Shown here: one piece after another, positions 1 to 64,000 of the stretch
How positions within the stretch are numbered: the first letter of the stretch is position 1
Layout of the letters: each line of letters begins with the position of its first letter
From: Bacteroidia bacterium
GTDB lineage: Bacteria > Bacteroidota > Bacteroidia > CAIKAF01
Direction: 5' to 3'
DNA length: 64,000 bases
Assembly (NCBI GenBank): GCA_016742095.1
Contig: JACVCJ010000002.1
Span: forward strand, 62,001-126,000
Translations under genes and position numbers: made by a program
Notes under the pieces: model-generated
Told to the model about the DNA's origin: nothing
Database searches by the model: none
Seen by the model: the letters and a program-made list of their open reading frames with translations, nothing else

Positions 1-101
1 CGCCGTATGAGACCACCCGGCGGGTGCTCGACTTTGTTTCGGGCCTTACCGACCGGCACGCCCTGCTGCTGCATAAAAAACTAATGGGTGTAGAAATATG
101 A
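1..101 (+). CDS. C-terminal end of a dGTPase-like HD hydrolase (partial)
   Basis: Only the last 32 codons lie in the window, in the frame that ends at the TGA at 99-101. The visible tail contains a D-F-V-S-G-L-T-D-R-H-A-L segment followed by a short basic helix. This resembles the C-terminus of deoxyguanosinetriphosphate triphosphohydrolases, which usually carry a DY(I/V)SGMTD(R)YAL stretch there. The stop overlaps the ATG of the next gene (ATGA at 98-101), so the two are probably translationally coupled. The assignment rests on one short motif; the catalytic HD residues are outside the window. Confidence 0.5.
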   Translation, partial: PYETTRRVLDFVSGLTDRHALLLHKKLMGVEI

Positions 102-430
102 ACGCCAACGACCGCTTTGAAGAAATACGCCGCATGCTGGCCGAGGAGCCGGACGATCTTTTCCTGCACTACGCCATGGCCCTGGAATACGTACGCCTGG
201 GCGAACCACAGCAGGGAATTGCCATATTGACGGCCATCCGCGAAAAAGACCCGGAATACCTGCCCGTGTACATGAAACTGGGCACCCTGTACCAGGCCCT
301 GCAACGATATCCCGATGCGGTGGAAGTGCTGGAAGCCGGCATCCGCGAGGCCCGCGTACAACAGCAGTTCAAGACCCTGACCGAACTGGAACAGGTGCTG
401 GAAATGGTGCGCGAAGATATGGAAGATTAA
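98..430 (+). CDS. Small TPR-repeat protein
   Basis: A 110-residue cytoplasmic protein without a signal peptide. Residues about 19-88 form two to three tetratricopeptide-like helical pairs: the pattern LHYAMALEYVRLGEPQQGI is followed by a second unit containing YLPVYMKLGTLYQALQRY. The rest is an acidic helix ending in Glu-Asp. TPR proteins are protein-protein interaction adaptors; nothing here identifies the partner. Its start overlaps the stop of the upstream dGTPase-like gene by four bases, so it belongs to that operon. No terminator is visible directly after it. Confidence 0.75.
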   Translation: MNANDRFEEIRRMLAEEPDDLFLHYAMALEYVRLGEPQQGIAILTAIREKDPEYLPVYMKLGTLYQALQRYPDAVEVLEAGIREARVQQQFKTLTELEQVLEMVREDMED

Positions 431-911
431 CCCCTGCCGATCTCCTAAATCTCTGTTAACGGATACGGGAAAATGTATTTCCGGAGTTTTATTAGGTATA
501 TGCGGATGAAAAGCGGTTCCTGTGATTTTGAAAAAAGCAGGGCTATTAAGAAAATGCAAAAAACAGGACCGGAGTTTTGGTTATTTCACTAAAAGTCTTA
601 TCTTTTCAGCAGCAAAAACGGCCACAGGATTCTGTGTACCCTGAACTTAATGCTTTGGCGGATGATTCAAAACCGTGTGGACAATACGTACATGCATACC
701 TGCTTCAGCCCTCTTTCCCACTTCGCGCAGGCATTACCCGATGCTTCGGCCGGCAGAAGTAACAACTTTCGGTAATCTTTCATAACGCACACATATGTGA
801 GGAGCCTGTCAAATGCAAGAGACAGGCTTTTTTTATGCATGCATACCAATTTCACAAGGTGCCGCCATTCCCCTACGCATTTATTTCCCATATTTGAACA
901 AATCTATATCT
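431..911. other. Intergenic region, 481 bp
   Basis: This stretch separates the TPR gene from the lipase gene. No convincing coding region is present: the one 60-codon open stretch (577-762) has no family resemblance and starts on a non-ATG codon. The only clear element is the hairpin terminator at 804-834. The terminator stands about 370 bp after the TPR stop, so a short untranslated or non-coding transcript could end there, but no RNA family is recognisable. Confidence 0.5.
804..834 (+). terminator. Rho-independent terminator upstream of the lipase gene
   Basis: A perfect 7-bp stem, GCCTGTC (804-810) and GACAGGC (821-827), with a 10-nt loop, is followed by seven T (828-834). Orientation is plus. 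It insulates the lipase gene from transcription arriving from the left. Confidence 0.8.
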
Positions 912-2000
912 ATGCTTCGTACTAAATCTTTATTCGTACTGCTGGCGCTGGTCCTTGTACTTCCACTGAAAGCCGCCCTGCAGCCCGGCTTCGATAAACA
1001 GGAGTACCTGGAAATGCTGCGGATCATCGCCACATTCTCTGAGAACCCGGCCTCTACATTTCCGAAACCGGAACACTATACCCGCATTCACCGTTCACCG
1101 GCCTTTGTCATGGACAATATGTACGATCTCTGGTACAACCCGGCCGAAAAAGCCGTGGCCATACACCTGCGCGGTACCACGGGCAAGGCCATCAGCTGGC
1201 TTGAGAATTTCTACGCAGCCATGATCCCCGCCGAAGGTTCGGTACAGCTGGGCAACGGCCAACAGTTCGCCTATAAGTTCTCTTCCGATAAAAGAGCGGC
1301 CGTACACGTGGGTTGGACCGTTGGACTGGGCTATATGGTAAACGATATGAAGACCCGCCTCGACTCCGTGCTCAACAGCGGGGTACGCGACCTGGTGGTG
1401 GTAGGACACAGCCAGGGCGGAGCGCTCGCCTTCCTGATGACGGCCTACCTGCGCCAGGCACAGCTCGACGGTAAAATTCCGGCCGATACACGCATCAAGA
1501 CCTATTCCAGCGCCGGCCCCAAGCCCGGTAACCTGTATTTTGCCTACGATTACGAACGCCAGACACAGAACGGCTGGGCCTTTAACGTGATCAACGCGGC
1601 CGACTGGGTACCCGAAACGCCCATCTCCATACAGACACTGAACGATTTCAATACCACCAATCCCTTTAAAAATGCCAAAAAGCTCTTTAAAAAACAGAAA
1701 TTCCCCCAGAATATCCTGTTCAGGTATTTCTTTAACCAGCTGGAAAGACCCACGACCAAAGCCCGCAAAAAATACGAGAAATTCCTGGGCAAACTGGTAG
1801 GCGGATTCGTGGAAAAACAGGTGGAAGGCGCCGTGCCGCCCCCGTTCTTTCAAAGTAGCAATTATGTACGCACCGGCCACACCATTGTACTGTACCCCGA
1901 TGCCGAATACTATACGCAATTCCCGGAAAGCGACACCAACTTCTTTGTGCACCACATGTTTGCGCCCTATTATCACCTGGCGCAGAAACTAAATATGTAA
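912..2000 (+). CDS. Secreted lipase, class 3 family
   Basis: A 362-residue alpha/beta hydrolase. The ATG at 912 is chosen because it begins a clean signal peptide (basic start, then a hydrophobic stretch to about residue 21); an in-frame upstream codon at 813 would place the terminator hairpin inside the gene. The nucleophile elbow is GHSQGG at residues 165-170, with Ser167 as catalytic serine, preceded by beta-strand DLVVV, as in fungal-type class 3 lipases. A later Asp in the segment NAADWVPETP and a C-terminal His are candidates for the rest of the triad. It probably cleaves acyl esters in the periplasm or outside the cell. It stands alone, with terminators on both sides; the substrate is unknown. 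Confidence 0.8.
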   Translation: MLRTKSLFVLLALVLVLPLKAALQPGFDKQEYLEMLRIIATFSENPASTFPKPEHYTRIHRSPAFVMDNMYDLWYNPAEKAVAIHLRGTTGKAISWLENFYAAMIPAEGSVQLGNGQQFAYKFSSDKRAAVHVGWTVGLGYMVNDMKTRLDSVLNSGVRDLVVVGHSQGGALAFLMTAYLRQAQLDGKIPADTRIKTYSSAGPKPGNLYFAYDYERQTQNGWAFNVINAADWVPETPISIQTLNDFNTTNPFKNAKKLFKKQKFPQNILFRYFFNQLERPTTKARKKYEKFLGKLVGGFVEKQVEGAVPPPFFQSSNYVRTGHTIVLYPDAEYYTQFPESDTNFFVHHMFAPYYHLAQKLNM

Positions 2001-2020
2001 TTTTACGTATACTATAGAAT

Positions 2021-2047
2021 AAGGCGGTCCCTGGGTCGCCTTTTTTT
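2021..2047 (+). terminator. Terminator after the lipase gene
   Basis: AGGCG (2022-2026) and CGCCT (2037-2041) form a short GC-rich stem with a 10-nt loop, followed by a T tract to 2047. It lies between the convergent lipase and TonB-dependent receptor genes. The opposite strand has a weaker T tract, so it serves mainly the lipase. Confidence 0.7.
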
Positions 2048-2051
2048 ATGG

Positions 2052-4424
2052 CTACAGCTTTATGCCGAGCGTTACGTAGTAATTGCGCGGGTCTGAAGGC
2101 AGGATGCCCGGTCCGGGATAACCGGAAGCCCGGCGCGTAAAATAGCGGGCATTAAAGAGGTTGTTGCAGCCGGCCGAAATACGGAACTTACCGAAGTCGT
2201 AGGCGGCGGAAAGATCGCCCAGGTGATAGGCCGGGATAATGCCCGTGATACCGTCGGCAGAAGAAAGGGTGTTGTTGGCATCGGTATATTGCAGCGAGGT
2301 ATAAGTATACTGGAACTGCATGCTGAAACCACGTATACGGTACGAGATACCGTTGCGCAGGATCCATTCCGGGGCCAGTTCCACGCGTTTGCCTTCGAGC
2401 GATTTATTGCCGGAACGGGTATACCGTGCATTCGTATAGGCCGCGCTCGCAAACAGGCTCAGCACACCGCAACGTTCCCGGCAACGGAAAATGGGCAGGA
2501 TATTCAGTTCGGCAAAAGCCTCCGCCCCGATATTGCGGGAATTGGCCACATTGGTGCGGAACTGGTAAATATTGAGATCGGCGTCGTAACGCGTTACCGT
2601 GCCGATGCGGCCGTTGTAGGCCAGGTAATACGCACTGATATCAAAACGGAGGATATTACGGAACGTGCCGCGGAAACCCAGGTCGGCATTAAAACCTTTT
2701 ACATCGTGCAGGGCTGAATCTACGCGCAGGTTGGGATTATTTACCCGGATATCGTTGAAGTTCACCGGTGAATAGTTCTGTGCAAAACTTGCGTATAGCT
2801 GTGTGGTATAGCTGGTCTTGTATGCCATGGAAACGCCGCCCAGGGCAAAAGCACGGCTGCTGTTACGCTGTTCATCGGTACGTACGCCATTCGTTTTGTA
2901 AAAACCGTCGGACCGGGTCTGGATAAACTCTACCCGCACGCCCGGAGTAAGTGAAAAACGAGAAGTAAGGTACCAGATATTTTCGGCAAACCAGGCTGCA
3001 TTCCAGGAGGGAAAACGAAAATCGGAATCTTCGGGATCGTCCGGCGTTTTAAAGCGGTAATCGGCGTCGGAAGCGTCGGAGCCCAGACCCTGTGTTCGCC
3101 GGGTATGTCCGTGGTAAATGCGCACTCCGGTCAGGAAACGGCTCTGTACCTTACGGATCTTGTATTCCTGCAGAAAGCGGATCTCGGAACCCAGGTTGAG
3201 GTAACGATCGGTAAGCAGGTTACGGTAACCGCCCGTATCGGGTTGTGTAACGGCGTCGAGATTGCCCACGCTGGAACGGCCGGCGATCACGGCAAAGGTA
3301 CGTACGTTGAGCCGGCTGCGGGGCGTGATCTCGTAATCGAGGGTATGTGCGATGATGTTCCAGGAAGCGGCAAACCAGTTACGGTCGCGGTACGAGGCAC
3401 GCGGGTCCTTGGCAAAGAGCGCATCGCTGAGTCCGCCCGGCTGTTGCATATTGTACTGCATGCCGGTGTATTCCAGGCCCATACGTACTTTTTGGGACAC
3501 CTGCCATTCCAGGGCTGCGTAGCCATTGCTAATGTCGAAACCGGTATGGGCCCGCCAGCCGTCACCGCGGCGTTTGCCGGCATAGGCCAGGTAACTGAAT
3601 TTTCCTTTATGCCCACCCACGGCTGCGTTCAGCGCCATAAAACCGAAGGAACCGAGCGTAGCCTGTAATTCGGCCTGCACGGGTTTCTCCGTATACTTTT
3701 TCATCACGAAATTGATCATGCCGCCGAACTGGGGCCCATATTGCAGGGAAGCCGCCCCGCGGATCACCTCGATGCGTTGCAGCACGAAGGCCGGCGGTGT
3801 ATAATAACTCTCCGGATAGCCCAGGGCATCGGCAGCGATATCGTAACCGTTCTGCCGCACGTTGAATTCAGCCATACGACCGGGATTCAGTCCGCGCGTG
3901 GCAATGGACATCTGTATGCCTCCCCCGTCGTTCTCCTGTATATGGATGCCGGGTACTTTTGCAAAGATCTGCCGCGCCGTATTGGCCGCCAGGTTACCCT
4001 GCACGCCGTCCAGCTGTATCACTTCGTGTTTTTTCCCGGCATAGATCGCTACGTTCTGTACATCGGGCAGACGATGATCATTGCGTTCCACGATGCGTAC
4101 GATGCTCAGCATGGTGGAATCCCCGGCAAGCAGGATATCGGCCGTGGTTACCTTACCCGCTTCTACGTACAATTGCCGGAACACCCTTTTGTAGCCCAGT
4201 GCCGAAACTTCCAGCTGGTAAGCGCCCTCGGGCAGACCGTTCATACGGTAAAAACCGCTGGTGTCACTGGAAGTACCCCGTTGCAACGCCGGAATGTAAA
4301 TATGTGCCGGGCCCCTTTCCGTACCGGTAAAGGAAACGTGTCCCTGCAGAACACTGGTCTGTGCGGCGGCGTGGCTAAACAGCAGACAGAAACTCAGTAA
4401 GAAGAAAAAGTATCTAAGGTTCAT
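2052..4424 (-). CDS. TonB-dependent outer-membrane receptor, FecA-like
   Basis: A 790-residue outer-membrane receptor for TonB-energised import. It has a signal peptide (residues 1-21), then a carboxypeptidase-regulatory-like beta domain (about 25-105, with the S-D-T-S-G-F-Y-R motif), a plug domain (about 130-245, with VPGIHIQENDGG and the IRGAASLQYGPQFGG segment), and a 22-strand type barrel to the C-terminus, which ends with alternating aromatic residues. The plug resembles that of Fe(III)-dicitrate and related siderophore receptors. It is the last gene of the imelysin operon, and its start overlaps the HTTM gene by 11 bases. This context argues for iron or another metal complex as the substrate, but the ligand cannot be read from sequence. 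Confidence 0.88.
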   Translation of the reverse strand: MNLRYFFFLLSFCLLFSHAAAQTSVLQGHVSFTGTERGPAHIYIPALQRGTSSDTSGFYRMNGLPEGAYQLEVSALGYKRVFRQLYVEAGKVTTADILLAGDSTMLSIVRIVERNDHRLPDVQNVAIYAGKKHEVIQLDGVQGNLAANTARQIFAKVPGIHIQENDGGGIQMSIATRGLNPGRMAEFNVRQNGYDIAADALGYPESYYTPPAFVLQRIEVIRGAASLQYGPQFGGMINFVMKKYTEKPVQAELQATLGSFGFMALNAAVGGHKGKFSYLAYAGKRRGDGWRAHTGFDISNGYAALEWQVSQKVRMGLEYTGMQYNMQQPGGLSDALFAKDPRASYRDRNWFAASWNIIAHTLDYEITPRSRLNVRTFAVIAGRSSVGNLDAVTQPDTGGYRNLLTDRYLNLGSEIRFLQEYKIRKVQSRFLTGVRIYHGHTRRTQGLGSDASDADYRFKTPDDPEDSDFRFPSWNAAWFAENIWYLTSRFSLTPGVRVEFIQTRSDGFYKTNGVRTDEQRNSSRAFALGGVSMAYKTSYTTQLYASFAQNYSPVNFNDIRVNNPNLRVDSALHDVKGFNADLGFRGTFRNILRFDISAYYLAYNGRIGTVTRYDADLNIYQFRTNVANSRNIGAEAFAELNILPIFRCRERCGVLSLFASAAYTNARYTRSGNKSLEGKRVELAPEWILRNGISYRIRGFSMQFQYTYTSLQYTDANNTLSSADGITGIIPAYHLGDLSAAYDFGKFRISAGCNNLFNARYFTRRASGYPGPGILPSDPRNYYVTLGIKL

Positions 4425-5763
4425 CGCTGCGTATCCATTTTTTGTGGTAAAAACTTTCTTTCTCGGCGGCCAGGTTGGTGTGCGGGTCTATCAGCACACG
4501 ACTGCCCCGGCCGTTCACAGCCACGTAGCACTGTGCATACACTTCGGGCGCTGCATTTCCCCTGGCTTTTTCTGCTTCGGCAAGCATATGGGCAAACTGC
4601 AGGATCATATCGGGCTGCGAGCTCATCATCCGTTCCTGTTGTTTACTGAGCCATTCCGAAGGATATACAATGTGGTCTCTGCCGCTGCGCGGATCATGCA
4701 CACGAAACTCACAGATGCCGTTCTTTTCCATCAGCATCACGTTCCAGGAAAAACGGAAGCCTTCTTCCGTGATAAAAGGATCGCCCGGGTACAGCAGGTA
4801 GCGGAACGGCAGCAGTATCTGCAGCAAAAAGAACGGCAGCAGCAGGTAACTCAGTACCGGGGCTTTCCCTGGAACCGGCAGCGAAAACTGTGTTCCCCAG
4901 AGGAAGCGCAGAGGCTGCAACCAGCGTCGGTGCTGTTCCTGCGGGAAGAACACCAGGGCGGCGAACATCATAATATAGGGGAACATGCCGATGTTAAACA
5001 GCACACCCGTACAGATATGGAAAAACACCACCAGTACATAGGCAGGTACCCGCGTACGTTTCCACAGCAGCAGAAAGGGTATGGAAATATCGAAGAGCAT
5101 TCCGGCCCAGCTGGCCAGGTAAGCCGTAATTTCCTGTTCGAGCAGCGGCCCGATGAGCGGAATATCGTTATTGGCCTGCAGCCAGATACGCAGCGGCTGT
5201 GCATGCAGCAGCCAGTCGGGTTTGATCTTGGCGATGCCGGCAAAAAAGTATACAGATCCCACCTGCAGCAGTAAGGCCAGGTAATGATAACGGCGTACCG
5301 CCTGCCGCACACGACCCGCACGGGCATCGAAAGAGGCCACGGCATGTGCCGGCAGAAAGATCAGCAGGAAGGCCGCCAGGCTGATAAAGTAGTAATGATT
5401 GAGGTAATTGGTCTTATCGATCAGTTCTACATAGGTGAACAAAAGGAAAAAAGCTACGGCCGAAAAACGGTAATAAAAACCCAGCGCTATACCCAGCGAA
5501 AACAGCACCAGCAGGCCAAATGCGGCATACATAAGCGGTTCCGGCAGCGGTTTTACCCACTCGAAGCCGTAAAAAGGGAAATAGACCTTCGGCAGGACGT
5601 ACAATTCGTATATCCATCCTTTACCGGCGAAACGCAATAGGGAAAGGCACATCAGCAGTCCGAAACCCAGGCGGAAAAATGCCAGTGTCCAGGCCGCACC
5701 GGGATCGGGTTCCCGCCAGGCACGGAGGGAAAAAGCAACGTGTTTAGTCGCCGTCGTTGTCAT
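4414..5763 (-). CDS. HTTM-domain membrane protein (gamma-carboxylase-like)
   Basis: A 449-residue polytopic inner-membrane protein of the HTTM family, the transmembrane region related to vitamin K-dependent gamma-glutamyl carboxylase. The N-terminal two-thirds has about nine hydrophobic helices; the segment TYVELIDKTNYLNHYYFISL is a hallmark of bacterial HTTM proteins. The last third (from about residue 340) is soluble, with a segment reading F-R-V-H-D-P-R-S-G-R. It overlaps both neighbours (20 bases with the imelysin gene, 11 with the receptor gene), so it is co-translated with metal-uptake genes. No carboxylase activity can be claimed; its role beside imelysins and a TonB receptor is not established. 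Confidence 0.8.
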   Translation of the reverse strand: MTTTATKHVAFSLRAWREPDPGAAWTLAFFRLGFGLLMCLSLLRFAGKGWIYELYVLPKVYFPFYGFEWVKPLPEPLMYAAFGLLVLFSLGIALGFYYRFSAVAFFLLFTYVELIDKTNYLNHYYFISLAAFLLIFLPAHAVASFDARAGRVRQAVRRYHYLALLLQVGSVYFFAGIAKIKPDWLLHAQPLRIWLQANNDIPLIGPLLEQEITAYLASWAGMLFDISIPFLLLWKRTRVPAYVLVVFFHICTGVLFNIGMFPYIMMFAALVFFPQEQHRRWLQPLRFLWGTQFSLPVPGKAPVLSYLLLPFFLLQILLPFRYLLYPGDPFITEEGFRFSWNVMLMEKNGICEFRVHDPRSGRDHIVYPSEWLSKQQERMMSSQPDMILQFAHMLAEAEKARGNAAPEVYAQCYVAVNGRGSRVLIDPHTNLAAEKESFYHKKWIRSDEP

Positions 5764-6862
5764 TGAGCGTAATGGTAATGCCCAGGTTGTTTACCATGTC
5801 TACCTTCAGGTAAACCAGTAAGCGCTGCAGTTCGGTGTAGAGTTCGTTCACCTGTGCCGGCTGCTGGCTTACCGCATCGGACAGGGGCATGGTTACTGCG
5901 TCGCATTTGCTGCGGCATACGCCAAACTGGTCGCTTATGACCTTCGAAAGCGCCACGCCGTCGAGTTCGGCTTCGGTAAAGTCCAGGTAATCGTCGAAGC
6001 CCTGCCCGTCGCCGCCTTTGAAACAGGCTTCGAGTATGTCCAGGTTCACCCGTATAAATGCCATAGATTCGCTGCTGTAATAAGCCTCTACGTTCATAGG
6101 ATACAGGTTGCCGTCCTTTTTACCGGCCGGGGCGCCTACTTTCATTCCCTTGATGTAATCTTCCAGGGCAAAGAGCTCGTTCACCAGGCTGTTGGACGAA
6201 GAACTGATGCCCGTGCCGTCGTTCTGCGTGAACGTGGACAGGTACGTACCGCTCCATTCGGCCGACAGTTGCTGGGCATGGTCCTGCAACAGGTCTGTGA
6301 GTGCCAGCAGGTAATCCTTACGTTTAGATGCATCGGCCGCCGTGGTAAAACGGTCGAGCACGGCGCTGTTGCCGCCCGTTTTGTCAAAGATCAGGTATTC
6401 GATCACCGGACTGCCTTTTACCGTACTGCCCTTGCTGTTGAGGTCCTGTTTGGTAATAGTAGTGCTGTTAGCGAGGTAATTGTTAACGTCATTGGTACGT
6501 ACCGGCCAGAAGTCGATCATGGGATACAGCAGGGCATTTTTTACCGGCCCTTCCTGGAACAGCTCTATTTTTTTAATGGCGTAGGCCGTTTCTTTCCAGC
6601 GTTGCTGTACTATTTCCAGTCCGGCTATATCCGGCGCCGCACAAAAAGCCTGGGCCTCGGTTTCCAGCTGGGTGGAAGCGGTGGCAAATTCCACGAACGA
6701 AGGTACGATCACCTTGTTGCCAATGTCGGTAAGCATGGTTTTGCGGTCGAAACAATCGGCCGATTTACAGTCCTTTTTGCAGGACGGCACCAGCAGTACA
6801 CCCGTCAGGGCCGCCAGGGCCAGCACGGGAACCAGGATGCTGCGTATACCTTTATTTTTCAT
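5744..6862 (-). CDS. Imelysin-family lipoprotein, second copy (degenerate motif)
   Basis: A 372-residue periplasmic lipoprotein: an N-terminal hydrophobic stretch is followed by a lipobox with Cys at about residue 28 (L-V-P-S-C). The body is helical, as in imelysin (M75) proteins such as IrpA, and ends in an acidic D-N-D-G-D tail. The family's G-x-H-x-x-E motif is altered: the matching segment reads GSPVIEYLIFD, with Pro in place of the His. It may therefore bind metal differently from the first imelysin of this operon or play a structural role. Its start overlaps the stop of the di-heme oxidoreductase gene by four bases, and its end overlaps the HTTM gene. Confidence 0.8.
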   Translation of the reverse strand: MKNKGIRSILVPVLALAALTGVLLVPSCKKDCKSADCFDRKTMLTDIGNKVIVPSFVEFATASTQLETEAQAFCAAPDIAGLEIVQQRWKETAYAIKKIELFQEGPVKNALLYPMIDFWPVRTNDVNNYLANSTTITKQDLNSKGSTVKGSPVIEYLIFDKTGGNSAVLDRFTTAADASKRKDYLLALTDLLQDHAQQLSAEWSGTYLSTFTQNDGTGISSSSNSLVNELFALEDYIKGMKVGAPAGKKDGNLYPMNVEAYYSSESMAFIRVNLDILEACFKGGDGQGFDDYLDFTEAELDGVALSKVISDQFGVCRSKCDAVTMPLSDAVSQQPAQVNELYTELQRLLVYLKVDMVNNLGITITLNDNDGD

Positions 6863-8268
6863 AATGAGCGTAAAAAAGTGATGATGGCACTGCGTTTATC
6901 TTTAGAAAGGTCCATGAATGCGTTTTTGATCTTTTCGGCCTCTCCCCCATGCCAGAGTATGGCCTCTTCGTACCCGCGGGCCCGGCCGTCGTGCAGCAGG
7001 TAGGTGTGGTTGTTCACCGTCTGCAGCAGACCGATGCCCCAGAGCGGCGGCGTACGCCATTCACGGCCGGTGGCGCTGTATTCAGGGCGATTGTCGGACA
7101 GGCCTTCGCCCATATCGTGCAGCAGGAAATCGGAATAGGGACGGATCACCTGGTTCGAAAGCTGCGATAACAGCGGGTGTGTGCCCGTCTGCATGCGGCC
7201 GATATGACATTTTGCACAGCCGATATCATTGAACAGCTGTTTGCCTTTAAGCACTTCGGCATCGCGTACATTACGACGGCCGGGTACGGCCAGGGCAGCA
7301 GTATAAAAGGCCACCGTGGCGAACACATCGTCCCCGATCTCCGGCGAACCGCCGTTGGGCAGCGCTCCGTATTGTGTAAGCTGGGTGCCGTAGAGATTTT
7401 CCGTGGGAAAAATGGACGAGGTGATACCGATATCGTTCCGGAAAGCCGCCGCCACCTGTATTTTTACAGAGGGAGCGCCTGCTTTCCAGCCAAAACGGCC
7501 CAGGCGCATGGACTGTGTACTTTCGTCCCACACGTAATTGGGGCGGCCCGAAATACCGTCGCCGTTAGCATCCGAAGGATCGGCAAAAGATTCGATGAGC
7601 GCAGCCGGCAAAGCGTCGATAAGCCCGGTGCCACCCATATAGGGCGCTACGCGGGGCGATGTCATTACACCCGACAATGCGGGGTTCTGCAGGCTGTACA
7701 CCGGCACCCGCAGCGAGTATGGGGTTCCGTCCGGGTAGGTTCCTGGCATTTCGTAATAACTGATGTTCACATTGCCTTCAGATTCGCCCACGCCCTGTAT
7801 ACTGAAGGGATTGAGCTGTGTACCGAAATTATCTGCCGGTTTGGGGCCGCCGTGTGCATCCGTTCCGTTCACGCTCAGTTTCATAAGCAGCGAAACGGCC
7901 GGTTCTCCGAATTCAGGCGGTGCACCGCGGCCGTCTTTCCCGTGGCAGGATGCACAGGACACCGCATTGAAAAAAGGGCCCAACCCGTCGCGCGCCACCG
8001 TAGACGAAGGCGCCGTGACCCAGGGATTGCGGTTGAAGGAATTACCCACCACAAAATCGGAGTTCTCTTCCAGCGACAGACCCGGCACGGCATTGCCGAA
8101 GGCGTTCACCGATTCATCGAAGACCGTGGCCTCCTGTCCGCCGGAATATTCTTCATTCGGCTCATACCCTTCTTTATTGTAACTGTGCTTGTTACAGGAC
8201 ATGAAAAAAACCAGAAGAGCCGCCATTACAGCGGCTCCCGGAAGAATATGTTTAACGGAAGGGTGCAT
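6859..8268 (-). CDS. Di-heme oxidoreductase (DUF1111 family) lipoprotein
   Basis: A 469-residue periplasmic lipoprotein (lipobox Cys at about residue 25) of the di-heme thiol oxidoreductase or putative peroxidase family. Two c-type heme sites are visible: CASCH at residues 105-109 and CAKCH at 351-355. A segment around residues 230-245 (D-P-S-D-A-N-G-D-G-I-S-G-R) is typical of the family. The length is normal. In EfeUOB-like iron uptake an imelysin-type protein works with a heme peroxidase (EfeB); here a c-type di-heme protein sits between two imelysin genes and could serve the analogous redox step. That parallel is inference. It overlaps the second imelysin gene by four bases and follows the first by 23 bases. 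Confidence 0.87.
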   Translation of the reverse strand: MHPSVKHILPGAAVMAALLVFFMSCNKHSYNKEGYEPNEEYSGGQEATVFDESVNAFGNAVPGLSLEENSDFVVGNSFNRNPWVTAPSSTVARDGLGPFFNAVSCASCHGKDGRGAPPEFGEPAVSLLMKLSVNGTDAHGGPKPADNFGTQLNPFSIQGVGESEGNVNISYYEMPGTYPDGTPYSLRVPVYSLQNPALSGVMTSPRVAPYMGGTGLIDALPAALIESFADPSDANGDGISGRPNYVWDESTQSMRLGRFGWKAGAPSVKIQVAAAFRNDIGITSSIFPTENLYGTQLTQYGALPNGGSPEIGDDVFATVAFYTAALAVPGRRNVRDAEVLKGKQLFNDIGCAKCHIGRMQTGTHPLLSQLSNQVIRPYSDFLLHDMGEGLSDNRPEYSATGREWRTPPLWGIGLLQTVNNHTYLLHDGRARGYEEAILWHGGEAEKIKNAFMDLSKDKRSAIITFLRSL

Positions 8269-8291
8269 CTTGGATCAGGTGCGCAAATCTA

Positions 8292-9446
8292 TTATAAAAC
8301 GATCTGAATTCCTAAAGCGGAAGCTGCTTCTACAATTTTGTCGGCCAGGGCATTACCGGCGTCGATAGCGGTAAGGCAGCGGGCACGGCCGTCAGCAGTA
8401 ACAATTTCCTGGTCGAACGGTGCGTGCAGGGCATATACGGCATCTTTGGCAGCCTGTAATTTGGCTTTTACGTCTTTGTTCAGTTCCGGATCGGCTTCCT
8501 CGAGCAGTTCATCGATACCCGGACCATCGATCTGTGTGCCCTGGATATTGGTATAACGGCCGTAGAATACGTTTTCAATGCCCAGGATGCCAAAACGCAG
8601 GTCGTTGTGTGTCTGGTCGCTGAAGCAGGAATGTTCGTCTTCCTGGCTCTGTGTGGAATAGGCCACCTCGAAACGTTCGCCGAACAGTTCACCTTTGCAG
8701 AATTTACCGATGCCGGTAAAGATCAGCTGCAGGGAAGTATTGGGGTCCTGTGAACTAAAAGTGCTGCGGTAGGAAGCGCTGCCGGCCCAGGCATCGGCGG
8801 TGTATTTCAGGTCTTCGACCAACAGGTCGGTAACGATGGAAAGATATTGACCACGACGGGCCTGGTTAGCTGCTGTGCCGCCCGTTGTGAGGTAATCGGT
8901 ATACGGACGCAGACCGGCGCTGTTGGTGTACAGGTCCTGTCCCCAGAGCAGGAACTCGATGGCATGGTAACCTGTGCTGATATTGGTTTCGCCGCCGGCC
9001 TCGTTCAGGTCGATGATCAGCTGTTTGCTGAGCGTCGGATAGGTTGTGGGATCGTTGATGATACCTGCAGTGGCGTTACCGTCCACATAGTCGATGTATA
9101 CTTCGTCGAGCGGCCAGGCGTTCAGTTCACCTTCTTTGCCGTTATCGTCGTCGATGGGGCCACCGTAAAAACGGAAGGCGTCCGACTGACCGTAGGAGGT
9201 ACGCAGCGGGCCCGCCCAGAATGTTTTCAGTTCGTTCAGGCCGGCATCCGTAGGATTTGCCACAAAAGCGTTCACTTTGGTACGGAAGCTTACTGCCTGG
9301 TCGTACGAATCGGTATAGGTAGCGTGTACAACTTCGGCGTAGTTATCCACTACTTTTTGTTTCAGCTCCGTCATTTTTTTCTCTTTGGAGCAGGAGAAAA
9401 GGGCCAGGGAAAGACCGAATGCGATAAAAGCGTTCTTCTGGTTCAT
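8292..9446 (-). CDS. Imelysin-family lipoprotein, first copy
   Basis: A 384-residue lipoprotein (lipobox L-F-S-C-S, Cys at about residue 19) that leads the five-gene minus-strand operon. The imelysin motif G-x-H-x-x-E is intact as GYHAIE, followed by F-L-L-W-G-Q-D, which is highly typical. Imelysins (M75; IrpA, and the core of EfeO) are iron-regulated periplasmic or outer-membrane proteins thought to bind iron; peptidase activity is not established for most. Internal acidic clusters such as DDDNGKEGE may bind cations. A small inverted repeat sits 11-21 bases upstream of the start codon and may be its operator. Confidence 0.88.
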   Translation of the reverse strand: MNQKNAFIAFGLSLALFSCSKEKKMTELKQKVVDNYAEVVHATYTDSYDQAVSFRTKVNAFVANPTDAGLNELKTFWAGPLRTSYGQSDAFRFYGGPIDDDNGKEGELNAWPLDEVYIDYVDGNATAGIINDPTTYPTLSKQLIIDLNEAGGETNISTGYHAIEFLLWGQDLYTNSAGLRPYTDYLTTGGTAANQARRGQYLSIVTDLLVEDLKYTADAWAGSASYRSTFSSQDPNTSLQLIFTGIGKFCKGELFGERFEVAYSTQSQEDEHSCFSDQTHNDLRFGILGIENVFYGRYTNIQGTQIDGPGIDELLEEADPELNKDVKAKLQAAKDAVYALHAPFDQEIVTADGRARCLTAIDAGNALADKIVEAASALGIQIVL

Positions 9447-9456
9447 GGTTTTTGTT

Positions 9457-9467
9457 TAGTCTGACTA
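9457..9467. promoter_or_regulatory. Candidate operator before the imelysin operon
   Basis: TAGTC, one base, GACTA forms a perfect 5+5 inverted repeat 11-21 nt upstream of the first imelysin start codon. Part of it recurs at about 9559-9564 (GACTAA). The position fits a repressor site controlling a metal-uptake operon. The identity of the regulator is unknown; a DtxR-family gene is encoded at 47.2 kb, but its site cannot be inferred from this alone. Confidence 0.35.
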
Positions 9468-9521
9468 TTTAAATGATACAATTTCCGCGTACAAGGCCGT
9501 ACAAAAGTGTTCCGGCATGGT

Positions 9522-9538
9522 ATCCGGGCGGCCCGGAT
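9522..9538. repeat. 17-bp perfect palindrome
   Basis: ATCCGGGC, G, GCCCGGAT at 9522-9538 lies between the psd stop and the imelysin operon start. It has no following T tract on either strand, so it is not a standard terminator. It could be an operator or a protein-binding site; no function is assigned. Confidence 0.5.
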
Positions 9539-9627
9539 CCACGCTGCAAATAAATTGACTAAATCGTTAAATAAGTATCCCCGGTTGCAGGGGAAAGCAA
9601 TCCCCAATATTAGGTAGAAGACCCGGT

Positions 9628-10284
9628 TCAGGCCTTGAGACGGGCAATTACGGTCTGGTTACCCACCGGTTTATCACCGATCTTTACCAGTATCTCGGCA
9701 TCGAGAGGTACAAAAATATCCACGCGGCTGCCGAATTTGATAAAGCCGAACTCGTGTCCTTTTTCAATGGTCTCTCCCACTTTCAGGTAGTTCACAATGC
9801 GTTTGGCCAGGGCGCCGGCTATCTGGCGGAACAATATTTCGGTACCGTTGGCGTGTTTTACCACACTGGTGGTACGTTCGTTGTCCGTGGACGATTTGGG
9901 ATGCCAGGCCACCAGGTATTTACCGGCATGGTATTTATAATAGGTTACGAGGCCGGCAATGGGCGTCCAGTTGATGTGTACATTCACCGGGCTCATAAAA
10001 ATGGATATCTGGCGTACTTCGCGGTTCAGGTATTCGGTCTCGAACACTTTTTCGATCACCACCACTTTACCGTCGGCAGGGGCAATGATATCGAGGGAAT
10101 CGGCACCGTTGAGGCGTTTCGGGTAACGGAAGAATTGCATGATCAGTATCCAGAATACCAGGGATACCAGGCCGGTAAGCAGCATCAGCCATGAAATTCC
10201 GGTAAAATAGATACCTGCGTTGAGGGCCAGCACCAGTATGGTCGTTACCCACATTATCGTATTGCCTTCTCTGTGAAATCGCAT
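9628..10284 (-). CDS. psd: Phosphatidylserine decarboxylase proenzyme
   Basis: A 218-residue inner-membrane-associated enzyme that converts phosphatidylserine to phosphatidylethanolamine. It belongs to the short Psd class: an N-terminal hydrophobic hairpin (about 14-50), then a soluble domain with A-P-A-D-G-K (about 68-73) and the self-cleavage site F-G-S-R-V-D, where Gly185-Ser186 should be cut to form the pyruvoyl group. The family His in N-V-H-I-N is present. It follows cdsA by 15 bases, matching the CDP-diacylglycerol branch of phospholipid synthesis in the same transcription unit with ftsH and rsfS. Confidence 0.93.
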   Translation of the reverse strand: MRFHREGNTIMWVTTILVLALNAGIYFTGISWLMLLTGLVSLVFWILIMQFFRYPKRLNGADSLDIIAPADGKVVVIEKVFETEYLNREVRQISIFMSPVNVHINWTPIAGLVTYYKYHAGKYLVAWHPKSSTDNERTTSVVKHANGTEILFRQIAGALAKRIVNYLKVGETIEKGHEFGFIKFGSRVDIFVPLDAEILVKIGDKPVGNQTVIARLKA

Positions 10285-10299
10285 CGGGATAAGCTGTGT

Positions 10300-11154
10300 T
10301 TAGAATAGGTTTGTTTTAACGGCGTAAAAATAAAGGAATATTACAGGAGCAGAAAGTAAAATACTGTCAAACCGGTCTAAAAAACCACCGTGCCCCGGCA
10401 GGAAAGCCCCGGAATCCTTGATACCCAGGCGACGTTTCCATTTGCTTTCCACCAGGTCGCCGAGTACACCCAGGGGAATAAGTATGATGCACATGACCAC
10501 GTAATGTATGGTGGCGATGGGCGTAATGTAACGGGCCAGCACAAAACTCATGCCAATGGTCATAGCAGCCCCGCCGATGGTCCCTTCCCAGGTCTTGCCC
10601 GGCGATACCAGGGGCGCCAGTTTATGGCGGCCGAACAGGCGGCCGAACACGTAGGCAAAGGTATCGTTGGCCCAGATGAGCAGGAAAATGGAACAGATCA
10701 GTTCGAAATGATAGGCTCCCGGCTCAATTTCTGTGGCCAGCAGTATGAGGCTGATGAAGGGCAAAACGGTATACAGTATGGCCGTAATGAGCACCGAAGC
10801 CGGCTGAAATACAGGTTCCTTATCGTCTTTGCGCAGTACACCCAGGAAAAGCAGGGGCACCAGCAGTACCGGCGCCAGCAGGAATACCGTATACTCTGTA
10901 TATACGAAAAGTCCGGTGAGCAGCCATATACCCAGGCCGCTGAGCCAGATCCACCGCCGGAACTGTGCGGAAATATTTTCGTGTTTTACAAATTCGTACA
11001 GGCATCCCATGGAGTACAGCGAAAAAACAGCCCAGAGGCTGCACTTCGAATACCAGACCGATGCCAGGGTTATAACCAAGAAAAGCGCACCGAAAACGGC
11101 GCGCTTTGCAAGATTTGAAAAATTATTCTGTGATGGACTAACTGTTTGTGTCAT
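10300..11154 (-). CDS. cdsA: Phosphatidate cytidylyltransferase
   Basis: A 284-residue polytopic inner-membrane enzyme making CDP-diacylglycerol from phosphatidic acid and CTP. About eight hydrophobic helices are visible. The C-terminal signature G-D-L-V-E-S-K-W-K-R, followed by K-D-S-G-A-F-L-P-G-H-G-G-F-L-D-R-F-D, is the CdsA fingerprint; a second conserved segment, SPGKTWEGTIGG, lies upstream. The gene overlaps the 3' end of ftsH by 17 bases and is followed by psd, so the operon supplies both the precursor and a later enzyme for phosphatidylethanolamine. Confidence 0.95.
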   Translation of the reverse strand: MTQTVSPSQNNFSNLAKRAVFGALFLVITLASVWYSKCSLWAVFSLYSMGCLYEFVKHENISAQFRRWIWLSGLGIWLLTGLFVYTEYTVFLLAPVLLVPLLFLGVLRKDDKEPVFQPASVLITAILYTVLPFISLILLATEIEPGAYHFELICSIFLLIWANDTFAYVFGRLFGRHKLAPLVSPGKTWEGTIGGAAMTIGMSFVLARYITPIATIHYVVMCIILIPLGVLGDLVESKWKRRLGIKDSGAFLPGHGGFLDRFDSILLSAPVIFLYFYAVKTNLF

Positions 11155-13228
11155 GGGGCTTATCCGTACCCGTTGTACCCGGAGTTTCTACTTCGCCGGA
11201 AGGATTTTCCGGAGCGGCAGGAGCCTGTTCTGAAGGCGTATGCTGCGTTTGCATGGTAGAGCGTACCGCTTCGGCCACTTCTTTGGCGCGTTCGTCGTCT
11301 TCGAAAGGACGCACGCCGAGGATCTCCTCTACGTCCTCACGGAAAATCACTTCGCGTTCCATGAGGCGTTCGGCCAGTTTGGTAAGCTTTTCCTTGTTCT
11401 CTTCGAGCAGGTGTTTGGCTCTTTCGTAGCAGAAATCGCTCAGTTTTTTCACTTCTTCGTCGATCAGTTCCGCCGTTTTGTTGCTGTACGGTTTCGAGAA
11501 GGTATAGTCCTGCTGTCCGGAGCTGTCGTAATAGCTGAGGTTACCCAGTTTTTCATTCAGACCGAAGATCGATACCATGGCATAGGCCTGTTTGGTAATT
11601 TTCTCCAGGTCGCTCAGGGCACCGGTAGATACTTTCTGGAAGATCACTTCTTCGGCGGCACGTCCGCCCAGGGCAGCCGTCATTTCGTCGAGCAGCTGTT
11701 CCTTGGTGGTGATCATACGTTCTTCGGGCAGGTACCAGGCAGCGCCCAGCGATTGTCCGCGCGGCACGATGGTCACTTTCACCAGCGGACTCGCGTAACG
11801 CAGCAGCCAGCTTACGGTAGCGTGTCCGGCCTCGTGGAAGGCGATCACTTTTTTCTCGATCGGCGTTACAATGCGGTTTTTCTTTTCCAGACCACCGATC
11901 ACACGGTCGATGGCGTCGTTAAAGTCGCTGCGGTCGATCTCCTGTTTATTTTTACGGGCGGCAATGAGCGCGGCCTCGTTACATACGTTGGCGATATCGG
12001 CGCCCGAGAAGCCCGGCGTTTGTTTGGCCAGCAGCTCCACATCGATGTTCGGGGCCAGTTTTTTACCCTTCATGTGCACCTGGAAGATATGCTTGCGGCC
12101 GATGAGGTCGGGCAGGTCCACCATGATCTGGCGGTCGAAACGGCCCGGACGGATCAGGGCTTTGTCGAGCACGTCCACCCGGTTGGTGGCGGCCAGTATA
12201 ATTACACCGCTGTTGCTTTCGAAACCGTCCATTTCGGTCAGCAGCTGGTTCAGGGTATTTTCACGTTCGTCGTTGGCGCCCTGGATCACTCCGCGTCCGC
12301 GGGCACGTCCGATGGCGTCAATTTCATCGATAAATACGATACAGGGGGCTTTTTCCTTGGCCTGGCGGAACAGGTCGCGCACCCGCGAAGCGCCTACGCC
12401 TACGAACATCTCCACGAAATCGGAACCCGACAGGGAGAAGAACGGCACTTTAGCCTCACCGGCAACGGCTTTGGCCAGCAGGGTCTTACCCGTACCGGGC
12501 GAACCTACCAGCAGGGCCCCTTTCGGGATCTTACCACCGAGGTTGGTATATTTTTTCGGGTTCTTGAGGAACTCCACGATCTCCTGCAGCTCCACCTTGG
12601 CTTCGTCCAGGCCGGCCACATCGTTAAAGTTCACCGAGACCTGCGCGTCTTTATCAAAGAGTTTGGCACGCGATTTACCGATATTGAATATCTGTCCGCC
12701 GGCTCCGCCACCGCCCATACGGCGCATGAGGAACATCCACAGACCTACCATTACCAGCAGGGGCAGTACAAAAATGATGAAGGAATTGAGCCAGTTGTCC
12801 TTATCGGTCTTAAAGTCCACCTGTACCTTTTCTTCGGCAGGCAGGGCGGCCTGTGTCTCTTCCATTTTTTTCAGGAAAAGCTCTATGGGGCCGGTTTCCA
12901 TCTGGAACTGCGGCTGTCCGTTGGGAATATTGCGCGCTTTGATGTCTTTGTAGATATCTTTGCCCAGGCGGTCCTGTTTAATGTAAATGTAAGCGGTGTT
13001 CTCGTTGATCACCTGGATCTTTTCCACATCGCCCATGGCCAGCATCTGATCGAACAGTTTGGGGTTGGTGTTGTCGGGCGTACCCGTTTTACTGAAGAGA
13101 TATACCCCGGCAAAGATCAGCAGTACCAAGCCGTAGATCCAGTATCCCGAAAAGCCCAGTTTTGGTTTCTTCCCCTGTGGCTTCGGGGCCCCCGGACCTT
13201 TCTGATTATTATTTCCTAATTCTGACAT
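11138..13228 (-). CDS. ftsH: ATP-dependent zinc metalloprotease FtsH
   Basis: A 696-residue membrane-anchored AAA+ protease for quality control of membrane and short-lived cytosolic proteins. It has TM1 at about 28-46, a periplasmic domain, and TM2 at about 149-168. The AAA domain carries Walker A GSPGTGKT (242-249), Walker [10 protein letters not shown] (297-305) and the second region of homology around 340-370 ending in R-P-G-R-F-D-R. The zinc motif HEAGH is at 465-469. The C-terminal 50 residues are a low-complexity Pro/Glu/Thr tail. It lies between rsfS (57-base gap) and cdsA (overlapping). Coupling of ftsH to phospholipid genes is sensible because FtsH tunes envelope lipid synthesis in other bacteria. 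Confidence 0.97.
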
Positions 13229-13284
13229 GATTATTTTAAAATACGTTTGTTCTTAACTATAAACGGAGTTCAGGCCCCGTTGGT

Positions 13285-13662
13285 TCAACCGGCAACAGTA
13301 GTAACGGCCGCATCGGCCCAGAGTTCTTCGATACCGTAAAATTCGCGCACTTCCGGCAGGAAGATATGCACCACCACATCGCTGTAGTCGATCAGTATCC
13401 ATTCTGCGTTCTGTTCGCCTTCAATATGCCATGGTTTTTCCCGGCTTTCTTTGAAGACCATATCGTAAACCGAGTCGCTGAGTGCGCCTACCTGGGTGGT
13501 AGACTCACCGGTTGCTATAATAAAGTACTGGCAAACAGCGCTTGAGATATTACGCAGGTCCAGTACGGTGATATCTTTGGCTTTTTTTTCTTCCAGACCC
13601 ATTATTATCAGATCAACCAAAATATTTTTTTCTTCTTTTTGCTGTTTCGTTTTCTTTGTCAT
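13285..13662 (-). CDS. rsfS: Ribosome silencing factor RsfS
   Basis: A 125-residue RsfS/Iojap protein that binds ribosomal protein uL14 and blocks subunit joining when nutrients are scarce. The conserved core runs from I-T-V-L-D-L-R through Y-F-I-I-A-T-G-E-S-T-T-Q to the W-I-L-I-D-Y-S-D-V-V-V-H-I-F segment ending Y-G-I-E-E-L-W-A-D-A, all typical. I chose the start at 13662 (M-T-K-K-T-K) rather than 14 codons upstream, because the upstream extension is hydrophobic, unlike the family, and would run through the promoter region shared with birA. Confidence 0.93.
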   Translation of the reverse strand: MTKKTKQQKEEKNILVDLIIMGLEEKKAKDITVLDLRNISSAVCQYFIIATGESTTQVGALSDSVYDMVFKESREKPWHIEGEQNAEWILIDYSDVVVHIFLPEVREFYGIEELWADAAVTTVAG

Positions 13663-13671
13663 TCCTATAAG

Positions 13672-13686
13672 TATCTTGCAAATGTA
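13672..13686. promoter_or_regulatory. Overlapping divergent promoter, rsfS/birA
   Basis: The 15-bp string TATCTTGCAAATGTA is nearly self-complementary. On the minus strand it contains an exact TAnnTTTG element (TACATTTG, 13686 to 13679), with rsfS starting 17 bases downstream. On the plus strand it offers TATCTTG for birA. The two -7 elements overlap, so RNA polymerase could occupy only one at a time. Confidence 0.45.
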
Positions 13687-13709
13687 ATAAACCCACAGGA
13701 ACAAAAAAT

Positions 13710-14456
13710 ATGCTAAACCAAATTATCGGTCGTAATGTCATATATATTTCCAAAACGGAATCTACGAACAGCTTTGTGAAAGAGCAGCAAGGCTCTTTGC
13801 CCAACGGCACCTGTGTATTTGCCGGGGAACAGACCGCCGGACGCGGCCAGCAGCATACCCGTTGGAACAGTGAGAAGAGCAAGAACATTACCGCCAGTGT
13901 GAAACTGGAACCCGGGAAAATGGAGGCCGAACAACAATTCAAACTGAATATGTCTGTAAGCCTCGGCATACTCGATTACCTGCAGGAACAACATGGCATA
14001 CAGGGCCGCATCAAATGGCCGAACGATATACTGGTGAACGGCCGCAAGATCTGTGGTATACTGATCGAGAACACGCTTTCGGGCAGCCGGGTACAGTCTT
14101 CGGTCATCGGCTTCGGCATGAACATAAACCAGACTGATTTCGGCGATAACCTGCCCAATGCCACCTCTTTAGCCCTGGTATGCGGACGTATTTTCGATGT
14201 AAAGGAAGAACTCCGCCTGCTGCTCGAATGCCTCGACATACGCTACCGGCAGCTGTTGGTCGTGCCCACCAAGGTATTGGAAGAACAATACCTGCGAAAC
14301 GTATACGGTTTTGATACATTGGTAGAAATGCGGACGGAGGGCGGCAGCTTCCATGCCAAAATAACAGGTATTGACACCTGGGGACGCCTGAAAACAGAAA
14401 AGCCTGACGGAACGTCAGGCCTGTATGATATCAAACAAGTTCAGTTTGTGTTATGA
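13710..14456 (+). CDS. birA: Biotin--[acetyl-CoA-carboxylase] ligase
   Basis: A 248-residue class I biotin protein ligase: it adenylates biotin and transfers it to the lysine of biotin carboxyl carrier proteins. The biotin/ATP site A-G-R-G-Q-Q-H-T-R-W is at about residues 47-56, and K-W-P-N-D-I is at about 99-104. No N-terminal HTH is present, so it should not act as a repressor as the E. coli protein does. Its last two codons overlap the convergent START-like gene by six bases, and its 3' coding end contains the hairpin at 14402-14420, which probably terminates the opposite-strand transcript. Confidence 0.93.
   Translation: MLNQIIGRNVIYISKTESTNSFVKEQQGSLPNGTCVFAGEQTAGRGQQHTRWNSEKSKNITASVKLEPGKMEAEQQFKLNMSVSLGILDYLQEQHGIQGRIKWPNDILVNGRKICGILIENTLSGSRVQSSVIGFGMNINQTDFGDNLPNATSLALVCGRIFDVKEELRLLLECLDIRYRQLLVVPTKVLEEQYLRNVYGFDTLVEMRTEGGSFHAKITGIDTWGRLKTEKPDGTSGLYDIKQVQFVL
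14396..14420 (-). terminator. Terminator of the pyrE/START-like operon, inside birA
   Basis: GCCTGACG (14402-14409), a 3-nt loop, and CGTCAGGC (14413-14420) form a perfect 8-bp stem. On the minus strand it is followed by TTTTCTGTTTT. It lies about 30 nt after the stop of the START-like gene, but within the last 20 codons of birA on the other strand. Confidence 0.65.
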
Positions 14457-14861
14457 CGCCTTGTCGAATTTCTTCTTGAGGGCATGTCCCCAGTAACCGA
14501 AGAAGTTCTTCAGCGGACTTTCCACCATAACGCGCATAAAAGGATTTACATCGCCTTTGAATTCCATGTGCGCCTCGCAGGAAGTGGCATCCTTTTCATT
14601 GATGACGATGCTCAGGTCGTACGGGAAGATCACGTCGCCGTAAGAGGTCATGTCGATGCGTGAATTCGGCGTTTTGCTCTTGTACTGCAGACCTATTTTG
14701 GCCATGCCGCCTACTTTAAAGGAGCAGTTCTCCGGGGTGGCTTTCCAGTCGGTAGCGCTGGAAGGCAGCATTTCCTTAAAGTTCTGCATGTCCGATAAAA
14801 AAGCGAATACTTCGGAGGCCGGGGCCGAGATCTGTTCTTTGTCTGTATTTAATTCCAGCAT
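14451..14861 (-). CDS. SRPBCC (START-like) domain protein
   Basis: A 136-residue single-domain protein. The N-terminus (T-D-K-E-Q-I-S-A-P-A-S-E-V-F-A-F-L-S-D) is the typical first strand and helix of SRPBCC/polyketide-cyclase-like folds, which bind hydrophobic ligands in a deep cavity. The C-terminal long helix starts around residue 108. No signal peptide is seen. It follows pyrE by 36 bases and is probably in its operon. A conserved ligand or enzymatic role is not evident. Confidence 0.75.
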   Translation of the reverse strand: MLELNTDKEQISAPASEVFAFLSDMQNFKEMLPSSATDWKATPENCSFKVGGMAKIGLQYKSKTPNSRIDMTSYGDVIFPYDLSIVINEKDATSCEAHMEFKGDVNPFMRVMVESPLKNFFGYWGHALKKKFDKAS

Positions 14862-14897
14862 AAAATAGTGTTTGTGTTTTCCTGGGGCTGAAGATAT

Positions 14898-15539
14898 TTA
14901 TTTTCCCCAAGTTTCGGGGTTTTTTCTCCAGGCATTTAAAATTTCGAGGTCGCTTTCCTGTATATAGTTCAGTTCGGCGGCGCGTTGTATCACGTATTCA
15001 TAGTTCGAGAGCGAGATCAGTTCACAGCGGGCCTGCTGAAAGCGTTCTTTTTTCAGGTCGAAATCGTAATCGAAAACGGCCAGCATGTTCTTTACCTCAC
15101 AACCGGCACCGCGCAGGGCTTCTACCGCCTGCAGCGAGCTTCCGCCCGTACTTACCAGGTCTTCCACCACCAGCACGTTGCGGCCGGCGGGCACCTCTCC
15201 TTCGATCAGGTTCTGCATGCCGTGTCCCTTGGGAGCACTGCGTACGTACAGGAAAGGCAGGCCCAGCTCCTGTGCAATGAGCACTCCGTGGGCAATACCG
15301 CCCGTAGCCACACCGGCCACGGCATCGATATGCGAGAATTTTTCAGCGGCCGCCTTTACAAAGTTCTGGCGGATATAGGTACGGAGTTCCGGGTACGAAA
15401 GCGTTTTGCGGTTATCGCAATAAATGGGTGACAACCAGCCCGAAGCCCAGGTGAAAGGCTCTTTCGGTCTCAGTTTAACGGCTTGTTTTTTTAATAAAAA
15501 TTCCGCTACATTTACGGCGCACTCTTCTGTATAGATCAT
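14898..15539 (-). CDS. pyrE: Orotate phosphoribosyltransferase
   Basis: A 213-residue enzyme of UMP synthesis: orotate plus PRPP gives OMP. The PRPP-binding loop V-L-V-V-E-D-L-V-S-T-G-G-S-S is at about 117-130, and the N-terminal F-T-W-A-S-G-W-L-S-P-I-Y-C-D-N-R segment is diagnostic. I chose M-I-Y-T-E-E at 15539 because family members begin about there; a start 16 codons upstream adds an atypical extension. The chosen ATG overlaps the ATG of the divergent Nudix gene by two bases. The minus strand has TAATTTTG five bases upstream of the start, which would imply an almost leaderless mRNA. Confidence 0.93.
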   Translation of the reverse strand: MIYTEECAVNVAEFLLKKQAVKLRPKEPFTWASGWLSPIYCDNRKTLSYPELRTYIRQNFVKAAAEKFSHIDAVAGVATGGIAHGVLIAQELGLPFLYVRSAPKGHGMQNLIEGEVPAGRNVLVVEDLVSTGGSSLQAVEALRGAGCEVKNMLAVFDYDFDLKKERFQQARCELISLSNYEYVIQRAAELNYIQESDLEILNAWRKNPETWGK

Positions 15540-16125
15540 GGACGCAAAATTATTCAAAGTTTTTATAAAGGATACCTGTTTCAGCATCGAGGAGGATAAA
15601 ACTTCTCAACAGAACCCCGGAGCCGCCGTAGGACAGATGAAAAAAGCCCTTTTCGGCGATATGCCCGATGCAAGCTATACCGTGCCCTCTTTTGAGGAAT
15701 GGAAACAGGAAGTGCTGAAGTTCTTTATGCCGGCACCGGCTGCGGGCGGACTGGTACAAAACACCCGGGGCGAATACCTCTGGATCTTCCGCCGCGGCAA
15801 ATACGACCTGCCCAAGGGCAAGCTGGACCCGGGGGAAACCTTTGAGCACGCCGCCCTGCGCGAAGTGGAGGAAGAATGCGGCATACGCGACCTTCAACCC
15901 GGCCCCCTGCTCGGCTATACCTACCATATATATATACAGAACGAAAAACCGTATTTCAAAGAAACGGCCTGGTACCTGATGCATACGTCACAGGACGAGG
16001 TGCAGATACAACTCGAAGAGGATATTACCGGTTACTGCTGGGCCGACGCAGCCACCCACAAAAAACTTTCCGCTAAAACTTTCCGCAGTCTGAAAGACTT
16101 CCTGAGCAATTTAAGATTATCTTAA
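15538..16125 (+). CDS. Nudix hydrolase
   Basis: A 195-residue protein. The Nudix box GKLDPGETFEHAALREVEEE followed by C-G-I (residues about 98-120) has all catalytic Glu residues (G-x5-E-x7-R-E-x2-E-E), so it should hydrolyse a nucleoside diphosphate linked to another moiety; the substrate is unknown. The N-terminal 60 residues form a separate small domain common in Bacteroidota Nudix proteins, which supports the ATG at 15538 even though it overlaps the pyrE start codon. Transcription ends at the strong hairpin at 16212-16245. Confidence 0.9.
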   Translation: MDAKLFKVFIKDTCFSIEEDKTSQQNPGAAVGQMKKALFGDMPDASYTVPSFEEWKQEVLKFFMPAPAAGGLVQNTRGEYLWIFRRGKYDLPKGKLDPGETFEHAALREVEEECGIRDLQPGPLLGYTYHIYIQNEKPYFKETAWYLMHTSQDEVQIQLEEDITGYCWADAATHKKLSAKTFRSLKDFLSNLRLS

Positions 16126-16211
16126 CGAAATACATACGTTAAGTTCATTCTTTGGCACGCTAATTGTATTTTATTAGTCAGGTAAGTTTTTTTCATAGGT
16201 TTAGATTTAGT

Positions 16212-16245
16212 CAGAAAAAGGGTTTCGGAGGAAACCCTTTTTCTG
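16212..16245. terminator. Bidirectional terminator, Nudix / M23 peptidase
   Basis: A perfect 15-bp inverted repeat: CAGAAAAAGGGTTTC (16212-16226), loop GGAG, and its exact complement to 16245. A-rich and T-rich ends give a usable T tract on both strands between these convergent genes. Confidence 0.88.
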
Positions 16246-16271
16246 TTTATATACTTTATGTACTTCCTGAA

Positions 16272-17135
16272 TTACTGGTAACGTATTTTGGAATCGATGA
16301 GCAGGCTGGCATGCTCGCTGATGTTGTTCAGCTCCATGAGCAGGGTAACAGGCACGCAGTATTGCTCGGCAATGATGTGCAGGTCGTCACCGGGACGCAC
16401 AGTGTGGAATTTTTCAACAGCTGAGGAAATTTTGCCCGTTCTGTTTCCCGCCACATCCAGGCGGTTGCGGTTCATTTTATACGGAATATACTCACTGATA
16501 GCCAGTTCGTGCTTAGAAAGGTCGATAATGGTAGCCGGGTTGATGGCCTGCCCCAGGAAACGGATCTCGAAATGCAGGTGCGATCCGAAAGATCGTCCGG
16601 TATTTCCGCCCAGGCCCAGGTGATCGCCCGCCTGTACATAGGTGCCGGGTTTTACGTCCAGCCTGGACATGTGCGCATAATAGGTTTCCAGGCCGTTCGG
16701 GTGACGCAGCACCACCACGTTCCCGTACGAAGAATTGTACTGGGCATAACGCACCATGCCTTCAAAGGCGGCATACACGGGATCGCCTTCTTCCAGGTCG
16801 ATATCGATGCCCTTGTGCATACGTCCGCGGCGGCCCCGGGGACCATAATGCGAGGTAATGGGGCCATTGGGCACCGGGTAAAAGAAATCACAGCTTTTAT
16901 TGTACACCAGCTGAAGCGTTTTATTGGCAAACATCTCCAGGGTAGAATTACCATAATAATGCACCACCGCGGTATCCCACTGCTTGTACCAGTCGCCGGC
17001 CGGTATCGCTTCCAGCATATCGGCTTCTTCCAGGGAATCCTGTTCCACAGAGGCTGCGGGTACAGCGCTTACCTGTGCATATGTGTGGCTGAGGAAGAGG
17101 GTGAGTGCGGAAAGGAGCAGTGTTTTTTTGATCAT
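16272..17135 (-). CDS. M23 peptidase with C-terminal LysM domain
   Basis: A 287-residue secreted protein (signal peptide about 1-20) likely to cut peptidoglycan cross-bridges in the periplasm. The LytM/M23 fold carries H-K-G-I-D (first Zn ligands His and Asp, about 109-113) and H-L-H-F-E (about 189-193), so the metal site looks complete. From about residue 240 a LysM module (F-H-T-V-R-P-G-D-D-L-H-I-I-A) gives peptidoglycan binding. Placing LysM after the peptidase domain is common in Bacteroidota. It is followed by a strong bidirectional terminator and probably shares a transcript with the ACP phosphodiesterase gene upstream. Confidence 0.9.
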   Translation of the reverse strand: MIKKTLLLSALTLFLSHTYAQVSAVPAASVEQDSLEEADMLEAIPAGDWYKQWDTAVVHYYGNSTLEMFANKTLQLVYNKSCDFFYPVPNGPITSHYGPRGRRGRMHKGIDIDLEEGDPVYAAFEGMVRYAQYNSSYGNVVVLRHPNGLETYYAHMSRLDVKPGTYVQAGDHLGLGGNTGRSFGSHLHFEIRFLGQAINPATIIDLSKHELAISEYIPYKMNRNRLDVAGNRTGKISSAVEKFHTVRPGDDLHIIAEQYCVPVTLLMELNNISEHASLLIDSKIRYQ

Positions 17136-17191
17136 GCGTACCTTAAGTTTGTAAGACGGGCAAAAATAAAGTCAGGGCCTGCTAAAGAATG

Positions 17192-17779
17192 TTAAGAGCC
17201 GGCGTATAACAATTCTTTAACAAATGATTCCAGGTCGGGGAAAAAGCGCTGGTAGGATTCCTGCAGGGCGGTGTAGTTCTCGCGGAATATCTCCACGGGG
17301 CGCATTTCGTCGAAAGGCGCATTGGCCTTGCGTACCATGCCGCGTATCGAGTTCTCGATACCGCCCTTGAAACGGTAGCCGTACAGCCAGTTCCCGGTCT
17401 TCATGCGAAAGAACATGAACGAAAACTCCCGCGGGAAATGGCCCATGTTCAGTTCCACGGCGCCGTATACCCGCTCACTGAAATCCTTCAGCGAATCATT
17501 GGTAAAACGGCTGCTGTCGTTCGCCAGGAAATGGTCGAACACCAGGTCGGGGAACAGCGAGGAATAATGCCTCAGGTCCTTGCTGAACATCCGTTTGCAG
17601 TATATGAATTCGGGGTGTGTATCGGTGAAGTAATCTATTTCGCGGTGCAGTAGAACACCTTTGGCAAGATTGTAGGGCAGCTTTTCCCATGCTTTTCCCT
17701 TGATAAAATCTCCGGCAAAATTACCTGCGAGTATTTCATCGTCCTGGAAAGACAGATATGCGTGCGCAAGAAAGTTCAA
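17192..17779 (-). CDS. Acyl carrier protein phosphodiesterase (AcpH family)
   Basis: A 195-residue AcpH/DUF479 protein. The N-terminal segment M-N-F-L-A-H-A-Y-L-S and the following G-N-F-A-G-D-F-I-K-G, then H-R-x-I-D-x-F-T-D-T-H, are the conserved HD-like metal-binding motifs of the family. AcpH releases 4'-phosphopantetheine from holo-ACP, although many homologues have not been tested. A TATTTTTG element on the minus strand (17818 to 17811) lies 31 bases upstream of the start and could be its -7 box. Confidence 0.85.
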   Translation of the reverse strand: MNFLAHAYLSFQDDEILAGNFAGDFIKGKAWEKLPYNLAKGVLLHREIDYFTDTHPEFIYCKRMFSKDLRHYSSLFPDLVFDHFLANDSSRFTNDSLKDFSERVYGAVELNMGHFPREFSFMFFRMKTGNWLYGYRFKGGIENSIRGMVRKANAPFDEMRPVEIFRENYTALQESYQRFFPDLESFVKELLYAGS

Positions 17780-17943
17780 TCCTTATTCTTTTATACGGTT
17801 TTTCATTTCACAAAAATAAGAATAGGCAAAACCGCAGTTAATGAGCTCCATTGCAGTTAGTCCAAAATTATAGTAAAAATTTATAAAAACAAATCGGCGC
17901 CGGATGAATTTTAAATCAGGCTGTATCTCCCGGAATATAACGC

Positions 17944-17974
17944 TTGCAGATACGTTCCGGATTCACTATCTTTA
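17944..17974 (+). promoter_or_regulatory. Candidate gpsA promoter
   Basis: TTG at 17944-17946, a 20-bp spacer and TATCTTTA at 17967-17974 approximate the Bacteroidota consensus (last base A instead of G). It is about 50 bases upstream of the gpsA start. Confidence 0.35.
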
Positions 17975-18026
17975 GAGTTCAGGGCGGCAGATTGTATTTA
18001 TTTACGGATATTAGCTCCCAGGCAAT

Positions 18027-19019
18027 ATGGAAAAAGTACTTGTAATAGGAGGAGGAAGCTGGGGTACCGCCCTGTGTAAAATTCTGTCGGACGCGGGCAA
18101 TCCCGTTACCTGGTATATGCGCAGTGAGCGGGCCTGTGCGGAGTTCAACGCCACGGGCAGTAACTATAAATACCTGCCGGGCTGTAAACTGGATACCGAA
18201 AAGGTACATGCCATACACTCTTTTCATGCCCATGCCGAACTGGCCGATGTGCTGGTGGTGGCCGTTCCCGCCGCCTTTGCCGAACAAAGCCTGCCCCTGG
18301 TGCAAAAAGAACGGCTGAAGGACAAGATCGTGATCTCTGCCGCCAAAGGCATGCTGCCTGATAACGACCGTACCTTAACCGAGTACCTCGAGTTTGAATG
18401 GGGACTGCCACCCGATAAGCTGTTTTTCATCGGCGGGCCCTGCCATGCCGAAGAAGCGGCAGAAGAAAAGCGTTCCTACCTTACGCTGGCCGGTAATGAT
18501 CCGTCCACCGGCGAGCGCCTGGCGGCCCTGTTCCGCAATTCCTATATATCCTGCCATTACCATTCGGAACTGCGCGTGGTGGAATACGCCGCCGTGCTCA
18601 AAAACATCTATGCCCTGGGCATGGGCATTGCACAGGGACTGGGTTACGGCGATAATTTCCAGGCTGTAATGGCCGCCAATGCCTGGCGCGAAGCCGAACG
18701 TTTCCTGAACCGCACCTTCCCCTACTCGCCCATCAACCTGAACGATTCTGCCTGCCTGGGCGACCTGCTGGTTACCTGCTACAGCATCCACAGCCGCAAT
18801 CGTCGTTTCGGCAACCTGATAGCTGCGGGAAATCCGCCGGCACATATTATACACGATATGCAAATGGTGGCCGAAGGCTATTATGCCGTAAAAAGTTTCT
18901 GCGAACGACATGGCAATGCCCTGAACGAAATGCCCGTGGTAAACTGCGTGTATGCCGTGCTGTACGAGGGCGCCGACCCGCGTGCCAGCTTCAGGGCACT
19001 GGAACCCAGACTCATTTAA
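18027..19019 (+). CDS. gpsA: Glycerol-3-phosphate dehydrogenase [NAD(P)+]
   Basis: A 330-residue cytosolic enzyme reducing dihydroxyacetone phosphate to sn-glycerol-3-phosphate for phospholipid backbones. The Rossmann motif V-I-G-G-G-S-W-G-T-A-L is at residues 5-15, the I-S-A-A-K-G segment is near 106, and the catalytic lysine helix E-Y-A-A-V-L-K-N-I-Y-A-L-G is near 190. Length is normal. It is transcribed alone or with the DUF4197 lipoprotein gene that starts 72 bases later. Confidence 0.95.
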   Translation: MEKVLVIGGGSWGTALCKILSDAGNPVTWYMRSERACAEFNATGSNYKYLPGCKLDTEKVHAIHSFHAHAELADVLVVAVPAAFAEQSLPLVQKERLKDKIVISAAKGMLPDNDRTLTEYLEFEWGLPPDKLFFIGGPCHAEEAAEEKRSYLTLAGNDPSTGERLAALFRNSYISCHYHSELRVVEYAAVLKNIYALGMGIAQGLGYGDNFQAVMAANAWREAERFLNRTFPYSPINLNDSACLGDLLVTCYSIHSRNRRFGNLIAAGNPPAHIIHDMQMVAEGYYAVKSFCERHGNALNEMPVVNCVYAVLYEGADPRASFRALEPRLI

Positions 19020-19091
19020 CAAAAGAATAAGAACCCATTCCGAACGGAAACGGAACAATAATTGTACTTTTATCTATCAAACTGTTTATAC

Positions 19092-19784
19092 ATGAAGCGT
19101 TTCTTAAAGATCACCGCTATGGCCGTTATTGCAACCGGCATATTTTCGTCCACTTCCTGCGAACTCCTGAACAACGGAAAACTGTCTGAAGAAGAAGTTG
19201 CCGCCGGACTGAAAGAGGCCCTGAAACATGGCTCTGACTCCTCCACCACCCGCCTGCATAAACAGGACGGATACCTGGCCGATGCCACCATTAAAATTCT
19301 GCTTCCGCAGGAGGCACAGACGGCCGTGAGCGCCGTAGACGCCGTGGTTCCCGGGCTCAGCACCCAGCTGGTGACCAAGATCAACCGCGCCGCCGAAGAT
19401 GCCGCCATCGAAGCCAAACCCATCCTGTGGAACGCCATCGAAGGCCTTACCATACAGGATGCCTTTACCATACTGCAGGGGAACGACGATGCCGCTACGG
19501 TATACCTGCGCAGCAAAACCTACGACGGACTGTACAATGCGTTTCAGCCTAAAATACAGAACTCACTGCAGACCGTAGGCGCCCAGCAGCTCTGGACACA
19601 GTTCTCCACTACGTATAATAATATTCCCTTCATAACACCGATCCCCGATAACCTGGCCGCACACGTTACCAATAAGGCCCTGGACGGACTGTTTGTTTAC
19701 GTAGCCAAAGAAGAACTGAAGATACGTACCGACGTAAACGCAAGGGTCACCGACCTGCTCAAGAAAGTTTTTGCACAGCAATAA
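19092..19784 (+). CDS. DUF4197 lipoprotein
   Basis: A 230-residue protein. The start at 19092 (M-K-R-F-L-K) is chosen because it gives a proper signal peptide with lipobox T-S-C at about residue 23; an upstream start adds a Tyr/Cys-rich extension. The mature part begins with L-S-E-E-E-V-A-A-G-L-K-E-A-L, the DUF4197 hallmark, and continues as a helical domain containing A-F-T-I-L-Q-G-N-D-D-A-A-T. Function is unknown in all homologues; it is likely a periplasmic or outer-membrane lipoprotein. It is followed by a terminator. Confidence 0.85.
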   Translation: MKRFLKITAMAVIATGIFSSTSCELLNNGKLSEEEVAAGLKEALKHGSDSSTTRLHKQDGYLADATIKILLPQEAQTAVSAVDAVVPGLSTQLVTKINRAAEDAAIEAKPILWNAIEGLTIQDAFTILQGNDDAATVYLRSKTYDGLYNAFQPKIQNSLQTVGAQQLWTQFSTTYNNIPFITPIPDNLAAHVTNKALDGLFVYVAKEELKIRTDVNARVTDLLKKVFAQQ

Positions 19785-19790
19785 AAAACA

Positions 19791-19815
19791 GAAAGCCTCT
19801 CCGGGGGCTTTTTTT
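19791..19815 (+). terminator. Terminator after the DUF4197 gene
   Basis: AAAGCC (19792-19797) pairs with GGCTTT ending at 19811, and a run of T follows. It closes the gpsA/DUF4197 transcript. Confidence 0.75.
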
Positions 19816-19880
19816 GTGCTTCCTGTATGACAATGCACCTAACTTTTAATGTCTTATTTACAGGAATATTTTAAACGCTC

Positions 19881-19911
19881 ATTGTGCAATTTGTGCAATT
19901 ATTGTGCAATT
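19881..19911. repeat. Three tandem copies of a 10-11 bp word
   Basis: The word TTGTGCAATT occurs three times in 31 bp (starting about 19882, 19891 and 19902). It lies just downstream of the stop of the remnant on the minus strand. Its function is unknown; it could be an operator array or replication slippage. Confidence 0.7.
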
Positions 19912-19916
19912 CAGGA

Positions 19917-20051
19917 TTATTTAAAACTATAATAGGCGCCGGCACCCTTTTGTCCGCTTGATTTTAACAATGCCTTCCCCACCAGCTCCATGAGTTCTTT
20001 GCTTGCCGTGTTCCGTGAACAATCATTTAAAACAAAAATAACTTTTATTCT
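19917..20051 (-). pseudogene. Remnant of a winged-helix protein C-terminus
   Basis: A 44-codon open stretch with no start ends at a stop at 19919-19917. It reads as a recognition helix and wing: D-C-S-R-N-T-A-S-K-E-L-M-E-L-V followed by G-K-A-L-L-K and G-A-G-A-Y-Y. This pattern is common at the C-termini of Fic-type and AlbA-like bacterial regulators. Upstream the frame is closed, so only the tail survives. It lies at the 3' edge of the first RHS module and suggests past gene turnover there. Confidence 0.4.
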
Positions 20052-20234
20052 TTAGCCGGGAATGAAGACAGTGCCCTCCGGATAGTATTTTTAAATCGCA
20101 CCTTAACACTGTGCTCCAATCCTTTTTTTATACTTCGTCAAATGAATATCCATATCAGACATGTCTGCCGAATGGCTTATAGTATGCCGGAGCATTTTTT
20201 ATATGTTCCTCATGGAAGGATTCCATTCGACTTT

Positions 20235-20804
20235 TTACTCAAAACTCATTTTCATATCCTTATGAGTAATTATACGCTCATAATCACGTATTGATTTGGA
20301 TTTATGAGAAAATATAAACAACCCTTCCAAACTCATTAATTCAGGATGGGTTTTATAAATATTCAAATTCGGAAAATCTGAATCCTGAGCCATATTATAG
20401 TTATATAAAATATAGCATTCATCTTTCCCCAATCGATTATAATCAAACATTGTAATTGAAAATTTCCTATACTCCCCTGAAAAAGGGCTATAAATACGTG
20501 CTAAGATTGGGTACTCAACATCGGGTTTCATTCCTTTCCAATAAATAGGATAACGACCTGTTAAATCCGTCTCATTTTCTCTCTGAGTAGTAAAATAAAC
20601 AGTATCCTTAATACTAAAAGTATAAAAAATTATGCTATCCGATGCACATAAATATACTTTCTGCTTGTCACCGTCAGCATCCACTTCTTTTTTTATAAAG
20701 TCTAAAACCTGATCCCGTTCAGGTTTTAAAGAATTTTCAGTTGGCATCATACAAGATGAAAATAGTATAATTACTGCGATAAATAAATAACTATTTTTTT
20801 TCAT
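20235..20804 (-). CDS. Lipoprotein overlapping RHS gene 1; candidate immunity protein
   Basis: A 189-residue protein with a signal peptide and lipobox S-S-C (Cys at about 18). I recognise no family. The mature part is polar and Lys/Tyr-rich, with strand-like segments such as [10 protein letters not shown] and E-C-Y-I-L-Y-N-Y. Base composition is clearly AT-rich compared with housekeeping neighbours. Its start overlaps the 3' end of the RHS gene by 14 bases, the usual position of an immunity gene after a polymorphic toxin. The equivalent gene of the second module (53936-54460) is also a lipoprotein but shares no visible sequence, as expected if each neutralises its own partner. The immunity role is inference. 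Confidence 0.7.
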
Positions 20805-22002
20805 TTTTACTTTCCTCCCATTTTTTATAAGATGTTTTAAGTCTGTTCATAATATCCTTAAATTCTGTATTTTCTATATCAGGATCATCGTTAGCTGGAG
20901 AGGTATATGGATCAGCGTTATTCTTTTCATAATACGTTTTCCCATATCCTTCAATATGATCTTCCTCTGTTGTGGATTTTTTAACACCCGGATACGCTGC
21001 AATACTCTTCCGGAGGTGGAGATAAACTTCGTGTGCTATTGTTATTATTTCTTCCAGACTTTCTGTCCCATTATTATGATAAATAATAATACCATGCATC
21101 GTTATTTCCTTTTTCTCTTTCTCCGCAAACTCGTCTTTTGTAATGCCTAAGGCTATAGCCTTGTTAGGGCTGGTCTTATCATTCGTTAACGATTTCATTG
21201 AAGCATGTGCAAATGTTTGTCCACTGACAGGAGTTATGATTTTGTCTGTTACTCCAAAATAAATATGAATTTTATCTTCTAAATCCTTTTGGGTAATATC
21301 ATGGAACAATTTTTGAGTAAGCACCTTATCAGCGCCAACAACTCTTAAATATGCTTCCGCCAGTTTATATGCCTTAGGATTATTTACAATTAGTTTTTCT
21401 GCTCCTTCAAGATCGATAGATCGGATTACATCGTTCTCAGCAAATGCATAAACACTATTCCAAGGATAGTCTTTAAATAGCGGATCAACAGACATAAATC
21501 TACCTATACGACTATCGTACGCCCTGTACTCGAACGAATACGAAGTCCCCTCCACGCCATATACCTCATCATCCTTCATCTGCCCATTGTATCCATACCG
21601 ATACCCGGAACTGTCTTCCCTGCATACGATCCGGCTTTCCATACGCATTTCTTCTATCTCTACATAACAGATACTTACCCGGCAGGGAGCGTTAATATAA
21701 AAAAATACCAGCCCCGCCGTATCATTTGCCGTAAAAGTAAACTGATGTCCGCCGGAACTATGGAACCATTGCAGGCTGCTCTGCTGTAGATTGGCCCCGG
21801 CCAGCAGGGAATCACAATCCCCGATATCCGCGTTGAAACTCACCCGGTACATACGCCCCGGCACCGTGCCGGGTATTCTCTTGCCCAATCGCTTACCCGG
21901 CTGGTCCAGTATCATACAGCCTTCATCTGTTTCCGGACGGGTTTGAGCTAAAATGGCGGTGCAGGTTACCAGACCCCATAACAGGGTAAGTATCCTTTTC
22001 AT
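20791..22002 (-). CDS. Miniature RHS-core protein with variable C-terminal domain (module 1)
   Basis: A 403-residue protein. It has a signal peptide (1-19), then a secreted beta-type domain (about 20-130) with conserved [10 protein letters not shown] and C-R-V-S-I-C-Y. A single RHS-associated core follows (about 132-190): G-Y-R-Y-G-Y-N-G, then [16 protein letters not shown]. The C-terminal 200 residues are AT-rich in DNA and carry A-H-E-V-Y-L-H (His-Glu-x3-His) and, about 25 residues on, [11 protein letters not shown], a possible metal site. There are no upstream RHS/YD repeats, unlike classical Rhs toxins of over 1000 residues. Its N-terminal half is highly similar to the protein at 54457-55707. 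Toxin activity is inference from architecture. Confidence 0.8.
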
Positions 22003-22206
22003 AAAATAAGGTATTCGTATACGTAGCCGAAATATAAAACAAACAAACTAAAACTTTCTATAATAAAAAGTAAAATTAAAAGCAGGTTCCTTTAAGAAAA
22101 ATGACGTGATTCTAATCTTTTTGTCCCTCTATACCTTCCCTTTGCCGAATTTTTTGGCAGATACGCCCGAAATTCTGTATACTTATACCATCAGTATAGA
22201 AACAGA

Positions 22207-24063
22207 ATGAATACAACACGCAGGCATTTCGGGAAGACACTGCTGCTGGGCACACTGCTGCTCTCGGCGGCCGGACTTAAAGCACAGAACGACGGCTACT
22301 GGCAGCAGAAGGTACATTATGTGATGGATATCGACTTCGATCACAAAAAGCACCAGTACCGCGGTAAACAGGAACTTACGTATTACAACAATTCGCCCGA
22401 CACCCTGCACCGGGTGTATTATCACCTGTATTTCAACGCCTTTCAGCCCGGCAGCGAAATGGACATCCGTAACCAGAACCTGCGCGACCGCGACCGTCGC
22501 ATCGGCGACCGCATCGGTAAACTGAAAAGCGATGAGATCGGCTACCAGAAAATACTCAGCCTGAAACAGGACGGTAAAGACCTGGAACACAAGACCACCG
22601 GTACCATACTGGAAGTTACGCTGGCCCAACCCCTGCTGCCGGGCAAAACAACCGTTTTTAAAATGGACTTTGAGGCACAGGTGCCCCTGCAGATCCGTCG
22701 TAGCGGCCGAAACAGCGCCGAAGGCATCGATTATTCCATGAGCCAGTGGTATCCCAAACTCTGCGAATACGATTATATGGGCTGGCATGCCGATCCCTAC
22801 ATCGGCCGTGAATTCTACGGCGTATGGGGCGATTTTGACGTGACCATCCACATGGATAAGGCCTATACCATCGGGGCTACCGGCTACCTGCAGAATCCAC
22901 AGGAGATCGGCAAAGGCTATGAAACACCCGGCAGTAAACCCGCTCCGCCGGCCGGCGATAAGCTGCACTGGCACTTTAAAGCACCTGCCGTACACGATTT
23001 TGCCTGGGGCGCCGATCCCGACTACGTGCACAAGCGTTACACGAACGACGACGGCGTGGAGCTGCACTTCTTTTACCAGCCCGAAGAAAAATACGTAGCC
23101 GCCTGGGAAGCCCTGCCGGCGAAAATGGCGCAGTTCTTCGACCTGATGAAGAACAAGTTCGGCAAATATCCCTACAAACAGTTCAGCTTTGTACAGGGCG
23201 GCGACGGCGGTATGGAATACCCCATGATGACACTCATTACCGGACGCCGCACCGAAAGCAGCCTGGTGGGCGTTTCCGTGCACGAAGCGGCCCATAACTG
23301 GTTCTATGGCGTGCTGGCCACCAACGAGACCCTGTATCCCTGGATGGACGAAGGTTTTACCACCTACGCCACCAATTACTGCATGGATATCATCTACAAC
23401 GAAAAAAAGGCCAATCCTTTCGAAGAAGATTACGAAGGACTGCGCATGCTGGACAGTGTGGGCCTGCGTGAGCCGCTCTGCACCCATGGCGACTGGTTCC
23501 AGACCAATTACGCCTACGGGATATCTTCTTACAGCATGGGTTCCGTTTTCCTGGCACAGCTCAGTTACATTACCGGTATGCAGGCCTTTGATGTCTGCCT
23601 GCACCGTTATTACAACGACTGGGGCTTTAAACATCCCACGCCCGTGAATTTCCTGCGCGTATTCGAAAAATATACGCAACTGGAGCTCGACTGGTACCTG
23701 AACCAATACGTATACAGCCTCAACGGTATCGATTACCGGGTGGGCCTGGTGGACAAAAAAGGCAAAGGCACGGTGATCAACCTGCAGCGCACGGGACAGT
23801 TCCCCATGCCGCTGGATGTGGCCGTAACGCTAAAGAACGGCTCCGTGCAGTATTATACCATTCCGCTCGATATTATGCGCGGCGCCAAGAAGAGCGACGG
23901 AGATAAGACCTTTACCGCAGCGGCTTCCTGGGCCTGGGTAAATCCCAACTACCAGCTGGTGCTTGAAAATGTGGCCTTTGGCGATGTACGCAAAGTGCAG
24001 ATCGATCCCAGCGGACGATTGGCCGACCTGAAACCTGCCGATAATACCTGGACCGCTCCGTAG
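22207..24063 (+). CDS. M1-family zinc aminopeptidase, secreted
   Basis: A 618-residue metallopeptidase with a signal peptide (about 1-26). The N-terminal beta domain is followed by the thermolysin-like domain: a G-G-M-E-Y substrate segment (335-338), the zinc motif HEAAH (359-363), and the third ligand Glu382 in M-D-E-G-F, 18 residues after the second His as in M1 enzymes. The last 110 residues form a C-terminal beta domain. It probably trims N-terminal residues from peptides in the periplasm or at the cell surface. It is a monocistronic gene ending in a bidirectional terminator. Confidence 0.92.
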   Translation: MNTTRRHFGKTLLLGTLLLSAAGLKAQNDGYWQQKVHYVMDIDFDHKKHQYRGKQELTYYNNSPDTLHRVYYHLYFNAFQPGSEMDIRNQNLRDRDRRIGDRIGKLKSDEIGYQKILSLKQDGKDLEHKTTGTILEVTLAQPLLPGKTTVFKMDFEAQVPLQIRRSGRNSAEGIDYSMSQWYPKLCEYDYMGWHADPYIGREFYGVWGDFDVTIHMDKAYTIGATGYLQNPQEIGKGYETPGSKPAPPAGDKLHWHFKAPAVHDFAWGADPDYVHKRYTNDDGVELHFFYQPEEKYVAAWEALPAKMAQFFDLMKNKFGKYPYKQFSFVQGGDGGMEYPMMTLITGRRTESSLVGVSVHEAAHNWFYGVLATNETLYPWMDEGFTTYATNYCMDIIYNEKKANPFEEDYEGLRMLDSVGLREPLCTHGDWFQTNYAYGISSYSMGSVFLAQLSYITGMQAFDVCLHRYYNDWGFKHPTPVNFLRVFEKYTQLELDWYLNQYVYSLNGIDYRVGLVDKKGKGTVINLQRTGQFPMPLDVAVTLKNGSVQYYTIPLDIMRGAKKSDGDKTFTAAASWAWVNPNYQLVLENVAFGDVRKVQIDPSGRLADLKPADNTWTAP

Positions 24064-24083
24064 CGCGTCCGTACCGACAATAA

Positions 24084-24110
24084 AAAAGGGGCTTTGCGGC
24101 CCCTTTTCTT
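24084..24110. terminator. Bidirectional terminator, M1 peptidase / PDH E2
   Basis: AAAAGGGGC (24084-24092), a 6-nt loop, and GCCCCTTTT (24099-24107) form a 9-bp perfect stem with A and T tails between convergent genes. Confidence 0.85.
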
Positions 24111-24130
24111 TTTATACGTTGTTCTTTCTT

Positions 24131-25381
24131 TTAGGAAAGCATCAGGATCGGATTTTCCATATAGCGCTTGAAGGTCTGCAGGAATTCGCTTCCCGTTGCT
24201 CCGTCTACGCTGCGGTGATCGCAGGAAAGCGTAATTTTCATTACGTTACCCGGAACTACCTGTCCGTTCTTCACCACCGGCGTCTGTTTAATACCTCCAA
24301 CGGCCATAATGCAGCTGTCGGGCGGGTTAATGATGGCGGTAAAGTCTTCGATACCGTACATACCCAGGTTACTGATGGTAAAGGTATTGCCTTCCATTTC
24401 GGCAGGCTGCAGCTTTTTATCACGGGCCTTGCCGGCAAATACTTTCACTTCTTCGTTGATCTGCGACAGGTTCCTGGCATCCGCAAATTTCAGTACCGGC
24501 ACCACCAGGCCTTCTTCGATCGCTACGGCCACCCCGATGTGGATATGGTGGTTGTAACGGATCTTATCGCCCAGCCAGGAAGCGTTCACTTTCGGGTGTT
24601 TGCGCAGGGCCATGGCCACGGCTTTGATCACCAGGTCGTTGAACGAAATCCGGACCTCGCTGTTCTCATTGATGGCCTTACGGGCAGCAATGGCATTGTC
24701 CATGTCTATTTCCATCGTAAGATAGAAATGCGGCGCCGAGAATTTGCTTTCGCTCAGGCGGCGGGCAATGGTCTTGCGCATCTGCGACAGGGGAACCTCT
24801 TCGTAAGACTCCTGTCCCACCACAGCCGGGGCTGAGGAGGACGCGGCCCTGCCGGCAGCGGGTTTATAGTTTTCTACGTCTTTCTTCACGATACGGCCTC
24901 CGTCTCCGGAACCGGAAACTTTGCTGAGGTCGATGCCTTTATCTTTGGCAATGCTTTTGGCCAGCGGACTGGCTTTTACGCGGCTGTCCGAAGCCGTTTC
25001 CTGCTGTTCGGCGGCGGGAGCGCTTTCCGTTTTGGCCGGGGCCTCTTCGCCTTTCGTTTCCTCTTTTTTATCGGCCGGTTCTTCTTTCCTGGTTTCTTTT
25101 GCCGGGGCTCCGCCTTCTTTCAGCAGGGCCGAAATATCTTCGCCTTCCTTACCCAGGATGGCCAGGATAGAATCTACCGGTGCAGTGGCTCCTTCGTTCA
25201 CTCCCTGGTGCAGCAGCACGCCGTCCTGGAAGGATTCGAATTCCATGGTGGCCTTATCGGTTTCGATATCTGCCAGCAGATCGCCTGCTTTTACCTTATC
25301 ACCCACCTTTTTATGCCATTTGGCAACAACACCTTCGGTCATTGTGTCCGAAAGTTTGGGCATACGCACAATTTCTGCCAT
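24131..25381 (-). CDS. Dihydrolipoamide acetyltransferase, PDH E2
   Basis: A 416-residue E2 subunit of the pyruvate dehydrogenase complex: it transfers the acetyl group from lipoate to CoA. The lipoyl domain (1-77) has the lipoylated Lys43 in D-I-E-T-D-K-A-T-M-E-F. A Glu/Lys/Ala-rich linker (about 90-130), a peripheral-subunit-binding domain (about 135-172, A-S-P-L-A-K-S-I-A) and the catalytic domain follow, with D-H-R-S-V-D-G (active-site His389). It is encoded 36 bases after E1 alpha on the same strand. E1 seems to be split, because only the alpha part is found here and beta must lie elsewhere. LipA at 40.8 kb could supply its cofactor. Confidence 0.95.
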   Translation of the reverse strand: MAEIVRMPKLSDTMTEGVVAKWHKKVGDKVKAGDLLADIETDKATMEFESFQDGVLLHQGVNEGATAPVDSILAILGKEGEDISALLKEGGAPAKETRKEEPADKKEETKGEEAPAKTESAPAAEQQETASDSRVKASPLAKSIAKDKGIDLSKVSGSGDGGRIVKKDVENYKPAAGRAASSSAPAVVGQESYEEVPLSQMRKTIARRLSESKFSAPHFYLTMEIDMDNAIAARKAINENSEVRISFNDLVIKAVAMALRKHPKVNASWLGDKIRYNHHIHIGVAVAIEEGLVVPVLKFADARNLSQINEEVKVFAGKARDKKLQPAEMEGNTFTISNLGMYGIEDFTAIINPPDSCIMAVGGIKQTPVVKNGQVVPGNVMKITLSCDHRSVDGATGSEFLQTFKRYMENPILMLS

Positions 25382-25417
25382 AACTTATTTCTGCTCTTAA
25401 CGTTTTAATTCGGTTAC

Positions 25418-26416
25418 TTATTCCATAATGAACGGATAATCCGCCTCGGCATATACGCCTACGTACAGTTTCTCCGGATCAGGCGCGGGGGATTCTTCAG
25501 CGAACTGTACGCTTTCTTCCACCAGGGCTTTTACTTTTTCATTAATCGCTTCAATTTCCGCTTCGGTAGCGTATTTGTTCTTCTGGATGGTCTCGAGTAC
25601 CAGTTCGATCGGATCGAGCTTTTTGTACTCTTCCACCTCGTCTTTGCTGCGGTATTTCTGCGGGTCGCTCATAGAGTGGCCTTTGTAACGGTAGGTGTTC
25701 ATTTCGAGCAGTGTGGGGCCATCGCCTTTACGGGCGCGGTCTACCGCTTCTTCAATAGCTTCGTGTACGGCTTCCACGCGCATTCCGTCCACCGGGAAGG
25801 AAGGCATTTCGAAAGCAGAACCCAGTTTATACAGTTCGGTCACGTTCGATGTGCGTTCCACCGAAGTACCCATTGCATATTTATTGTTCTCGATGATAAA
25901 GATCACCGGCAGTTTCCAGGTCATGGCCATGTTCAGGGCCTCGTGGAAAGCCCCCTGACGGATGGCGCCGTCTCCCATGTAGCAGAGGGTCACCTGGTCG
26001 CCGCCGCGGTATTTATCGGCAAAAGCGATACCGGCCCCGAGCGGGATCTGTCCGCCCACGATTCCGTGCCCGCCGAAAAAGCTCAGTTCTTTGCTGAACA
26101 TGTGCATACTGCCGCCTTTACCGCCGGAGCAGCCGGTAGATTTACCGTAGAGCTCGGCCATTACGTATTTGGGGTGCATGCCGCGTCCGAAAGGATGTAC
26201 GTGGTTACGGTAGGCGGTGATCACGCGGTCGTCTCTGCGCAGTACGCTTTCCGAACCGGCCACCAGCGCTTCCTGCCCGATGTACAGGTGGCAGAATCCG
26301 CCGAATTTCTGCATGGTATAGAGCTGTCCGCACTTTTCTTCAAAACGGCGGCACAGTAACATCAGCTCATACCAGTATAAATAGGTTTCCCTGGAATATT
26401 TCTTTTTATTAGCCAT
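25418..26416 (-). CDS. pdhA: Pyruvate dehydrogenase E1 component, alpha subunit
   Basis: A 332-residue ThDP-dependent subunit. The ThDP motif runs from G-D-G-A-I-R-Q-G (about 149-156) to I-I-E-N-N-K-Y-A-M-G (about 177-186). The phosphorylation-loop-like region Y-R-Y-K-G-H-S-M-S-D-P is also present. I chose M-A-N-K-K-K-Y-S at 26416; an ATG 16 codons upstream gives an extension not usual in the family. Together with E2 it forms a two-gene operon for pyruvate to acetyl-CoA conversion. The beta subunit is not in the window. Confidence 0.94.
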   Translation of the reverse strand: MANKKKYSRETYLYWYELMLLCRRFEEKCGQLYTMQKFGGFCHLYIGQEALVAGSESVLRRDDRVITAYRNHVHPFGRGMHPKYVMAELYGKSTGCSGGKGGSMHMFSKELSFFGGHGIVGGQIPLGAGIAFADKYRGGDQVTLCYMGDGAIRQGAFHEALNMAMTWKLPVIFIIENNKYAMGTSVERTSNVTELYKLGSAFEMPSFPVDGMRVEAVHEAIEEAVDRARKGDGPTLLEMNTYRYKGHSMSDPQKYRSKDEVEEYKKLDPIELVLETIQKNKYATEAEIEAINEKVKALVEESVQFAEESPAPDPEKLYVGVYAEADYPFIME

Positions 26417-26516
26417 AGACAACAATTTCGTGCCAAAGATATACTTTTTGGGAGCTATTACCAACCCTGCCTAATTTTTCCGGCAGAACGGCTTCACCCC
26501 TTACTGTGTGCGGCAT

Positions 26517-26984
26517 TCAGGGTTCCATTTTAAAGGGAAAAGGCAGCAGGCTGCTCACCGACGGCGCATGCAGGTAGGTACCATTGCCACCGGGGAACCA
26601 GATTTCCACCGGACTGCCCTGCCGGGCTTCGAATTCCATCATAACCTGGCGGCAGCTTCCGCAGGGCGCCGATACATTGTCTCCGTTCTCGCAGGACACG
26701 TATACGGATTGTACGCCCACCCCGGGGTTATCGGCCGAAGCTTTGAAGAGGGCCACCCGTTCGGCACAAAGTCCGTCGGGATAAGCGGCGTTCTCCTGGT
26801 TATTACCGGTATATATGGCTCCGTTGGCCAGTACCACGCAGGCTCCTACTTTAAATTTTGAATACGGGGCGTATGCTTTTTCTCTCGCTTTCCCGGCCAT
26901 TTCCAATCCTTCGCCCGCCTGTTCGGGTGTGTCCGAGATACTGTCGTACTGCCGGAACACCACTTCACTTTTTATTTCCTTCAT
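26517..26984 (-). CDS. cdd: Cytidine deaminase
   Basis: A 155-residue tetrameric-type cytidine deaminase. The active site C-A-E-R-V-A (about 79-84; zinc Cys and catalytic Glu) and P-C-G-S-C-R-Q-V (about 112-119; two further zinc Cys) are intact. It deaminates cytidine and deoxycytidine for pyrimidine salvage. It lies 100 bases upstream of pdhA on the same strand; whether they share a transcript is unclear. Confidence 0.93.
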   Translation of the reverse strand: MKEIKSEVVFRQYDSISDTPEQAGEGLEMAGKAREKAYAPYSKFKVGACVVLANGAIYTGNNQENAAYPDGLCAERVALFKASADNPGVGVQSVYVSCENGDNVSAPCGSCRQVMMEFEARQGSPVEIWFPGGNGTYLHAPSVSSLLPFPFKMEP

Positions 26985-27043
26985 TCCTTATGATTTTAGG
27001 AAAATCGAAAGTAACCATTTATTCCGGAATTCCGGTGTTATTT

Positions 27044-27706
27044 TTACGATACGTCCAGCAATTCGCTGTTCTCATGTATAAAAACGCCTGCTTCGGCCTT
27101 ACGCAGGCTGAAGTGGAGCATGGCCGCCGCCACCTTTTCTGCCTGTATACCTTTGTATTTACGCAGCGGTCCCAGCATCAGCCAGGAAAATGTGCTGTAC
27201 AGCCAGATACCCAGCTTTTCACCGAAGCGGAATTCAGCCCTTTTGCCCAGCAGCAGCGACGGACGGTAAATATGTACCGAACGCAGGCCCGCACTGCGCA
27301 GAAAGGCTTCCGTTTCGCCCTTGGTACGCAGGTAAAAATTCGACGTGGTCACCGAAGCTCCGATGCTGCTCACCAGGTGGAACTGTGCATCCGCCAGAGA
27401 CGCCGCTTCGGCCAGCCGTACCGGAATTTCGTAGTCCACCCGACGGAAAGCCTCTTTACTGCCGGCCTTTTTCATGGTGGTGCCTATGCAGCAGAAGACC
27501 ACACTGGTCTCCGTCCAGATATCGTATTTTTTCAGGTCTGAAAAATCGGAGATCAGTTGTTCGAGCTTTTCATTTTTCAGAGGCAGTTTCCTGCGGCCGA
27601 CGCTGATGACACGGGTATATTCCGGCGATCGTAACAGCTGTTCCAGCAGCCGGCTGCCGATGAGTCCGGAAGCTCCGGCAATGACTGCAATTTTCCTTTG
27701 TGGCAT
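27044..27706 (-). CDS. NAD(P)-binding oxidoreductase, HTATIP2-like
   Basis: A 220-residue atypical short-chain oxidoreductase. The Rossmann motif A-G-A-S-G-L-I-G-S-R-L-L is at about 9-20, and the substrate-side Y-R-P-S-L-L-L-G-K-R segment typical of the NmrA/HTATIP2-like group is at about 150. The start at 27706 (M-P-Q-R-K) is preferred because the Rossmann strand then begins within eight residues. Substrate unknown. It is divergent from the ferredoxin-reductase gene at 27796, with 89 bp between start codons. Confidence 0.8.
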   Translation of the reverse strand: MPQRKIAVIAGASGLIGSRLLEQLLRSPEYTRVISVGRRKLPLKNEKLEQLISDFSDLKKYDIWTETSVVFCCIGTTMKKAGSKEAFRRVDYEIPVRLAEAASLADAQFHLVSSIGASVTTSNFYLRTKGETEAFLRSAGLRSVHIYRPSLLLGKRAEFRFGEKLGIWLYSTFSWLMLGPLRKYKGIQAEKVAAAMLHFSLRKAEAGVFIHENSELLDVS

Positions 27707-27795
27707 TTTAATGTATTTTAGCACCCGAATTACGGGTCCTGCAAATGAACAAAAATGACGGCAGCCCCGTTTTTAAAAAGTGAAAAAACATAGTA

Positions 27796-28884
27796 ATGAG
27801 TACCTTTTTCGACATTAAAGTAGCACGTGTTCAGCGCGAAACGGACGATGCCGTATCTGTTTATTTTGAGATCCCGGAAGACCGCAAGGCCGATTTTGCC
27901 TATAAAGCCGGTCAGTATATTACAATAGAAATGAATGTGCAGGGCGAAAATGTGCGCCGGGCCTATTCCCTGTGTACCTCTCCCCTGAGCGATCCGCAGC
28001 CTGCCGTAACGGTAAAAAAAGTGCAGGGCGGCCGCATGAGCGTATACCTGAATACCACACTGAAAGCCGGTGACATACTGAAACTGATGCCGCCCGAAGG
28101 ACGCTTTACGCCCGAGATCAACGCTTCCGCTAAAAAACAGTACATCCTGTTTGCCGGCGGTTCGGGCATCACCCCAATGATGTCGATCCTGAAAACCGTA
28201 CTGCAATCCGAGCCGCAGAGCATTATACACCTGGTATATGCCAACCGCAGCAAGAATACGGTGATCTTTAAAGACCAGCTGGAACAGTTTGAAAAAAGCC
28301 ACAAAGGCCGCTTTGAGGTGACGCATGTGTACGATTCGGCCGGACTTTTCTCCAGCGGCATCAAAGGTCCGCTGACGGTAGATACGGTAAAAAAGATCTA
28401 TGGCAAGGTGCGCCGGGAAGAATATACGGCCGATGTGTTCATCTGCGGCCCGGCCGGTATGATGGACGCCGTGAAGAACGGACTTTTCCATACGAACCTT
28501 TCGGATGAACAGATACATATAGAATATTTTACAGCCCCCGTTTCCGGGAACAGCAGCGCCGCCACACAAACAAACGCTGCAAGCACCGCACAGCCTGCCA
28601 CAGGTGGCAATGCCGAAGTAGAACTGACGCTCAGCGGTACAACACATCACCTGAGTGTGGGCCCGCGCAAGACCATACTGGCCGCCGCCCAGGACGCGGG
28701 ACTCGACCCGCCGTACTCCTGCGAGGCCGGTATCTGCAGCACCTGCATGGCCAAAGTGACCGAAGGCAGCGTGCGCATGATCGAGAACAACATTCTTACG
28801 CAGAAAGAAGTGGACGCAGGCTTTGTTCTTACCTGCCAGGCCATCTGTACAAGTCCGAAAGTAAAGATCGAGTTCTTCGATTAA
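27796..28884 (+). CDS. Flavin/2Fe-2S reductase, PaaE-like
   Basis: A 362-residue electron-transfer flavoprotein. The FAD-binding domain (1-100) has R-A-Y-S-L-C-T-S-P, the NAD(P)H domain has G-G-S-G-I-T-P-M-M-S-I-L (about 118-129), and a Thr/Ala-rich linker joins a C-terminal 2Fe-2S plant-type ferredoxin domain with C-E-A-G-I-C-S-T-C and a fourth Cys in L-T-C-Q-A. The order matches phenylacetyl-CoA epoxidase reductase PaaE, but no paa oxygenase genes are nearby, so it is more likely a general NAD(P)H to ferredoxin or oxygenase reductase. It ends at a clear terminator. Confidence 0.88.
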   Translation: MSTFFDIKVARVQRETDDAVSVYFEIPEDRKADFAYKAGQYITIEMNVQGENVRRAYSLCTSPLSDPQPAVTVKKVQGGRMSVYLNTTLKAGDILKLMPPEGRFTPEINASAKKQYILFAGGSGITPMMSILKTVLQSEPQSIIHLVYANRSKNTVIFKDQLEQFEKSHKGRFEVTHVYDSAGLFSSGIKGPLTVDTVKKIYGKVRREEYTADVFICGPAGMMDAVKNGLFHTNLSDEQIHIEYFTAPVSGNSSAATQTNAASTAQPATGGNAEVELTLSGTTHHLSVGPRKTILAAAQDAGLDPPYSCEAGICSTCMAKVTEGSVRMIENNILTQKEVDAGFVLTCQAICTSPKVKIEFFD

Positions 28885-28920
28885 AAATATATCCGCCGGA
28901 TAAAACCGGATAAAGAAAAC

Positions 28921-28951
28921 GCCCCGTTTGTAGATACAGCGGGGCTTTTTT
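28921..28951 (+). terminator. Terminator after the PaaE-like reductase
   Basis: GCCCCG (28921-28926) pairs with CGGGGC (28940-28945), followed by TTTTTT to 28951. Confidence 0.85.
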
Positions 28952-29024
28952 ATGCCATAAAAAAACTGCCTTGCCTCACTTGCAGCGAGACGAGACAGTC
29001 ATATAAGGAGAATACGATAAATGC

Positions 29025-29456
29025 TTAACGAAGGGTACGGCGTATCATCTGTGTATTGTTGTAATACACCTCTACCTTGATGGGCGCAGTGCCCGGTGTG
29101 TACAGGATGCTGTACTGGGTAGAACCGTCGGCCAGGGAAACCTTGCGGTATTCCAGGTTGGTGCCGAAACGCTGATGTGCGTCCGCAAGTACGGCGGCAG
29201 GAAATTCTGAAGAAGGAACTACCTTTTCTTCCTGGATAAATGTACCGGTTGCATCGAATACCGAATACAGGGTTGCATTTCCGTTGTGTTGTGCGATCGA
29301 TTCGCCGTTCTCGTACGAAGTATAGGCTGCCGCATTGACATTATACTTGCTCGAGAAAGCTGATTTCACAACAGCAGGCGCATCATTTTCGGTAACCTGG
29401 GCCGAAACGGCAGATACCGATGCCAGGAATAGAGCTGAAAAGAAGAATCGTTTCAT
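29025..29456 (-). CDS. Small secreted PepSY-like protein
   Basis: A 143-residue protein with a signal peptide (1-20) and a single beta-rich domain. The pattern A-P-A-V-V-K-S-A-F-S-S-K-Y near the N-terminus, repeated later as P-A-A-V-L-A-D-A-H-Q-R-F, is that of PepSY-like (beta-lactamase-inhibitor-like) periplasmic proteins common in Bacteroidota. The molecular role is unknown. It is a single gene, 44 bases downstream of the acyl-CoA reductase stop on the same strand. Confidence 0.65.
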   Translation of the reverse strand: MKRFFFSALFLASVSAVSAQVTENDAPAVVKSAFSSKYNVNAAAYTSYENGESIAQHNGNATLYSVFDATGTFIQEEKVVPSSEFPAAVLADAHQRFGTNLEYRKVSLADGSTQYSILYTPGTAPIKVEVYYNNTQMIRRTLR

Positions 29457-29500
29457 CTTTGTAGTTAATTTATTAGGCTAAAATAGTTAAGTTTTCGTAA

Positions 29501-30559
29501 TTATCCAATATTTGTTAAAAATTCTAAAACATTTTTCCCGTCCGGCCAGTCAGAGAGTTCCGGTTTCTGTGTATTTCCGAAGGATACGCCGCGCTCAAAA
29601 AATTTCCCGTCTGCACTTGCCACACACTGAATCTCTTCCGCATGGACCTGCAGCCATTCTTCCGCAGCCGACGTGTTTTCATATTCCCGGTAATGCACCA
29701 CGGATACCGGGGCGCCCAGACGGTCCATAGGCCGCAGCATAAACGCCTCGTTATCGAAGACCGGGTCGCGGTTCAGCAGGTAAATGCTCTTGTAATAGTC
29801 GTAATTATTGGAGTATTTGGTATGATCGCGCAGGGTTTTCAGGTGTTCGCCCGCCGCCATAAAAGGCATCCAGTCGTAGCCCTGCGGGGCCAGCAAAAAG
29901 GTCACGTTACGGCAGCCCATGCCAAAATAACTGAACATATCTTCCTGCAGCAGGCGCAGGTCTTCCGCGCTTTCATTACCGCTGAGTACCGCGCAGGATG
30001 TACGGTTCTTACGGATGAGCGAAGGGTATTTGCCAAAATAATATTCAAAATACCGGGCCGTATTGTTACTGCCCGTAGCGATGGCCGCTTCAAAATCTTT
30101 CAGTACGGCCGCTTCAAAAACGATCTGTCCCTTCAGTGCGGGCAGGTAATTACAGAGCCGCTCCGCCAGGAAAGACAGCCAGTACGGGTCTGACGAGGAG
30201 CATTTGGCGTAATAGATATGTCCGCTCAGCAGCACGGCCATCATATCGGCAAAACCCACGGCCGGAATATTTCCTGCGGGCACCACCGCCACTTTTTTGG
30301 GAGCCGGCGCCCGGTATCCCGCCTCGTATTCCTGCAGGTAACGCTCAGAGGCATCCGACAGGATCAGCTGTACGATGCCTTCCAGGGCCAGGAGCTGATT
30401 TGCGTACGTAAACCAGCCGTTCGCCCGCTCGCTCCGGTACATCACCTGTGCATATGCTTCGTCCGTCTGCCCGCGTTCTGCATGGTTTTTCAGTACGCCT
30501 GCGATTTCCGCGCCCAGCTGTGCGAATGCCTTTTTTCTTTCTATAAATGTCGTTTGCAT
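29501..30559 (-). CDS. Acyl-CoA reductase, LuxC family
   Basis: A 352-residue aldehyde-dehydrogenase-like protein of the LuxC acyl-CoA reductase family, predicted to reduce acyl-CoA or acyl-enzyme to a fatty aldehyde. Recognisable parts are V-P-A-G-N-I-P-A-V-G-F (about 93-103), the segment with the likely catalytic cysteine N-R-T-S-C-A-V-L-S-G-N (about 186-196), and F-G-M-G-C-R-N-V-T-F-L. There is no lux operon here; in Bacteroidota this gene usually stands beside a 4Fe-4S ferredoxin, as it does here in divergent orientation. Physiological substrate unknown. Confidence 0.85.
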   Translation of the reverse strand: MQTTFIERKKAFAQLGAEIAGVLKNHAERGQTDEAYAQVMYRSERANGWFTYANQLLALEGIVQLILSDASERYLQEYEAGYRAPAPKKVAVVPAGNIPAVGFADMMAVLLSGHIYYAKCSSSDPYWLSFLAERLCNYLPALKGQIVFEAAVLKDFEAAIATGSNNTARYFEYYFGKYPSLIRKNRTSCAVLSGNESAEDLRLLQEDMFSYFGMGCRNVTFLLAPQGYDWMPFMAAGEHLKTLRDHTKYSNNYDYYKSIYLLNRDPVFDNEAFMLRPMDRLGAPVSVVHYREYENTSAAEEWLQVHAEEIQCVASADGKFFERGVSFGNTQKPELSDWPDGKNVLEFLTNIG

Positions 30560-30583
30560 AAACTCAATATCGAAGCGATGTAT

Positions 30584-30599
30584 TATTTTTGCAAAATTA
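30584..30599. promoter_or_regulatory. Overlapping symmetric divergent promoter, luxC-like / ferredoxin
   Basis: TATTTTTGCAAAATTA contains an exact TAnnTTTG box on the plus strand (30584-30591, towards ferredoxin) and another on the minus strand (30599 to 30592, towards the reductase), abutting tail to tail. A further inverted repeat, GCGGT (30606-30610) and ACCGC (30618-30622), follows on the ferredoxin side. Each predicted transcription start falls in the other box. Confidence 0.5.
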
Positions 30600-30636
30600 T
30601 TAAAAGCGGTAATGCAAACCGCCTAATTGAGAAAGT

Positions 30637-30984
30637 ATGGCAATTATTATCACGGACGAGTGTATCAACTGCGGGGCATGTGAGCCCGAATGCCCGAACA
30701 ATGCCATTTACGAAGGTGGAGTGGAATGGAAAATGAGCGAAGGCACTTCGGTAAGCGGCCTGTATACCCTGGCCGACGGCACCGCCGTAAACGCCGATGA
30801 CTCGCAGAAGCCCGTTAACATGGACGTATACTACATTGTACCCGACAAATGTACGGAATGCGTAGGCTTTCATGACGAGCCCCAGTGTGCCGCCGTATGC
30901 CCGGTGGACTGCTGTGTGGACGATCCGGACATCCGCGAGACACAGGACGAACTGATCAGCAAAAAAGACCGCCTCCACTTATAA
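30637..30984 (+). CDS. 4Fe-4S dicluster ferredoxin
   Basis: A 115-residue ferredoxin. The first cluster is C-x2-C-x2-C-x3-C-P in [12 protein letters not shown] near the N-terminus. The second is in [20 protein letters not shown], with the longer spacing seen in Allochromatium-type ferredoxins. It carries electrons at low potential in the cytosol. Its divergent partner is the LuxC-like reductase, and the shared promoter suggests joint control. Partner enzymes cannot be named from the sequence. Confidence 0.9.
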
Positions 30985-31044
30985 AATCTTCTTAAAAATG
31001 GACGTACAGGGTAACATTTGCCCCTGGTTCCCGTTTCCCTAAGT

Positions 31045-31920
31045 ATGAAAAGACACGGAATCCTCAGTATTTTCCTGGGCCTGGCCCTGCACGGCTTTGC
31101 CCAGACGGCCGCGGAAACCGAAGCCGAATGGAACCGCTTTGCCCTGCGCCTGCTGGACCCGGCCTGTTCCGACCAGCTAAAAAAAGCCTCTGCCGACAGT
31201 CTGCTGAGCGATATGGGCGACCGCCTGTCGCATAAAGAGATATTTACCTATGCGTTTCCGGCCCTTAAGAACATAAGCCGTATCGAAGCTCCGGACAATA
31301 CCTTCCGAATCTTTACCTTTATGGTGCAGTATGCCGACGGCCATCATGAGAACTTTGGCTTTACGCAGTTCGAAGACAAAAAGAACGACCTTATTCACGT
31401 GGCTCAGCTCACGGACAATAAGCCCGAATTTAAGCTTGCCGAGACCAAAAACTACGGTAAAAAACAGTGGTACGGGGCCGTGTATTATACCATTCTGCCC
31501 AAACCCATCGGTAAAAAAGGCCAGTACGTGTTGCTGGGCCGCGATCACAATAACCGCCTCACTACGCGCAAAGTAATGGAAGTGATCAGCTTCAGCCGCA
31601 TCGGGGAACCGCAGTTCGGTGCGCCCATTTTTAAGACCGAGAAACGGATGTTTAACCGCATTGTGCTCGAATACAATGCCAAAGCCTCCGTTTCGGTACG
31701 TTTCCAGAAAGACAAGAACTGGATCCTGTTCGATTACGTGGCCCCTTCCTCACAGCAATACAACGGCCAGTTCCAGTATTACGGCCCTACCGGCGAATAC
31801 GATGCCTTCCGTATAGAAAAAAATTACCTGCAGATCGTGCGCGGCGCCGATGCCCGTAACGACAGTGAGAACAAGGGCAATACCAGTAAAACGCCGCAAC
31901 GCGGACTGAAGCCGGATTAA
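31045..31920 (+). CDS. Secreted protein of unknown function
   Basis: A 291-residue protein. The ATG at 31045 begins a signal peptide (M-K-R-H-G-I-L-S-I-F-L-G-L-A, cut near A-Q-T). I do not recognise the family. The body is mostly beta-rich, with a basic and aromatic middle part (for example N-Y-G-K-K-Q-W-Y-G-A-V-Y-Y) and a polar C-terminal tail with K-T-P-Q-R. Probably periplasmic or surface-associated. It follows the ferredoxin gene by 60 bases and converges on the gene at 31982, with a GTCCG-type repeat between the stops in place of a standard terminator. Confidence 0.75.
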   Translation: MKRHGILSIFLGLALHGFAQTAAETEAEWNRFALRLLDPACSDQLKKASADSLLSDMGDRLSHKEIFTYAFPALKNISRIEAPDNTFRIFTFMVQYADGHHENFGFTQFEDKKNDLIHVAQLTDNKPEFKLAETKNYGKKQWYGAVYYTILPKPIGKKGQYVLLGRDHNNRLTTRKVMEVISFSRIGEPQFGAPIFKTEKRMFNRIVLEYNAKASVSVRFQKDKNWILFDYVAPSSQQYNGQFQYYGPTGEYDAFRIEKNYLQIVRGADARNDSENKGNTSKTPQRGLKPD

Positions 31921-31926
31921 ATAAAA

Positions 31927-31981
31927 AGTCCGCAGTCCGATAGTCCGGAGTCCGGAGGCTGATAGCTATAAGCTAAGAGCT
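31927..31981. repeat. GTCCG-type intergenic repeat
   Basis: Four AGTCCG-like words (AGTCCGCAGTCCG, then AGTCCGGAGTCCGG) are followed by GATAGCTATAAGCT. The element lies exactly between two convergent gene ends. The same words recur at other intergenic sites in the right half of the window. Confidence 0.7.
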
Positions 31982-33166
31982 TTACTTTATTTTAACGTCG
32001 ATCGTTTCAATTACCTGGTGATCTTTATCCAGCAGCCGTATGCTGTATTTTCCGGCAGGGAGGTACAACACGGCGGGCGTACCGGGCGTACTTAGTTCCA
32101 GCACATCCGCCGGCACGGCAAGTTCCGGTGGTTCTCCATCCCGGTAGGCAAGTGCCAGCAGTGGCAGAGAAGCGCGTTTGGGTACCGGAATTTCGTACCG
32201 TGTTTTGCCGGTTGTTATCCAGCCGGGCCGTCCGTCCACATCTTCCACGCGTGGATGCAGCACTACCACGTCCGTCTGCCAGGGCTCGACCATTCCGCGG
32301 AATACATCGCCCGCAGAATCTATAAGCACCTGGGGTTCTTTATGATCGCGGAGCCATTGCACATACAGCGGGTCATTTTCCGGCTTACCTTTGGGCGTAT
32401 ACCGTTCCTGGTTCACCGTAAAAGGGTCTATGCCCGTGTATTCCTTCAGCCGGCCGGCCATCGCCTTTTCCCAGGTAGTGACAGGGCCTTCATACACATG
32501 CGAAAACCCGCAGTGGACCAGCACTTTTCCATCAGGATGCGCGTCCATGAACTTACGGATGTTCTCTGCCTGTTCTATTTCACGTTTTTTACCGTTCTTC
32601 CCTTCCGACGCCTCATAACCGAAAAGCGTGTATCCCATCTGTAAGGCTTCAGACAACAGGTTGCCAAACTCGGGTTCCACTGTATAATACCCGCTGCTGA
32701 GCGTAGGATATCTGCGTTCGTTGATCTGTTCGTCCCACAAAGCCTCCAGCCCCAGGTAGCGATACCCCGCATCGTATAAACCGCGGAGCAGCGAGCGTGT
32801 AAAAGCACGATGCTGTGCATTATGATGGGCTTCGTTAATGATGAGTATACGTTCGTTTTTTGCCTGTTGCAGTATATACTCCCGGGCGTCCGAAGCCTGT
32901 AACTGGCCAAACCGTAAAGTATCGGCCGTGGAAAGCAACGGCTGTCTTACCCCGGCAATATCCCAGGTTTGCAGGGCCTGCCGGTGGTACCCGCTGAAGG
33001 AAAAATGTGTCGCATAGGTCTGGTAATGAAGCCAGGGCGTGGTATCGGCTTTGAACGCAGCCTGTATCTCGCCGGAAAAGCGGTATATTTCTGAAGGCTT
33101 CTGCGCTCTGCTGTGCACGGTTACTGCGAAAAAAATAAGGATTAAAATTAAAGATACCCTGTTCAT
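31982..33166 (-). CDS. Secreted ChaN/erythromycin-esterase-like protein
   Basis: A 394-residue protein with an N-terminal signal peptide (about 1-21). The core has I-L-I-I-N-E-A-H-H-N (about 103-112), then G-Y-R-Y-L-G-L-E-A-L-W and later K-V-L-V-H-C-G-F-S-H. This His/Glu pattern is shared by the EreA/ChaN/TraB-like fold, whose members bind heme or hydrolyse esters. The N-terminal 80 residues and a C-terminal beta domain (about 320-394) lie outside that core. No precise function can be assigned; the fold assignment is moderate. Confidence 0.6.
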   Translation of the reverse strand: MNRVSLILILIFFAVTVHSRAQKPSEIYRFSGEIQAAFKADTTPWLHYQTYATHFSFSGYHRQALQTWDIAGVRQPLLSTADTLRFGQLQASDAREYILQQAKNERILIINEAHHNAQHRAFTRSLLRGLYDAGYRYLGLEALWDEQINERRYPTLSSGYYTVEPEFGNLLSEALQMGYTLFGYEASEGKNGKKREIEQAENIRKFMDAHPDGKVLVHCGFSHVYEGPVTTWEKAMAGRLKEYTGIDPFTVNQERYTPKGKPENDPLYVQWLRDHKEPQVLIDSAGDVFRGMVEPWQTDVVVLHPRVEDVDGRPGWITTGKTRYEIPVPKRASLPLLALAYRDGEPPELAVPADVLELSTPGTPAVLYLPAGKYSIRLLDKDHQVIETIDVKIK

Positions 33167-33330
33167 TGTCCGGTGTGTTTAGTACAACAAAATAGGGGTT
33201 TAAAATCAAAACCACAACTGTCAGGCGATAAGCTGACAAAAGTTTCGCTTTGCGGAGAATATTTACTTATTCACCGCAAAATATGCGGAGAATCTCCACT
33301 TAACCTATACGTTTTTATCTTCCCGCAAAT

Positions 33331-33366
33331 CCGGACTACGGACTTTCGGACTATTAGCTATTAGCT
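33331..33366. repeat. GTCCG-type intergenic repeat (opposite orientation)
   Basis: CCGGACTACGGACTTTCGG followed by ACTATTAGCTATTAGCTC ends at the stop of the Omp85 gene. It contains the same CGGACT and TAGCT words as the element at 31927, inverted. Confidence 0.7.
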
Positions 33367-35111
33367 CAAAAATACCCCGTAAAACCCACATGTACCTTGC
33401 TGTTCCGGAACTGTATGGGTTGTCCGTCGCGGCTGCCGAGTGCGTAAGTAAGGTTGAGCACGCCCACTTTGGTGCTGAAGTTGACCCCGGCGCCGAAACC
33501 GTAGGCCCAGAAACCGTCGTAGGAGGCGCGCAATTTCTGTTCGATAAAGCCCCCGTTCAGGAAAAGGAATACGTTCGAGTTGCGCTCGTACAGGAAACGC
33601 AGCTCCATACCCGCATAGGAATAGCCGGAGGTATACATGCTTTCTTCGTCAAAACCGCGCAGGGTGGAAAATCCGCCGATACGCAGCAGTTCGTTGTAAA
33701 AAAGTGCCGGATTATACTGGTAGGCACTGTGTGAAAAACAGCGCATGGTAAGGCGGCGGGCCAGTTTGAAATACTTTTCTACCCTCAGGGAGGCCAGCAG
33801 TTGCAGAGAACGCAGCGGAATACCGGCGTACAGGCTGTCGGGCAGTTCGGAGATGGGCCGTATGCGGCGCACCCCGGCGTTAAAAGCGGCCTGCACCGAA
33901 AATCCTTTCAGCGGGTTGCGGCGGTAATCGTAGCGGGTCCACTCTCCTTCCAGGCTGAATTTGTCCCAGTCCATGTCGATGTTCCCGGGCAGTTTTTGTG
34001 CATCCACATAGGGCGTACGGTCGATCAGGCGGCTTTGTGCGCGGGAAAAGCCCAAGCGCAGTTTATTGGTACCGAACCAGAGATAATCTACCCCGGCGCC
34101 GTATTCAATATTCTGGAAACTGCTGTCCCTGCGAAAGAAGTCGAATTTCCCCCATACGCCCAGAGGCGTGGCAAAAAGATAGGGATAGGCCAGCCATATT
34201 CTGGCGCTCTGCGTGCCGCTCTGTATGCGGCGCCATTCCAGGAAGATCTGTTCTCCGTGTTCGAGCACGTTCCAGAGCCGCAGCTGTACATCACCCGTAA
34301 TGGCCACTTTACCGCCCACGCCGCTGCCGGGTTGTACTCCTAAGATACCGTTGAAGGACGTTGTGTTTACTTTAATCAGACTAAAAAGTGCCCGGGCCTT
34401 ATCATTCAGCAACTCTACCTGCGGCGAAGCCTGCACCTGTACAAAAGGCAGATCGCGCAGGCGGGCGTCCGCTTTTTCGAGCCGGGCACGGTTGTAGGGT
34501 CTGCCCGGACGGATTCCCAGGTACGCATACAGGTAACCGGGCGTAATACGCGCATTGCCTTTGACCAGCACACTGTCGTACAGTACCAGGGGACCGGCAT
34601 CGCTTTTCACCACGGCATGGAAACGGTTCTCTTCTATTGTAATGCTATCCAGGAATACCGACGCATACGGGTAGCCTGATCCTTCGAATTCGGCCAGCAT
34701 TTTGCGCATGCCCTGCTGTAAACGCGGAAAAGAGAACGACTGTCCGAACCAGTTGCGGTTGCTTATATCCCGGGCCAGCGAACTGCCCGGCGGCAGGTTT
34801 CCGTTACGTATCTGTCCGGCCTGCATGGCCTTTCCGGCATGTACAGTTACCCGGTAATGCAGGGAATCGATACGCTCCGTTTCCGTTTCGGTGTCGAGGA
34901 AACCGCGCGCATACAGCAGCTGACGATAATGCGAAAGTTCCCGCTGCATGTCCAGGCTGTCCCGCACTTTGCGCGATGTGTAGGGCAGCACGCGTTTGTG
35001 TGTGGCGCTGTCAGGCACAAAACTGAGCGTGACCTGTGAAAAAAGCTGCGGACCGCCTGCGAGCAGTAAGAACAATGGCATCAGCCAGGCATATGTCCGC
35101 CGGGGGATCAT
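33366..35111 (-). CDS. Omp85/BamA-TamA family outer-membrane protein
   Basis: A 581-residue protein with a signal peptide (about 1-25). Residues about 30-250 contain two to three POTRA-like units (for example H-A-V-V-K-S-D-A-G-P-L and I-T-P-G-Y-L-Y-A-Y-L-G-I-R-P-G). The rest is a 16-strand-type barrel with the conserved G-G-F-S-T-L-R-G-F-D-E-E-S motif (the R-G-F lid segment) and terminal Phe. It is shorter than BamA, so it is more likely a TamA-like or accessory assembly factor. Its start overlaps the ung stop by four bases, giving a two-gene operon without obvious functional link. Confidence 0.82.
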   Translation of the reverse strand: MIPRRTYAWLMPLFLLLAGGPQLFSQVTLSFVPDSATHKRVLPYTSRKVRDSLDMQRELSHYRQLLYARGFLDTETETERIDSLHYRVTVHAGKAMQAGQIRNGNLPPGSSLARDISNRNWFGQSFSFPRLQQGMRKMLAEFEGSGYPYASVFLDSITIEENRFHAVVKSDAGPLVLYDSVLVKGNARITPGYLYAYLGIRPGRPYNRARLEKADARLRDLPFVQVQASPQVELLNDKARALFSLIKVNTTSFNGILGVQPGSGVGGKVAITGDVQLRLWNVLEHGEQIFLEWRRIQSGTQSARIWLAYPYLFATPLGVWGKFDFFRRDSSFQNIEYGAGVDYLWFGTNKLRLGFSRAQSRLIDRTPYVDAQKLPGNIDMDWDKFSLEGEWTRYDYRRNPLKGFSVQAAFNAGVRRIRPISELPDSLYAGIPLRSLQLLASLRVEKYFKLARRLTMRCFSHSAYQYNPALFYNELLRIGGFSTLRGFDEESMYTSGYSYAGMELRFLYERNSNVFLFLNGGFIEQKLRASYDGFWAYGFGAGVNFSTKVGVLNLTYALGSRDGQPIQFRNSKVHVGFTGYF

Positions 35112-35785
35112 AATCTCCAGTCGATCGGGCTCTTGCCTTCCGACACCAGTATTTCGTTGATCTTAGAGAAATGCCGGCAGCCGAAAAATCCGTTATTCGC
35201 CGAAAAAGGCGACGGGTGCGCCGCTGTAAGCACGTGGTGTTTACTTTCGTCGATGAGGCTGCGCTTGGTTTTGGCAAAATTTCCCCAGAGGACAAAGATG
35301 ATGCCTGTTTTCTCGCGGCTCAGGGCCTGTATGGCGGCATCGGTAAAATTCTCCCAGCCTTTGTTGGCATGCGATCCGGCCATGCCGGCGCGCACGGTAA
35401 GCACGGCGTTGAGCATCAGTATGCCCTGTTCTGCCCATTTGGCCAGGTAACCGTGACTGGGCGGAGCAATACCCAGATCGTCCTGCAGTTCTTTGTACAT
35501 GTTTTTGAGCGAAGGCGGCGGCGTAATGCCCGGCAATACCGAAAAACAGAGTCCGTGTGCCTGGTTGGGCCCGTGGTAAGGGTCCTGGCCCAGGATCACC
35601 ACCTTCACCTCGTCCCAGGGAGTAAGGTTAAAAGCCGTGAATATGTTGGACCCGGCGGGATACACGGTGTATTTCTGTTTCTCTTCCACCAGGAATTCTT
35701 TCAGCTTCCGGAAGTAGTCACTTTCGAATTCCGTACGTAGCACTTTTAGCCAACCTTGTTCAATTTTAGGTGTTTGCACTTCCAT
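35108..35785 (-). CDS. ung: Uracil-DNA glycosylase
   Basis: A 225-residue family 1 UNG that excises uracil from DNA. The catalytic loop G-Q-D-P-Y-H-G (about 64-70) and the minor-groove loop H-P-S-P-F-S (about 191-196) are intact. I chose M-E-V-Q-T-P-K at 35785; an upstream start adds a hydrophobic octapeptide. It is the first gene of the pair with the Omp85 protein. Its promoter region is back to back with that of the small lipoprotein at 35952. Confidence 0.96.
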   Translation of the reverse strand: MEVQTPKIEQGWLKVLRTEFESDYFRKLKEFLVEEKQKYTVYPAGSNIFTAFNLTPWDEVKVVILGQDPYHGPNQAHGLCFSVLPGITPPPSLKNMYKELQDDLGIAPPSHGYLAKWAEQGILMLNAVLTVRAGMAGSHANKGWENFTDAAIQALSREKTGIIFVLWGNFAKTKRSLIDESKHHVLTAAHPSPFSANNGFFGCRHFSKINEILVSEGKSPIDWRL

Positions 35786-35888
35786 TTCGTTAAATAAATA
35801 AAAAAGCAAAGATGGCTAAAATTGCGTAAATACTATATAAAACGGGGCCTCGTTAATTACATTGTTAATAAGATTTGAAGAGGGGCAT

Positions 35889-35919
35889 TTTGAGCGTATG
35901 GCTCCAGCGTATATATTTG
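35889..35919 (+). promoter_or_regulatory. Consensus Bacteroidota promoter
   Basis: TTTG at 35889-35892, a 19-bp spacer and TATATTTG at 35912-35919 match the Bacteroidota sigma consensus at every defined position. Predicted transcription begins near 35926, about 26 nt before the start codon of the small lipoprotein gene. It is the best promoter match I found in the window. Confidence 0.65.
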
Positions 35920-35951
35920 CAATTCACACACAATATATAATATAGTTGAAA

Positions 35952-36080
35952 ATGAAAAAAGTCGCCATCTCCGCACTGTTGATCCTCGTTGTAGGTTTGG
36001 TTCTATCCTCTTGTAAAACCGGTCAGGACTGTCCTGCTTACCGCAGCCATGGTCAGGTTCAGGGTGAGAAGATGAATTAA
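35952..36080 (+). CDS. 42-residue lipoprotein
   Basis: A very short gene: M-K-K-V-A-I-S-A-L-L-I-L-V-V-G-L-V-L-S-S-C is a textbook lipoprotein signal with Cys21, leaving a mature peptide of 22 residues (K-T-G-Q-D-C-P-A-Y-R-S-H-G ...). Support comes from the clean lipobox and the consensus promoter at 35889. Small Cys-anchored peptides ending in a similar Tyr-Arg-Ser-His stretch are common in Bacteroidota, without assigned function. Its stop is in the same frame as the ytxJ gene that starts 18 bases later. Confidence 0.75.
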   Translation: MKKVAISALLILVVGLVLSSCKTGQDCPAYRSHGQVQGEKMN

Positions 36081-36098
36081 TACGTATTTTTTCCATCT

Positions 36099-36446
36099 TT
36101 GGAACTGCAAAACCTTCGGGACCAGCATCAACTGGAAAACATTCAGACACTGTCTTTCTCCAAGGAGATCGACAGTGTTTTGATTTTCAAGCACTCCACG
36201 CGCTGCCCCATCAGCGCTATGGCCAAAAACCGCCTGGAACGCCGCTGGGATTTCGCTCCCGGCAAAGTCCCCTTTTTCTTTCTCGACCTGCTGAAACACC
36301 GCGATATATCCGATCGCATCGCCAGCCTGTACGGCGTACAGCACGAAAGTCCGCAGGTATTGCTCATTAAGAACGGCAAATGCATTTTTCACGCTTCCCA
36401 CAATGCGATCTCTGCCGACGCCATCCGTGAACATCTCCCCAAATAA
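36099..36446 (+). CDS. ytxJ: Bacillithiol-system redox protein YtxJ
   Basis: A 115-residue thioredoxin-fold protein of the YtxJ/DUF2847 (BrxC) family, believed to act as a monothiol bacilliredoxin that removes bacillithiol from proteins. The site F-K-H-S-T-R-C-P-I-S is at about 30-39, with a single active Cys as in the family; the C-terminal S-P-Q-V-L-L-I-K-N-G-K is typical. No ATG is available: the first plausible start is TTG at 36099. The frame is open back to the TAA of the small lipoprotein, so translation may re-initiate after that stop. It implies that this organism makes bacillithiol. Confidence 0.8.
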   Translation: MELQNLRDQHQLENIQTLSFSKEIDSVLIFKHSTRCPISAMAKNRLERRWDFAPGKVPFFFLDLLKHRDISDRIASLYGVQHESPQVLLIKNGKCIFHASHNAISADAIREHLPK

Positions 36447-36474
36447 TTCTTCGCTTAAAAAGCTTCTGAACATT

Positions 36475-36506
36475 AAAAAAGGCCTGCCCGGTAAACCGGA
36501 CAGACC
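36475..36506 (-). terminator. Terminator of the large T9SS protein gene
   Basis: On the minus strand GGTCTGTCCGGT, a TT loop and ACCGGGCAGGCC form a 12-bp stem including two G-T pairs, followed by TTTTTT. It lies 29 bases after the stop. Confidence 0.82.
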
Positions 36507-36534
36507 CCTCCTACAAACTGTGTAAACCTAAACG

Positions 36535-39500
36535 TTATTGTTTCACCAGTATGCGGCGAACCGTATTTTCGTTACCCGAAAGCTGAATGATGTAACTGCC
36601 TTTCGTTAAGTCCTGCACGGACAGGGTAATGGTATTTTCGTTGTTCAGCACCTGTGTACGGATCACACGTCCGTCGATGCTTAGTATCTGAATGCTGTTC
36701 CAGCTGCCTGCGGGGACCGTCAGGGTAACCTGCTCCGAAGCCGGGTTCGGGAACATATGCAATGCGATGCTTCCCTGTTCGTTCAGCGATACGGTCACTA
36801 CCTGGTACGTTGCCGTTCCGTAGCAGCCGTTGCCGTCCAGTACGGTCACCGTATAGGTCCCGTTGGCCGTAGGCGTATAGGTATTGCCCGTACCCAGCAG
36901 CACGCCACCCAGGCTCCATTCCACACCGGCAAAACCGGCAGGTACGGAAAGTATACCGTTACTGAAGCCGATCACTGGTACCGGCAGGGAATTTACCTCT
37001 ACGTATACGGCGGATGAATCTGTACAGCCGTTAGCGTCCATGATATGAGCCATATACGTATGCGTTGCGGCCGGCTCGATGGTCTGGCCGTTGCTTACGC
37101 CGTCGCTCCAGGTGATGGTACCGCTGCCTGTGGCGTTCAGTACGATCTCGCCGCCCACACAGATGCTCAGGGAATCGTCGCTGAGTACATTCAGCGAAGC
37201 CGCCGGGAATACCGTTACCTGTACGCTGTCGGTAGCAGAGCAGCCGGCTTGTGTATACCCTGTAACCGTATAGTATTGTGTGGCAGACGGCGTAAACGGA
37301 ACGTTGTTCTGTACGCCGCCGTTCCAGCTGATGCTGTCGGCCGTAGCTGAAAGCGTAACCTCTGTGCCCGGACAAACCGCGGAATCGCTCACCGTGGTCT
37401 GTAATACCGGCAGCGGATTTACTGTGAGTACAAAGGGAGCCGATGTATCGCTGCACTGCAGGGTAGTATTACTCACGGCCACGCTGTAAACACCGGCCTG
37501 AGAAGCGGTATAGCTGTTACCCGTTTCGCCGCTGATGGGCTGATCGTTCCGTAACCACTGTACACTGCTGTTGGCGTTACCCGGGATATTCAGTACCAGG
37601 CTGGCATTCTGACAGATGCTGTCGGCTGTGATGCCCATATTGGCACCGGCCAGGTCCGAACAGGTATTTACCTGGTAAACGGACACCGTGCTGCTTACCT
37701 CGTTGGCCAGCAGTACCAGGGCATTGCCGTTGGGAGAATCTTCAGGTTTGATGTAGATGATACCTTCGGCACCGCGGTCCGGATCACCGGAAGGAGCCGT
37801 ACGGTTGTTGTAATAGCCCACGTAAACGGGAGCCGCCGGGTTATCCACGTTGAACAGCATTACGCCGCCGATACGTTCCAGGGCTACAAAAAGATAGGTA
37901 GAACCTTCGATCACGGCCGTAGCTACACCTTCGGGCTCAGGGCCTTTATCGTCGCTGCGGTTCTTCACCGAAATGGTGCCGGAGTTACTGGCGTTGAACA
38001 TAGCGCTGAACACCGGATCGGCAGCGATCACCTGCTCGATGAGGTCTTTGGAATCGAACACCAGGGCACCAGTAGCGGCGTCCCAGATGCTGAAGGAACG
38101 GGTACCCAGTACCTGCAGTTCGTCCTTATCGCCGTCGTTGTCCGTATCACCGGTTGCCTGTACCACGTTCAGACGGCCGAGGAAGTTGTTATTCTTGAGA
38201 ATGTTCTGATCGGGGAAGACCGCAGAGTCCAGGGAAGTGGCACTGATGCGGGCCACATCGGTAACAGCCGTGTATTCGCGGGCATCTCCTTCGTTGGCAG
38301 AGAACACATAACCGGCGCCGCCGATCTGTGCATAGGCAATGGCATCCGGCATAAACAGACCTTTTACAGGGAAAGAAGCGATCAGTATGGAACCGCTCTG
38401 GTCGGAGGCGTCCAGGCCGCTGTTGCTGTAATCCATGCTGCCCAGGGGAACGAGTGAATCTACTGTAGCCGTGGCCATATCGATAATGGCCATGGCATTG
38501 TTCTCCTGCAGGCTTACGTAGGCTTTCTGGTTATCTTCGCTGATGGCGATGTATTCCGGCTCCAGGTCCTGGGCCACGCTGCTGCCCGGCCCAAAGATAC
38601 GGATGCCCTGTGCGCGCAGTGTGCCTGCCTGACCATTATATGAACCGAAGGTCACAAAATTCACGTTGGCCTGTGTCAGCGAAGCCACACCCGGCGTAAG
38701 GTCTACAATGGTCACCGAACCTTCGGGGTCGGGCGTATAGTTCGTATTCGGTTCGCCTTCGTTGGCCGTAAGAATTTTCGTATAGTCTTTGTTAAAAGTG
38801 ATCATATCGGGCATGGGACCTGCCTGTACCTGGTTCACGAAGTTACCCAGGGAATCGAAGAACACCACAAAACCGGAATCCTGCGGGTTGGTATTCTCGA
38901 TGGCAGCAGCCACGATACCGTTGTGTGCCACTACGGAGTTGATGTTCCCGTAGGGAGTGACCGGAATACTGTTGATCAGCGCCGGGGAAGCCGGGTTGCT
39001 GAAGTCCACAATGTCCAGTTTAGCACCGATACTGTTGGCAATGTACAGTTTCTGCGTATACTTATCATACGATACGATCTCGGCGGAATTCGTACCGGCG
39101 GCCCCGTTCGAGAAGCTGGTGAGCAGATTCAGTTTAAGTTCGTTGTTGGGCGCGGGAGCCACGTAATCGTTATCGCGGATATAGATGATCTGGAAGTTAT
39201 TGCCGCTCTGCTGGGCATTGTCCAGGTAGCCGATCTTCAGGATCAGGTATTCGGTACGCTCGGCCAGGTTATCGTCATTTACCGTAAAACTGTAGTTGAA
39301 GGTACCGTTGCTGTTGGCAGGTACCGTAAGTGTATCGTTTGCAACAACATAATCCGCAGCGGCGATGGCGGTGCTGTATACCACGCTGCTCAGTACCACC
39401 TTAACGGGTTGTGCATTGGCCCCGCTTACCAGTACGGGTACGTTTACCGTGCCCACATGCTCGTTCACCGTTTGTACGGTACCCGTAATGCTTACCTGTG

Positions 39501-40245
39501 CAGGCGGTGTAACGGTAGTAAGCGTAATGCCCGATACCAGGTCGGTAAAACCGGTCTGGGTGGTCCAGTTACGCACGCCTGCCCACTGGTTGGTAGCTGT
39601 ATTATACGAACCCGTGGCACGGATGCTGACATCGGCACCCGGATCGCCGGCAAAAAAGGAGTTCGACTGTAGTTTACCACCCGGGTACAGGTCGTTCACC
39701 GGCAACTGATAGCCGGCTGTTCCGCCGCTTACCAGGGCATTGCCGATGCCGGTGCCGTAAAAAACGGCATCTACCGGAACGGTAGCATTGGTCAGCGAAC
39801 TTACAGGCAGGTTAAATACGGCTACTCCGTCGGCATTGCTGCCGCCATTACCAAAAGGCCCTGAAGAAGAGCTTCCAAAGCCGTCGCCGGCGGTAGTTCC
39901 GGTATTGATCTGGCGCAGTTTAACGCCTGTAGGCAGCATGGAACTTCCGCCTACGTATACCACATCGCCGGCCGTAACCGAACCGGTATTGATGTTAAAA
40001 CCATAGCTGATGGCACCTCCGGTGATCCATCCATTGGCCGTGGCCGTGCCGTTGTTCGCTATGACCACCGAGTACGGTGTAACCGTAAAGTCGATATTGG
40101 CCGTAGCCTTTAATTCCACAAATTCAAAAGGAGAATCCGTACCGTCCGGATTGGCCCATATCTCACTGATAACAAGCCCCGGATTTTGTGCGAAAAGGGA
40201 AGAAATAAGGGACAGGAGTCCCGCAGAAAGTAAAAGCTTCTTCAT
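36535..40245 (-). CDS. Large T9SS-secreted protein with choice-of-anchor I domain
   Basis: A 1236-residue extracellular protein. I chose the ATG at 40245 (M-K-K-L-L-L) for its signal peptide. Domains in order: a lamin-tail-like domain (about 20-230, V-I-S-E-I-W-A-N-P-D-G-T-D); a Calx-beta-like unit (about 250-355); a seven-bladed esterase-like or choice-of-anchor I domain (about 365-870, with I-L-T-A-N-E-G-E-P-N and A-N-E-G-D-A-R-E-Y); Ig-like repeats (about 875-1150, each with a Cys and P-L-P-V); and a type A T9SS sorting tail (M-F-P-N-P-A-S-E to the final L-V-K-Q). The N-E-G-E/N-E-G-D pairs suggest Ca2+ sites in the propeller. It is probably exported by T9SS and anchored or released; the ligand is unknown. 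Confidence 0.85.
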   Translation of the reverse strand: MKKLLLSAGLLSLISSLFAQNPGLVISEIWANPDGTDSPFEFVELKATANIDFTVTPYSVVIANNGTATANGWITGGAISYGFNINTGSVTAGDVVYVGGSSMLPTGVKLRQINTGTTAGDGFGSSSSGPFGNGGSNADGVAVFNLPVSSLTNATVPVDAVFYGTGIGNALVSGGTAGYQLPVNDLYPGGKLQSNSFFAGDPGADVSIRATGSYNTATNQWAGVRNWTTQTGFTDLVSGITLTTVTPPAQVSITGTVQTVNEHVGTVNVPVLVSGANAQPVKVVLSSVVYSTAIAAADYVVANDTLTVPANSNGTFNYSFTVNDDNLAERTEYLILKIGYLDNAQQSGNNFQIIYIRDNDYVAPAPNNELKLNLLTSFSNGAAGTNSAEIVSYDKYTQKLYIANSIGAKLDIVDFSNPASPALINSIPVTPYGNINSVVAHNGIVAAAIENTNPQDSGFVVFFDSLGNFVNQVQAGPMPDMITFNKDYTKILTANEGEPNTNYTPDPEGSVTIVDLTPGVASLTQANVNFVTFGSYNGQAGTLRAQGIRIFGPGSSVAQDLEPEYIAISEDNQKAYVSLQENNAMAIIDMATATVDSLVPLGSMDYSNSGLDASDQSGSILIASFPVKGLFMPDAIAYAQIGGAGYVFSANEGDAREYTAVTDVARISATSLDSAVFPDQNILKNNNFLGRLNVVQATGDTDNDGDKDELQVLGTRSFSIWDAATGALVFDSKDLIEQVIAADPVFSAMFNASNSGTISVKNRSDDKGPEPEGVATAVIEGSTYLFVALERIGGVMLFNVDNPAAPVYVGYYNNRTAPSGDPDRGAEGIIYIKPEDSPNGNALVLLANEVSSTVSVYQVNTCSDLAGANMGITADSICQNASLVLNIPGNANSSVQWLRNDQPISGETGNSYTASQAGVYSVAVSNTTLQCSDTSAPFVLTVNPLPVLQTTVSDSAVCPGTEVTLSATADSISWNGGVQNNVPFTPSATQYYTVTGYTQAGCSATDSVQVTVFPAASLNVLSDDSLSICVGGEIVLNATGSGTITWSDGVSNGQTIEPAATHTYMAHIMDANGCTDSSAVYVEVNSLPVPVIGFSNGILSVPAGFAGVEWSLGGVLLGTGNTYTPTANGTYTVTVLDGNGCYGTATYQVVTVSLNEQGSIALHMFPNPASEQVTLTVPAGSWNSIQILSIDGRVIRTQVLNNENTITLSVQDLTKGSYIIQLSGNENTVRRILVKQ

Positions 40246-40345
40246 TCGGAAAATAAATTTCGACAAAAGAAGCCGTGGCAGATTAGTTCAGCGAGAACAT
40301 AGTCTTACCAAAATGTTAAGTTGAAAAAAGGCCTGTTGAAAACCG

Positions 40346-40765
40346 CTATCCTTCCCAGCTGAAGCTGATCTCTTTCTCCAGGTCGGGATGCAGGCTCAGG
40401 AATACAGGACAGGTCATGCCCGCACGTTCCAGTATGGTCTTATCCTTATCCGAAAAGCTGCCTTTTATGCGCAGGTGTACTTCTATTTTAGAGACCCGGC
40501 GCGGATCGGAAACCATGTGTTTTACAATATCGGCCTGTACATCGTCGAAACGGATGCCGTGCGTATCGGCGGCAATGCCCATAATAGTTACCATACAGGC
40601 GGCCAGGGAAGCGCTGAGCATATCCGTGGGCGAAAAACGCTCGCCTTTACCGTGGTTATCTACCGGTGCGTCGGTCTCTACCTGTGTACCCGAACGCGTA
40701 TGTGTGAGCGTTGTACGTAAACTCCCGTTATATTGCAGTGTGGCGGTGCTTCCCATTGACTTCAT
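40346..40765 (-). CDS. OsmC-family protein
   Basis: A 139-residue OsmC/Ohr superfamily protein. The paired-cysteine pattern of thiol peroxidases is visible: Cys in A-A-C-M-V-T-I-M-G (about 55) and Cys in M-T-C-P-V-F-L-S-L-H (about 121). Such proteins reduce organic hydroperoxides with thiol cofactors. It is divergent from lipA with 80 bp between starts. Which OsmC subgroup it belongs to cannot be told by eye. Confidence 0.88.
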   Translation of the reverse strand: MKSMGSTATLQYNGSLRTTLTHTRSGTQVETDAPVDNHGKGERFSPTDMLSASLAACMVTIMGIAADTHGIRFDDVQADIVKHMVSDPRRVSKIEVHLRIKGSFSDKDKTILERAGMTCPVFLSLHPDLEKEISFSWEG

Positions 40766-40820
40766 ATTTTATATACATACAAATATCAGTATTTCTTATG
40801 AGCAGCACAACCAAAATCGC

Positions 40821-40828
40821 TACCTTTG
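40821..40828 (+). promoter_or_regulatory. Candidate -7 element of lipA
   Basis: TACCTTTG is an exact TAnnTTTG match, 18 bases before the lipA start codon. No clear TTTG element is seen at the usual distance upstream. Confidence 0.4.
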
Positions 40829-40845
40829 TAACAGTATAATCTACG

Positions 40846-41733
40846 ATGGAATCAATTTCAATTCAGCATAACGAACAGGAGCCTGCGGTACGCCGTAAAA
40901 AGCCCGAATGGCTCCGTGTAAAACTGCCTGTGGGCGAGGAATACAAACAGGTACGGAAGCTGGTAAGCGATTACAAACTGCACACCATCTGCGAAAGCGG
41001 AAACTGCCCCAATATGGGCGAGTGCTGGGGTGCGGGCACGGCCACGCTCATGATCCTGGGTAACGTATGTACGCGCTCCTGCGGATTCTGCGCCGTATCT
41101 ACGGGTAAGCCCGAAACGGTGGACCCTTACGAACCCCTGCGTGTGGCCAAATCGGTAAAACTGATGGGGCTGAAACACGCCGTAATTACCAGTGTGGACC
41201 GCGACGACCTGAAGGACGGCGGCAGTGAGATCTGGGCCAAAACCGTGGAAATGATCCGCAAACTGAACCCCGAGACCACACTCGAATGCCTCATCCCCGA
41301 CTTTATGGGCAAATGGGAAAACCTGCAGCGCGTGATCGACGTAAAACCCGAGATCGTGTCGCATAACCTGGAGACCGTACGCCGCCTGACCAAAGAAGTA
41401 CGTATACAGGCCAAGTACGACCGCAGCCTGGAAGTACTGAAACGCCTTACCGATTCCGGCATCACCACCAAAAGCGGTATTATGCTGGGCCTGGGCGAAA
41501 GCGAGGAAGAAATACTGGAGACCATGGACGATCTGCGCGCCGTAGGCGTAAGTATTCTTACCCTGGGCCAGTACCTGCAGCCTACCATGAAACACCTGCC
41601 GGTGGCCGAATTCATTACCCCGGAAAAATTTGCACACCTGGGCGAAGTGGCCAAACAGAAAGGCTTCGAATTCGTGGAAAGCGGCCCGCTGGTACGCAGC
41701 AGCTACCATGCCGAAAAACACATTAAAAAATAA
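40846..41733 (+). CDS. lipA: Lipoyl synthase
   Basis: A 295-residue radical-SAM enzyme inserting two sulfurs into octanoyl-protein. The auxiliary cluster motif [12 protein letters not shown] (about 44-55) and the radical-SAM motif C-T-R-S-C-G-F-C (about 70-77) are both complete. Length is normal. The PDH E2 encoded at 24-25 kb has a lipoyl domain that would be a client. The gene stands alone between osmC and dps. Confidence 0.97.
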
Positions 41734-41823
41734 GCGGTACGGTTTTTGGCTATTTATAAAGAACACAGAACGACAGCATACATATCGGTGATAAAAATCA
41801 TATATACGTAAAACCGGTTTACT

Positions 41824-41831
41824 TAACTTTG
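41824..41831 (+). promoter_or_regulatory. Candidate -7 element of dps
   Basis: TAACTTTG is an exact TAnnTTTG match, 24 bases before the dps start codon; there is no obvious -33 TTTG at standard spacing. Confidence 0.45.
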
Positions 41832-41854
41832 GATCATCTTAAACGCTTAGAATT

Positions 41855-42340
41855 ATGAAAAAATTAAATGCCATCGGGTTAGAAAAGAAAGAAACGGGCG
41901 AACTGGCAGGAAAACTGAACATACTGCTGGCCAACTATTCGCTGTTTTACCAGAATGTACGCGGGTTTCACTGGAACATCAGGGGAGATAAATTCTTTGA
42001 GCTGCACATCAAATTCGAAGAGCTGTACAACAACCTGTTCCTGAAGATCGATGAGATCGCCGAGCGTATCCTTACACTGGGCTATCCTCCGCAGAACAAT
42101 TTTTCGTCTTATTTTAAAGAAAGTACCATTAAGGAAGCCAAACAGGTGAGCGATGGCTACAAAGACGTGGAAAGTATCCTGGATTCCTTTAAAACGATAC
42201 TCGCCCTGCAGCGCGAACTGCTGGACCTGAGTGCCGAAGCCAACGACGAAGGTACCAATGCCCTGATGAGCGATTACATCCGCGAACAGGAGAAACTGGT
42301 GTGGATGTATTCCGCCTTTATGAACCAGACAACCTCATAA
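41855..42340 (+). CDS. dps: Dps-family ferroxidase/DNA-protection protein
   Basis: A 161-residue ferritin-like protein that forms dodecamers, oxidises Fe(II) with peroxide and stores iron. The inter-subunit ferroxidase ligands are visible in N-V-R-G-F-H-W-N (His) and F-F-E-L-H-I-K-F-E-E-L-Y (about 49-61). The N-terminal Lys-rich start could contact DNA. A terminator follows immediately. Iron storage here complements the putative metal uptake operon at 2-9.5 kb. Confidence 0.93.
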   Translation: MKKLNAIGLEKKETGELAGKLNILLANYSLFYQNVRGFHWNIRGDKFFELHIKFEELYNNLFLKIDEIAERILTLGYPPQNNFSSYFKESTIKEAKQVSDGYKDVESILDSFKTILALQRELLDLSAEANDEGTNALMSDYIREQEKLVWMYSAFMNQTTS

Positions 42341-42368
42341 GTAAACACACATTACCGTACAAAATAGG

Positions 42369-42395
42369 AAGAGGGCCCCGCTGCCCTCTTTTTTT
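42369..42395 (+). terminator. dps terminator
   Basis: GAGGGC (42371-42376) pairs with GCCCTC (42383-42388), flanked by A and followed by seven T. Confidence 0.8.
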
Positions 42396-42539
42396 ATGCT
42401 TTTTTTTCCACGCTTTGTGGTATGGGCTTACGGCATTTTGTAGAAAAAATCCACGCTCCGGCAAAGCATGTCAATTTATAAATAGCAAATTAAGAGCAAA
42501 ATACGATTTAGGGCACAGATTCTGTATTATTCTTTGCAG

Positions 42540-42652
42540 CACACCGGTACAGAAACGGTGTGACGGATAAAAGTGGTGTAAGCAGGATTTGTAATAACGT
42601 GTCTTTTTAGTGAAAGAAAAGGACGGTCGCGTTTGGGCGATCGTCCTTTTTT
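42540..42652 (+). ncRNA. Candidate small RNA (about 110 nt)
   Basis: Two hairpins lie in a gene-free stretch: CACACCG (42540-42546) with CGGTGTG (42556-42562), and the terminator 42621-42652. Upstream at 42530-42538 there is a near-match to a -7 box (TTCTTTG). The combination suggests an independent plus-strand transcript. Alternatively the second hairpin only terminates the convergent minus-strand gene and the first is incidental. I recognise no RNA family. Confidence 0.3.
42621..42652. terminator. Terminator (bidirectional) before the 688-residue gene's 3' end
   Basis: GGACGGTCGC (42621-42630) and GCGATCGTCC (42637-42646) form a 10-bp stem with one G-T pair, with TTTTTT on the plus strand and TTTTCTTT on the minus strand. 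It lies about 20 bases past the stop of the minus-strand gene. Confidence 0.82.
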
Positions 42653-42670
42653 ATTGCGGGTTACGTGGCT

Positions 42671-44737
42671 CTATGGCATTCCTGTTCTTATCTGTTCCCT
42701 TACCTGTGTCTCGCTGCCGGCTTTCAGGTCCCCGTACATTTTCTGCAGGTTTTCATCTTTAAATACATACAGTTTTTCATCCTTCGTGGTTACAAAAACC
42801 GCCGTGGTATTCTGCGGGGAGAGTGAAAAAGCCAGTTTCTCTTCTCCTACGCGGACCCGGTACGTAAAGAAGCCTCTTGCATACCGGTCGGCCACCTGCA
42901 CATGCGATACGTCCAGCAAGCTATTCCCGTCGTAAAAAGTGCCCAGGAAATTCTGTTTATCCTTCATTTTATATTCCTGGTCACAGTTGATCAGTCCGAA
43001 ATCACTCACGCCGATCTTTACACTTTGTCCGAGCAGGTTACGGCCATAGTACACACCATCGAGCGTATCCGCGTTCTGCATTCCCGGCGTCATCCCCGTA
43101 CGCTGCACGAAACTCCGCTGCCGTTCGGCCATACGCCAGTTAAAAGTCCTCTCCTTGCGGCCTAAACGCTCCGTCATAAACGCCACTCTGCGGGCGGCCG
43201 TTCCTTTTAAGCCGCTTGTAACCCGGCGCCAGGGCTGGTATGTCAGCATGTCCAGCTCTTCAAAACCTTTGCGGTGCTTTAAAACCAGGGTAAAATAGCC
43301 CTCGCCGCGGTCAATGATATCGATATCGTGGTATTTTTTCCCCCGTACGTATTTCCGGCGGAATTCTTTTTCCGGCATATAATCGCGCAGCCAGGTATAG
43401 CGAAGCACATTCCCGATCTCGCGCATATGATCCGGCAGCCTGCCCGAAGACAGGATACGTGTGTATGCATTTCCATCTCGCCCTGTAACGACTTCCGGCA
43501 CCATTTTAAACTGATTGATACGACCGTTCACCTGGTAACGCTTCCCATCCATATCCAGCCAGTATGCAGATCCTCTTCTTTTCCCCGAATCCAGTTTGTA
43601 CGTAGTATTGAGGTCGGCAAAACGTTCGTCCCAGAGCCGGGTATCTATGCCCCGGGGACGTTTTCGCCCGGAGCGCATTTCGGCCGCCATAACCGTTCCC
43701 AGTATAATACGGGTACCTACCCTGCCTTTGTCATTCCACACATTGCCTTTTTCATCAAATTCGTAATAGGTATAACTGGACAGGGTCTCGTCCGTTTTCG
43801 GGAAAATAAGTTCCAGGTTACGTCCCTCTTTTATCTCCAATGTATCTCCGGAGGGTGTAAAGGCTCGCATTTCGAACATGCCCGCCGTGCGGAACATGAG
43901 GGTATCTCCGCTGCCGGGTAATTGGGTCCACATAGGCAGACCGGCGTTCATCATATCTTCCATGCTGGTCCAGGAACGGTAACGCAGCACCACTTCGCCC
44001 GTATATGCCCGGCCATGGAGGGTAAGACTTTTAAAAGGAATATGTACAAACTGTCCCCGGCCCAGCGGCAGGTAATCTCCTGTTTCCGCCGAAAAACGTA
44101 TGGCCTGTTCATTGCCGCCGCGCAGGTACGGAAGCAGTCCGCCGGCATAGTTCTCTACGGAAGATGTTACAGCCTGTGGGGTGGTATAATTCGGGCTGCG
44201 TCGACGCAGGAAGGCATTCCATCCGGCACTGTCCGAGCGGTACAGTACCTCGTCGATCAGCAGTTCGCGCCGTTCGGAAGCTCTGCCGTACACAAAAGTG
44301 CGGAAACTGTCGGCCTCGGCCCCGCGCAGCTGCAATACCGGCACGTCAAAAGCTGCGGGCAGGCTCAGCGCTTCTCCCCTGTCTTTTACAAAAAGTTCCA
44401 GCTGGTAAACCCGACCGCCCAGCGAAGCCGGTAAACCTGCGTATCCGTTCACAGAGGAAACAGAGAGAAATTCCAGTTCCGGCGGCAGTATATTCCAGAA
44501 GGCAGAATCCGGCAGGGCCGAAAATTCAATACGCAGTTCCGTATACTTTTTATTCTTCAGTACACGCGTAAGGTACGGCAGGCAGGAATCGGTGACCGTC
44601 CGTTTTATTTCCGGTGCATATTCCGCATTTTTCTTCCGGAACAGCTGTGGCAGCTCTTCACAGGAAGATACCTTCTGGGCATGCAGTACCGCATTAGCCA
44701 TCAGCAGGAAGCCGAACAGGGGTACGATTTTTTTCAT
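42671..44737 (-). CDS. Large secreted protein of unknown function
   Basis: A 688-residue protein with a signal peptide (about 1-20). No family is recognised with confidence. The N-terminal part (about 65-130) has a leucine-rich, LRR-like cadence (L-R-I-E-F-S-A-L-P, L-E-F-L-S-V, L-P-A-S-L-G). A middle segment (about 235-300), with I-P-F-K-S-L-T-L-H-G-R-A-Y-T-G-E-V, resembles the Y-T-G-x-V beta domain found in Bacteroidota surface proteins. The C-terminal half is basic and contains several short tryptophan-rich stretches. No T9SS tail is visible. It is followed by a strong terminator. Confidence 0.75.
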   Translation of the reverse strand: MKKIVPLFGFLLMANAVLHAQKVSSCEELPQLFRKKNAEYAPEIKRTVTDSCLPYLTRVLKNKKYTELRIEFSALPDSAFWNILPPELEFLSVSSVNGYAGLPASLGGRVYQLELFVKDRGEALSLPAAFDVPVLQLRGAEADSFRTFVYGRASERRELLIDEVLYRSDSAGWNAFLRRRSPNYTTPQAVTSSVENYAGGLLPYLRGGNEQAIRFSAETGDYLPLGRGQFVHIPFKSLTLHGRAYTGEVVLRYRSWTSMEDMMNAGLPMWTQLPGSGDTLMFRTAGMFEMRAFTPSGDTLEIKEGRNLELIFPKTDETLSSYTYYEFDEKGNVWNDKGRVGTRIILGTVMAAEMRSGRKRPRGIDTRLWDERFADLNTTYKLDSGKRRGSAYWLDMDGKRYQVNGRINQFKMVPEVVTGRDGNAYTRILSSGRLPDHMREIGNVLRYTWLRDYMPEKEFRRKYVRGKKYHDIDIIDRGEGYFTLVLKHRKGFEELDMLTYQPWRRVTSGLKGTAARRVAFMTERLGRKERTFNWRMAERQRSFVQRTGMTPGMQNADTLDGVYYGRNLLGQSVKIGVSDFGLINCDQEYKMKDKQNFLGTFYDGNSLLDVSHVQVADRYARGFFTYRVRVGEEKLAFSLSPQNTTAVFVTTKDEKLYVFKDENLQKMYGDLKAGSETQVREQIRTGMP

Positions 44738-44814
44738 CGAAAACAGGTTTTATGTATAGAGTTAAGGAAAGGCAGGCAAAAATAAAACGCTGCTATTTAT
44801 TCATTTCGTATTTC

Positions 44815-44847
44815 TCTACAAAAAAAATGCGCCCCGAAGGACGCATT
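44815..44847 (-). terminator. Flotillin operon terminator
   Basis: On the minus strand AATGCGTCC, a TTCG tetraloop and GGGGCGCATT form a stable stem followed by eight T, 28 bases after the flotillin stop. It also insulates the gene at 42671-44737. Confidence 0.87.
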
Positions 44848-44874
44848 CTCTGTTTCGCTGTATGTAGCAAAGCG

Positions 44875-46419
44875 TTATTGCACTTCTTCGCTGTTATTTT
44901 CTTCGGCCGGTTTTATTTCTTCGGCCTCTGCTTCTTTTTTGCCTTTGAGGTAAGCGGGCAGTTCCATACCGGCCATGCGGAAGAGATCGTCGAGCGGGGG
45001 AACGCTCTTCATCATGCCGCTGATAAAATTGGCGGTGTTCGTCTGTCCGTTGGCACCGCTGCCATTCCCGTCCCATACGGTAATTTTATCGATCTTGATG
45101 TTTTTCACGGCTTCTACCTGTGTTTTCACCAGTTCGGGCAGTTTATCGGCAATGAGGAAGGTTACGGCCTTGGTCGGGTCGCCGCCGGCAGCATTTACGA
45201 TGCGCTCGTAACCCTCGGCCTGCTTGGTAAGTATCTCGTATATACCCTTCGCTTCGGCTTCCATTTTGGCATAGATGGCGTCGGCCTGACCTTTGGCCTC
45301 GCGGCGCACTTTTTCGGCTTCGGCTTCGGCATCGATGATGGCTTTTTCCTTCGCGATCTCGGCCGGTACCACAATATTGGCCTTCTGGGAAGCGCGTTCA
45401 CGCTCGGCACGTTCTGTTTCGGCCTTTTTCTCGGCCTGGTAGGCTTCTTCCAGGGCTTTGGCCTGCTGTACCTTTTCGGCCGCGGTAGCACGTTTCATAG
45501 CTTCGGCCTCTTTCTCACGACGTTCGGCATCCGAAGCGGCAATATCGATCTTGGCCTTGTTCTCCCCGGTCACGGCCACGGCGTTGTTCTCCGCCACCTT
45601 GATACGGGTTTCCTTTTCGGCTTCGGCCTTACCGATGGCCTCGTCTTTTTTGGCCGAGGCAATGAGTACCTCGCGGTCCTTCACGGCAGAAGCGATCTGT
45701 ACGTCACGGTCGCGCTGTGTTTCGGCGATCTGTACGTCTTTGTCACGGTCGGCCTGGGCCTTACCGATCTCCCCGTAACGTTCCTGTTCGGCCACGCTCT
45801 TTTTGGCTTCGTTGATGGCCTTGGCGGCGGCTTCTTTACCCAGGGCCTCGATGTAGCCACTCTCGTCGCGCAGGTCGGTCACGTTCACGTTGATCAGTTT
45901 GAGACCGATCTTACGTAGTTCCGTATCTACGTTCTTGGCTACGTTGGCCAGGAATTTATCGCGGTCGGCATTGATCTCTTCAATGTCCATCGTAGCGATC
46001 ACTAGGCGCAGCTGACCGAAGAGGATATCTTTGGTAAGTTCCTGTATCTGACCGGCAGAGAGGCCCAGCAGGCGTTCGGCGGCATTGCTCATTACTTCCT
46101 GTTCGGTAGAAATGGCTACGGTAAAGCGGCAGGGTACGTCTACACGGATGTTCTGTTTAGACAGGGCATTGGTAAGGTTGGCCTCGATCGAGATCGGTTT
46201 CAGGTCCAGGAAGGCATAACTCTGCAATACCGGCACTATAAATGCGGCTCCACCATGCACACAGCGGGCCGATGAGGCCATACCGTCTGCCTTGCGGCCG
46301 GTTTTACCGTAAATAACCAGGATCTTGTCCGAGGGACAACGTTTGTAGCGGGCCAGGATAGCGGCAAAGGTGACCACCATCACTACCACGCCCACCAGGA
46401 TCGGGATCATTAGTTCCAT
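44875..46419 (-). CDS. Flotillin-like SPFH-domain protein
   Basis: A 514-residue membrane-anchored scaffold. One N-terminal TM helix (about 5-25) is followed by an SPFH/band 7 domain (about 30-230) and a long Ala/Glu/Lys-rich coiled coil (about 200-400), with repeats such as A-E-A-E-K-V-R-R-E-A. The C-terminus ends in an acidic E-A-E-E-I-K tail. Flotillins organise membrane microdomains. It is encoded 34 bases after the NfeD-like gene, the usual FloA/NfeD or YuaG/YuaF pairing. Confidence 0.92.
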   Translation of the reverse strand: MELMIPILVGVVVMVVTFAAILARYKRCPSDKILVIYGKTGRKADGMASSARCVHGGAAFIVPVLQSYAFLDLKPISIEANLTNALSKQNIRVDVPCRFTVAISTEQEVMSNAAERLLGLSAGQIQELTKDILFGQLRLVIATMDIEEINADRDKFLANVAKNVDTELRKIGLKLINVNVTDLRDESGYIEALGKEAAAKAINEAKKSVAEQERYGEIGKAQADRDKDVQIAETQRDRDVQIASAVKDREVLIASAKKDEAIGKAEAEKETRIKVAENNAVAVTGENKAKIDIAASDAERREKEAEAMKRATAAEKVQQAKALEEAYQAEKKAETERAERERASQKANIVVPAEIAKEKAIIDAEAEAEKVRREAKGQADAIYAKMEAEAKGIYEILTKQAEGYERIVNAAGGDPTKAVTFLIADKLPELVKTQVEAVKNIKIDKITVWDGNGSGANGQTNTANFISGMMKSVPPLDDLFRMAGMELPAYLKGKKEAEAEEIKPAEENNSEEVQ

Positions 46420-46453
46420 AGAGACTTATTTAGAATTGAAAAATGTTACAGAT

Positions 46454-47020
46454 TTAGATCTTTGTTACGATAAGGATGCTGTTTTCCAGTATAGACGTTA
46501 CTTTGATCACAGCGCCCGTAGGGATGGTATCGCCTTCGGTTACGGCGTCCACCTCGCGCAGGGTGTTCTGGATCTTTATATGAATTTTACCGGCTCCGCT
46601 GCGTTGCCCGGGAATGGTAAGATATACCGTACCCGTGGCGCCCACGGCCCCTTTCACTTCCATATTGCCGCTCTGTTGCAGTCGGGTCATGGCCAGGAAC
46701 ATATACATTACCGCCACCACCAGGGCCACACCGGCCAGGGCAGAGATCAGGATCAGCAGCCACTGGGCAGATACGGCGTTCTTAAGCGCAATGGCCGTCC
46801 AGGAAAAGCCCAGCAGAAAGTTTACGAGGTTACGCAGGGTAAAGAGCTGGAAAGCGCCGTGCGTGTCCATATCGCCGTCAAAATCGGCATCGAAATCCGT
46901 TCCGGCGTCCATGCCCACGAAGGTCATAACCGCCTGAAAGATAAAAATTGCGGAGGAGGCAAGTGCCACGCCCCATAGTACTTTGTAGTACATGTCCAAT
47001 GAGTTCCACCAGAGTTCCAT
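46454..47020 (-). CDS. NfeD-like membrane protein
   Basis: A 188-residue protein with three hydrophobic helices (about 14-35, 60-80 and 88-112) around an Asp-rich loop (D-A-D-F-D-G-D-M-D), and a C-terminal OB-fold domain (about 122-188) with the pattern G-A-V-G-A-T-G-T-V-Y-L-T, then G-A-V-I-K-V-T. This matches short NfeD1b partners of flotillins such as YuaF. It shares an operon with the flotillin gene and is divergent from the DtxR-family regulator. Confidence 0.8.
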   Translation of the reverse strand: MELWWNSLDMYYKVLWGVALASSAIFIFQAVMTFVGMDAGTDFDADFDGDMDTHGAFQLFTLRNLVNFLLGFSWTAIALKNAVSAQWLLILISALAGVALVVAVMYMFLAMTRLQQSGNMEVKGAVGATGTVYLTIPGQRSGAGKIHIKIQNTLREVDAVTEGDTIPTGAVIKVTSILENSILIVTKI

Positions 47021-47165
47021 AGATTTAGCTTTTAATAGTAAGGTATACGCAGACTGGCAGGCCTACGTTCCGAAAATACGAAAAACAGGTTAAACCAGCC
47101 GACGAATGTTCAAAAATGGGGCATTTCCGGGATAAAACGGGGTCATATTTCAGAATTTTAAGTTT

Positions 47166-47177
47166 CTTTGTACAAAG
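47166..47177. promoter_or_regulatory. 12-bp palindrome before the DtxR-family gene
   Basis: CTTTGTACAAAG is a perfect palindrome ending 11 bases before the regulator's ATG. Its left half resembles a -7 box (TTTCTTTG). It is a candidate autoregulatory site for the encoded metalloregulator. Confidence 0.4.
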
Positions 47178-47188
47178 GACAGGGCCAT

Positions 47189-47845
47189 ATGTATACCGTT
47201 TCGGAAGAAAATTACCTGAAGACCATTTTCCATATCAGCGGCCGGGAGAACCGCCGTGTATCCACCAACGATGTGGCCGAGGTGCTGCAGACCAAGGCAT
47301 CGTCGGTTACAGATATGATACAGAAACTGTCGGATAAAAAGCTGATCCGCTACGAAAAATACAAAGGCGTTTCCCTTACACCCAAAGGCCGCAAAATAGC
47401 CGCGTCCATCGTGCGCCGGCACCGCCTCTGGGAAGTGTTCCTGGTAGATAAACTGAATTTCAGCTGGGACGAGATCCACGAAATTGCCGAGGAACTGGAG
47501 CATATCCGTTCTGAAAAACTGGTGGACAAGCTGGAAGAATACCTCGGGTTCCCGAAAAAAGACCCGCACGGCGATCCCATCCCCGACCGCGAGGGTAAAA
47601 TGGACCATCACAAAGACTTTACCCTGGCCGACCTCGCCGTAGATGAACAGGGCATTATCGTAGGCGTAAAGGAACATTCCAGCGAGTTCCTGCAATATCT
47701 GGACGGCGTAAAACTGGTGCTGGGTGCGCGGGTAACCATCCGCAAAGTATTTGAATATGACCGTACTATTGTAGCCATGGTGGGCAATACCGAACTGATG
47801 CTCTCCGAGCGCGTGGGCAAGAATATCTACATTAACCGGGCTTAA
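47189..47845 (+). CDS. DtxR-family metal-dependent regulator
   Basis: A 218-residue iron- or manganese-responsive repressor. The start at 47189 (M-Y-T-V-S-E-E-N-Y-L-K) gives the standard family N-terminus. The winged HTH spans about 20-65 (T-N-D-V-A-E-V-L-Q-T-K-A-S-S-V-T), and the dimerisation and metal domain contains R-H-R-L-W-E-V-F-L and E-L-E-H-I-R-S-E-K-L. A C-terminal FeoA/SH3-like domain is present from about 150. It would be a natural controller for the iron uptake and storage genes in this window, although no shared site was confirmed. Confidence 0.88.
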   Translation: MYTVSEENYLKTIFHISGRENRRVSTNDVAEVLQTKASSVTDMIQKLSDKKLIRYEKYKGVSLTPKGRKIAASIVRRHRLWEVFLVDKLNFSWDEIHEIAEELEHIRSEKLVDKLEEYLGFPKKDPHGDPIPDREGKMDHHKDFTLADLAVDEQGIIVGVKEHSSEFLQYLDGVKLVLGARVTIRKVFEYDRTIVAMVGNTELMLSERVGKNIYINRA

Positions 47846-47875
47846 TTCTCCTGTTTTTTACCTGATAAATTATTT

Positions 47876-48398
47876 TACGCAGAGAGCGCAGAAACGCTTA
47901 TCAGTGCTTTTCTTTTGCCGGGTTTTGTCTCCCGCAGAGAGCGCAGATGCTTTTGCCAGTCTATTCTCCTATTGTGAACGTCTATAGATTTCTCAGCGAT
48001 CATCTGCGGGAAAAATAATATTCATTACCGTTGCTATGTCTTGTCTCCCAAAGAGAACACAGATGCTTTTACGCGGTCTATCCTTCTATTTTGAGCGCCT
48101 ATAGATTTTCAGCGATCATCTGCGGGAAAAATAATATTCATTACCGTTGCTATGTCTTGTCTCCCAAAGAGAACACAGATGCTTTTACGCGGTCTATCCT
48201 TCTATTTTGAGCGCTTATAGATTTTCAGCAATCATCTGCGGGTAGAAACTCTTAATGCTTATCTGCGTATATCTGCGGGAAAAATAATATAGATTAGCAC
48301 GTGTTATGCCCATCTGTAGTTTTTCTCAGCGATCATTTGCGGATAGAAATTCTTAAATGTTTATCTGCATATATCTGCGGAAAAATAATATATGAACT
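47876..48398. repeat. 116-bp tandem repeat region
   Basis: About 520 bp without coding capacity. A unit of 116 bp recurs at 47927, 48043 and 48159, each beginning TGTCTCCC and containing C-A-G-A-T-G-C, T-A-T-A-G-A-T-T and ATCATCTGCGGGAAAAATAA. The second and third copies are nearly identical. Diverged fragments with ATCTGCGGGAAAAATAATAT follow to about 48390. Inside the array are sub-repeats of CGCAGAGAGCGCAGA and TCTGCGT type. Confidence 0.85.
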
Positions 48399-48842
48399 CT
48401 ATTTATCCGTTTCTTTAAAGTCTTCCGTTTTCGGGAAGGCACCCAGGGCTTTGATAGCCGAAGCCGGTGTAGGATCTGCCAGGCGGCGGGTCAGTGTGTC
48501 GATCCAGGCGCCGTCCAGCGTAACCACGGCACGCACAACGCCTTCAGCATCGCTCAGGATATGCTGTATGGTCCAGCGGGCATAATCGTGCCGTACTCTG
48601 GCCAGGCGGGTATTGATAAATATCTTGTCCTCGAAACGGATCTCGCGGCGGAACACACATTCCTCGCGGAAGATCACCGGCCCGAAATGTTCCCTGCGCA
48701 TCACTTCGGTCGTGAGACCCACGGAAGCCAGCAGCTCGATACGGTGTTGCGCCCCGTAATCGTAATACACACTGTGGCGTACGTGGTAATTGGCGTCGAG
48801 ATCGGCCCAGCGTATGGCTATTTCTTTCTGAAATTCGGTCAT
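48399..48842 (-). CDS. Hotdog-fold acyl-CoA thioesterase, 4HBT-like
   Basis: A 147-residue single hotdog domain. I chose the ATG at 48842 (M-T-E-F-Q-K-E), because the sequence then begins with the typical first strand followed by W-A-D-L-D-A-N-Y-H-V-R, which holds the catalytic Asp of 4-hydroxybenzoyl-CoA/YbgC-type thioesterases. A longer upstream reading frame gives unrelated residues. It probably hydrolyses an acyl-CoA; the chain length is unknown. It is isolated between the tandem repeat and an inverted-repeat element. Confidence 0.85.
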   Translation of the reverse strand: MTEFQKEIAIRWADLDANYHVRHSVYYDYGAQHRIELLASVGLTTEVMRREHFGPVIFREECVFRREIRFEDKIFINTRLARVRHDYARWTIQHILSDAEGVVRAVVTLDGAWIDTLTRRLADPTPASAIKALGAFPKTEDFKETDK

Positions 48843-48911
48843 GATGTTCTTGTTTTGTTGCCCCCCTGCGTATGGGTATACGAAGGTATGTTTTTTTGTC
48901 AGTAAGTCTAT

Positions 48912-49009
48912 AGTGAAGGGTAATGAGCGAAGAGCCAGGGCTGACGCGTTTATTCGCTGACGCATGTATCCCGATCTCGCGGCTTCCCTCTTCTCATTAC
49001 TTTTCCACT
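48912..49009. repeat. Imperfect inverted-repeat element
   Basis: The left arm (48912-48936; AGTGAAGGGTAATGAG ... AGAGCC) is nearly complementary to the right arm (48981-49009; GGCTTCCCTC ... ATTACTTTTCCACT). The loop carries two GCTGACGC direct repeats (48940 and 48956). A GTCCG-type repeat follows directly at 49017. It resembles a small non-autonomous element or a long bidirectional terminator. Confidence 0.6.
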
Positions 49010-49016
49010 TTAACTG

Positions 49017-49041
49017 CGGACTCCGGACCTCCGGACTCTCT
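49017..49041. repeat. GTCCG-type intergenic repeat
   Basis: CGGACTCCGGACCTCCGGAC lies immediately before the stop of the gene at 49044-50015. Confidence 0.65.
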
Positions 49042-49043
49042 AC

Positions 49044-50015
49044 TTACAACATAACTTCGAGACGGACATTGTGTGTAGTATTAGCCAGGTCGTAATAGGC
49101 GTTGCAGAGAGCAGAGCGGAATGTTTTATGCGTCATGATGGCGCGGGTAAGTTCGTTTTTCAACTCAACGAACAAGACCCGGTCGGTTACGGACAACTGC
49201 GCTGACGTATCAAAAACGAACACGAGATCTTCACTCAGTTTACGCAGTTCTTCAGAAAGGAATTCGGTGCCTGCGTATTCCAGCCGGGCCATAATGCTGC
49301 GGCAGCGCTGTTGGAAGTCCGGGTTGTCCCCGTAGTTTCCGGCAAGTTCCTTTTTGTAACCTGCCAGGTTGAGGTTGCGTTCCGAAGGCGTTTCTTTTAC
49401 AAGTTCATTCCGGTAAAAACCATCTTTATCCGCTGTCATTCTGTATTCGCGGGCCGTTCCCTTCATGCGCAAATGGTCCTTATCTGCCCAGCCGTTCATG
49501 ACTTCATCATTGCCGATCAGTTCCAGTTCGGCCAGTTCAGGTAAGGGTAATTGCAGCGGAGCCGAAAAATCATACAGTTTCAATAAATAGGGACAGGCCC
49601 AGTAGCAGCCGATGACAGCCAGTATTTTTCCGTCGGGCGACAACTGAAAATCCGTCCATATAAAACCGTCCATCCCCGGGGAATAGCCCGCCATCTGCCG
49701 GCCACTGAGATCGATGAGCGTTTGTCCGCCGTAGATGTCCTCGGCACAGACCATGTATTCCGTTCCGTCTTTTTGCAGCCAGGCATGAAAGAAACGTCCG
49801 TCGTTCACCAAAAAATCAAAAAGCAGATCGCCGGAGTCCGTATCGTAAATACATACTTGCGTAATTTCGTAACTGATACTCTCCGTCCACATTTCTGCGG
49901 CACTAAGCCGGTATTTCCCCGAAGGGGACGTGTATTCATTTTGTTCCGAAAGTTTCCAGTCGTGTGTTTTGTACAGCTGTTGCAGTTCGGCGCGTATGTT
50001 TTCGATGTGGTTCAT
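49044..50015 (-). CDS. Cytoplasmic protein of unknown function
   Basis: A 323-residue protein with no signal peptide or TM helix. I recognise no family. The N-terminal 170 residues have beta-propeller-like rhythm with short Y-T-S-P-S-G-K-Y-R-L and F-Q-L-S-P-D-G-K-I-L-A-V-I segments; such S-P-D-G-K turns are found in WD40-like or PD40 repeats. The C-terminal 130 residues are helical and charged. Spaced by repeats from both neighbours. Confidence 0.7.
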   Translation of the reverse strand: MNHIENIRAELQQLYKTHDWKLSEQNEYTSPSGKYRLSAAEMWTESISYEITQVCIYDTDSGDLLFDFLVNDGRFFHAWLQKDGTEYMVCAEDIYGGQTLIDLSGRQMAGYSPGMDGFIWTDFQLSPDGKILAVIGCYWACPYLLKLYDFSAPLQLPLPELAELELIGNDEVMNGWADKDHLRMKGTAREYRMTADKDGFYRNELVKETPSERNLNLAGYKKELAGNYGDNPDFQQRCRSIMARLEYAGTEFLSEELRKLSEDLVFVFDTSAQLSVTDRVLFVELKNELTRAIMTHKTFRSALCNAYYDLANTTHNVRLEVML

Positions 50016-50030
50016 GAAGTAGTTGTTTTG

Positions 50031-50090
50031 AGTCCGAAGTCCGAAAGTCTGGAGTCCGTTTGGGGCCGATAGCTATCCGCTACAGGCTAT
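50031..50090. repeat. GTCCG-type intergenic repeat
   Basis: AGTCCGAAGTCCGAAAGTC, GGAGTCCG and GATAGCTATC with AGGCTATCT. It sits just upstream of one gene start and one gene stop. Confidence 0.65.
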
Positions 50091-50762
50091 CTACTGCTTC
50101 ACAAATTCGGGTTTAAAGTCGGTGTTTTCGCGGTAGAGTACCAGGGAGTTCTTACGGACCACGGCGGCCTGGTCTTTAATGAGGCCGATGTTACGCTCGA
50201 AGTTCAGGGTAAGCACGTGTTTGCTTACGGCGTATTCCGGTTCGTACACAAGGGACAGGCGCCGGGCCGGATCGCAGCTCAGTGAGATACGGAATGACTT
50301 TATGTTCTTTTCGGCTATACGTACACGACCATCTGCCCCGGGATGGTAGGTCTTTTCCCGGCCTTCTTCCGCCTCTACGGTCACTTGCAGGTAAGGCAGT
50401 GCGTAGATATCCGGCGTTATAAATTCGAAGGTGATGGAATCACTGTCGGCCAGCCGGATTTCCCGGTGCTCCTCTCCTTCCGTTGCAAAATCGATACGCA
50501 GAGGATTCGGATCCGAACTAAGCAGCAGGGTACTATCGTTCGAAAATGTATACGTACCATGGTCAGACAGGTGTCGCCGCGTCCCCAGCCCCGAATAACG
50601 TCCGCGGTAAAAAGTACCGTCCTTTTTCAGGATCAGGGTATCGATATAGGGTTTTATAAATTCGCCTGTTACTTTATAGATATAACGGCCTTTTATATTC
50701 TTTTGTGCGAAAAGCGATACAGAGAGAAAAAGCAATGTAAGCAGAACAGGTATCTTTTTCAT
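50091..50762 (-). CDS. Small secreted protein of unknown function
   Basis: A 223-residue protein with a signal peptide (about 1-19, ending S-L-F-A-Q). No family is recognised. The sequence is beta-rich with alternating charged residues and includes Y-K-V-T-G-E-F-I-K-P-Y and S-D-S-I-T-F-E-F-I-T. Probably periplasmic or surface. It is flanked on both sides by GTCCG-type repeats. Confidence 0.7.
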   Translation of the reverse strand: MKKIPVLLTLLFLSVSLFAQKNIKGRYIYKVTGEFIKPYIDTLILKKDGTFYRGRYSGLGTRRHLSDHGTYTFSNDSTLLLSSDPNPLRIDFATEGEEHREIRLADSDSITFEFITPDIYALPYLQVTVEAEEGREKTYHPGADGRVRIAEKNIKSFRISLSCDPARRLSLVYEPEYAVSKHVLTLNFERNIGLIKDQAAVVRKNSLVLYRENTDFKPEFVKQ

Positions 50763-50796
50763 AGTATGCGGTGTAAGTCTCTGTAAATATAGGAAA

Positions 50797-50933
50797 AAGT
50801 CCGAAGTCCGAGAGTCCGTAGTCCGGCGTTTATGTTCTTAAGTTAAACGTTTGCGCTATGATACCTGGTGTTTATGACTGAAGACTAACTGTTCACTTTA
50901 GCAATCCGGAAACCGGACTACGGACTGCGAACT
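50797..50933. repeat. Paired inverted GTCCG elements (REPIN-like)
   Basis: The left end (50797-50828) has AGTCCGAAGTCCGAGAGTCCG; the right end (50905-50933) has CCGGAAACCGGACTACGGAC. The two ends are inverted copies around about 75 bp that include GGCGTTTATG and TTAAACGTTT. The arrangement recurs at 51547-51700. Confidence 0.7.
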
Positions 50934-50948
50934 CTACTCCCATCCTCA

Positions 50949-51422
50949 CTACCAGCCCAGCAGCTGCGGAATATCGTTCAGCGTAAGCACTACCACCATC
51001 AGCAGAAATAGCAAGCCGGAGTATACCCGGTCTGCAACAGGGCCATCATTTCGCTGCAATTCAGGTTCACGTTTCAGGATAAAAATAAAGAGAAAACGCA
51101 GAGGCCTCTGTACCAGCAAAAAAAAGAGAGGGCCCTGGCAACCCGCCTGTCTTGCATCCGGATGGATATGAGGCAGTATAAAACCATATACCAGGAGTAC
51201 ACTACCCATCAGCAGATAGTACACATAATATCTGTATACACGTAACATTTTAAAGTCTCCATAAAACCACAGACAAAGTGCCGCACCGCAGATCATAGCT
51301 CCATATGCACGCATCAAAGGGTCGAAGAACATCAGTACATTCATCAATACAAATGCCCCGAACAGTAACCAGGCCAATATCTTAAAACGTTCAGCCAGTT
51401 TCATATTTTGGGATGCGTTCAT
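50949..51422 (-). CDS. Small integral membrane protein
   Basis: A 157-residue protein with about five hydrophobic segments (starting near residues 12, 34, 55, 80 and 135) and no signal peptide. No family is recognised; it has short charged loops and an overall Lys/Arg-rich middle. Probably an inner-membrane protein. It lies between two REPIN-like elements. Confidence 0.65.
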   Translation of the reverse strand: MNASQNMKLAERFKILAWLLFGAFVLMNVLMFFDPLMRAYGAMICGAALCLWFYGDFKMLRVYRYYVYYLLMGSVLLVYGFILPHIHPDARQAGCQGPLFFLLVQRPLRFLFIFILKREPELQRNDGPVADRVYSGLLFLLMVVVLTLNDIPQLLGW

Positions 51423-51546
51423 TCATATTTTCGTGCAGAAAATTTATTCAGCAGCTGCAAATAAAAGAAAAGAATATCCCTCTGCCAATTCTCTATACTC
51501 CGGTATTTGCAGTGTAAAGCAGATAGTTGAGAACCAAAGAGTCAGA

Positions 51547-51700
51547 GAGTCCGAAGTCCGGCGTTTAGTTTAGGAAATTAAACGTTTCGGTTTCCAGGCT
51601 AAATTTTCAGGTCATCCAACCTAAACGCCTGGATATCAAAGCTAAATGTTTACCTAACTCTACCATGCCCCGGACTTTCGAACTCCGGACTCCCGGACTA
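51547..51700. repeat. Paired inverted GTCCG elements (REPIN-like)
   Basis: Left AGTCCGAAGTCCGGCGTTTA (51549-51568), right CCCGGACTTTCGAACTCCGG and ACTCCCGGACTAC (51669-51700), around a spacer with TTAAACGTTT. The left half is closely similar to the element at 50797. Confidence 0.7.
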
Positions 51701-51704
51701 CAAA

Positions 51705-52640
51705 TTACGCAAACCCTGCCCGGAACTCCAGCGGACTTTGTCGCGTTTTTGTCTTAAAGAGTTTGCTGAACGACTGCGGATGCTCGAAACCCAGTTCATA
51801 GGCGATCTCCGAAACGGATAAATTCGTGGTGGAAAGTCGCTCCTTCGCTTTTTCAATAAGCTTTTCGTGTATGTGTTGCTGTGCGTTTTGCCCGGTGAGG
51901 GTGCGCAGCATATCGCTGAGGTAGCCCGGCGAAATGGCCAGTCTGTCGGCCAGGTTCTGCACAGTGGGAATGCCCTGGAACAGCGGCTGTTCGTCGTTGA
52001 AATAGCTATCCAGCGTTTCTTCGAACTGTTGCAGCAGGCTGTTGCTGATGGTCTTGCGCGTAATGAACTGGCGTTTATAGAAACGCTGGGCGTAATTCAG
52101 CAGCAGTTCCAGCTGTGCCATTACCACGTCCTGGCTCAGTTCATCGATGCGGCTGTTGAGCTCTTCTTCAATGTTGCGAAAAAGGTTCAGGATAATGTCC
52201 TTTTCTTTTTCGGACAGGTGCAGGGCCTCGTTCACGGCATAGGAAAAGAAGCGGTACTTTTTGATCTTAGCCGCCAGCGGATAGTGCAGTAAAAAATCGG
52301 GATGCATCAGTATGGCTATTTCCTGCCGGGTGCAGGGCGCTTCGCCGGCGTTTGCTCTTTCATCGGGAGCTACGATCTGGCCGGGAGCGGCAAAAAAGAG
52401 TCCGCCCTCGTTGTAATCGAAATGGGTCTGCCCATAGCGCACCAGTCCGCCGATATTGGGCCGGAACGCAATTTTATAGAAACTGAGCACGTGTCCATCC
52501 GGCACAGAAGTAAAATCCAGCGGCCGGTCGATGCCGTTCATTACCGTGATAAGGGGATGCTGTGGCGGTGGGAAACCCAATGTTTTTGCGGCCTCCGTCA
52601 GCGATGCAAATTTAAGCGGCGCGTGTGTATTCTTTTTCAT
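51705..52640 (-). CDS. AraC-family transcriptional regulator
   Basis: A 311-residue regulator. The C-terminal AraC/XylS DNA-binding domain (about 215-311) has two HTH units, including N-L-A-D-R-L-A-I-S-P-G-Y-L-S-D (about 230-244) and S-E-I-A-Y-E-L-G-F-E-H-P-Q-S-F-S (about 275-290). The N-terminal half is a cupin-like sensor with a helical linker. It is encoded 84 bases downstream of the SDR gene, so it probably controls that gene. Confidence 0.9.
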   Translation of the reverse strand: MKKNTHAPLKFASLTEAAKTLGFPPPQHPLITVMNGIDRPLDFTSVPDGHVLSFYKIAFRPNIGGLVRYGQTHFDYNEGGLFFAAPGQIVAPDERANAGEAPCTRQEIAILMHPDFLLHYPLAAKIKKYRFFSYAVNEALHLSEKEKDIILNLFRNIEEELNSRIDELSQDVVMAQLELLLNYAQRFYKRQFITRKTISNSLLQQFEETLDSYFNDEQPLFQGIPTVQNLADRLAISPGYLSDMLRTLTGQNAQQHIHEKLIEKAKERLSTTNLSVSEIAYELGFEHPQSFSKLFKTKTRQSPLEFRAGFA

Positions 52641-52724
52641 ACCGGCAGATCGTATACAATGCTGTTACAAAGTACTGAAAAATCAGCAACAGCCCTCCCG
52701 TATACTGCTGCTGATCTTCATATT

Positions 52725-53564
52725 CTATCCCTGTGCGGCCACCGCTACGTGCTGCCATTCTTCCCAGACACGGATGCGTTCTGCGTAGGTTTCTTTAATG
52801 CCGTCGAGGTTCGTACGTCCTAAAAACAGGCGCAACGGTGGCTCCGTAGCATCGGCCAGCGCCAGAATGGCCGGACCGGTAGCTTCGGGATTGCCCCGTT
52901 CATACTTGCCGATGTCTCCAAAAACCGCCGCCCGAATCGCATCGTACTCCGGCATGGGAGCAGAAAATTTCAGTGACTGTTCACTGCCGAATTCCGTAGC
53001 ATAAGCGCCCGGTTCCACAATGGTGACCTTAATGCCAAAAGGTTTTACTTCCGTGGCCAGGCTTTCGTGAATGGCTTCAAAAGCCCATTTGGACGAGGCG
53101 TAGTAACCGATGACCGGAATTACAAAATGCCCCAGGTTACTGGACGTACCTACGATATGTCCGTAACCCTGCGCGCGCATAATGGGCAGCACGGCCTGTA
53201 TCACAGACACCGGCCCCAGTACATTGGTATCGTACAGGGCGCGGATCTCGTCTGCACGGGCTTCTTCTATGGTGCTCACCAGGGAATAACCGGCATTATT
53301 GATCACGATATCGAGTTTTCCGAAATGCTGATGTGCGGCGGCAACAGCGGCCTTTACCTGTGCGGGATCGGTAACGTCCAGCGGCAGTGTGAGTACATTA
53401 TTACCGTATTTCTCTTTCAGGTCAGCGATGCTGTCTGTATTGCGGGCGGTGGCGGCCACTTTATCGCCACGTTGCAGGGCGGCTTCTGTCCATACACGTC
53501 CGAAACCTCTGGATGTACCGGTGATAAACCATACTTTCGCCTCGTTTGTTTTTACTTGTTCCAT
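52725..53564 (-). CDS. Short-chain dehydrogenase/reductase
   Basis: A 279-residue classical SDR. The cofactor motif T-G-T-S-R-G-F-G (T-G-x3-G-x-G, about 15-22) and D-I-V-I-N-N-A-G-Y-S (about 85-94) are present; the active-site Tyr and Lys are in Y-Y-A-S-S-K (about 152-157). The ATG at 53564 is preferred over one ten codons upstream. The substrate is unknown; the length and F-G pattern fit the SDR family often placed next to AraC regulators. Confidence 0.87.
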   Translation of the reverse strand: MEQVKTNEAKVWFITGTSRGFGRVWTEAALQRGDKVAATARNTDSIADLKEKYGNNVLTLPLDVTDPAQVKAAVAAAHQHFGKLDIVINNAGYSLVSTIEEARADEIRALYDTNVLGPVSVIQAVLPIMRAQGYGHIVGTSSNLGHFVIPVIGYYASSKWAFEAIHESLATEVKPFGIKVTIVEPGAYATEFGSEQSLKFSAPMPEYDAIRAAVFGDIGKYERGNPEATGPAILALADATEPPLRLFLGRTNLDGIKETYAERIRVWEEWQHVAVAAQG

Positions 53565-53935
53565 TGTAAATTTATTTTCAATTTGAGGATACAAAGTTCC
53601 TATACAGTCGTTTTACCGATGTAGTCATTTTGGGGAATTTTGTAGGCAAAACGAAGGTGAATAGTCCGGAGTCCGAAATATAGAGTCCGCGCGAAGCGGA
53701 TTTGAATGAAGAGTAAAGAGTCCGGAAATCCGGAGTTTGCGCAAAGCGGGTTTGAAACGAAGAGTAATTAAATGTGACGTAATGTATAAAGAGAAGCGGG
53801 TGCCAGCCGGACTACGGGCTTTCAGACTATAAAATCTGTTCTTGCAGAAAAACACGTCAGCCGGGCCGTTCCTTCTATTCCATATTGCTCGTCTATCTTC
53901 TCTTTCCTATTGAAGTCATAACATTACCGCGGGAT
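53565..53935. other. Intergenic region of 371 bp rich in repeats
   Basis: It contains AGTCCGGAGTCCG words (53663-53676), two about 37-bp direct repeats 50 bp apart (53683-53717 and 53733-53767; both with G-A-A-G-A-G-T-A-A ends), and an inverted CCGGACT end (53807-53815). No gene is supported here. It forms the 3' border of the second RHS module. Confidence 0.6.
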
Positions 53936-54460
53936 TTATTTAACATATTCCCATGGGAGCTTTAGACATCCTTTGCCGTGTTTGTACTTATAAAAATAAA
54001 TCCCTTTCTCTATTGAGAAAACTACTCTGCCAGAATCTGATGTATATGGCACTTCGCAATTCGTTATTTGTCCTAATCGTGGAGTTAGAGTAAGATCATA
54101 CACTGTTTCAAAATTCTCTTTTCTATCCGAATTAATTTTCACTAAGTAATCCACAGCAGGAATAATAGCGCTTTTACATGTTTCCGCAGTTATAGTATAA
54201 GAAAATTCTCTTGGTTCAGAATGTAAAGAGTCTTTAAGTATCATAATAGGGCAGCTAGTTTTGCAATCTTTATTAAGATGCGGAGGATAGTATAACAATG
54301 TGTCATTCCACACACTAAAAAACCCGACCATAGTATCCGCATATAATACAGCAACTGGCGCAAGATAATGTGATCCCGGATTTTTCACATCATCCTCCGT
54401 ATTGCAGGAATTAAGGACGAACGATAAAAATAGGGCTATTGCAAATATTTTCCTCATCAT
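53936..54460 (-). CDS. Lipoprotein overlapping RHS gene 2; candidate immunity protein
   Basis: A 174-residue protein with a signal peptide and lipobox N-S-C (Cys at about 19). The mature part contains six Cys (for example K-D-C-K-T-S-C-P) and strand-like segments; no known family. It has no visible similarity to the lipoprotein of module 1. Its ATG overlaps the RHS stop by four bases (ATGA), so it is co-translated. AT-rich like the toxin-like half of the upstream gene. Immunity role is inference from position. Confidence 0.7.
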   Translation of the reverse strand: MMRKIFAIALFLSFVLNSCNTEDDVKNPGSHYLAPVAVLYADTMVGFFSVWNDTLLYYPPHLNKDCKTSCPIMILKDSLHSEPREFSYTITAETCKSAIIPAVDYLVKINSDRKENFETVYDLTLTPRLGQITNCEVPYTSDSGRVVFSIEKGIYFYKYKHGKGCLKLPWEYVK

Positions 54461-55707
54461 TTATCTTCAATTTTTAGTTTTTCAAATACTTTATCAATTC
54501 TATTGAATATTTCACCCATTACACTATTGGGGGAAACCTCATCATTTTTAGGCGAATACATAGGGTTTGTTCCATTTTTATAATATTCCTCTCCATATCC
54601 TTCCTTATGCTCTTGCCCAGGAGTTTTATTCACACCATTCAGATTATTAATGGCATGTAATTTGATTTCATGAGCTAAATCTTTAACCTGATTTTTTCGG
54701 AAAAAGGTATTTGAAATAACTATTGCATGGCCAGTTTTTCCAGCTAACTTTTCCTGCTCAAGTTGAACATAATTTAGTCCATTTTCTGCAACAATTTGAC
54801 TCTGTTGTCGGAAACCCTTATATCCCTCCGGATCATTTTCTCTTAATTGATTCTTTTCAGCTACTGAAAGTTGATCAAAGTAATACGCGCCTCTTATAAA
54901 AGTTTCAAATTTGGTCGCATCAAATGTAATTGAATAATCAATATCACTTGAAGACAGTATATAGAAGTTAATTTTATCCTTATGCTCAGGCTTTGTTATA
55001 GGAGTTAGAAGCTGCTCATTAAGAATATTATCGTTGTTTACTACTTTTGTAAACGTATTATATAAATCTTTGGTCGCATCACTGTTTCCTACTATAATTT
55101 TCTCTAATCCTTCAAGATCGATTGCTCTTATCACATCACTTTCTGCGAAGGTATATGGGCTATTCCATGCGAAATTGTCGGCCAATAAATCCACACTCAA
55201 AAACCGTCCGATACGACTATCGTATGCCCTGTATTCAAACGAGTACGATGTCCCCTCCACGCCGTAAACCTCGTCATCCTTCATTTGTCCATTGAAGCCG
55301 TAGCGATACCCCGCACTGTCTTCTTTACAAACAACCCTGCTTTCAATACGCATTTCTTCAACCTTTACATAACAAATACTTACCCTGCAGGGCGTGTTAA
55401 TATAAAAAAATATCAGGCTCAGCGTATCATTTGCCGTAAAGATAAGCCGGTGTTCTCCGGAATTATAGAACCATTGCGTACTGCTCTGCTGAAGATGAGC
55501 CCCTGCCAGCAGGGAATCACAGCCCTCCAGAACGGCTTTGAAGCTCATCTGGTACATTCGGCCCGGAGCAGTACCGGGGATCTTTCTTGCCAGTCGTTTA
55601 CCCGGCTGGTCCAGGATCATACAGCCTTTATCTGCAGTGGGATGTGTCTGGGACCGGATGGAAATACAGACGAACAGCCCCATGATCAGGATAAGAATTC
55701 TTTTCAT
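54457..55707 (-). CDS. Miniature RHS-core protein with variable C-terminal domain (module 2)
   Basis: A 416-residue paralogue of the protein at 20791-22002. The ATG at 55707 matches the other copy's start. It has a signal peptide, a secreted domain with [10 protein letters not shown] and C-R-V-S-I-C-Y, and the RHS core G-Y-R-Y-G-F-N-G then [15 protein letters not shown]. The C-terminal 200 residues diverge strongly but keep A-H-E-I-K-L-H (His-Glu-x3-His), E-H-K-E-G-Y-G-E-E-Y-Y and Y-S-P-K-N-D-E. DNA is AT-rich past the RHS core and more GC-balanced before it. Together with the overlapping lipoprotein gene it forms a candidate toxin and immunity pair. Confidence 0.8.
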   Translation of the reverse strand: MKRILILIMGLFVCISIRSQTHPTADKGCMILDQPGKRLARKIPGTAPGRMYQMSFKAVLEGCDSLLAGAHLQQSSTQWFYNSGEHRLIFTANDTLSLIFFYINTPCRVSICYVKVEEMRIESRVVCKEDSAGYRYGFNGQMKDDEVYGVEGTSYSFEYRAYDSRIGRFLSVDLLADNFAWNSPYTFAESDVIRAIDLEGLEKIIVGNSDATKDLYNTFTKVVNNDNILNEQLLTPITKPEHKDKINFYILSSSDIDYSITFDATKFETFIRGAYYFDQLSVAEKNQLRENDPEGYKGFRQQSQIVAENGLNYVQLEQEKLAGKTGHAIVISNTFFRKNQVKDLAHEIKLHAINNLNGVNKTPGQEHKEGYGEEYYKNGTNPMYSPKNDEVSPNSVMGEIFNRIDKVFEKLKIEDK

Positions 55708-55734
55708 AAAATAAGGTATTGGTACACATAGTCT

Positions 55735-55766
55735 CAAATATAAAAAACAAAATTAAACTCCTCAAA
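55735..55766 (-). promoter_or_regulatory. Promoter of RHS module 2
   Basis: On the minus strand TTTG (55766 to 55763), a 20-bp spacer and TATATTTG (55742 to 55735) match the Bacteroidota consensus. Module 1 has the related but weaker TATATTTC (22036 to 22029). Confidence 0.55.
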
Positions 55767-55903
55767 AAACAAGTAAAACTAAAAAAACAATACTCCCGCA
55801 ATAATAAATAACGTTTTTCTCCGAGTCGCCATACAATTTCTTACATCCTGCCTGCGAATCCATTAATACAGAGTCGTCCGGAGTATCTGGTGTAACAATA
55901 CAC

Positions 55904-57364
55904 TTATGGCAACGGATTCCTGAATATATACAGCGTCACCTGCCTGTCCGGATGCATCGGAGCGGCTGATTCCCGGTATCCTGCACGCTTCAGCATATCG
56001 TACATGGCATGGTTGCCGAAAACGAACTCCTCGCCGGCATCTATATACAAAATATGGGGGGGACGCTCTGCAGCGATCTTCGGTTCGATCTCTTCCGGCG
56101 ACTGTGCAGGCAGAATACCGCGTTCCAGCAGCTGCGGACGTAGCGTATATACATTGCTTTTCCGCAGTTCATCGCTTATATAGTAACCCAGCGTAAGATG
56201 GTACCATTCCGGGTATACCAGTACCAGGGCGGTTTCGCCGTATTGTTGTTTAAAGTGGCGCAGTTGTTCTGCCGTTTGCGAAGGATGGTAGTCGTTGCCC
56301 TGCCGCCAGTTGAAACCGCTGATCACAATAAGTACCATGAGTATAAGCCAGCCCCGCGTTTTGGTATAGGCATCGTAGAAATACGTGAAAATAAATGCCG
56401 AACAGAAGAAAAAGCCGATGAATGTAAAACTGAGGTAACGCCCCATGAACATAGGCCATTTGAACGATAAACCGAACAGCAGCAGGTAACAGAAACCAAA
56501 CCAGGCCAGCAACATTCCCACCTGACGGATATCGGCCGAGTGATAGGGCACCTGTTTCCAGCGGCCGCGCACCTTAGGATCGGCCATGCTCAGCAGGAAC
56601 ACGCCCAGCAGCGGCCAGAAACGGTAATTGAACGCAATATTGATATTGCCCCAGAGGTGCGAAATTTTCGGCGCATCGCCCCAAAGCGTATTCCCCGGAT
56701 CGCTCACACGCGCGTAAAAGACCCAGGCCAGGGGCAGCACAAACAGCAAGGTAAGCAGTGTCGTTTGCCAGAGTCCGCGGCGCTTATCCCCGCCGAACAG
56801 CAGGATGAACAGCCATACCGTGCCCGCCAGGAAGGCCGAAAGATAATGTGTGTAGAGCGACAGGGCCAGGCAGGCTGCCGTGAACAATACTTTTGCGTAC
56901 AGGTTCCGTATACGGAAAAAGCAGAACAGGGCCGCCCCTGCCAGGAAAAAGGCCAGGGCATAACCCCGCATTTCGTGGGCGAACATCAGCTGCTGGTTAT
57001 TGAACGTGAGCAATATGGCCAGTGTATAAGCCACCGGTTTGCGCCAGGCCATGTACACGCCCGCGAACCAGAAAGCAGGCACAAAAGCGGCAAAGAGCAG
57101 TGAGGGAAAACGCAGGGAAAATAAAGAGGAACCGAACAGCTGCATCCAGTAATGCATAAACAGCTCGTACAGGGGGGGATTGTTCCCTTTGATGAGTTCT
57201 TTTACGATATCTGCCGGGGCCAGGCCTGCGTGAAAAAACGAAAAAGGTTCGTCGTAAGAGAGTTCGTTATACGTTACAAAGATCCCTTTCAGCAGCAGGT
57301 TGATGCATACAATCCCCCAGAAGGGCAGCCAGAAATGGAGTTTATTCTCTGTTGTCGGGTTCAT
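55904..57364 (-). CDS. GT39-like membrane glycosyltransferase
   Basis: A 486-residue polytopic protein with 10-12 hydrophobic helices and a soluble C-terminal domain (about 350-486). The first periplasmic loop contains Y-D-E-P-F-S-F-F-H-A-G and G-N-N-P-P-L-Y-E-L-F-M-H-Y-W, the Asp-Glu and N-P-P-L pattern of PMT/ArnT-type glycosyltransferases (GT39 or GT83), which use polyprenyl-phosphate sugars. Acceptor unknown. Its start is only 48 bases from the ogt start, and both share a symmetric promoter region. Confidence 0.85.
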   Translation of the reverse strand: MNPTTENKLHFWLPFWGIVCINLLLKGIFVTYNELSYDEPFSFFHAGLAPADIVKELIKGNNPPLYELFMHYWMQLFGSSLFSLRFPSLLFAAFVPAFWFAGVYMAWRKPVAYTLAILLTFNNQQLMFAHEMRGYALAFFLAGAALFCFFRIRNLYAKVLFTAACLALSLYTHYLSAFLAGTVWLFILLFGGDKRRGLWQTTLLTLLFVLPLAWVFYARVSDPGNTLWGDAPKISHLWGNINIAFNYRFWPLLGVFLLSMADPKVRGRWKQVPYHSADIRQVGMLLAWFGFCYLLLFGLSFKWPMFMGRYLSFTFIGFFFCSAFIFTYFYDAYTKTRGWLILMVLIVISGFNWRQGNDYHPSQTAEQLRHFKQQYGETALVLVYPEWYHLTLGYYISDELRKSNVYTLRPQLLERGILPAQSPEEIEPKIAAERPPHILYIDAGEEFVFGNHAMYDMLKRAGYRESAAPMHPDRQVTLYIFRNPLP

Positions 57365-57375
57365 GAGCGCTGAGC

Positions 57376-57405
57376 CAAAAGTACGTAAAATCTTACGTAC
57401 CTTTG
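57376..57405. promoter_or_regulatory. Symmetric divergent promoter, GT39-like / ogt
   Basis: An inverted repeat with GTACGTAA (57381-57388) and TTACGTAC (57393-57400) around a 4-nt loop, flanked by CAAAA on the left and CTTTG on the right. Its ends form exact -7 boxes: minus TACTTTTG (57383 to 57376) towards the glycosyltransferase and plus TACCTTTG (57398-57405) towards ogt. The ogt mRNA would be nearly leaderless. Confidence 0.5.
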
Positions 57406-57411
57406 TTAACG

Positions 57412-57957
57412 ATGGAAACGGCAGCTATTGTATCCTTATACACGACACAGATATTAACACCCATCGGGGAAATGCAGGCCTGCGCCAGTGACCGCGGACT
57501 CTGCCTGCTGGAATTTATGGAACGTAAAAACCTGGCGGCGGAACTAAAACAGCTGCAGAAGCTGATGAACATGGAAATCACAGAAGGCACACACCCTTAC
57601 CTGGAACAGGTACAACGGGAAATGGACGAATATTTTGCCGGAACCCGCAAACAATTTGACGTTCCGTTGCATACCCCGGGCACGGAATTTCAGCAGAGTG
57701 TGTGGAAGGCCCTGTTACAGATACCCTATGGCGTTACGCGTACCTACAAGGAACAATCGCTGATCTTGGGCAACCTGCCGGCCATACGCGCCGTGGCCCA
57801 CGCCAACGGAATGAACCGCATTGCCATCATTATCCCCTGCCACCGCGTGATCGGCCACAACGGCAACCTCACCGGCTATGCGGGCGGGATCTGGCGTAAA
57901 AAATGGCTGCTGGAACACGAACAACCCGGCAAACAATGCGAGCTCTTTCCCGGCTAA
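57412..57957 (+). CDS. ogt: Methylated-DNA--protein-cysteine methyltransferase
   Basis: A 181-residue suicidal DNA repair protein that removes O6-alkyl groups from guanine. The active site P-C-H-R-V-I-G (Cys in P-C-H-R, about 141-147) and the preceding N-R-I-A-I-I-I motif are intact. I use the ATG at 57412; an upstream TTG start is less likely. It lacks the Ada N-terminal zinc domain and is therefore the Ogt type. It is divergent from a glycosyltransferase gene. Confidence 0.95.
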   Translation: METAAIVSLYTTQILTPIGEMQACASDRGLCLLEFMERKNLAAELKQLQKLMNMEITEGTHPYLEQVQREMDEYFAGTRKQFDVPLHTPGTEFQQSVWKALLQIPYGVTRTYKEQSLILGNLPAIRAVAHANGMNRIAIIIPCHRVIGHNGNLTGYAGGIWRKKWLLEHEQPGKQCELFPG

Positions 57958-58006
57958 CAGCTATCAGCTCTTCGCTCCGGACTTCGGACTATTTACTCCG
58001 GACTAC
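57957..58006. repeat. GTCCG-type intergenic repeat
   Basis: CAGCTATCAGCTC, then CTCCGGACTTCGGACTATTT and ACTCCGGACTAC. It occupies the junction of the convergent ogt and T9SS-protein gene ends. Confidence 0.65.
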
Positions 58007-59445
58007 TTTTTACAAAGTTTTGCCGTAAACACCTTACCGTTATCCGCCTGCATACAAACCAGGTAGATACCTGCCGGCCAGGCCGAAGCGTCGAGCGTGA
58101 GTACACTGCCCTGCAATTTTTTTGCCTGCATCAGCTGACGGCCGCTCATATCCAGGATACGTACCTGTGCAGCCTGTTCACCGCCGATACTGAAGAAATT
58201 CTCCGCGGGGTTCGGGAACAGCCCGAAGGGCATCGCTTCTTTTTCTTCGTCCAGACCAATGGTAAAGCTATTGGTAATGGTACCGTCCTTCAGCATTTTA
58301 GAAATGATGAGAGCCTGTGTACCCGGACCGTAACTCTGGGTATAGCCCGTGGCCACAATGTCTTTATTGGGTGTGAGTACACTGCCGAAAAAGCCGTCTA
58401 CCGGGCCAATGATGCCGTTCTCCTTGAAGAACTGCGGCAACCCGTTGCCCATGCCCAGGAAGAACATGGCCTGTTTATCAGTATTGTACTTATAGTGACT
58501 TTCGGAAACGAAATAGAACTCATCGTTCTGGTAATGCCCGTAATCGTTGATCTCCACACCCCAGTCCGAACTCTGCGGCGCCATCAGCTGCCAGAGGTAA
58601 TTGCCGTTATCGTCCAGTTTTACCTGCAGGCTCATGGAAAACTCCGTAGTGTCGTAATGGTAATAACCGCCCAGCATAATGCCGTTGCCGTATGAAGCGG
58701 CCATGCAGTTGATGTATTCGTTGTAACCGAAATCGAGGATCAGGGTGTCCAGGAAGTTCCCGGCTGTATCCATTTTCAATACAAGTCCGTCGGAAGTTTC
58801 GTTCAGTTCATTGTAACGGTAACCGGCGATCAGGCATTCCGAAGCGTTCAGGGGAACGATGGCCTTGAAAACATCGTTGTAGGGCGACTGGTACATACGT
58901 GTGAAAAGCGTATCCCCGTTATCGTCCATACGTACAATATAGCCCTGCGTGCCCTGGTTGCTGTTCTGGTAGGTTTCCCCCACCAGTATGTAACTGTTGG
59001 CCATGGCGCACAGATCGTAGCAGAAATCCCATTCCGGTGTGCCGATGTTCCGCGTCCAGAGCGTATCGCCGTTGCTGTCGGTCTTGATCACATAAAAATC
59101 GTATTCATACGGTGGCAGTCCGTTGCTGTAGCCGCCGATGAGGTAATCGCCGGGCGTATTGGCGGCCACAATGCGTGAGGCAATGTCCACATTGATGGTG
59201 CCCACGGTCTTTTGCCAGAGCAGCAGACCCATGGAATCGGTACGCACCATGTATACGTCCGATGCACCCATACCCGAAGAGCCCGTGAAACCTACGGCAA
59301 GGAAGCCGCTGTCGGGCATCAGTATAAGATCGTTCCCCTTTTCGTCGTTGGCCCCGCCGAAGGTACGCACCCAGGGAGCCTGTGCGTATGCAGACACGCC
59401 CAGTAACAGCAGGATCGCAAAGAGTATACTATTTTTTCTTTTCAT
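58003..59445 (-). CDS. T9SS-secreted repeat (beta-propeller-like) protein
   Basis: A 480-residue extracellular protein with a signal peptide (1-21) and a C-terminal type A T9SS sorting tail (G-L-F-P-N-P-A-E-N to K-L-C-K-K, about 410-480). Between them are repeats of about 60 residues with G-D-T-L-W/F and S-D-x-Y-x-V-R-T-D-S cores, a propeller-like pattern found in delta-60 or SBBP proteins. Probably exposed or released. Its start overlaps the 3' end of the barrel gene by 17 bases, so it is the last gene of a three-gene surface cluster. Confidence 0.85.
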   Translation of the reverse strand: MKRKNSILFAILLLLGVSAYAQAPWVRTFGGANDEKGNDLILMPDSGFLAVGFTGSSGMGASDVYMVRTDSMGLLLWQKTVGTINVDIASRIVAANTPGDYLIGGYSNGLPPYEYDFYVIKTDSNGDTLWTRNIGTPEWDFCYDLCAMANSYILVGETYQNSNQGTQGYIVRMDDNGDTLFTRMYQSPYNDVFKAIVPLNASECLIAGYRYNELNETSDGLVLKMDTAGNFLDTLILDFGYNEYINCMAASYGNGIMLGGYYHYDTTEFSMSLQVKLDDNGNYLWQLMAPQSSDWGVEINDYGHYQNDEFYFVSESHYKYNTDKQAMFFLGMGNGLPQFFKENGIIGPVDGFFGSVLTPNKDIVATGYTQSYGPGTQALIISKMLKDGTITNSFTIGLDEEKEAMPFGLFPNPAENFFSIGGEQAAQVRILDMSGRQLMQAKKLQGSVLTLDASAWPAGIYLVCMQADNGKVFTAKLCKK

Positions 59446-60739
59446 TCTTTTTTACATTTTTCTGTCCCGAAAAACTTTTCCACAGGCCGATATACCCGCC
59501 GAAACCGGAGGCCGCACGTTCGGCGATAAGCCCCTGCAGCTGGTTGGTACCCAGGTTGAACACCCAGCCCCGGCCCACGTCAAAGCCCAGGTCTACGCCA
59601 ATGTTGTAGGTTCCCCAGCCTCCGTAGGAAATATTACCCCCGATCATGATCTGCGGATCGGGATAGCCCCACACACGTATGGTACCCATGGGCATGGCGC
59701 CCGAAAAGAAACGCATGCTGAGCTGGGCCGCGCCATACAAACGGAACGGGATAAACTCCCGCTGGTACGCGATGGAAAGCTGTGCCGGCAGCGGGATCAC
59801 CTTAGAGCCGGAATAACGCCCCCCCTGTATGATCTGCTGTGCACTGTCGCCCAGTTGTGAAAATACGTCGCCCGTAATATCGTAGGGTGATGAAAAGGCC
59901 ACGCCTTCAAAGGTTATGGATGTATCCAGGCGGTACCCGTTGCCGAAAGCCGTACTTTTTACAAACCCGAAATCGCGGGCCTGTATGCTGATGGCGTTGC
60001 GGCCCGAAGGGTCCTGCAGGTTCAGGAACAGATCGCCGGAAAGTCCCCAGCCGTTGGGATAATGATACCGGGGTTTGGAAGCGTCGTTACTGAACATATC
60101 GAACTGGCCGCCGGCCTGTAATGTAAAGGCATCCGATGAGGTATAGAGGCTGCCGTTCTTCAGGGAGATATCGGCAAAATTACTGGCGTTCACGTATGAA
60201 AGGGCAAAACCGTAATTCCCCGTCCATTTTTTGCCGCGTACGTGGTGTATCAGTCCGAAAGACAGCTGCTGGTACGCCATATAGCGTACCTTTTCGTTGC
60301 GGAAATGCAGGGTATCGCCTTTGTAGGGCGAATTGCCGTAGAACAGGGCCCGGTAGGTGTCCGGAGATATTTTGCCGAAGGCCGTAAAACGGTTCTTGTA
60401 GCCGATGTAATAGCCCCAGGAACGGTCCTTGCCGATGAATTTCGAGGGAAAATGTACATAGGAAAGTTCACCCGCTACGTCCAGACCGATGCGGTTCAGC
60501 GGACGCAGGCGTTTTTCGCTGCGGTCCTTCATCGCCGGGGTCACTTCGCGGCCCGCGCTGATCACACGGAATATTTCGGAATTGAGGGAATTGGAACTCG
60601 TTTCCATGGAAAAACGCGCGCTGATGTGGATCGGCTTCTGTACATTATGCTGTGGGAACGGGTGATACTGCGGCCCGGAGGAGAACCACATCATCATGGG
60701 AAAAAGCCAGTTCAGGGTATCGCTTACTGCTGATATCAC
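59429..60739 (-). CDS. Outer-membrane beta-barrel protein, DUF5723-like
   Basis: A 436-residue barrel, rich in alternating Gly, Tyr and Phe strands with turns such as S-L-K-N-G-S-L-Y-T-S, a sequence feature of DUF5723 proteins in Bacteroidota. The C-terminus is a basic K-K-N-E-K-K-K tail. The only available start near the previous stop is GTG at 60739, and no signal peptide is evident, although the family normally has one. The true start may lie elsewhere, or the N-terminus may have decayed. It lies 10 bases after the 60750-62345 gene and overlaps the T9SS-protein gene. Confidence 0.55.
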   Translation of the reverse strand: MISAVSDTLNWLFPMMMWFSSGPQYHPFPQHNVQKPIHISARFSMETSSNSLNSEIFRVISAGREVTPAMKDRSEKRLRPLNRIGLDVAGELSYVHFPSKFIGKDRSWGYYIGYKNRFTAFGKISPDTYRALFYGNSPYKGDTLHFRNEKVRYMAYQQLSFGLIHHVRGKKWTGNYGFALSYVNASNFADISLKNGSLYTSSDAFTLQAGGQFDMFSNDASKPRYHYPNGWGLSGDLFLNLQDPSGRNAISIQARDFGFVKSTAFGNGYRLDTSITFEGVAFSSPYDITGDVFSQLGDSAQQIIQGGRYSGSKVIPLPAQLSIAYQREFIPFRLYGAAQLSMRFFSGAMPMGTIRVWGYPDPQIMIGGNISYGGWGTYNIGVDLGFDVGRGWVFNLGTNQLQGLIAERAASGFGGYIGLWKSFSGQKNVKKNEKKK

Positions 60740-60749
60740 GTGTGTCGAT

Positions 60750-62345
60750 TTAGATGTTGTAGATAAGTTTGCCGGTGAGCTTCAGCTCCATGTAATTGCC
60801 GTCCTGCCATTTTGCATGCTGGGGCTGGGCCGGGGTATTGAAACGGATCACAAATTTCAGGGTCTTTGCCTTGCGTATACGTTCCAGCGCTGCCTGGTCC
60901 ATATCGGCCTTCAGTATCGATTGTACGGAACCGCTCACATTGTTCAGTCCGTCCACATTGGCCGGGGCTATGAGGTCGCTGAAGAACAGGCTGTCGCTCA
61001 CAGTACCGTTTTCGTCCATAAAAAAGGCCTGGGTATTGGCCTGCAGCGGAAATGCATTGTCTACGTACAGGTTAAAGGCCACGCCTTTGATCTTGCCATT
61101 GCCCAGCAGTTTTTCCATATTGATAGGCACCGTATCACTCAGTACCAGGTCGTTCAGGGCCAGGCTGAAAGGCGTTTCTACGTACAGACCAATTTCGGAA
61201 TTACCTGCGGCATAAATGAAATCGTTACCGCCGCTCAGCGGGCCATTGGGATTGATGATGAACTTGGTACGCAGCTTGATCTTATCCGGCAGGTTCTCGG
61301 CAAAGGCCTTCAGGTTTGAATTGCCTGAATTGAACTCGATCTGCTGGAAGGTGGAAATGTATTCCGGCGTATGCCACTGGTTGTTGATGGCCCGGTTGAT
61401 ATTGATGGAGCCGCCGATCAGCGGATGTACCAGCGATATGGTCTGCCCCGTGCGGGAGTTCAGCCCGGTAAGTTCCTGCACTTTTACCTGCAGGTCGGCG
61501 CCCACGCTGTTGGTCACGTTCAGGCGCATCAGCAGGTCGGTAAGGGACACGGTTCCTGATTTAATGATGGAAAAAGCGCCTATTTTCAGGGTATCCTGTG
61601 AAAAATTCACTTCCTGTGTGAACAGGTTTCCGCGGGCATAATGCGGTTTTATGTTGCGCAGTTTGAACGTAAGGCCCACCAGCTGCTGCCCGGCAGTAAT
61701 GGTCACGGGCTGTGCACCCGTGGGCAGGGTGGCCGATATCTGCAGGCGCAGTTTGTTGTTCAGGTTGCCGTTGTCGCCCGTAAAATCGAGCGAATAGCCA
61801 TCGAGCAGGCGCGAGGTGTTGAGCGTCCCCGGAGAACCGCCATTGGCCGCAGGTACGTTATCAAGCTGTGTAAAGGGCTGCCCGTTCTTCCTGGCCTTGG
61901 GAATAAGCACCTTCATTTCCAGGGGCTGCGGGGCATAGGAATACATTTCCAGGTCTACCGAACCGTTGAGCACAATGGCCTCGAGCAGGGCTGCCTGGGC
62001 AATATTGAAATTGAGATAGTTATCATACACCGGTATCATGGTACCCGGCGAAATGGTGAGGCTCACGGGAGCCGTAAATGCGTAATCAATGGTGGTGTCC
62101 GGGATATTCAGCAGGCTGTCTACCGGCAGTTTAAAGACCGGCTTATCAAAAATATAGGCCAGGCCGTTGGGAACCGGCACCACTTCACCGTCCGGCACTA
62201 CATTCTGCGGGGTGAGGGTCATTTTAGCGATCGGGGCTTCCAGTTCTGTATCCCAGTTGGGGTCAAATTTACAGGACGAAAGACCGGCAAGCAGCACGAA
62301 GATCAGGACCAGCGGCGCCGGGAGCTTTTTCACAGTGAAATTCAT
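60750..62345 (-). CDS. Large lipoprotein of unknown function
   Basis: A 531-residue lipoprotein: signal peptide with lipobox S-S-C (Cys at about 26). The mature protein is beta-strand-rich and rather uniform, with N-V-V-P-D-G-E-V near the start and repeated L-x-I-x-x-S-x-x-L segments. I do not recognise a family, but the order lipoprotein, outer-membrane barrel, T9SS protein suggests a surface machine. It follows rarA by 33 bases on the same strand. Likely outer-membrane anchored. Confidence 0.7.
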   Translation of the reverse strand: MNFTVKKLPAPLVLIFVLLAGLSSCKFDPNWDTELEAPIAKMTLTPQNVVPDGEVVPVPNGLAYIFDKPVFKLPVDSLLNIPDTTIDYAFTAPVSLTISPGTMIPVYDNYLNFNIAQAALLEAIVLNGSVDLEMYSYAPQPLEMKVLIPKARKNGQPFTQLDNVPAANGGSPGTLNTSRLLDGYSLDFTGDNGNLNNKLRLQISATLPTGAQPVTITAGQQLVGLTFKLRNIKPHYARGNLFTQEVNFSQDTLKIGAFSIIKSGTVSLTDLLMRLNVTNSVGADLQVKVQELTGLNSRTGQTISLVHPLIGGSININRAINNQWHTPEYISTFQQIEFNSGNSNLKAFAENLPDKIKLRTKFIINPNGPLSGGNDFIYAAGNSEIGLYVETPFSLALNDLVLSDTVPINMEKLLGNGKIKGVAFNLYVDNAFPLQANTQAFFMDENGTVSDSLFFSDLIAPANVDGLNNVSGSVQSILKADMDQAALERIRKAKTLKFVIRFNTPAQPQHAKWQDGNYMELKLTGKLIYNI

Positions 62346-62378
62346 ACTGTAAAAATAGAATATTGGCAGTAATAATCA

Positions 62379-63662
62379 CTAATATCCGTATTTTTCTTTC
62401 CAGAGGCGTTTGAGGCGTTCGCGGTATTCATTTTCGATACGGTTGTTACCCGGCACGTAAAAGGCGCCGCCTTCCAGTCCCTGCGGCAGGAACTCCTGTT
62501 CCACGAAGTTCCCTTCGTAAGAGTGCGCATAGCCGTAATTATCGCCGTAGCCCATTTCCTTCATCAGTTTGGTAGGGGCATTGCGCAGGTGCAGGGGCAC
62601 CGGCAGATCGCCCGTTTGCCGCACACGTTCCTGGGCACTGTTGATGGCTTCGTACGCGGCATTGCTTTTGGCGGACACCGCCAGGTAAATGGCCGTGTTC
62701 GAAAGGATGATACGGCTCTCCGGCCAGCCTACCGATTCCACCGCCTGGAAACAGTTGTTGGCCATGACCAGGGCCATGGGATTGGCCTGCCCGATGTCTT
62801 CGGCCGCCAGTATCAGCAGGCGCCGGGCAATAAAGCGCACGTCTTCCCCACCCTGTACCATGCGGGCCAGGTAATACACGGCTGCATTGGGGTCGCTGCC
62901 CCGGATGCTTTTGATAAAGGCCGAAATGATATCGTAATGCAGTTCGCCGTTCTTGTCGTAGGCCGCCAGGTTGGCCGCCACGGCCTGCTTCACTTCTTCG
63001 TTGGTAATGCGTATCTCGTCGCGGTTGCGCTGTACTTCCACCGCCAGTTCCAGGGCATTGAGCAGTTTGCGGGCATCGCCGCCGGATATCTGCAGCAGGG
63101 CATCGGTCTCTTCCAGTTTTACCGGCAGTTTCGACAGTTCTTTGTCCTTTTCCAGCGCCTGTTTCAGGATAGCGATCAGTTCGTCCTTTCCGTGATGCTG
63201 CAGGGTAAACACCTGGCAGCGGCTCAGGAGGGCGTTGATCACTTCGAACGAAGGATTTTCGGTAGTGGCGCCAATGAGCGTAATGGTACCCTTTTCCACG
63301 GCGCCAAGCAGGCTGTCCTGCTGACTTTTATTAAACCGGTGTATCTCGTCGATGAACAGCACGGGGCGTTTTCCCTGGGAAAAGAGGCCGGCTTTGGACG
63401 CGGTATCCAGCACCTCGCGCACTTCTTTTACGCCGCTGTTGATGGCGCTGAGCTGGTAAAAAGGCCGGTCGAAATACGAGGCCAGCATCAGGGCCAGCGT
63501 GGTCTTTCCCGTTCCGGGCGGGCCCCAGAAGATCATGGATGGCAGAATGCCGTTCTCGAGCATTAATCGTATGGGTTTACCGGGACCCAGCAGCTGCGAC
63601 TGACCGATGTACTCCTCTATGGTTTTGGGCCGCATTCGTTCGGCCAGCGGTTGTTCATTCAT
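62379..63662 (-). CDS. rarA: Replication-associated recombination protein A (RarA/MgsA)
   Basis: A 427-residue AAA+ ATPase that acts at stalled replication forks. Walker A is G-P-P-G-T-G-K-T-T (about 48-56), Walker B D-E-I-H-R-F-N (about 100-106), followed by the sensor 1 segment L-I-G-A-T-T-E-N-P-S-F-E. The C-terminal clamp-loader-like helical domain has the typical S-I-R-G-S-D-P-N-A-A-V-Y-Y-L-A-R-M. The start M-N-E-Q-P-L-A-E-R-M at 63662 is chosen; an upstream start would run into the palindrome at 63679. It may be co-transcribed with the surface cluster downstream. Confidence 0.95.
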   Translation of the reverse strand: MNEQPLAERMRPKTIEEYIGQSQLLGPGKPIRLMLENGILPSMIFWGPPGTGKTTLALMLASYFDRPFYQLSAINSGVKEVREVLDTASKAGLFSQGKRPVLFIDEIHRFNKSQQDSLLGAVEKGTITLIGATTENPSFEVINALLSRCQVFTLQHHGKDELIAILKQALEKDKELSKLPVKLEETDALLQISGGDARKLLNALELAVEVQRNRDEIRITNEEVKQAVAANLAAYDKNGELHYDIISAFIKSIRGSDPNAAVYYLARMVQGGEDVRFIARRLLILAAEDIGQANPMALVMANNCFQAVESVGWPESRIILSNTAIYLAVSAKSNAAYEAINSAQERVRQTGDLPVPLHLRNAPTKLMKEMGYGDNYGYAHSYEGNFVEQEFLPQGLEGGAFYVPGNNRIENEYRERLKRLWKEKYGY

Positions 63663-63678
63663 AAAAAGCACTCCTTTT

Positions 63679-63691
63679 CCATGCAGCATGG
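63679..63691. repeat. 13-bp palindrome in the rarA/gldA intergenic region
   Basis: CCATGC, A, GCATGG (63679-63691) is a perfect inverted repeat lying just upstream of the rarA start on the minus strand. A second palindrome is at 63703-63715. Confidence 0.5.
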
Positions 63692-63702
63692 AATATTAAA
63701 TT

Positions 63703-63724
63703 CGTAAACTTTACGTTATCTTCG
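63703..63724 (+). promoter_or_regulatory. Palindrome and candidate promoter before gldA
   Basis: CGTAAA, C, TTTACG (63703-63715) is perfect and is followed by a near-consensus -7 element, TATCTTCG (63717-63724), 30 bases before the gldA start. The palindrome would overlap the spacer of the promoter, a usual position for an operator. Confidence 0.4.
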
Positions 63725-63754
63725 CAGAAATTAACGGTAAAATTACACCTAATA

Positions 63755-64000
63755 ATGGCGATATCGGTAAAAAACATCACAAAAATTTACGGGGAACAAA
63801 AAGCGCTCGACAACGTGAACTTCGAAGTAAAAACAGGCGAAGTGATCGGTTTCCTGGGGCCGAACGGGGCCGGTAAATCCACCATGATGAAAATTCTTAC
63901 CTGCTACCTGCCCGCCAGTGCCGGCACAGCCAGTGTGAACGGTTACGACGTGGCCGGATCGCCCCAGGACGTAAAACGCTCCGTGGGTTACCTGCCCGAA
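63755..64000 (+). CDS. gldA: Gliding motility ABC transporter ATPase GldA (partial)
   Basis: The first 82 codons lie in the window. The start M-A-I-S-V-K-N-I-T-K-I-Y-G and Walker A G-P-N-G-A-G-K-S-T (35-43) are visible; the Q-loop, signature and Walker B motifs are outside. The match to GldA of gliding Bacteroidota is good, including the short V-N-G-Y-D-V segment, but other ABC-2-type ATPases share these features. Confidence 0.8.
   Translation, partial: MAISVKNITKIYGEQKALDNVNFEVKTGEVIGFLGPNGAGKSTMMKILTCYLPASAGTASVNGYDVAGSPQDVKRSVGYLPE

What the first reader, a model, noticed from the sequence alone, without database searches (positions are those of the whole stretch)
20235..22002. Miniature RHS protein plus overlapping lipoprotein: a compact toxin and immunity candidate (module 1)
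The sequence shows a 403-residue secreted protein with a single RHS core and a variable, AT-rich C-terminal half, overlapped by 14 bases with an unrelated lipoprotein gene. Classical Rhs toxins are over 1000 residues with a repeat cage; here the cage is absent and a signal peptide replaces T6SS-type delivery. That Rhs-core genes followed by small lipoproteins are often toxin and immunity pairs is established knowledge; that this short form is functional is inference.
Basis: partly seen in the sequence, partly recalled or inferred. Interest (0 to 1): 0.85.

Follow-up and report, generated by a model that had tools for sequence, protein, structure and literature searches.

The report
Miniature secreted Rhs toxin with lipoprotein partner
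Two small secreted proteins in this bacterium look like stripped-down Rhs weapons, each a sugar-binding-like domain joined to a probable protein-cutting toxin and encoded next to a membrane-anchored protein that probably protects the maker; they suggest that Rhs toxins can be built without the large cage thought to carry them, although nothing has been tested at the bench.

Summary
In detail: a 403-aa protein (20791-22002, -) with signal peptide and one Rhs core overlaps by 14 nt an unrelated lipoprotein gene (20235-20804, -). A second module 33 kb away (54457-55707 and 53936-54460, -) has the same design. Carrier part and upstream 80 bp are conserved between modules, with few amino-acid-changing substitutions, so these are genes, not Rhs debris.

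New here: (1) residues 22-121 are modelled as a carbohydrate-binding-module-like beta-sandwich, homologous to the segment before the core of ~3000-aa Rhs proteins in the same genome; (2) both C-terminal domains share HExxxH-x12-K-x4-E-(x)-H, kept in relatives from two other families, pointing to a metallopeptidase-type toxin absent from Pfam/NCBIfam; (3) the same signal-peptide, sandwich, core, toxin architecture occurs as a tandem array in another Bacteroidia family (G312).

Pairing with the lipoprotein is supported only by position: most HExxxH relatives have an envelope-type neighbour, but the G312 array has no immunity genes. The toxin fold could not be modelled (pLDDT mostly 25-55). The signal peptide is no replacement for T6SS: long Rhs proteins here also carry one. 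Verdict: a new variant of Rhs polymorphic toxin; toxicity, protease activity and immunity are inferred.

The parts
20791..22002 (-). module 1 miniature Rhs protein, 403 aa (stop codon included)
21946..22002 (-). signal peptide, about residues 1-19
   Evidence: sequence; conserved in module 2; cleavage site by inspection, no predictor was available
21640..21939 (-). CBM-like beta-sandwich, residues 22-121
   Evidence: AF2 pLDDT mostly 54-77 per block; VIA-align Z 10.7 to 8xmz, 10.2 to 6yf6, 9.6 to CBM86; residues 46-204 align to the long Rhs tails
21403..21609 (-). Rhs-associated core, residues 132-200
   Evidence: TIGR03696, E 1e-10
20794..21393 (-). C-terminal toxin-like domain, residues 204-403, AT-rich
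21016..21033 (-). HEVYLH (HExxxH), residues 324-329
   Evidence: conserved in module 2 and in L148, L149
20941..20964 (-). second motif EDHIEGYG, residues 347-354; E347 and H349 invariant in four relatives
20235..20804 (-). module 1 lipoprotein, 189 aa, candidate immunity protein; 14-nt overlap with the Rhs gene
22003..22082 (-). upstream stretch (promoter/5' leader) conserved with module 2
   Evidence: local alignment
54457..55707 (-). module 2 miniature Rhs protein, 416 aa, HEIKLH and QEHKEGYG
53936..54460 (-). module 2 lipoprotein, 174 aa (MMRKIFAIALFLSFVLNSC), 4-nt overlap, no similarity to lipoprotein 1

Best explanation
Each module is a self-contained secreted polymorphic toxin and its immunity gene. 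Shown by sequence or model: signal peptide, CBM-like beta-sandwich, one Rhs core without YD-repeat cage, a C-terminal domain with HExxxH-x12-K-x4-E-(x)-H, and an overlapping lipoprotein gene. Inferred: the protein crosses the inner membrane by Sec; the CBM-like domain holds it on a glycan surface, its own or the target's; the C-terminal domain is a zinc metallopeptidase-type toxin acting in the envelope of competing cells; the lipoprotein, anchored in the maker's envelope, binds and blocks it. The modules probably arose when the last part of a long signal-peptide Rhs gene (sandwich, core, exchangeable toxin) came under its own signal peptide and promoter, then duplicated and diversified.
For: Two modules of the same architecture in the window. 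Carrier pN 0.145 against pS 0.63, upstream 80 bp conserved, C-terminal domain pN 0.45 against near-saturated pS 0.73. The carrier aligns to the tails of 3000-aa Rhs proteins with signal peptides in the same genome. CBM-like fold Z 10.7. HExxxH and E-(x)-H are kept while the rest of the domain diverges: invariant in M1, M2, L148 and L149, which come from three families; profile match to L149 E 8e-4 over 135 columns, 0 of 60 shuffles reach it, likewise 0 of 60 for L148. HExxxH is an accepted metallopeptidase motif (PMC10499314; PMC5512222). Metallopeptidase toxins on Rhs proteins are predicted in the literature (PMC3482391), and a Tox-MPTase3 Rhs occurs in the same family with a signal-peptide neighbour (PF15639, E 1e-8). 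By a fixed hydrophobicity threshold the neighbour is envelope-type after 13 of 15 HExxH/HExxxH/JAB-type Rhs cassettes, 21 of 29 other Rhs cassettes and 10 of 27 ordinary genes of the window (counted). The same architecture recurs in G312.
Against: The C-terminal fold was not obtained, so zincin membership rests on a motif, and HExxxH is not the usual HExxH. No library names the domain. The miniature Rhs genes of G312 have no immunity genes beside them. The two lipoproteins are unrelated although their toxin domains are related, which is unusual for one immunity mechanism, though very diverse immunity proteins for one toxin family are on record (PMC7073777). How a 400-aa protein without a cage would leave the cell or enter a target is unknown.
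Confidence: 0.6

Rival explanations
1. Displaced, silent Rhs tips: the modules are remnants of C-terminal displacement, kept as a reservoir of toxin domains and not secreted.
For: Orphan Rhs-core ORFs of 270-650 aa without signal peptides are common in related genomes, often in arrays and are a known outcome of C-terminal displacement (PMC5727410).
Against: Both modules have a signal peptide, a conserved upstream region, no remnant of an upstream Rhs gene and strong constraint on the carrier; they stand alone between unrelated genes. The orphan tips examined in the same family lack a signal peptide.
Confidence: 0.15
2. Secreted metallopeptidase with a surface-anchoring lipoprotein: the lipoprotein tethers or displays the enzyme and is no immunity protein; the target may be extracellular or eukaryotic.
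For: The CBM-like domain suits a surface-bound enzyme; MafA shows that a lipoprotein beside a polymorphic toxin can be an anchor (PMC3482391); G312 miniature Rhs proteins do without immunity genes.
Against: The carriers are 73% identical but the two lipoproteins are unrelated; an anchor that binds the constant carrier should be conserved, an inhibitor of the variable domain need not be. The lipoprotein gene shares the AT-rich composition of the toxin domain, not of the carrier.
Confidence: 0.15
3. The C-terminal domain is a toxin of another enzymatic class; HExxxH is coincidental or structural.
For: The fold is unresolved; no family match; HExxxH lacks the usual i, i+4 spacing.
Against: HE...H and E-(x)-H stay invariant at 21-36% identity in four relatives, and in the low-confidence model they fall on helices that follow beta strands, as in zincins.
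Confidence: 0.2

Closest known systems
Rhs polymorphic toxins with Tox-MPTase domains (Zhang et al. 2012, PMC3482391)
   Same: Rhs core followed by an exchangeable C-terminal metallopeptidase-type domain; adjacent small gene; Sec-dependent (T2SS) export is listed for most of these families
   Different: No YD-repeat cage; CBM-like domain follows the signal peptide; HExxxH instead of HExxH; lipoprotein neighbour, whereas that survey knew only one lipoprotein immunity family (Imm65, with Tox-JAB-1)
Orphan rhs tips from C-terminal displacement (PMC5727410)
   Same: Short genes with core, toxin and neighbouring immunity gene
   Different: Orphan tips lack a delivery part and follow a long rhs gene; the window modules stand alone with their own signal peptide
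TANFOR/BaCT polymorphic toxins of Bacteroidetes (PMC7073777)
   Same: Signal peptide, variable toxin, very diverse downstream immunity genes, export by T9SS suggested; SprA is present here
   Different: No TANFOR match; an Rhs core instead; 400 aa against large proteins
HExxxH metallopeptidases: DPP III/M49, TMCP (PMC10499314), polyvalent-protein MPTases (PMC5512222)
   Same: Zinc motif with one extra residue
   Different: No sequence match to solved structures found; third-ligand motif differs (E-(x)-H-x-E-G-Y-G)
Signal-peptide miniature Rhs array of G312 (L114, L117)
   Same: Signal peptide, CBM-like domain, Rhs core, variable toxin; about 400-500 aa; carrier 28-34% identical to the window's
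   Different: Tandem array, apparently behind a long Rhs gene, without immunity genes

Membership tests
Rhs polymorphic toxin | Rhs-associated core just before the variable C-terminus | tested here: met
   TIGR03696 at 132-200, 42 bits, cut-off 32.5; module 2, 36.5 bits
Rhs polymorphic toxin | YD/RHS repeats forming the cage | tested here: not met
   403 aa; no RHS repeat in Pfam or NCBIfam; residues 22-121 are a beta-sandwich instead
Rhs polymorphic toxin | constant carrier with variable C-terminus | tested here: met
   73% against 36-37% identity between the two modules
Rhs polymorphic toxin | adjacent immunity gene | tested here: inconclusive
   overlapping lipoprotein gene; protection not testable here
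Rhs polymorphic toxin | self-cleavage at a DPxGL-type site at the end of the core | tested here: inconclusive
   sequence is IDLEG at residues 196-200 in both modules; cleavage itself not testable here
zincin-like metallopeptidase | HExxH zinc motif | tested here: not met
   HExxxH in both modules; the longer motif is accepted in some metallopeptidase families
zincin-like metallopeptidase | zincin fold | tested here: inconclusive
   low pLDDT over the domain, mostly 25-55
Tox-MPTase (Pfam families) | match to the family models | tested here: not met
   no Pfam match for the window C-terminal domains
T6SS effector | T6SS present and PAAR or similar delivery domain | tested here: not met
   no VipB in the genome, 98.6% complete; no delivery domain found
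bacterial lipoprotein | signal peptide with lipobox | tested here: met
   LFSSC ending at residue 18, VLNSC in module 2 (by inspection)

The most novel reading that the evidence does not exclude
A distinct class of cage-less Rhs toxins in Bacteroidia: signal peptide, glycan-binding domain, Rhs core and exchangeable toxin in about 400 residues, occurring solo or in arrays, some carrying a new HExxxH metallopeptidase toxin neutralised by envelope lipoproteins. If these are active, the Rhs cage is not needed for toxin storage or delivery in these bacteria.
Probability: 0.35. Interest if true: 0.75.

Novelty: new variant of a known kind. Interest (0 to 1): 0.55.

Why it matters
The Rhs cage is thought to enclose the toxin and to be needed for its delivery. 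A functional 400-residue secreted form would separate core and toxin from the cage and give a small, tractable system to ask what the core does on its own and how Bacteroidota lacking T6SS deliver Rhs toxins. The HExxxH domain would add a peptidase toxin family, and its neighbours suggest that lipoprotein immunity is more common than the 2012 survey indicated.

Tried and rejected
Homologues of the C-terminal domain by profile in 395 class genomes at E<=0.001: only the window's own; plasmids and viral contigs: none. The genome-contig scan found only core matches, with other C-termini. Relatives came instead from a motif scan of Rhs-core ORFs brought in by the carrier search. The L030 domain as a relative: 3 of 60 shuffles reach its score, so not accepted; L117 rejected (32 of 60); L150 matches over 14 columns only. 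Weak lipoprotein hits in other genomes: five were inspected and are unrelated proteins. Structure of the C-terminal domain alone: mean pLDDT 37, not used. The VIA list shows no metallopeptidase, but it covers residues 22-121 only, so this says nothing about the toxin domain. I first thought peptidase-type toxins have envelope immunity and other toxins do not; the wider tally showed that most Rhs cassettes here have envelope-type neighbours, so that contrast was dropped. The tally used simple hydrophobicity rules, not a trained predictor.

Full report
Observation. The first has a signal peptide and one Rhs core (TIGR03696, residues 132-200, E 1e-10) and no other domain in Pfam at E<=1. The second has a lipobox (LFSSC). 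GC falls from 0.48 in residues 1-203 to 0.34 in 204-403 and 0.30 in the lipoprotein gene, the pattern of an imported toxin-immunity cassette on a resident carrier.

A second copy. Module 2 lies at 54457-55707 (-), 416 aa, followed with 4 nt overlap by another lipoprotein gene at 53936-54460. The two Rhs proteins are 49% identical overall, 73% over the carrier and 36-37% over the C-terminal domain; the two lipoproteins share nothing detectable. Over residues 1-203 pN is 0.145 and pS 0.63 (dN/dS about 0.12); over 204-403 pN is 0.45 and pS 0.73, the latter near saturation, so that ratio is rough. The last 80 bp before the start codon are also alike, while downstream DNA is not. Pseudogenes or random Rhs debris would not show this.

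Anatomy of the carrier. The stretch before and in the core (residues 46-204, or 72-204) aligns to the tails of two 3000-aa Rhs proteins of the same genome at 36-44% identity. These long proteins have signal peptides, the genome has no detectable T6SS sheath gene but has SprA of T9SS. So signal-peptide export is the rule for Rhs proteins of this organism, not a special feature of the short form. The AF2 model (two sequences only) is reasonable for residues 22-121 alone; that part is a beta-sandwich matching carbohydrate-binding modules: 8xmz Z 10.7 (rmsd 2.0, 96 aligned), 6yf6 Z 10.2, CBM86 6sgf Z 9.6, CBM4 1gu3 Z 9.1. A shared fold does not prove sugar binding. Cysteines 29, 63, 107, 112 and 127 are all kept in module 2.

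The C-terminal domain. Both modules hold HExxxH (HEVYLH, HEIKLH), then E-(x)-H-x-E-G-Y-G, the best-conserved 15-residue block of the domain. No Pfam, NCBIfam or PDB sequence match exists. Compared by hhalign with the window profile, L149 (G269) gives E 8e-4 over 135 columns and L148 (G203) E 0.025; no shuffled version of either (0 of 60) reaches its score. Across the four, H125, E126, H130, K143, E148 and H150 (domain numbering) are among 13 invariant columns. HExxxH is the motif of DPP III and TMCP (PMC10499314) and of one set of conflict-system peptidases (PMC5512222). The Rhs-borne Tox-MPTase families of the 2012 survey are given with a five-residue HExxH-type motif (PMC3482391). Metallopeptidase is therefore the leading reading, but the fold is not modelled (pLDDT mostly 25-55).

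The neighbour. L149 is followed within a few nucleotides by a 178-aa lipoprotein, L150 by an overlapping 198-aa lipoprotein, L030 by a signal-peptide protein with 4-nt overlap, and L148 by a lipobox reading frame whose start is interrupted at a TA repeat in this assembly. With one fixed threshold, the immediate neighbour has a hydrophobic N-terminus after 13 of 15 peptidase-type Rhs cassettes (the other two carry a lipobox on inspection), 21 of 29 other Rhs cassettes, and 10 of 27 ordinary genes of the window with the two modules removed (counted; samples small, related genomes not independent, cassettes whose neighbour is itself a miniature Rhs left out). This supports an envelope-located immunity protein but does not prove function. 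PMC3482391 notes one lipoprotein immunity family only, Imm65.

The architecture recurs. A carrier search over 360 class genomes found matches in 112, very often in short ORFs. Most short ORFs examined have no signal peptide and look like displaced tips. In G312, another family, contigs C246 and C8 hold a tandem array of signal-peptide, CBM-like, core, variable-toxin proteins of about 400-500 aa, apparently behind a long Rhs frame (3974 aa). There are no immunity genes between them. So the miniature Rhs form is not an accident of this genome, and lipoprotein pairing is not obligatory for the form.

Verdict. The finding is real and its interpretation largely sensible. It is a new variant of Rhs polymorphic toxin: miniature, cage-less, with a CBM-like domain and a HExxxH toxin domain. 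What is shown: genes, architecture, selection, motif conservation, recurrence. What is inferred: secretion route, peptidase activity, toxicity, immunity. I found no paper describing such a signal-peptide miniature Rhs form, but the library searched holds open-licence papers only.

Noticed in passing
L114 (G312:C246:15500-22249) and L117 (G312:C8:17500-21500): Tandem array of at least six signal-peptide miniature Rhs proteins with different C-termini (HEFKH, HTH/JAB-like and others) and no immunity genes between them.
   Followed up: partly
L148 about 1380-1450 (-): The lipoprotein reading frame next to a HExxxH Rhs tip has its start cut off by a frame change at a short TA repeat; either phase variation or an assembly error.
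   Followed up: no
L078 (G008:C30), residues 309-443 of the ORF: A Tox-MPTase3 (PF15639, E 1e-8) Rhs toxin followed with 4-nt overlap by a 157-aa signal-peptide protein; the 2012 survey lists no immunity for this toxin.
   Followed up: partly
G008:C2 (L077), G012:C40 (L082), G006:C12 (L076): Arrays of orphan Rhs tips without signal peptide, most with a small neighbour gene, in the window's own family.
   Followed up: partly
window 53936-54460 and 20235-20804: Lipoprotein 2 has an acidic stretch after its cysteine (CNTEDD), as in surface-export signals of Bacteroidota lipoproteins (from memory), lipoprotein 1 (CMMPTEN) much less so; the two may face different sides of the outer membrane.
   Followed up: no
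L117 550-aa ORF: Rhs tip with HEWMGH, the HExxGH spelling of DPP III; not detectably related to the window domains.
   Followed up: partly

Follow-up and report, generated by a model that had tools for sequence, protein, structure and literature searches.

A putative HExxxH metallopeptidase-like toxin domain at the end of two short Rhs proteins, each followed by a lipoprotein gene, in a Bacteroidia bacterium

New antibacterial enzymes come in good part from the variable tails of Rhs proteins, and in Bacteroidota many such tails are still unnamed. The window considered here, a stretch of 64,000 nucleotides from a Bacteroidia bacterium (contig JACVCJ010000002.1), encodes two short Rhs proteins, P0001 and P0002, whose tails share a set of histidine and glutamate residues. 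What kind of domain do these residues mark, and where would it act? An earlier note, made from the letters of the sequence, had suggested a metal-dependent enzyme, possibly a zincin-like peptidase or a nuclease not yet described. The coordinates that it gave are correct in both modules, and its motifs are present letter for letter; the genes lie on the minus strand, which it had left unstated. The features of the two modules are as follows.

20235..20804, minus strand: lipoprotein gene P0003 (189 aa), overlapping the P0001 gene by 14 bases; candidate immunity protein
20791..22002, minus strand: mini-Rhs protein 1, P0001 (403 aa), with signal peptide, short pre-core domain, Rhs core and tail
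21403..21606, minus strand: Rhs-associated core of P0001, residues 133-200, ending in IDLEG (TIGR03696, 42 bits)
20791..21402, minus strand: variable, AT-rich tail of P0001; putative HExxxH metallopeptidase-like toxin domain
21016..21033, minus strand: HEVYLH of P0001 (H324-E325-x3-H329)
20929..20961, minus strand: second motif of P0001, starting with D348-H349; H349 is invariant across six tails
20887..20901, minus strand: SPAND segment of P0001
53936..54460, minus strand: lipoprotein gene P0004 (174 aa), with a 4-base ATGA overlap with the P0002 gene; candidate immunity protein
54457..55737, minus strand: mini-Rhs protein 2, P0002 (426 aa from TTG)
55108..55311, minus strand: Rhs-associated core of P0002 (TIGR03696, 36.5 bits)
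54457..55107, minus strand: variable tail of P0002, of the same family as the P0001 tail
54655..54672, minus strand: HEIKLH of P0002 (H356-E357-x3-H361, 426-aa numbering)
54580..54612, minus strand: EHKEGYGEEYY of P0002 (E376-H377)
54541..54555, minus strand: SPKND segment of P0002

In both proteins a signal peptide (MKRIL..LAQT in P0001, MKRIL..RSQT in P0002) is followed by a domain of ~100 residues, an Rhs-associated core that scores above the TIGR03696 cut-off of 32.5 bits, and a tail of ~205 aa. An alternative start of P0002, the ATG at 55707, would give 416 aa. The full Rhs repeat shell and the delivery domain are absent, only ~130 residues standing before the core, and each protein is therefore proposed as an Rhs-cored toxin module and not as a complete Rhs protein. 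The two are 49% identical end to end (BLASTP), with 68-80% identity in front and core (73% for the front) vs 34-39% in the tails (37-38% over the whole tail), which bears out the strong divergence of the tails reported earlier. Likewise, dN rises from 0.12-0.19 before the core boundary to 0.65-0.73 in the tail. GC content is about 47-48% in the fronts vs 32-33% in the tail and lipoprotein gene, the window as a whole standing at 51%, and in both modules the drop falls where the Rhs core ends. Tail and lipoprotein gene form one AT-rich island (20235-21402 and 53936-55107), and such a break at the end of the core suggests that each pair came as a single cassette. Both modules thus have the anatomy of polymorphic-toxin cassettes; the genes flanking them on either side resemble ordinary housekeeping genes.

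The short, free-standing form of P0001 and P0002 resembles that of orphan Rhs modules elsewhere, but comes here with a signal peptide of its own. Both could be decayed and functionless fragments of this kind, as they have no Rhs repeats and no shell-forming part in the gene, and the gene upstream of the first copy is an unrelated one on the plus strand. Such decay is nevertheless very unlikely, given that both copies keep an open frame, the signal peptide and an intact overlapping lipoprotein gene, and that the front, with a dN of 0.19 vs a dS of 0.79, is under purifying selection.

Ten Rhs cores are present in the same genome, and the tails read behind them are diverse; two ORFs of >3000 aa share the front of P0001 and P0002 and carry other tails. 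The Rhs proteins on contigs C16, C30, C36, C56, C63 and C9 (L022, L024-L029) have tails unrelated to those of the window. By eye only, the tail of L026 was assigned as alpha/beta-hydrolase-like (GHSHGG), that of L027 as Fic-like (HGHMFMNGNKRTS) and that of L028 as possibly JAB-like (FHSH). The tail end of L024 (contig C16), a 3062-aa Rhs protein, reads NEHVGMRATSKEERKEGYGNKD and resembles the KEGYG segment of the window tails; this tail has no HExxxH, and the likeness is probably due to chance.

Both window tails keep AHExxxH (HEVYLH in P0001, HEIKLH in P0002), (D/E)HxEGYGxxYY and SPxND (SPAND and SPKND), as had been described. From the first His of HExxxH to the His of the second motif there are 25 residues in P0001 and 21 in P0002, in agreement with the 20-30 residues given earlier, and four of the seven His-bearing alignment positions of the two tails are identical. 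HExxH, the motif of classical zincins, is rejected by direct reading, three residues lying between Glu and the second His.

Of 247 genomes of the class, 130 have Rhs cores; 100 further core regions were fetched and their tails read. Reading alone revealed one further tail with the motif, L217 (IGHEFEAH..DHRRFG). A motif profile of 54 positions, built from the tails of P0001, P0002 and L217, then retrieved three more, each directly behind an Rhs core and each in another genus: L263 (IIHEAEAH..QEHKDFHG..FSP), L264 (IWHEAKAH..EDHQKFFG..YSP) and L266 (IIHEIEAH..EDHIKYF..NSP). All four relatives belong to other Bacteroidota genera. When aligned by hhalign, the window pair matches L263, L264 and L266 well, at P=1.1e-4 over 183 columns, with HE, both His and SP in register, and the link to L217 is weak (P=0.006). 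With leave-one-out profiles, five of the six tails rank first among 1384 ORFs at E <1e-3, and L217 ranks third in the same set. When the window sister is left out as well, P0002 scores E 0.004 or 0.08, and P0001 E 0.5 or is not among the matches listed, depending in both cases on the training set; in the reverse direction, L266 is found at E 0.002. Judged from these scores, the tie between the window pair and the rest of the family is marginal once the sister is removed, a family of five members excluding L217 is probable, and L217 is a possible sixth. The best matches of the family profile outside the family, among the fetched Rhs ORFs, are the HExxH tails L170 and L212, at insignificant E; HExxH tails are common on Rhs proteins of the class (about a dozen of 153). 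Another Rhs tail, L221 (G045:C96), also has HExxxH (FFHEVLDHGLD) and is followed by a signal-peptide gene; its match to the family profile is insignificant, and it may represent a separate HExxxH lineage.

The six aligned tails are 17-37% identical to that of P0001, and their invariant residues are a linker Gly, one Tyr located in a predicted strand, the H, E and H of HExxxH, and the later His, which is preceded by D or E in every tail. What the six share of the second motif is [DE]H with an aromatic residue after it; five of the six also have a later SP. The second motif had been described as conserved, which is true of HxEGYG in the window pair; its Glu and GYG are not kept in the four relatives, so that the Glu-Gly-Tyr-Gly part is, among the six, specific to the pair. 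The Glu of HxEGYG is rejected as a general metal ligand because its column holds R, D, K and K in DHRRFG, EHKDFH, DHQKFF and DHIKYF. The proposal of a metal-dependent enzyme is partly supported: it loses this residue as a likely general ligand and gains from the strict conservation of H-E-x3-H and of the third His in the six tails, and from its fit to published HExxxH metallopeptidases. When the residues of 153 Rhs tails (35,593 in all) were shuffled, HExxxH with a following H and Y/F arose in 0.056 tails per shuffle; it was observed in three tails that had not been selected by a profile (P0001, P0002 and L217). The full motif is therefore present in Rhs tails more often than by chance.

As the earlier note had supposed, the domain is undescribed as far as Pfam, NCBIfam, PHROGs, PADLOC and PDB sequences go, none of which has a match to it. 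The HMM search of the tails that it had called for returned no named domain in the profile libraries. More precisely, none of the six tails has a relevant match in Pfam or NCBIfam at E<=1, and no tail matches PHROGs, PADLOC or PDB sequences; a whole-tail search of 395 genomes of the class found nothing relevant, and viral contigs, phages and plasmids held no relevant match. The relevant-looking matches outside the genome itself that were obtained with a whole-tail profile (A1; family, order and class sets) and with a C-terminal profile (A2; phylum set) were dismissed as chance, among them L016, with its motif out of frame, and L032, an MsrA/MsrB sequence (EGYHQDYYEKN). A pattern scan of 84,980 species genomes identified no relative among 36 pattern loci; it had fixed the EGYG part, later seen not to be general to the family. 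The loci with the motif in an open frame look like chance, many being low-complexity or antisense frames. Also rejected were L233 (SHEIKLH) and L261 (HHEIGVH), which are short, probably coiled-coil and have no Rhs core, and L238 (HEAYLH), which resembles L-aspartate oxidase; L271 is probably an antisense frame.

AlphaFold models from two-sequence input reached a pLDDT of 44 for the P0001 tail and 55 for the P0002 tail, too low for metal-ligand distances. In both low-confidence models a strand is followed by a long helix with HExxxH at its middle, and the helix after that carries the third His. As modelled, this order of strand, HExxxH helix and His helix is the one expected of a minimal zincin. 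Fold searches with the same models stayed within noise (Foldseek best probability 0.08, VIA-align best Z 2.8), and no metallopeptidase stood out in either.

These data bear on two other readings of the conserved residues. The poor quality of the models would be compatible with an Rhs-borne toxin of another chemistry, such as a pore-former or a non-hydrolytic binder, in which His and Glu are structural or metal-free. We consider this unlikely: H, E, H and H are, besides the linker Gly and the one Tyr, the sole invariants of six divergent tails, and such invariance is what one sees in a catalytic or metal site and not in the core of a fold. In the other reading, the His and Glu residues would bind a divalent metal with which the tail cuts nucleic acid, as a nuclease toxin of the HNH/ENDO VII-like or another type. 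Rhs proteins very commonly end in a nuclease (PMC3482391). The [DE]H motif is found in HNH-type toxins too. In HNH folds, however, a beta hairpin bears DH or HH and a short helix bears the second His, unlike the long helix after a strand predicted for HExxxH in the window tails. No nuclease profile matches the tails, and lipoprotein partners are ill-suited to a cytoplasmic target; a nuclease seems, on balance, quite improbable. The invariant H-E-x3-H and the later His after D or E would be best explained, on conservation, as one metal site.

The lipoprotein genes P0003 and P0004 show no sequence similarity to each other (BLASTP, E 0.75 only), and neither reaches the cut-off of any Pfam, NCBIfam or PADLOC family. 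Behind the six HExxxH tails the next gene encodes a lipobox-like partner in four cases and a signal-peptide protein in one, and there is no partner behind L217. The lipobox-like partner of L264 (LYIYIIIVISLVLGCKN...) lacks a clear start codon in frame, owing either to an unusual start codon or to a frame error in the assembly. Lipoprotein partners suggest, as mild evidence, a need for protection beyond the cytoplasm, and a target in the envelope or periplasm is proposed because the presumed immunity protein would be membrane-anchored outside the cytoplasm. This argument is a weak one, since about half of all Rhs tails sampled in the class (71 of 136) also precede a gene with an export signal. 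Small lipoproteins encoded straight after an Rhs-type toxin are nonetheless reminiscent of Imm65, a lipobox immunity family of Bacteroidetes (PMC3482391), from which P0003 and P0004 differ in reaching no family cut-off and in matching each other at E 0.75 only.

A peptidase need not be a toxin. The tail could serve to process or release the Rhs protein that carries it, or further proteins of the surface; P0001 and P0002 are short and have a signal peptide, and PVC-type metallopeptidases of polymorphic toxins can be self-releasing (PMC3482391). Processing peptidases, however, lie N-terminal to the toxin, and the window domain forms the extreme C-terminus; moreover, the window tails are divergent, AT-rich and each paired with an unrelated lipoprotein. 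Self-processing is hence highly improbable.

We favour the reading that each module is a toxin-immunity cassette, in which a secreted mini-Rhs protein with a zincin-like hydrolase tail is paired with a protective lipoprotein, and give it a probability of roughly 0.55. The ~205 C-terminal residues would constitute a metal-dependent hydrolase of zincin-like type, most likely a peptidase, in which one metal ion would be held by both His of HExxxH, on a distorted helix, together with the His of [DE]H or the adjacent Asp/Glu. As general base, the Glu of HE would serve to activate water. The i/i+5 spacing of the two His in HExxxH does not suit a regular helix, a point against this reading. The tail would probably attack a protein or a peptidoglycan peptide that a competitor has in its envelope or periplasm, and the downstream lipoprotein would protect the producer. 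More tentatively, and with some doubt on our part, the tails may stand for an undescribed clan of Bacteroidota: Rhs-borne HExxxH metallopeptidase toxins with His or the preceding Asp/Glu as third ligand, acting in the envelope and neutralised by dedicated, unrelated lipoproteins. If this is true, a toxin family joins the few enzyme groups known with HExxxH, small natural models (~200 aa) become available for a zincin site that tolerates an extra residue, and the toxin-lipoprotein pairs are open to direct testing. Furthermore, a profile of a short motif, when run on Rhs tails, can connect domains missed by searches with whole domains.

How do these tails compare with known systems? HExxxH is used by the tubulin carboxypeptidases (TMCP) and by dipeptidyl peptidase III (PMC10499314), and the crystal structure of TldD shows Zn or Fe bound via both His of HExxxH on a distorted helix (PMC5810440). 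Dipeptidyl peptidase III (M49), TldD and TMCP1/2 thus share the motif with the window tails, and in these proven peptidases it forms the metal site; they are much larger than the window tails and unrelated to them by sequence. Their third ligands also differ, TldD using a Cys and the TMCPs a residue of the EEG motif, whereas the candidate in the window tails is the His or the preceding Asp/Glu. A second comparison is offered by the HEXXXH metallopeptidase clade described in polyvalent proteins of phages and conjugative elements (Iyer et al., 2017; PMC5512222). In the parts of that account consulted here, these enzymes, for whose motif a helix bend is presumed, resemble the window tails in the expanded motif and the context of conflict systems, and are set apart from them by not being described as Rhs tails; in the window tails a helix at the motif appears in the low-confidence models; in sequence, no Pfam or PHROGs match connects the two. 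A third comparison is with Tox-MPTase1-5, the Rhs-tail metallopeptidases of Zhang et al. (2012; PMC3482391), likewise variable C-terminal domains behind an Rhs core in Bacteroidota, with a His-Glu-His motif and an alpha+beta layout. All five are HExxH-type, unlike the six tails studied here, which all have HExxxH and match no Pfam toxin profile. The tails most likely represent a new and rare family within the known Rhs polymorphic toxins with metallopeptidase-like tails.

Follow-up and report, generated by a model that had tools for sequence, protein, structure and literature searches.

Facing -7 boxes between divergent reductase and ferredoxin genes: a probable compact bidirectional promoter recurrent in Bacteroidota

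Background

Bidirectional promoters have been described in E. coli and Salmonella. In the parts of the reports considered here, E. coli starts lie mostly 18 bp apart, with further cases at 10 and 23 bp, and polymerases cannot occupy both orientations simultaneously (PMC12825309); for Salmonella, the Grainger group defines such promoters by divergent starts 7-25 bp apart (PMC10268837). The commonest form in these species, according to the same sections, is built on a single near-symmetric -10 element common to both directions, the starts being separated by 18 bp, and on the chromosome bidirectional promoters are most often found between divergent genes. In the five E. coli promoters tested in the portion of the report available, basal activity was too low for competition (PMC12825309).

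The -7 box of Bacteroidota, TAnnTTTG, is not near-symmetric, unlike the -10 element of the described bidirectional promoters, so that Bacteroidota would have to reach the same end differently. In the sections of the start-mapping papers considered, the box is located at -12 to -5 in F. psychrophilum (PMC9723704), and a TTTG at -33 is present in B. fragilis and not identifiable in F. johnsoniae (PMC7366714); the word 'bidirectional' is absent from the main text of both papers. A literature search covering titles, abstract openings and term counts, with most subscription papers outside its range, recognised no work on such promoters in Bacteroidota.

The locus and its predicted promoters

The window analysed is a stretch of 64,000 nucleotides from the genome of a Bacteroidia bacterium. 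It contains a LuxC-like reductase gene on the - strand and a ferredoxin gene on the + strand, which form a divergent pair separated by 77 bp (Table 1). A reductase match was detected in 74 of 80 genomes of the class (56 families), and all 16 genomes of the family, which also represent the order, have the two genes next to each other in divergent orientation.

Within the gap, the sequence TATTTTTGCAAAATTA, at 30584-30599, consists of an exact TAnnTTTG box on each strand, the two abutting where TTTG meets CAAA, as the first-pass annotation had stated. The same annotation placed the start of each promoter inside the box of the other, which is borne out at the level of prediction: when +1 is set five bases past each box, both predicted starts are A, they lie 9 bp apart, and each falls within the opposite box.

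Table 1. Genes, predicted promoter elements and neighbouring repeats at the reductase-ferredoxin locus (window coordinates)
Feature	Position	Strand	Remarks
LuxC-like acyl-CoA reductase gene	29501..30559	-	PF05893, 21.6 bits, just above the cut-off of 21
YfhL-type 4Fe-4S dicluster ferredoxin gene	30637..30984	+	NF033683, 97.8 bits, cut-off 86; Fer4_7
-7 box TATTTTTG, predicted ferredoxin promoter	30584..30591	+	exact TAnnTTTG
-7 box TAATTTTG, predicted reductase promoter	30592..30599	-	exact TAnnTTTG
Predicted ferredoxin start, A, 41 nt leader	30596	+	inferred from -12 to -5 box placement; inside - box
Predicted reductase start, A on - strand, 28 nt leader	30587	-	inferred likewise; inside + box
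Nearest TTTG usable as reductase -33	30615..30618	-	spacer 15 bp; in relatives any -33 is weakly supported
GCGGT(7)ACCGC inverted repeat	30606..30622	.	judged chance or incidental

Single TAnnTTTG boxes occur in the window at chance level (47 found, 40 expected), while the 16-base facing pair is found once, against 0.01 expected in shuffles. In the whole genome the exact pair occurs at 5 sites and its reversed control at none. All five are intergenic, as judged by eye on ORF lists; the flanking genes are divergent at four of them and tandem at the fifth. Besides the copy at this locus, three exact palindromes are located at G000:C46:58308-58323, C22:6088-6103 and C30:147972-147987; the C46 copy is situated 3.7 kb ahead of the window, and its neighbours appear by eye to be genes for a phosphoesterase and a small lipoprotein.

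As far as the E. coli and Salmonella systems are described in the parts considered, the pair resembles them in its housekeeping boxes, close together on opposite strands, which would admit polymerase in either orientation but not in both, in its placement between divergent genes, and in a predicted start spacing close to the 10 bp class of E. coli. It differs from the 18 bp class of E. coli in having two complete, asymmetric boxes with the predicted starts inside; a near-symmetric -10 element common to both directions, on which that main class is built, was not found, the boxes abutting without a shared base. With the sigma-ABfr and sigma-A promoters of Bacteroidota the locus shares the exact TAnnTTTG, here on both strands, and a predicted distance from start to ATG of 28 nt on one side and 41 nt on the other.

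Upstream elements and neighbouring repeats

Unlike the B. fragilis sigma-ABfr promoter, as presented in the available part of its description (PMC7366714), the locus offers no TTTG whose position clearly corresponds to -33. The spacing of 15 bp first noted for the reductase -33 was found as claimed, and on the ferredoxin side the nearest upstream TTTG lies at 30553-30556, with a spacer of 27 bp. In the relatives no clear -33 element was found on either side: a TTG at -22 is present in 8 of 61 + promoters, and a TTTG at -21 in 6 of 29 - promoters.

The GCGGT/ACCGC inverted repeat, which had been regarded as adjoining the boxes, is not supported as a part of the arrangement. A repeat of this kind turned up in 10 of 100 shuffled windows, folding of the leader was on a par with that of its shuffles (z -0.04), and the repeat was rejected as a component of the device. 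None like it was seen by eye in the nearest relative, L010, and no Rfam match was detected in 29400-31100 at E values up to 1. The boxes are also flanked by GTTTGCAT and its inverse ATGCAAAC, at 30552-30559 and 30612-30619, one copy being located at the reductase start codon and the other within the inverted repeat.

Recurrence at orthologous loci

Two sets of loci were compared. The first was composed of the 16 family genomes and of 80 loci found through the ferredoxin (the best 80 of 586), 96 in all. Seven of these were dropped (three duplicates, three near a contig edge and one without a recognised ferredoxin), and the remaining 89 were split into 66 loci with a divergent reductase and 23 without, two groups whose lineage make-up differs. 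The pattern TAnnTTTG-N(0-8)-CAAAnnTA was detected in 29 of the 66 loci with a divergent reductase and in 0 of the 23 without it, in this set composed of the family genomes and the best 80 of 586. In the 130 bp preceding the ferredoxin, a + box is present in 61/66 and 15/23 loci, respectively, and among the loci having it the dependence of the facing pair on the reductase gives a p of 2.6e-4, a value to be read with the different lineage make-up of the groups. A - box is found anywhere in the 130 bp in 45 of the 66. The spacing d between the facing boxes is 0 in nine loci, 2 in two, 3 in three, 4 in four, 5 in eight, 6 in two and 8 in one.

The second set was drawn evenly from the class, by taking one locus from each of the 74 reductase-positive genomes (80 genomes, 56 families). 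Of these loci, 59 have a recognised divergent ferredoxin; in the other 15, one of which ends at a contig edge, none was recognised. The exact facing pair at spacings of 0-8 is present in 27 of the 59, against 0.1 when these 110-base stretches are shuffled; when the 6 of 74 loci overlapping the first set are left out, the count is 24 of 53. Every spacing from 0 to 8 occurs, with peaks at 5 (nine loci) and 6 (six). A + box is found in 53 and a - box in 44 of the 59 loci, and a pair at d=0 also occurs in 2 of the 15 loci without a recognised divergent ferredoxin.

At other spacings, exact pairs were found in 6 of the 59 loci at 9-17 and in 2 at 18-35, and in none at -1 to -35. Back-to-back pairs at -36 or beyond are present in 8 of 59 loci, of which L273 and L307 also have a pair at 0-8; L327 is a further case. 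With one mismatch allowed, 40 of 59 loci have a pair at 0-8, with 17 at 9-17, 15 at -24 to -16 and 1.5 in shuffles; given this high background, one-mismatch boxes were rejected as evidence.

The proposed check, whether other Bacteroidota have the arrangement at this gene pair, gave a positive answer in both sets. The exact palindrome is not supported as the conserved object: the spacing runs from 0 to 8, and the sequences compared point to a looser arrangement, of which the strict palindrome represents one state. Within the family it is found at this locus in 4 of 16 genomes, and several of the others have a + box with a near-match facing box.

The exact pair at 0-8 is absent from 37 of the 66 loci of the first set and 32 of the 59 of the class sample, and some clades lack it altogether. 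A Ferruginibacter-like clade (L043, L055, L059, L060, L077, L102) has no exact TAnnTTTG close to the ferredoxin. Three of its members (L043, L059, L077) have TAAATTGC at that place, similar to the SM5 box of F. psychrophilum, TAnnTTGY, and CAAAATTA nearer to the ferredoxin, the two being directly adjoining only in L059. In three loci of genus g3 (L020, L023, L024) a one-mismatch - box, GATATTTG, predicts a start located about 3 nt before the reductase ATG; the reductase mRNA of these relatives is perhaps nearly leaderless.

Control comparisons

Dinucleotide-preserving local shuffles of the first set gave 0.63 expected loci, against 29 of 61 observed. A gene-context control was based on a 2.06 Mb sample, with genes called by a custom script. 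Of 37 divergent ferredoxin promoters, 21 have a facing box at 0-8 behind the gene-nearest box, against 1 of 138 tandem-gene promoters (p 4e-16). For other divergent genes the count is 6 of 131 promoters, against the same 1 of 138 (p 0.06); the six include the ferredoxin locus L058, whose start was mis-called, and both sides of the mazG gap, which account for two.

When reductase-side positions were swapped among loci, a mean of 5.8 pairs at 0-8 was obtained, with a maximum of 13 in 5000 swaps, against 27 of 38 observed; for ambiguous boxes or starts, the pair nearest to a spacing of 4 and the start codon beyond the - box were taken, a choice which leans towards the observed value. Compactness alone was rejected as an explanation, as the swaps never reach the observed number. 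The gaps vary from 47 to 178 bp while the box spacing is held at 0-8, the change being taken up by the reductase-side leader.

Orientation was compared at spacings of -100 to -21 and of 0 to 35, after removing L058 by hand. Pairs are back-to-back in 5 cases and facing in 25 at the reductase-ferredoxin locus, against 27 and 10 in other divergent gaps (p 6e-6). The facing trait is clustered on the reductase tree, with 11 changes against 21 in shuffles; the tree was built by a quick method from one protein at 65 of the 66 loci, and the counts do not distinguish gain from loss.

Occurrence at other sites

In other divergent gaps, pairs were found in 4 of 168 (5 of 169 with the mis-called L058), while the swaps have a mean of 2.1 and are as high in 105 of 2000. 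Tandem gaps contain 2 pairs in 918 and convergent gaps 1 in 213, in the sample of about 2 Mb. There is little excess beyond the swap null, and these counts do not establish a strong rule that would hold for every divergent gap in a genome.

Exact patterns were also counted in the 80 class genomes, in every context, against reversed controls: 173 versus 63 at d=0, 158 versus 84 at d=5 and 123 versus 99 at d=13, an excess of 2.75, 1.88 and 1.24, which falls with the spacing. The contrast in gene context is weak: among the matches listed, from which sites were hand-picked and placed by a crude ORF caller, 17/40, 10/20 and 7/20 lie between divergent genes, and 8/40, 2/20 and 7/20 inside genes, at d=0, 5 and 13, respectively.

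Upstream of mazG, facing -7 boxes are present in 9 of the 16 family genomes (L005:2779, that is G000:C63:33778, and loci within L161-L176). Their spacing is 0 in the genome of the window and 4, 4, 5, 5, 8, 8, 8 and 8 in the relatives. This recurrence suggests that the arrangement is not unique to the reductase-ferredoxin locus.

Discussion

We interpret the locus as a compact bidirectional promoter in which two separate housekeeping -7 boxes, of the sigma-A type, would stand face to face (probability about 0.8). The facing pair looks like a real shared promoter with predicted starts, rather than a coincidence, because the arrangement recurs across many Bacteroidota families. Recurrence at the locus (29/66, 27/59) equally supports the original suggestion that the opposed boxes are two promoters. 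A polymerase bound at the - box would start the reductase mRNA near 30587. With the boxes outside and the predicted starts inside, the AT-rich stretch to be melted would be common to both orientations, and a polymerase in either one would cover the start of the other, one binding at a time. Simultaneous open complexes look impossible on this geometry, since both orientations would use the same melted stretch, and mutual exclusion of the two promoters, on which the same geometry bears, is sterically plausible.

Under the -12 to -5 placement, spacings up to 8 are those at which the two RNAs would not overlap, and the fit of the exact pairs to this range (27 loci, versus 6 at 9-17) is suggestive. 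The predicted start spacing in relatives equals 9 minus d, that is 1-9 bp, and it would therefore often fall below the 7-25 bp definition.

A palindrome as clean as TANNTTTGCAAANNTA, the form taken at d=0, with five copies in the genome, all intergenic according to the ORF lists, might instead be the operator of a dimeric transcription factor and no promoter pair at all. The half-site is, however, exactly the described sigma-A box, and its distance takes any value from 0 to 8 at orthologous loci (0, 2-6 and 8 in the first set), which a fixed dimer would not tolerate; this variation makes a fixed dimer operator very improbable and two promoters likely. It is also improbable that only the ferredoxin promoter is real and that CAAAnnTA is a by-product of an A-rich initial transcribed sequence. 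The + box is indeed kept more widely than the - box (61/66, against 45/66 anywhere in 130 bp and 29 facing), and the base that follows the + box is most often C, in 16 of 24 interlocked sequences. A facing box is nevertheless lacking at all 23 loci without a divergent reductase and stands behind one only of the 138 tandem-gene boxes; its dependence on the divergent reductase tells against a simple sequence preference in the stretch that follows the ferredoxin box.

What the overlap of two real promoters would signify is a separate matter. We give even odds to the explanation that they overlap merely as a result of a short gap and of inheritance, with no regulatory role. This explanation is favoured by the clustering of the trait on the reductase tree, as expected from inheritance, by the at most weak excess in other divergent gaps, and by the E. 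coli bidirectional promoters, which, in the part of the report considered, hardly compete at basal level (PMC12825309). It is harder to reconcile with a spacing that stays at 0-8 over gaps of 47 to 178 bp, with an orientation reversed relative to other divergent gaps, and with a second locus, mazG, where 9 of 16 family genomes show spacings of 0, 4, 5 or 8. The stronger proposal is rather doubtful: Bacteroidota may possess a distinct class of bidirectional promoters, with boxes outside, starts nose to nose at 1-9 bp and spacings at which the RNAs just miss overlapping, kept at the reductase-ferredoxin locus across much of the class since either-or polymerase binding would set the balance of the products.

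Conclusions

The promoter pair is ordinary in its parts and unusual in the tightness of its interlock and in the breadth of its occurrence. Judged from sequence comparison, it would belong to a known kind, the bidirectional promoters, and what appears new is the interlocked construction from whole boxes, conserved at one locus. The reductase-ferredoxin locus suggests how Bacteroidota might build bidirectional promoters, and offers a recurrent, compact test case for the question of whether start-site collision is used for regulation.
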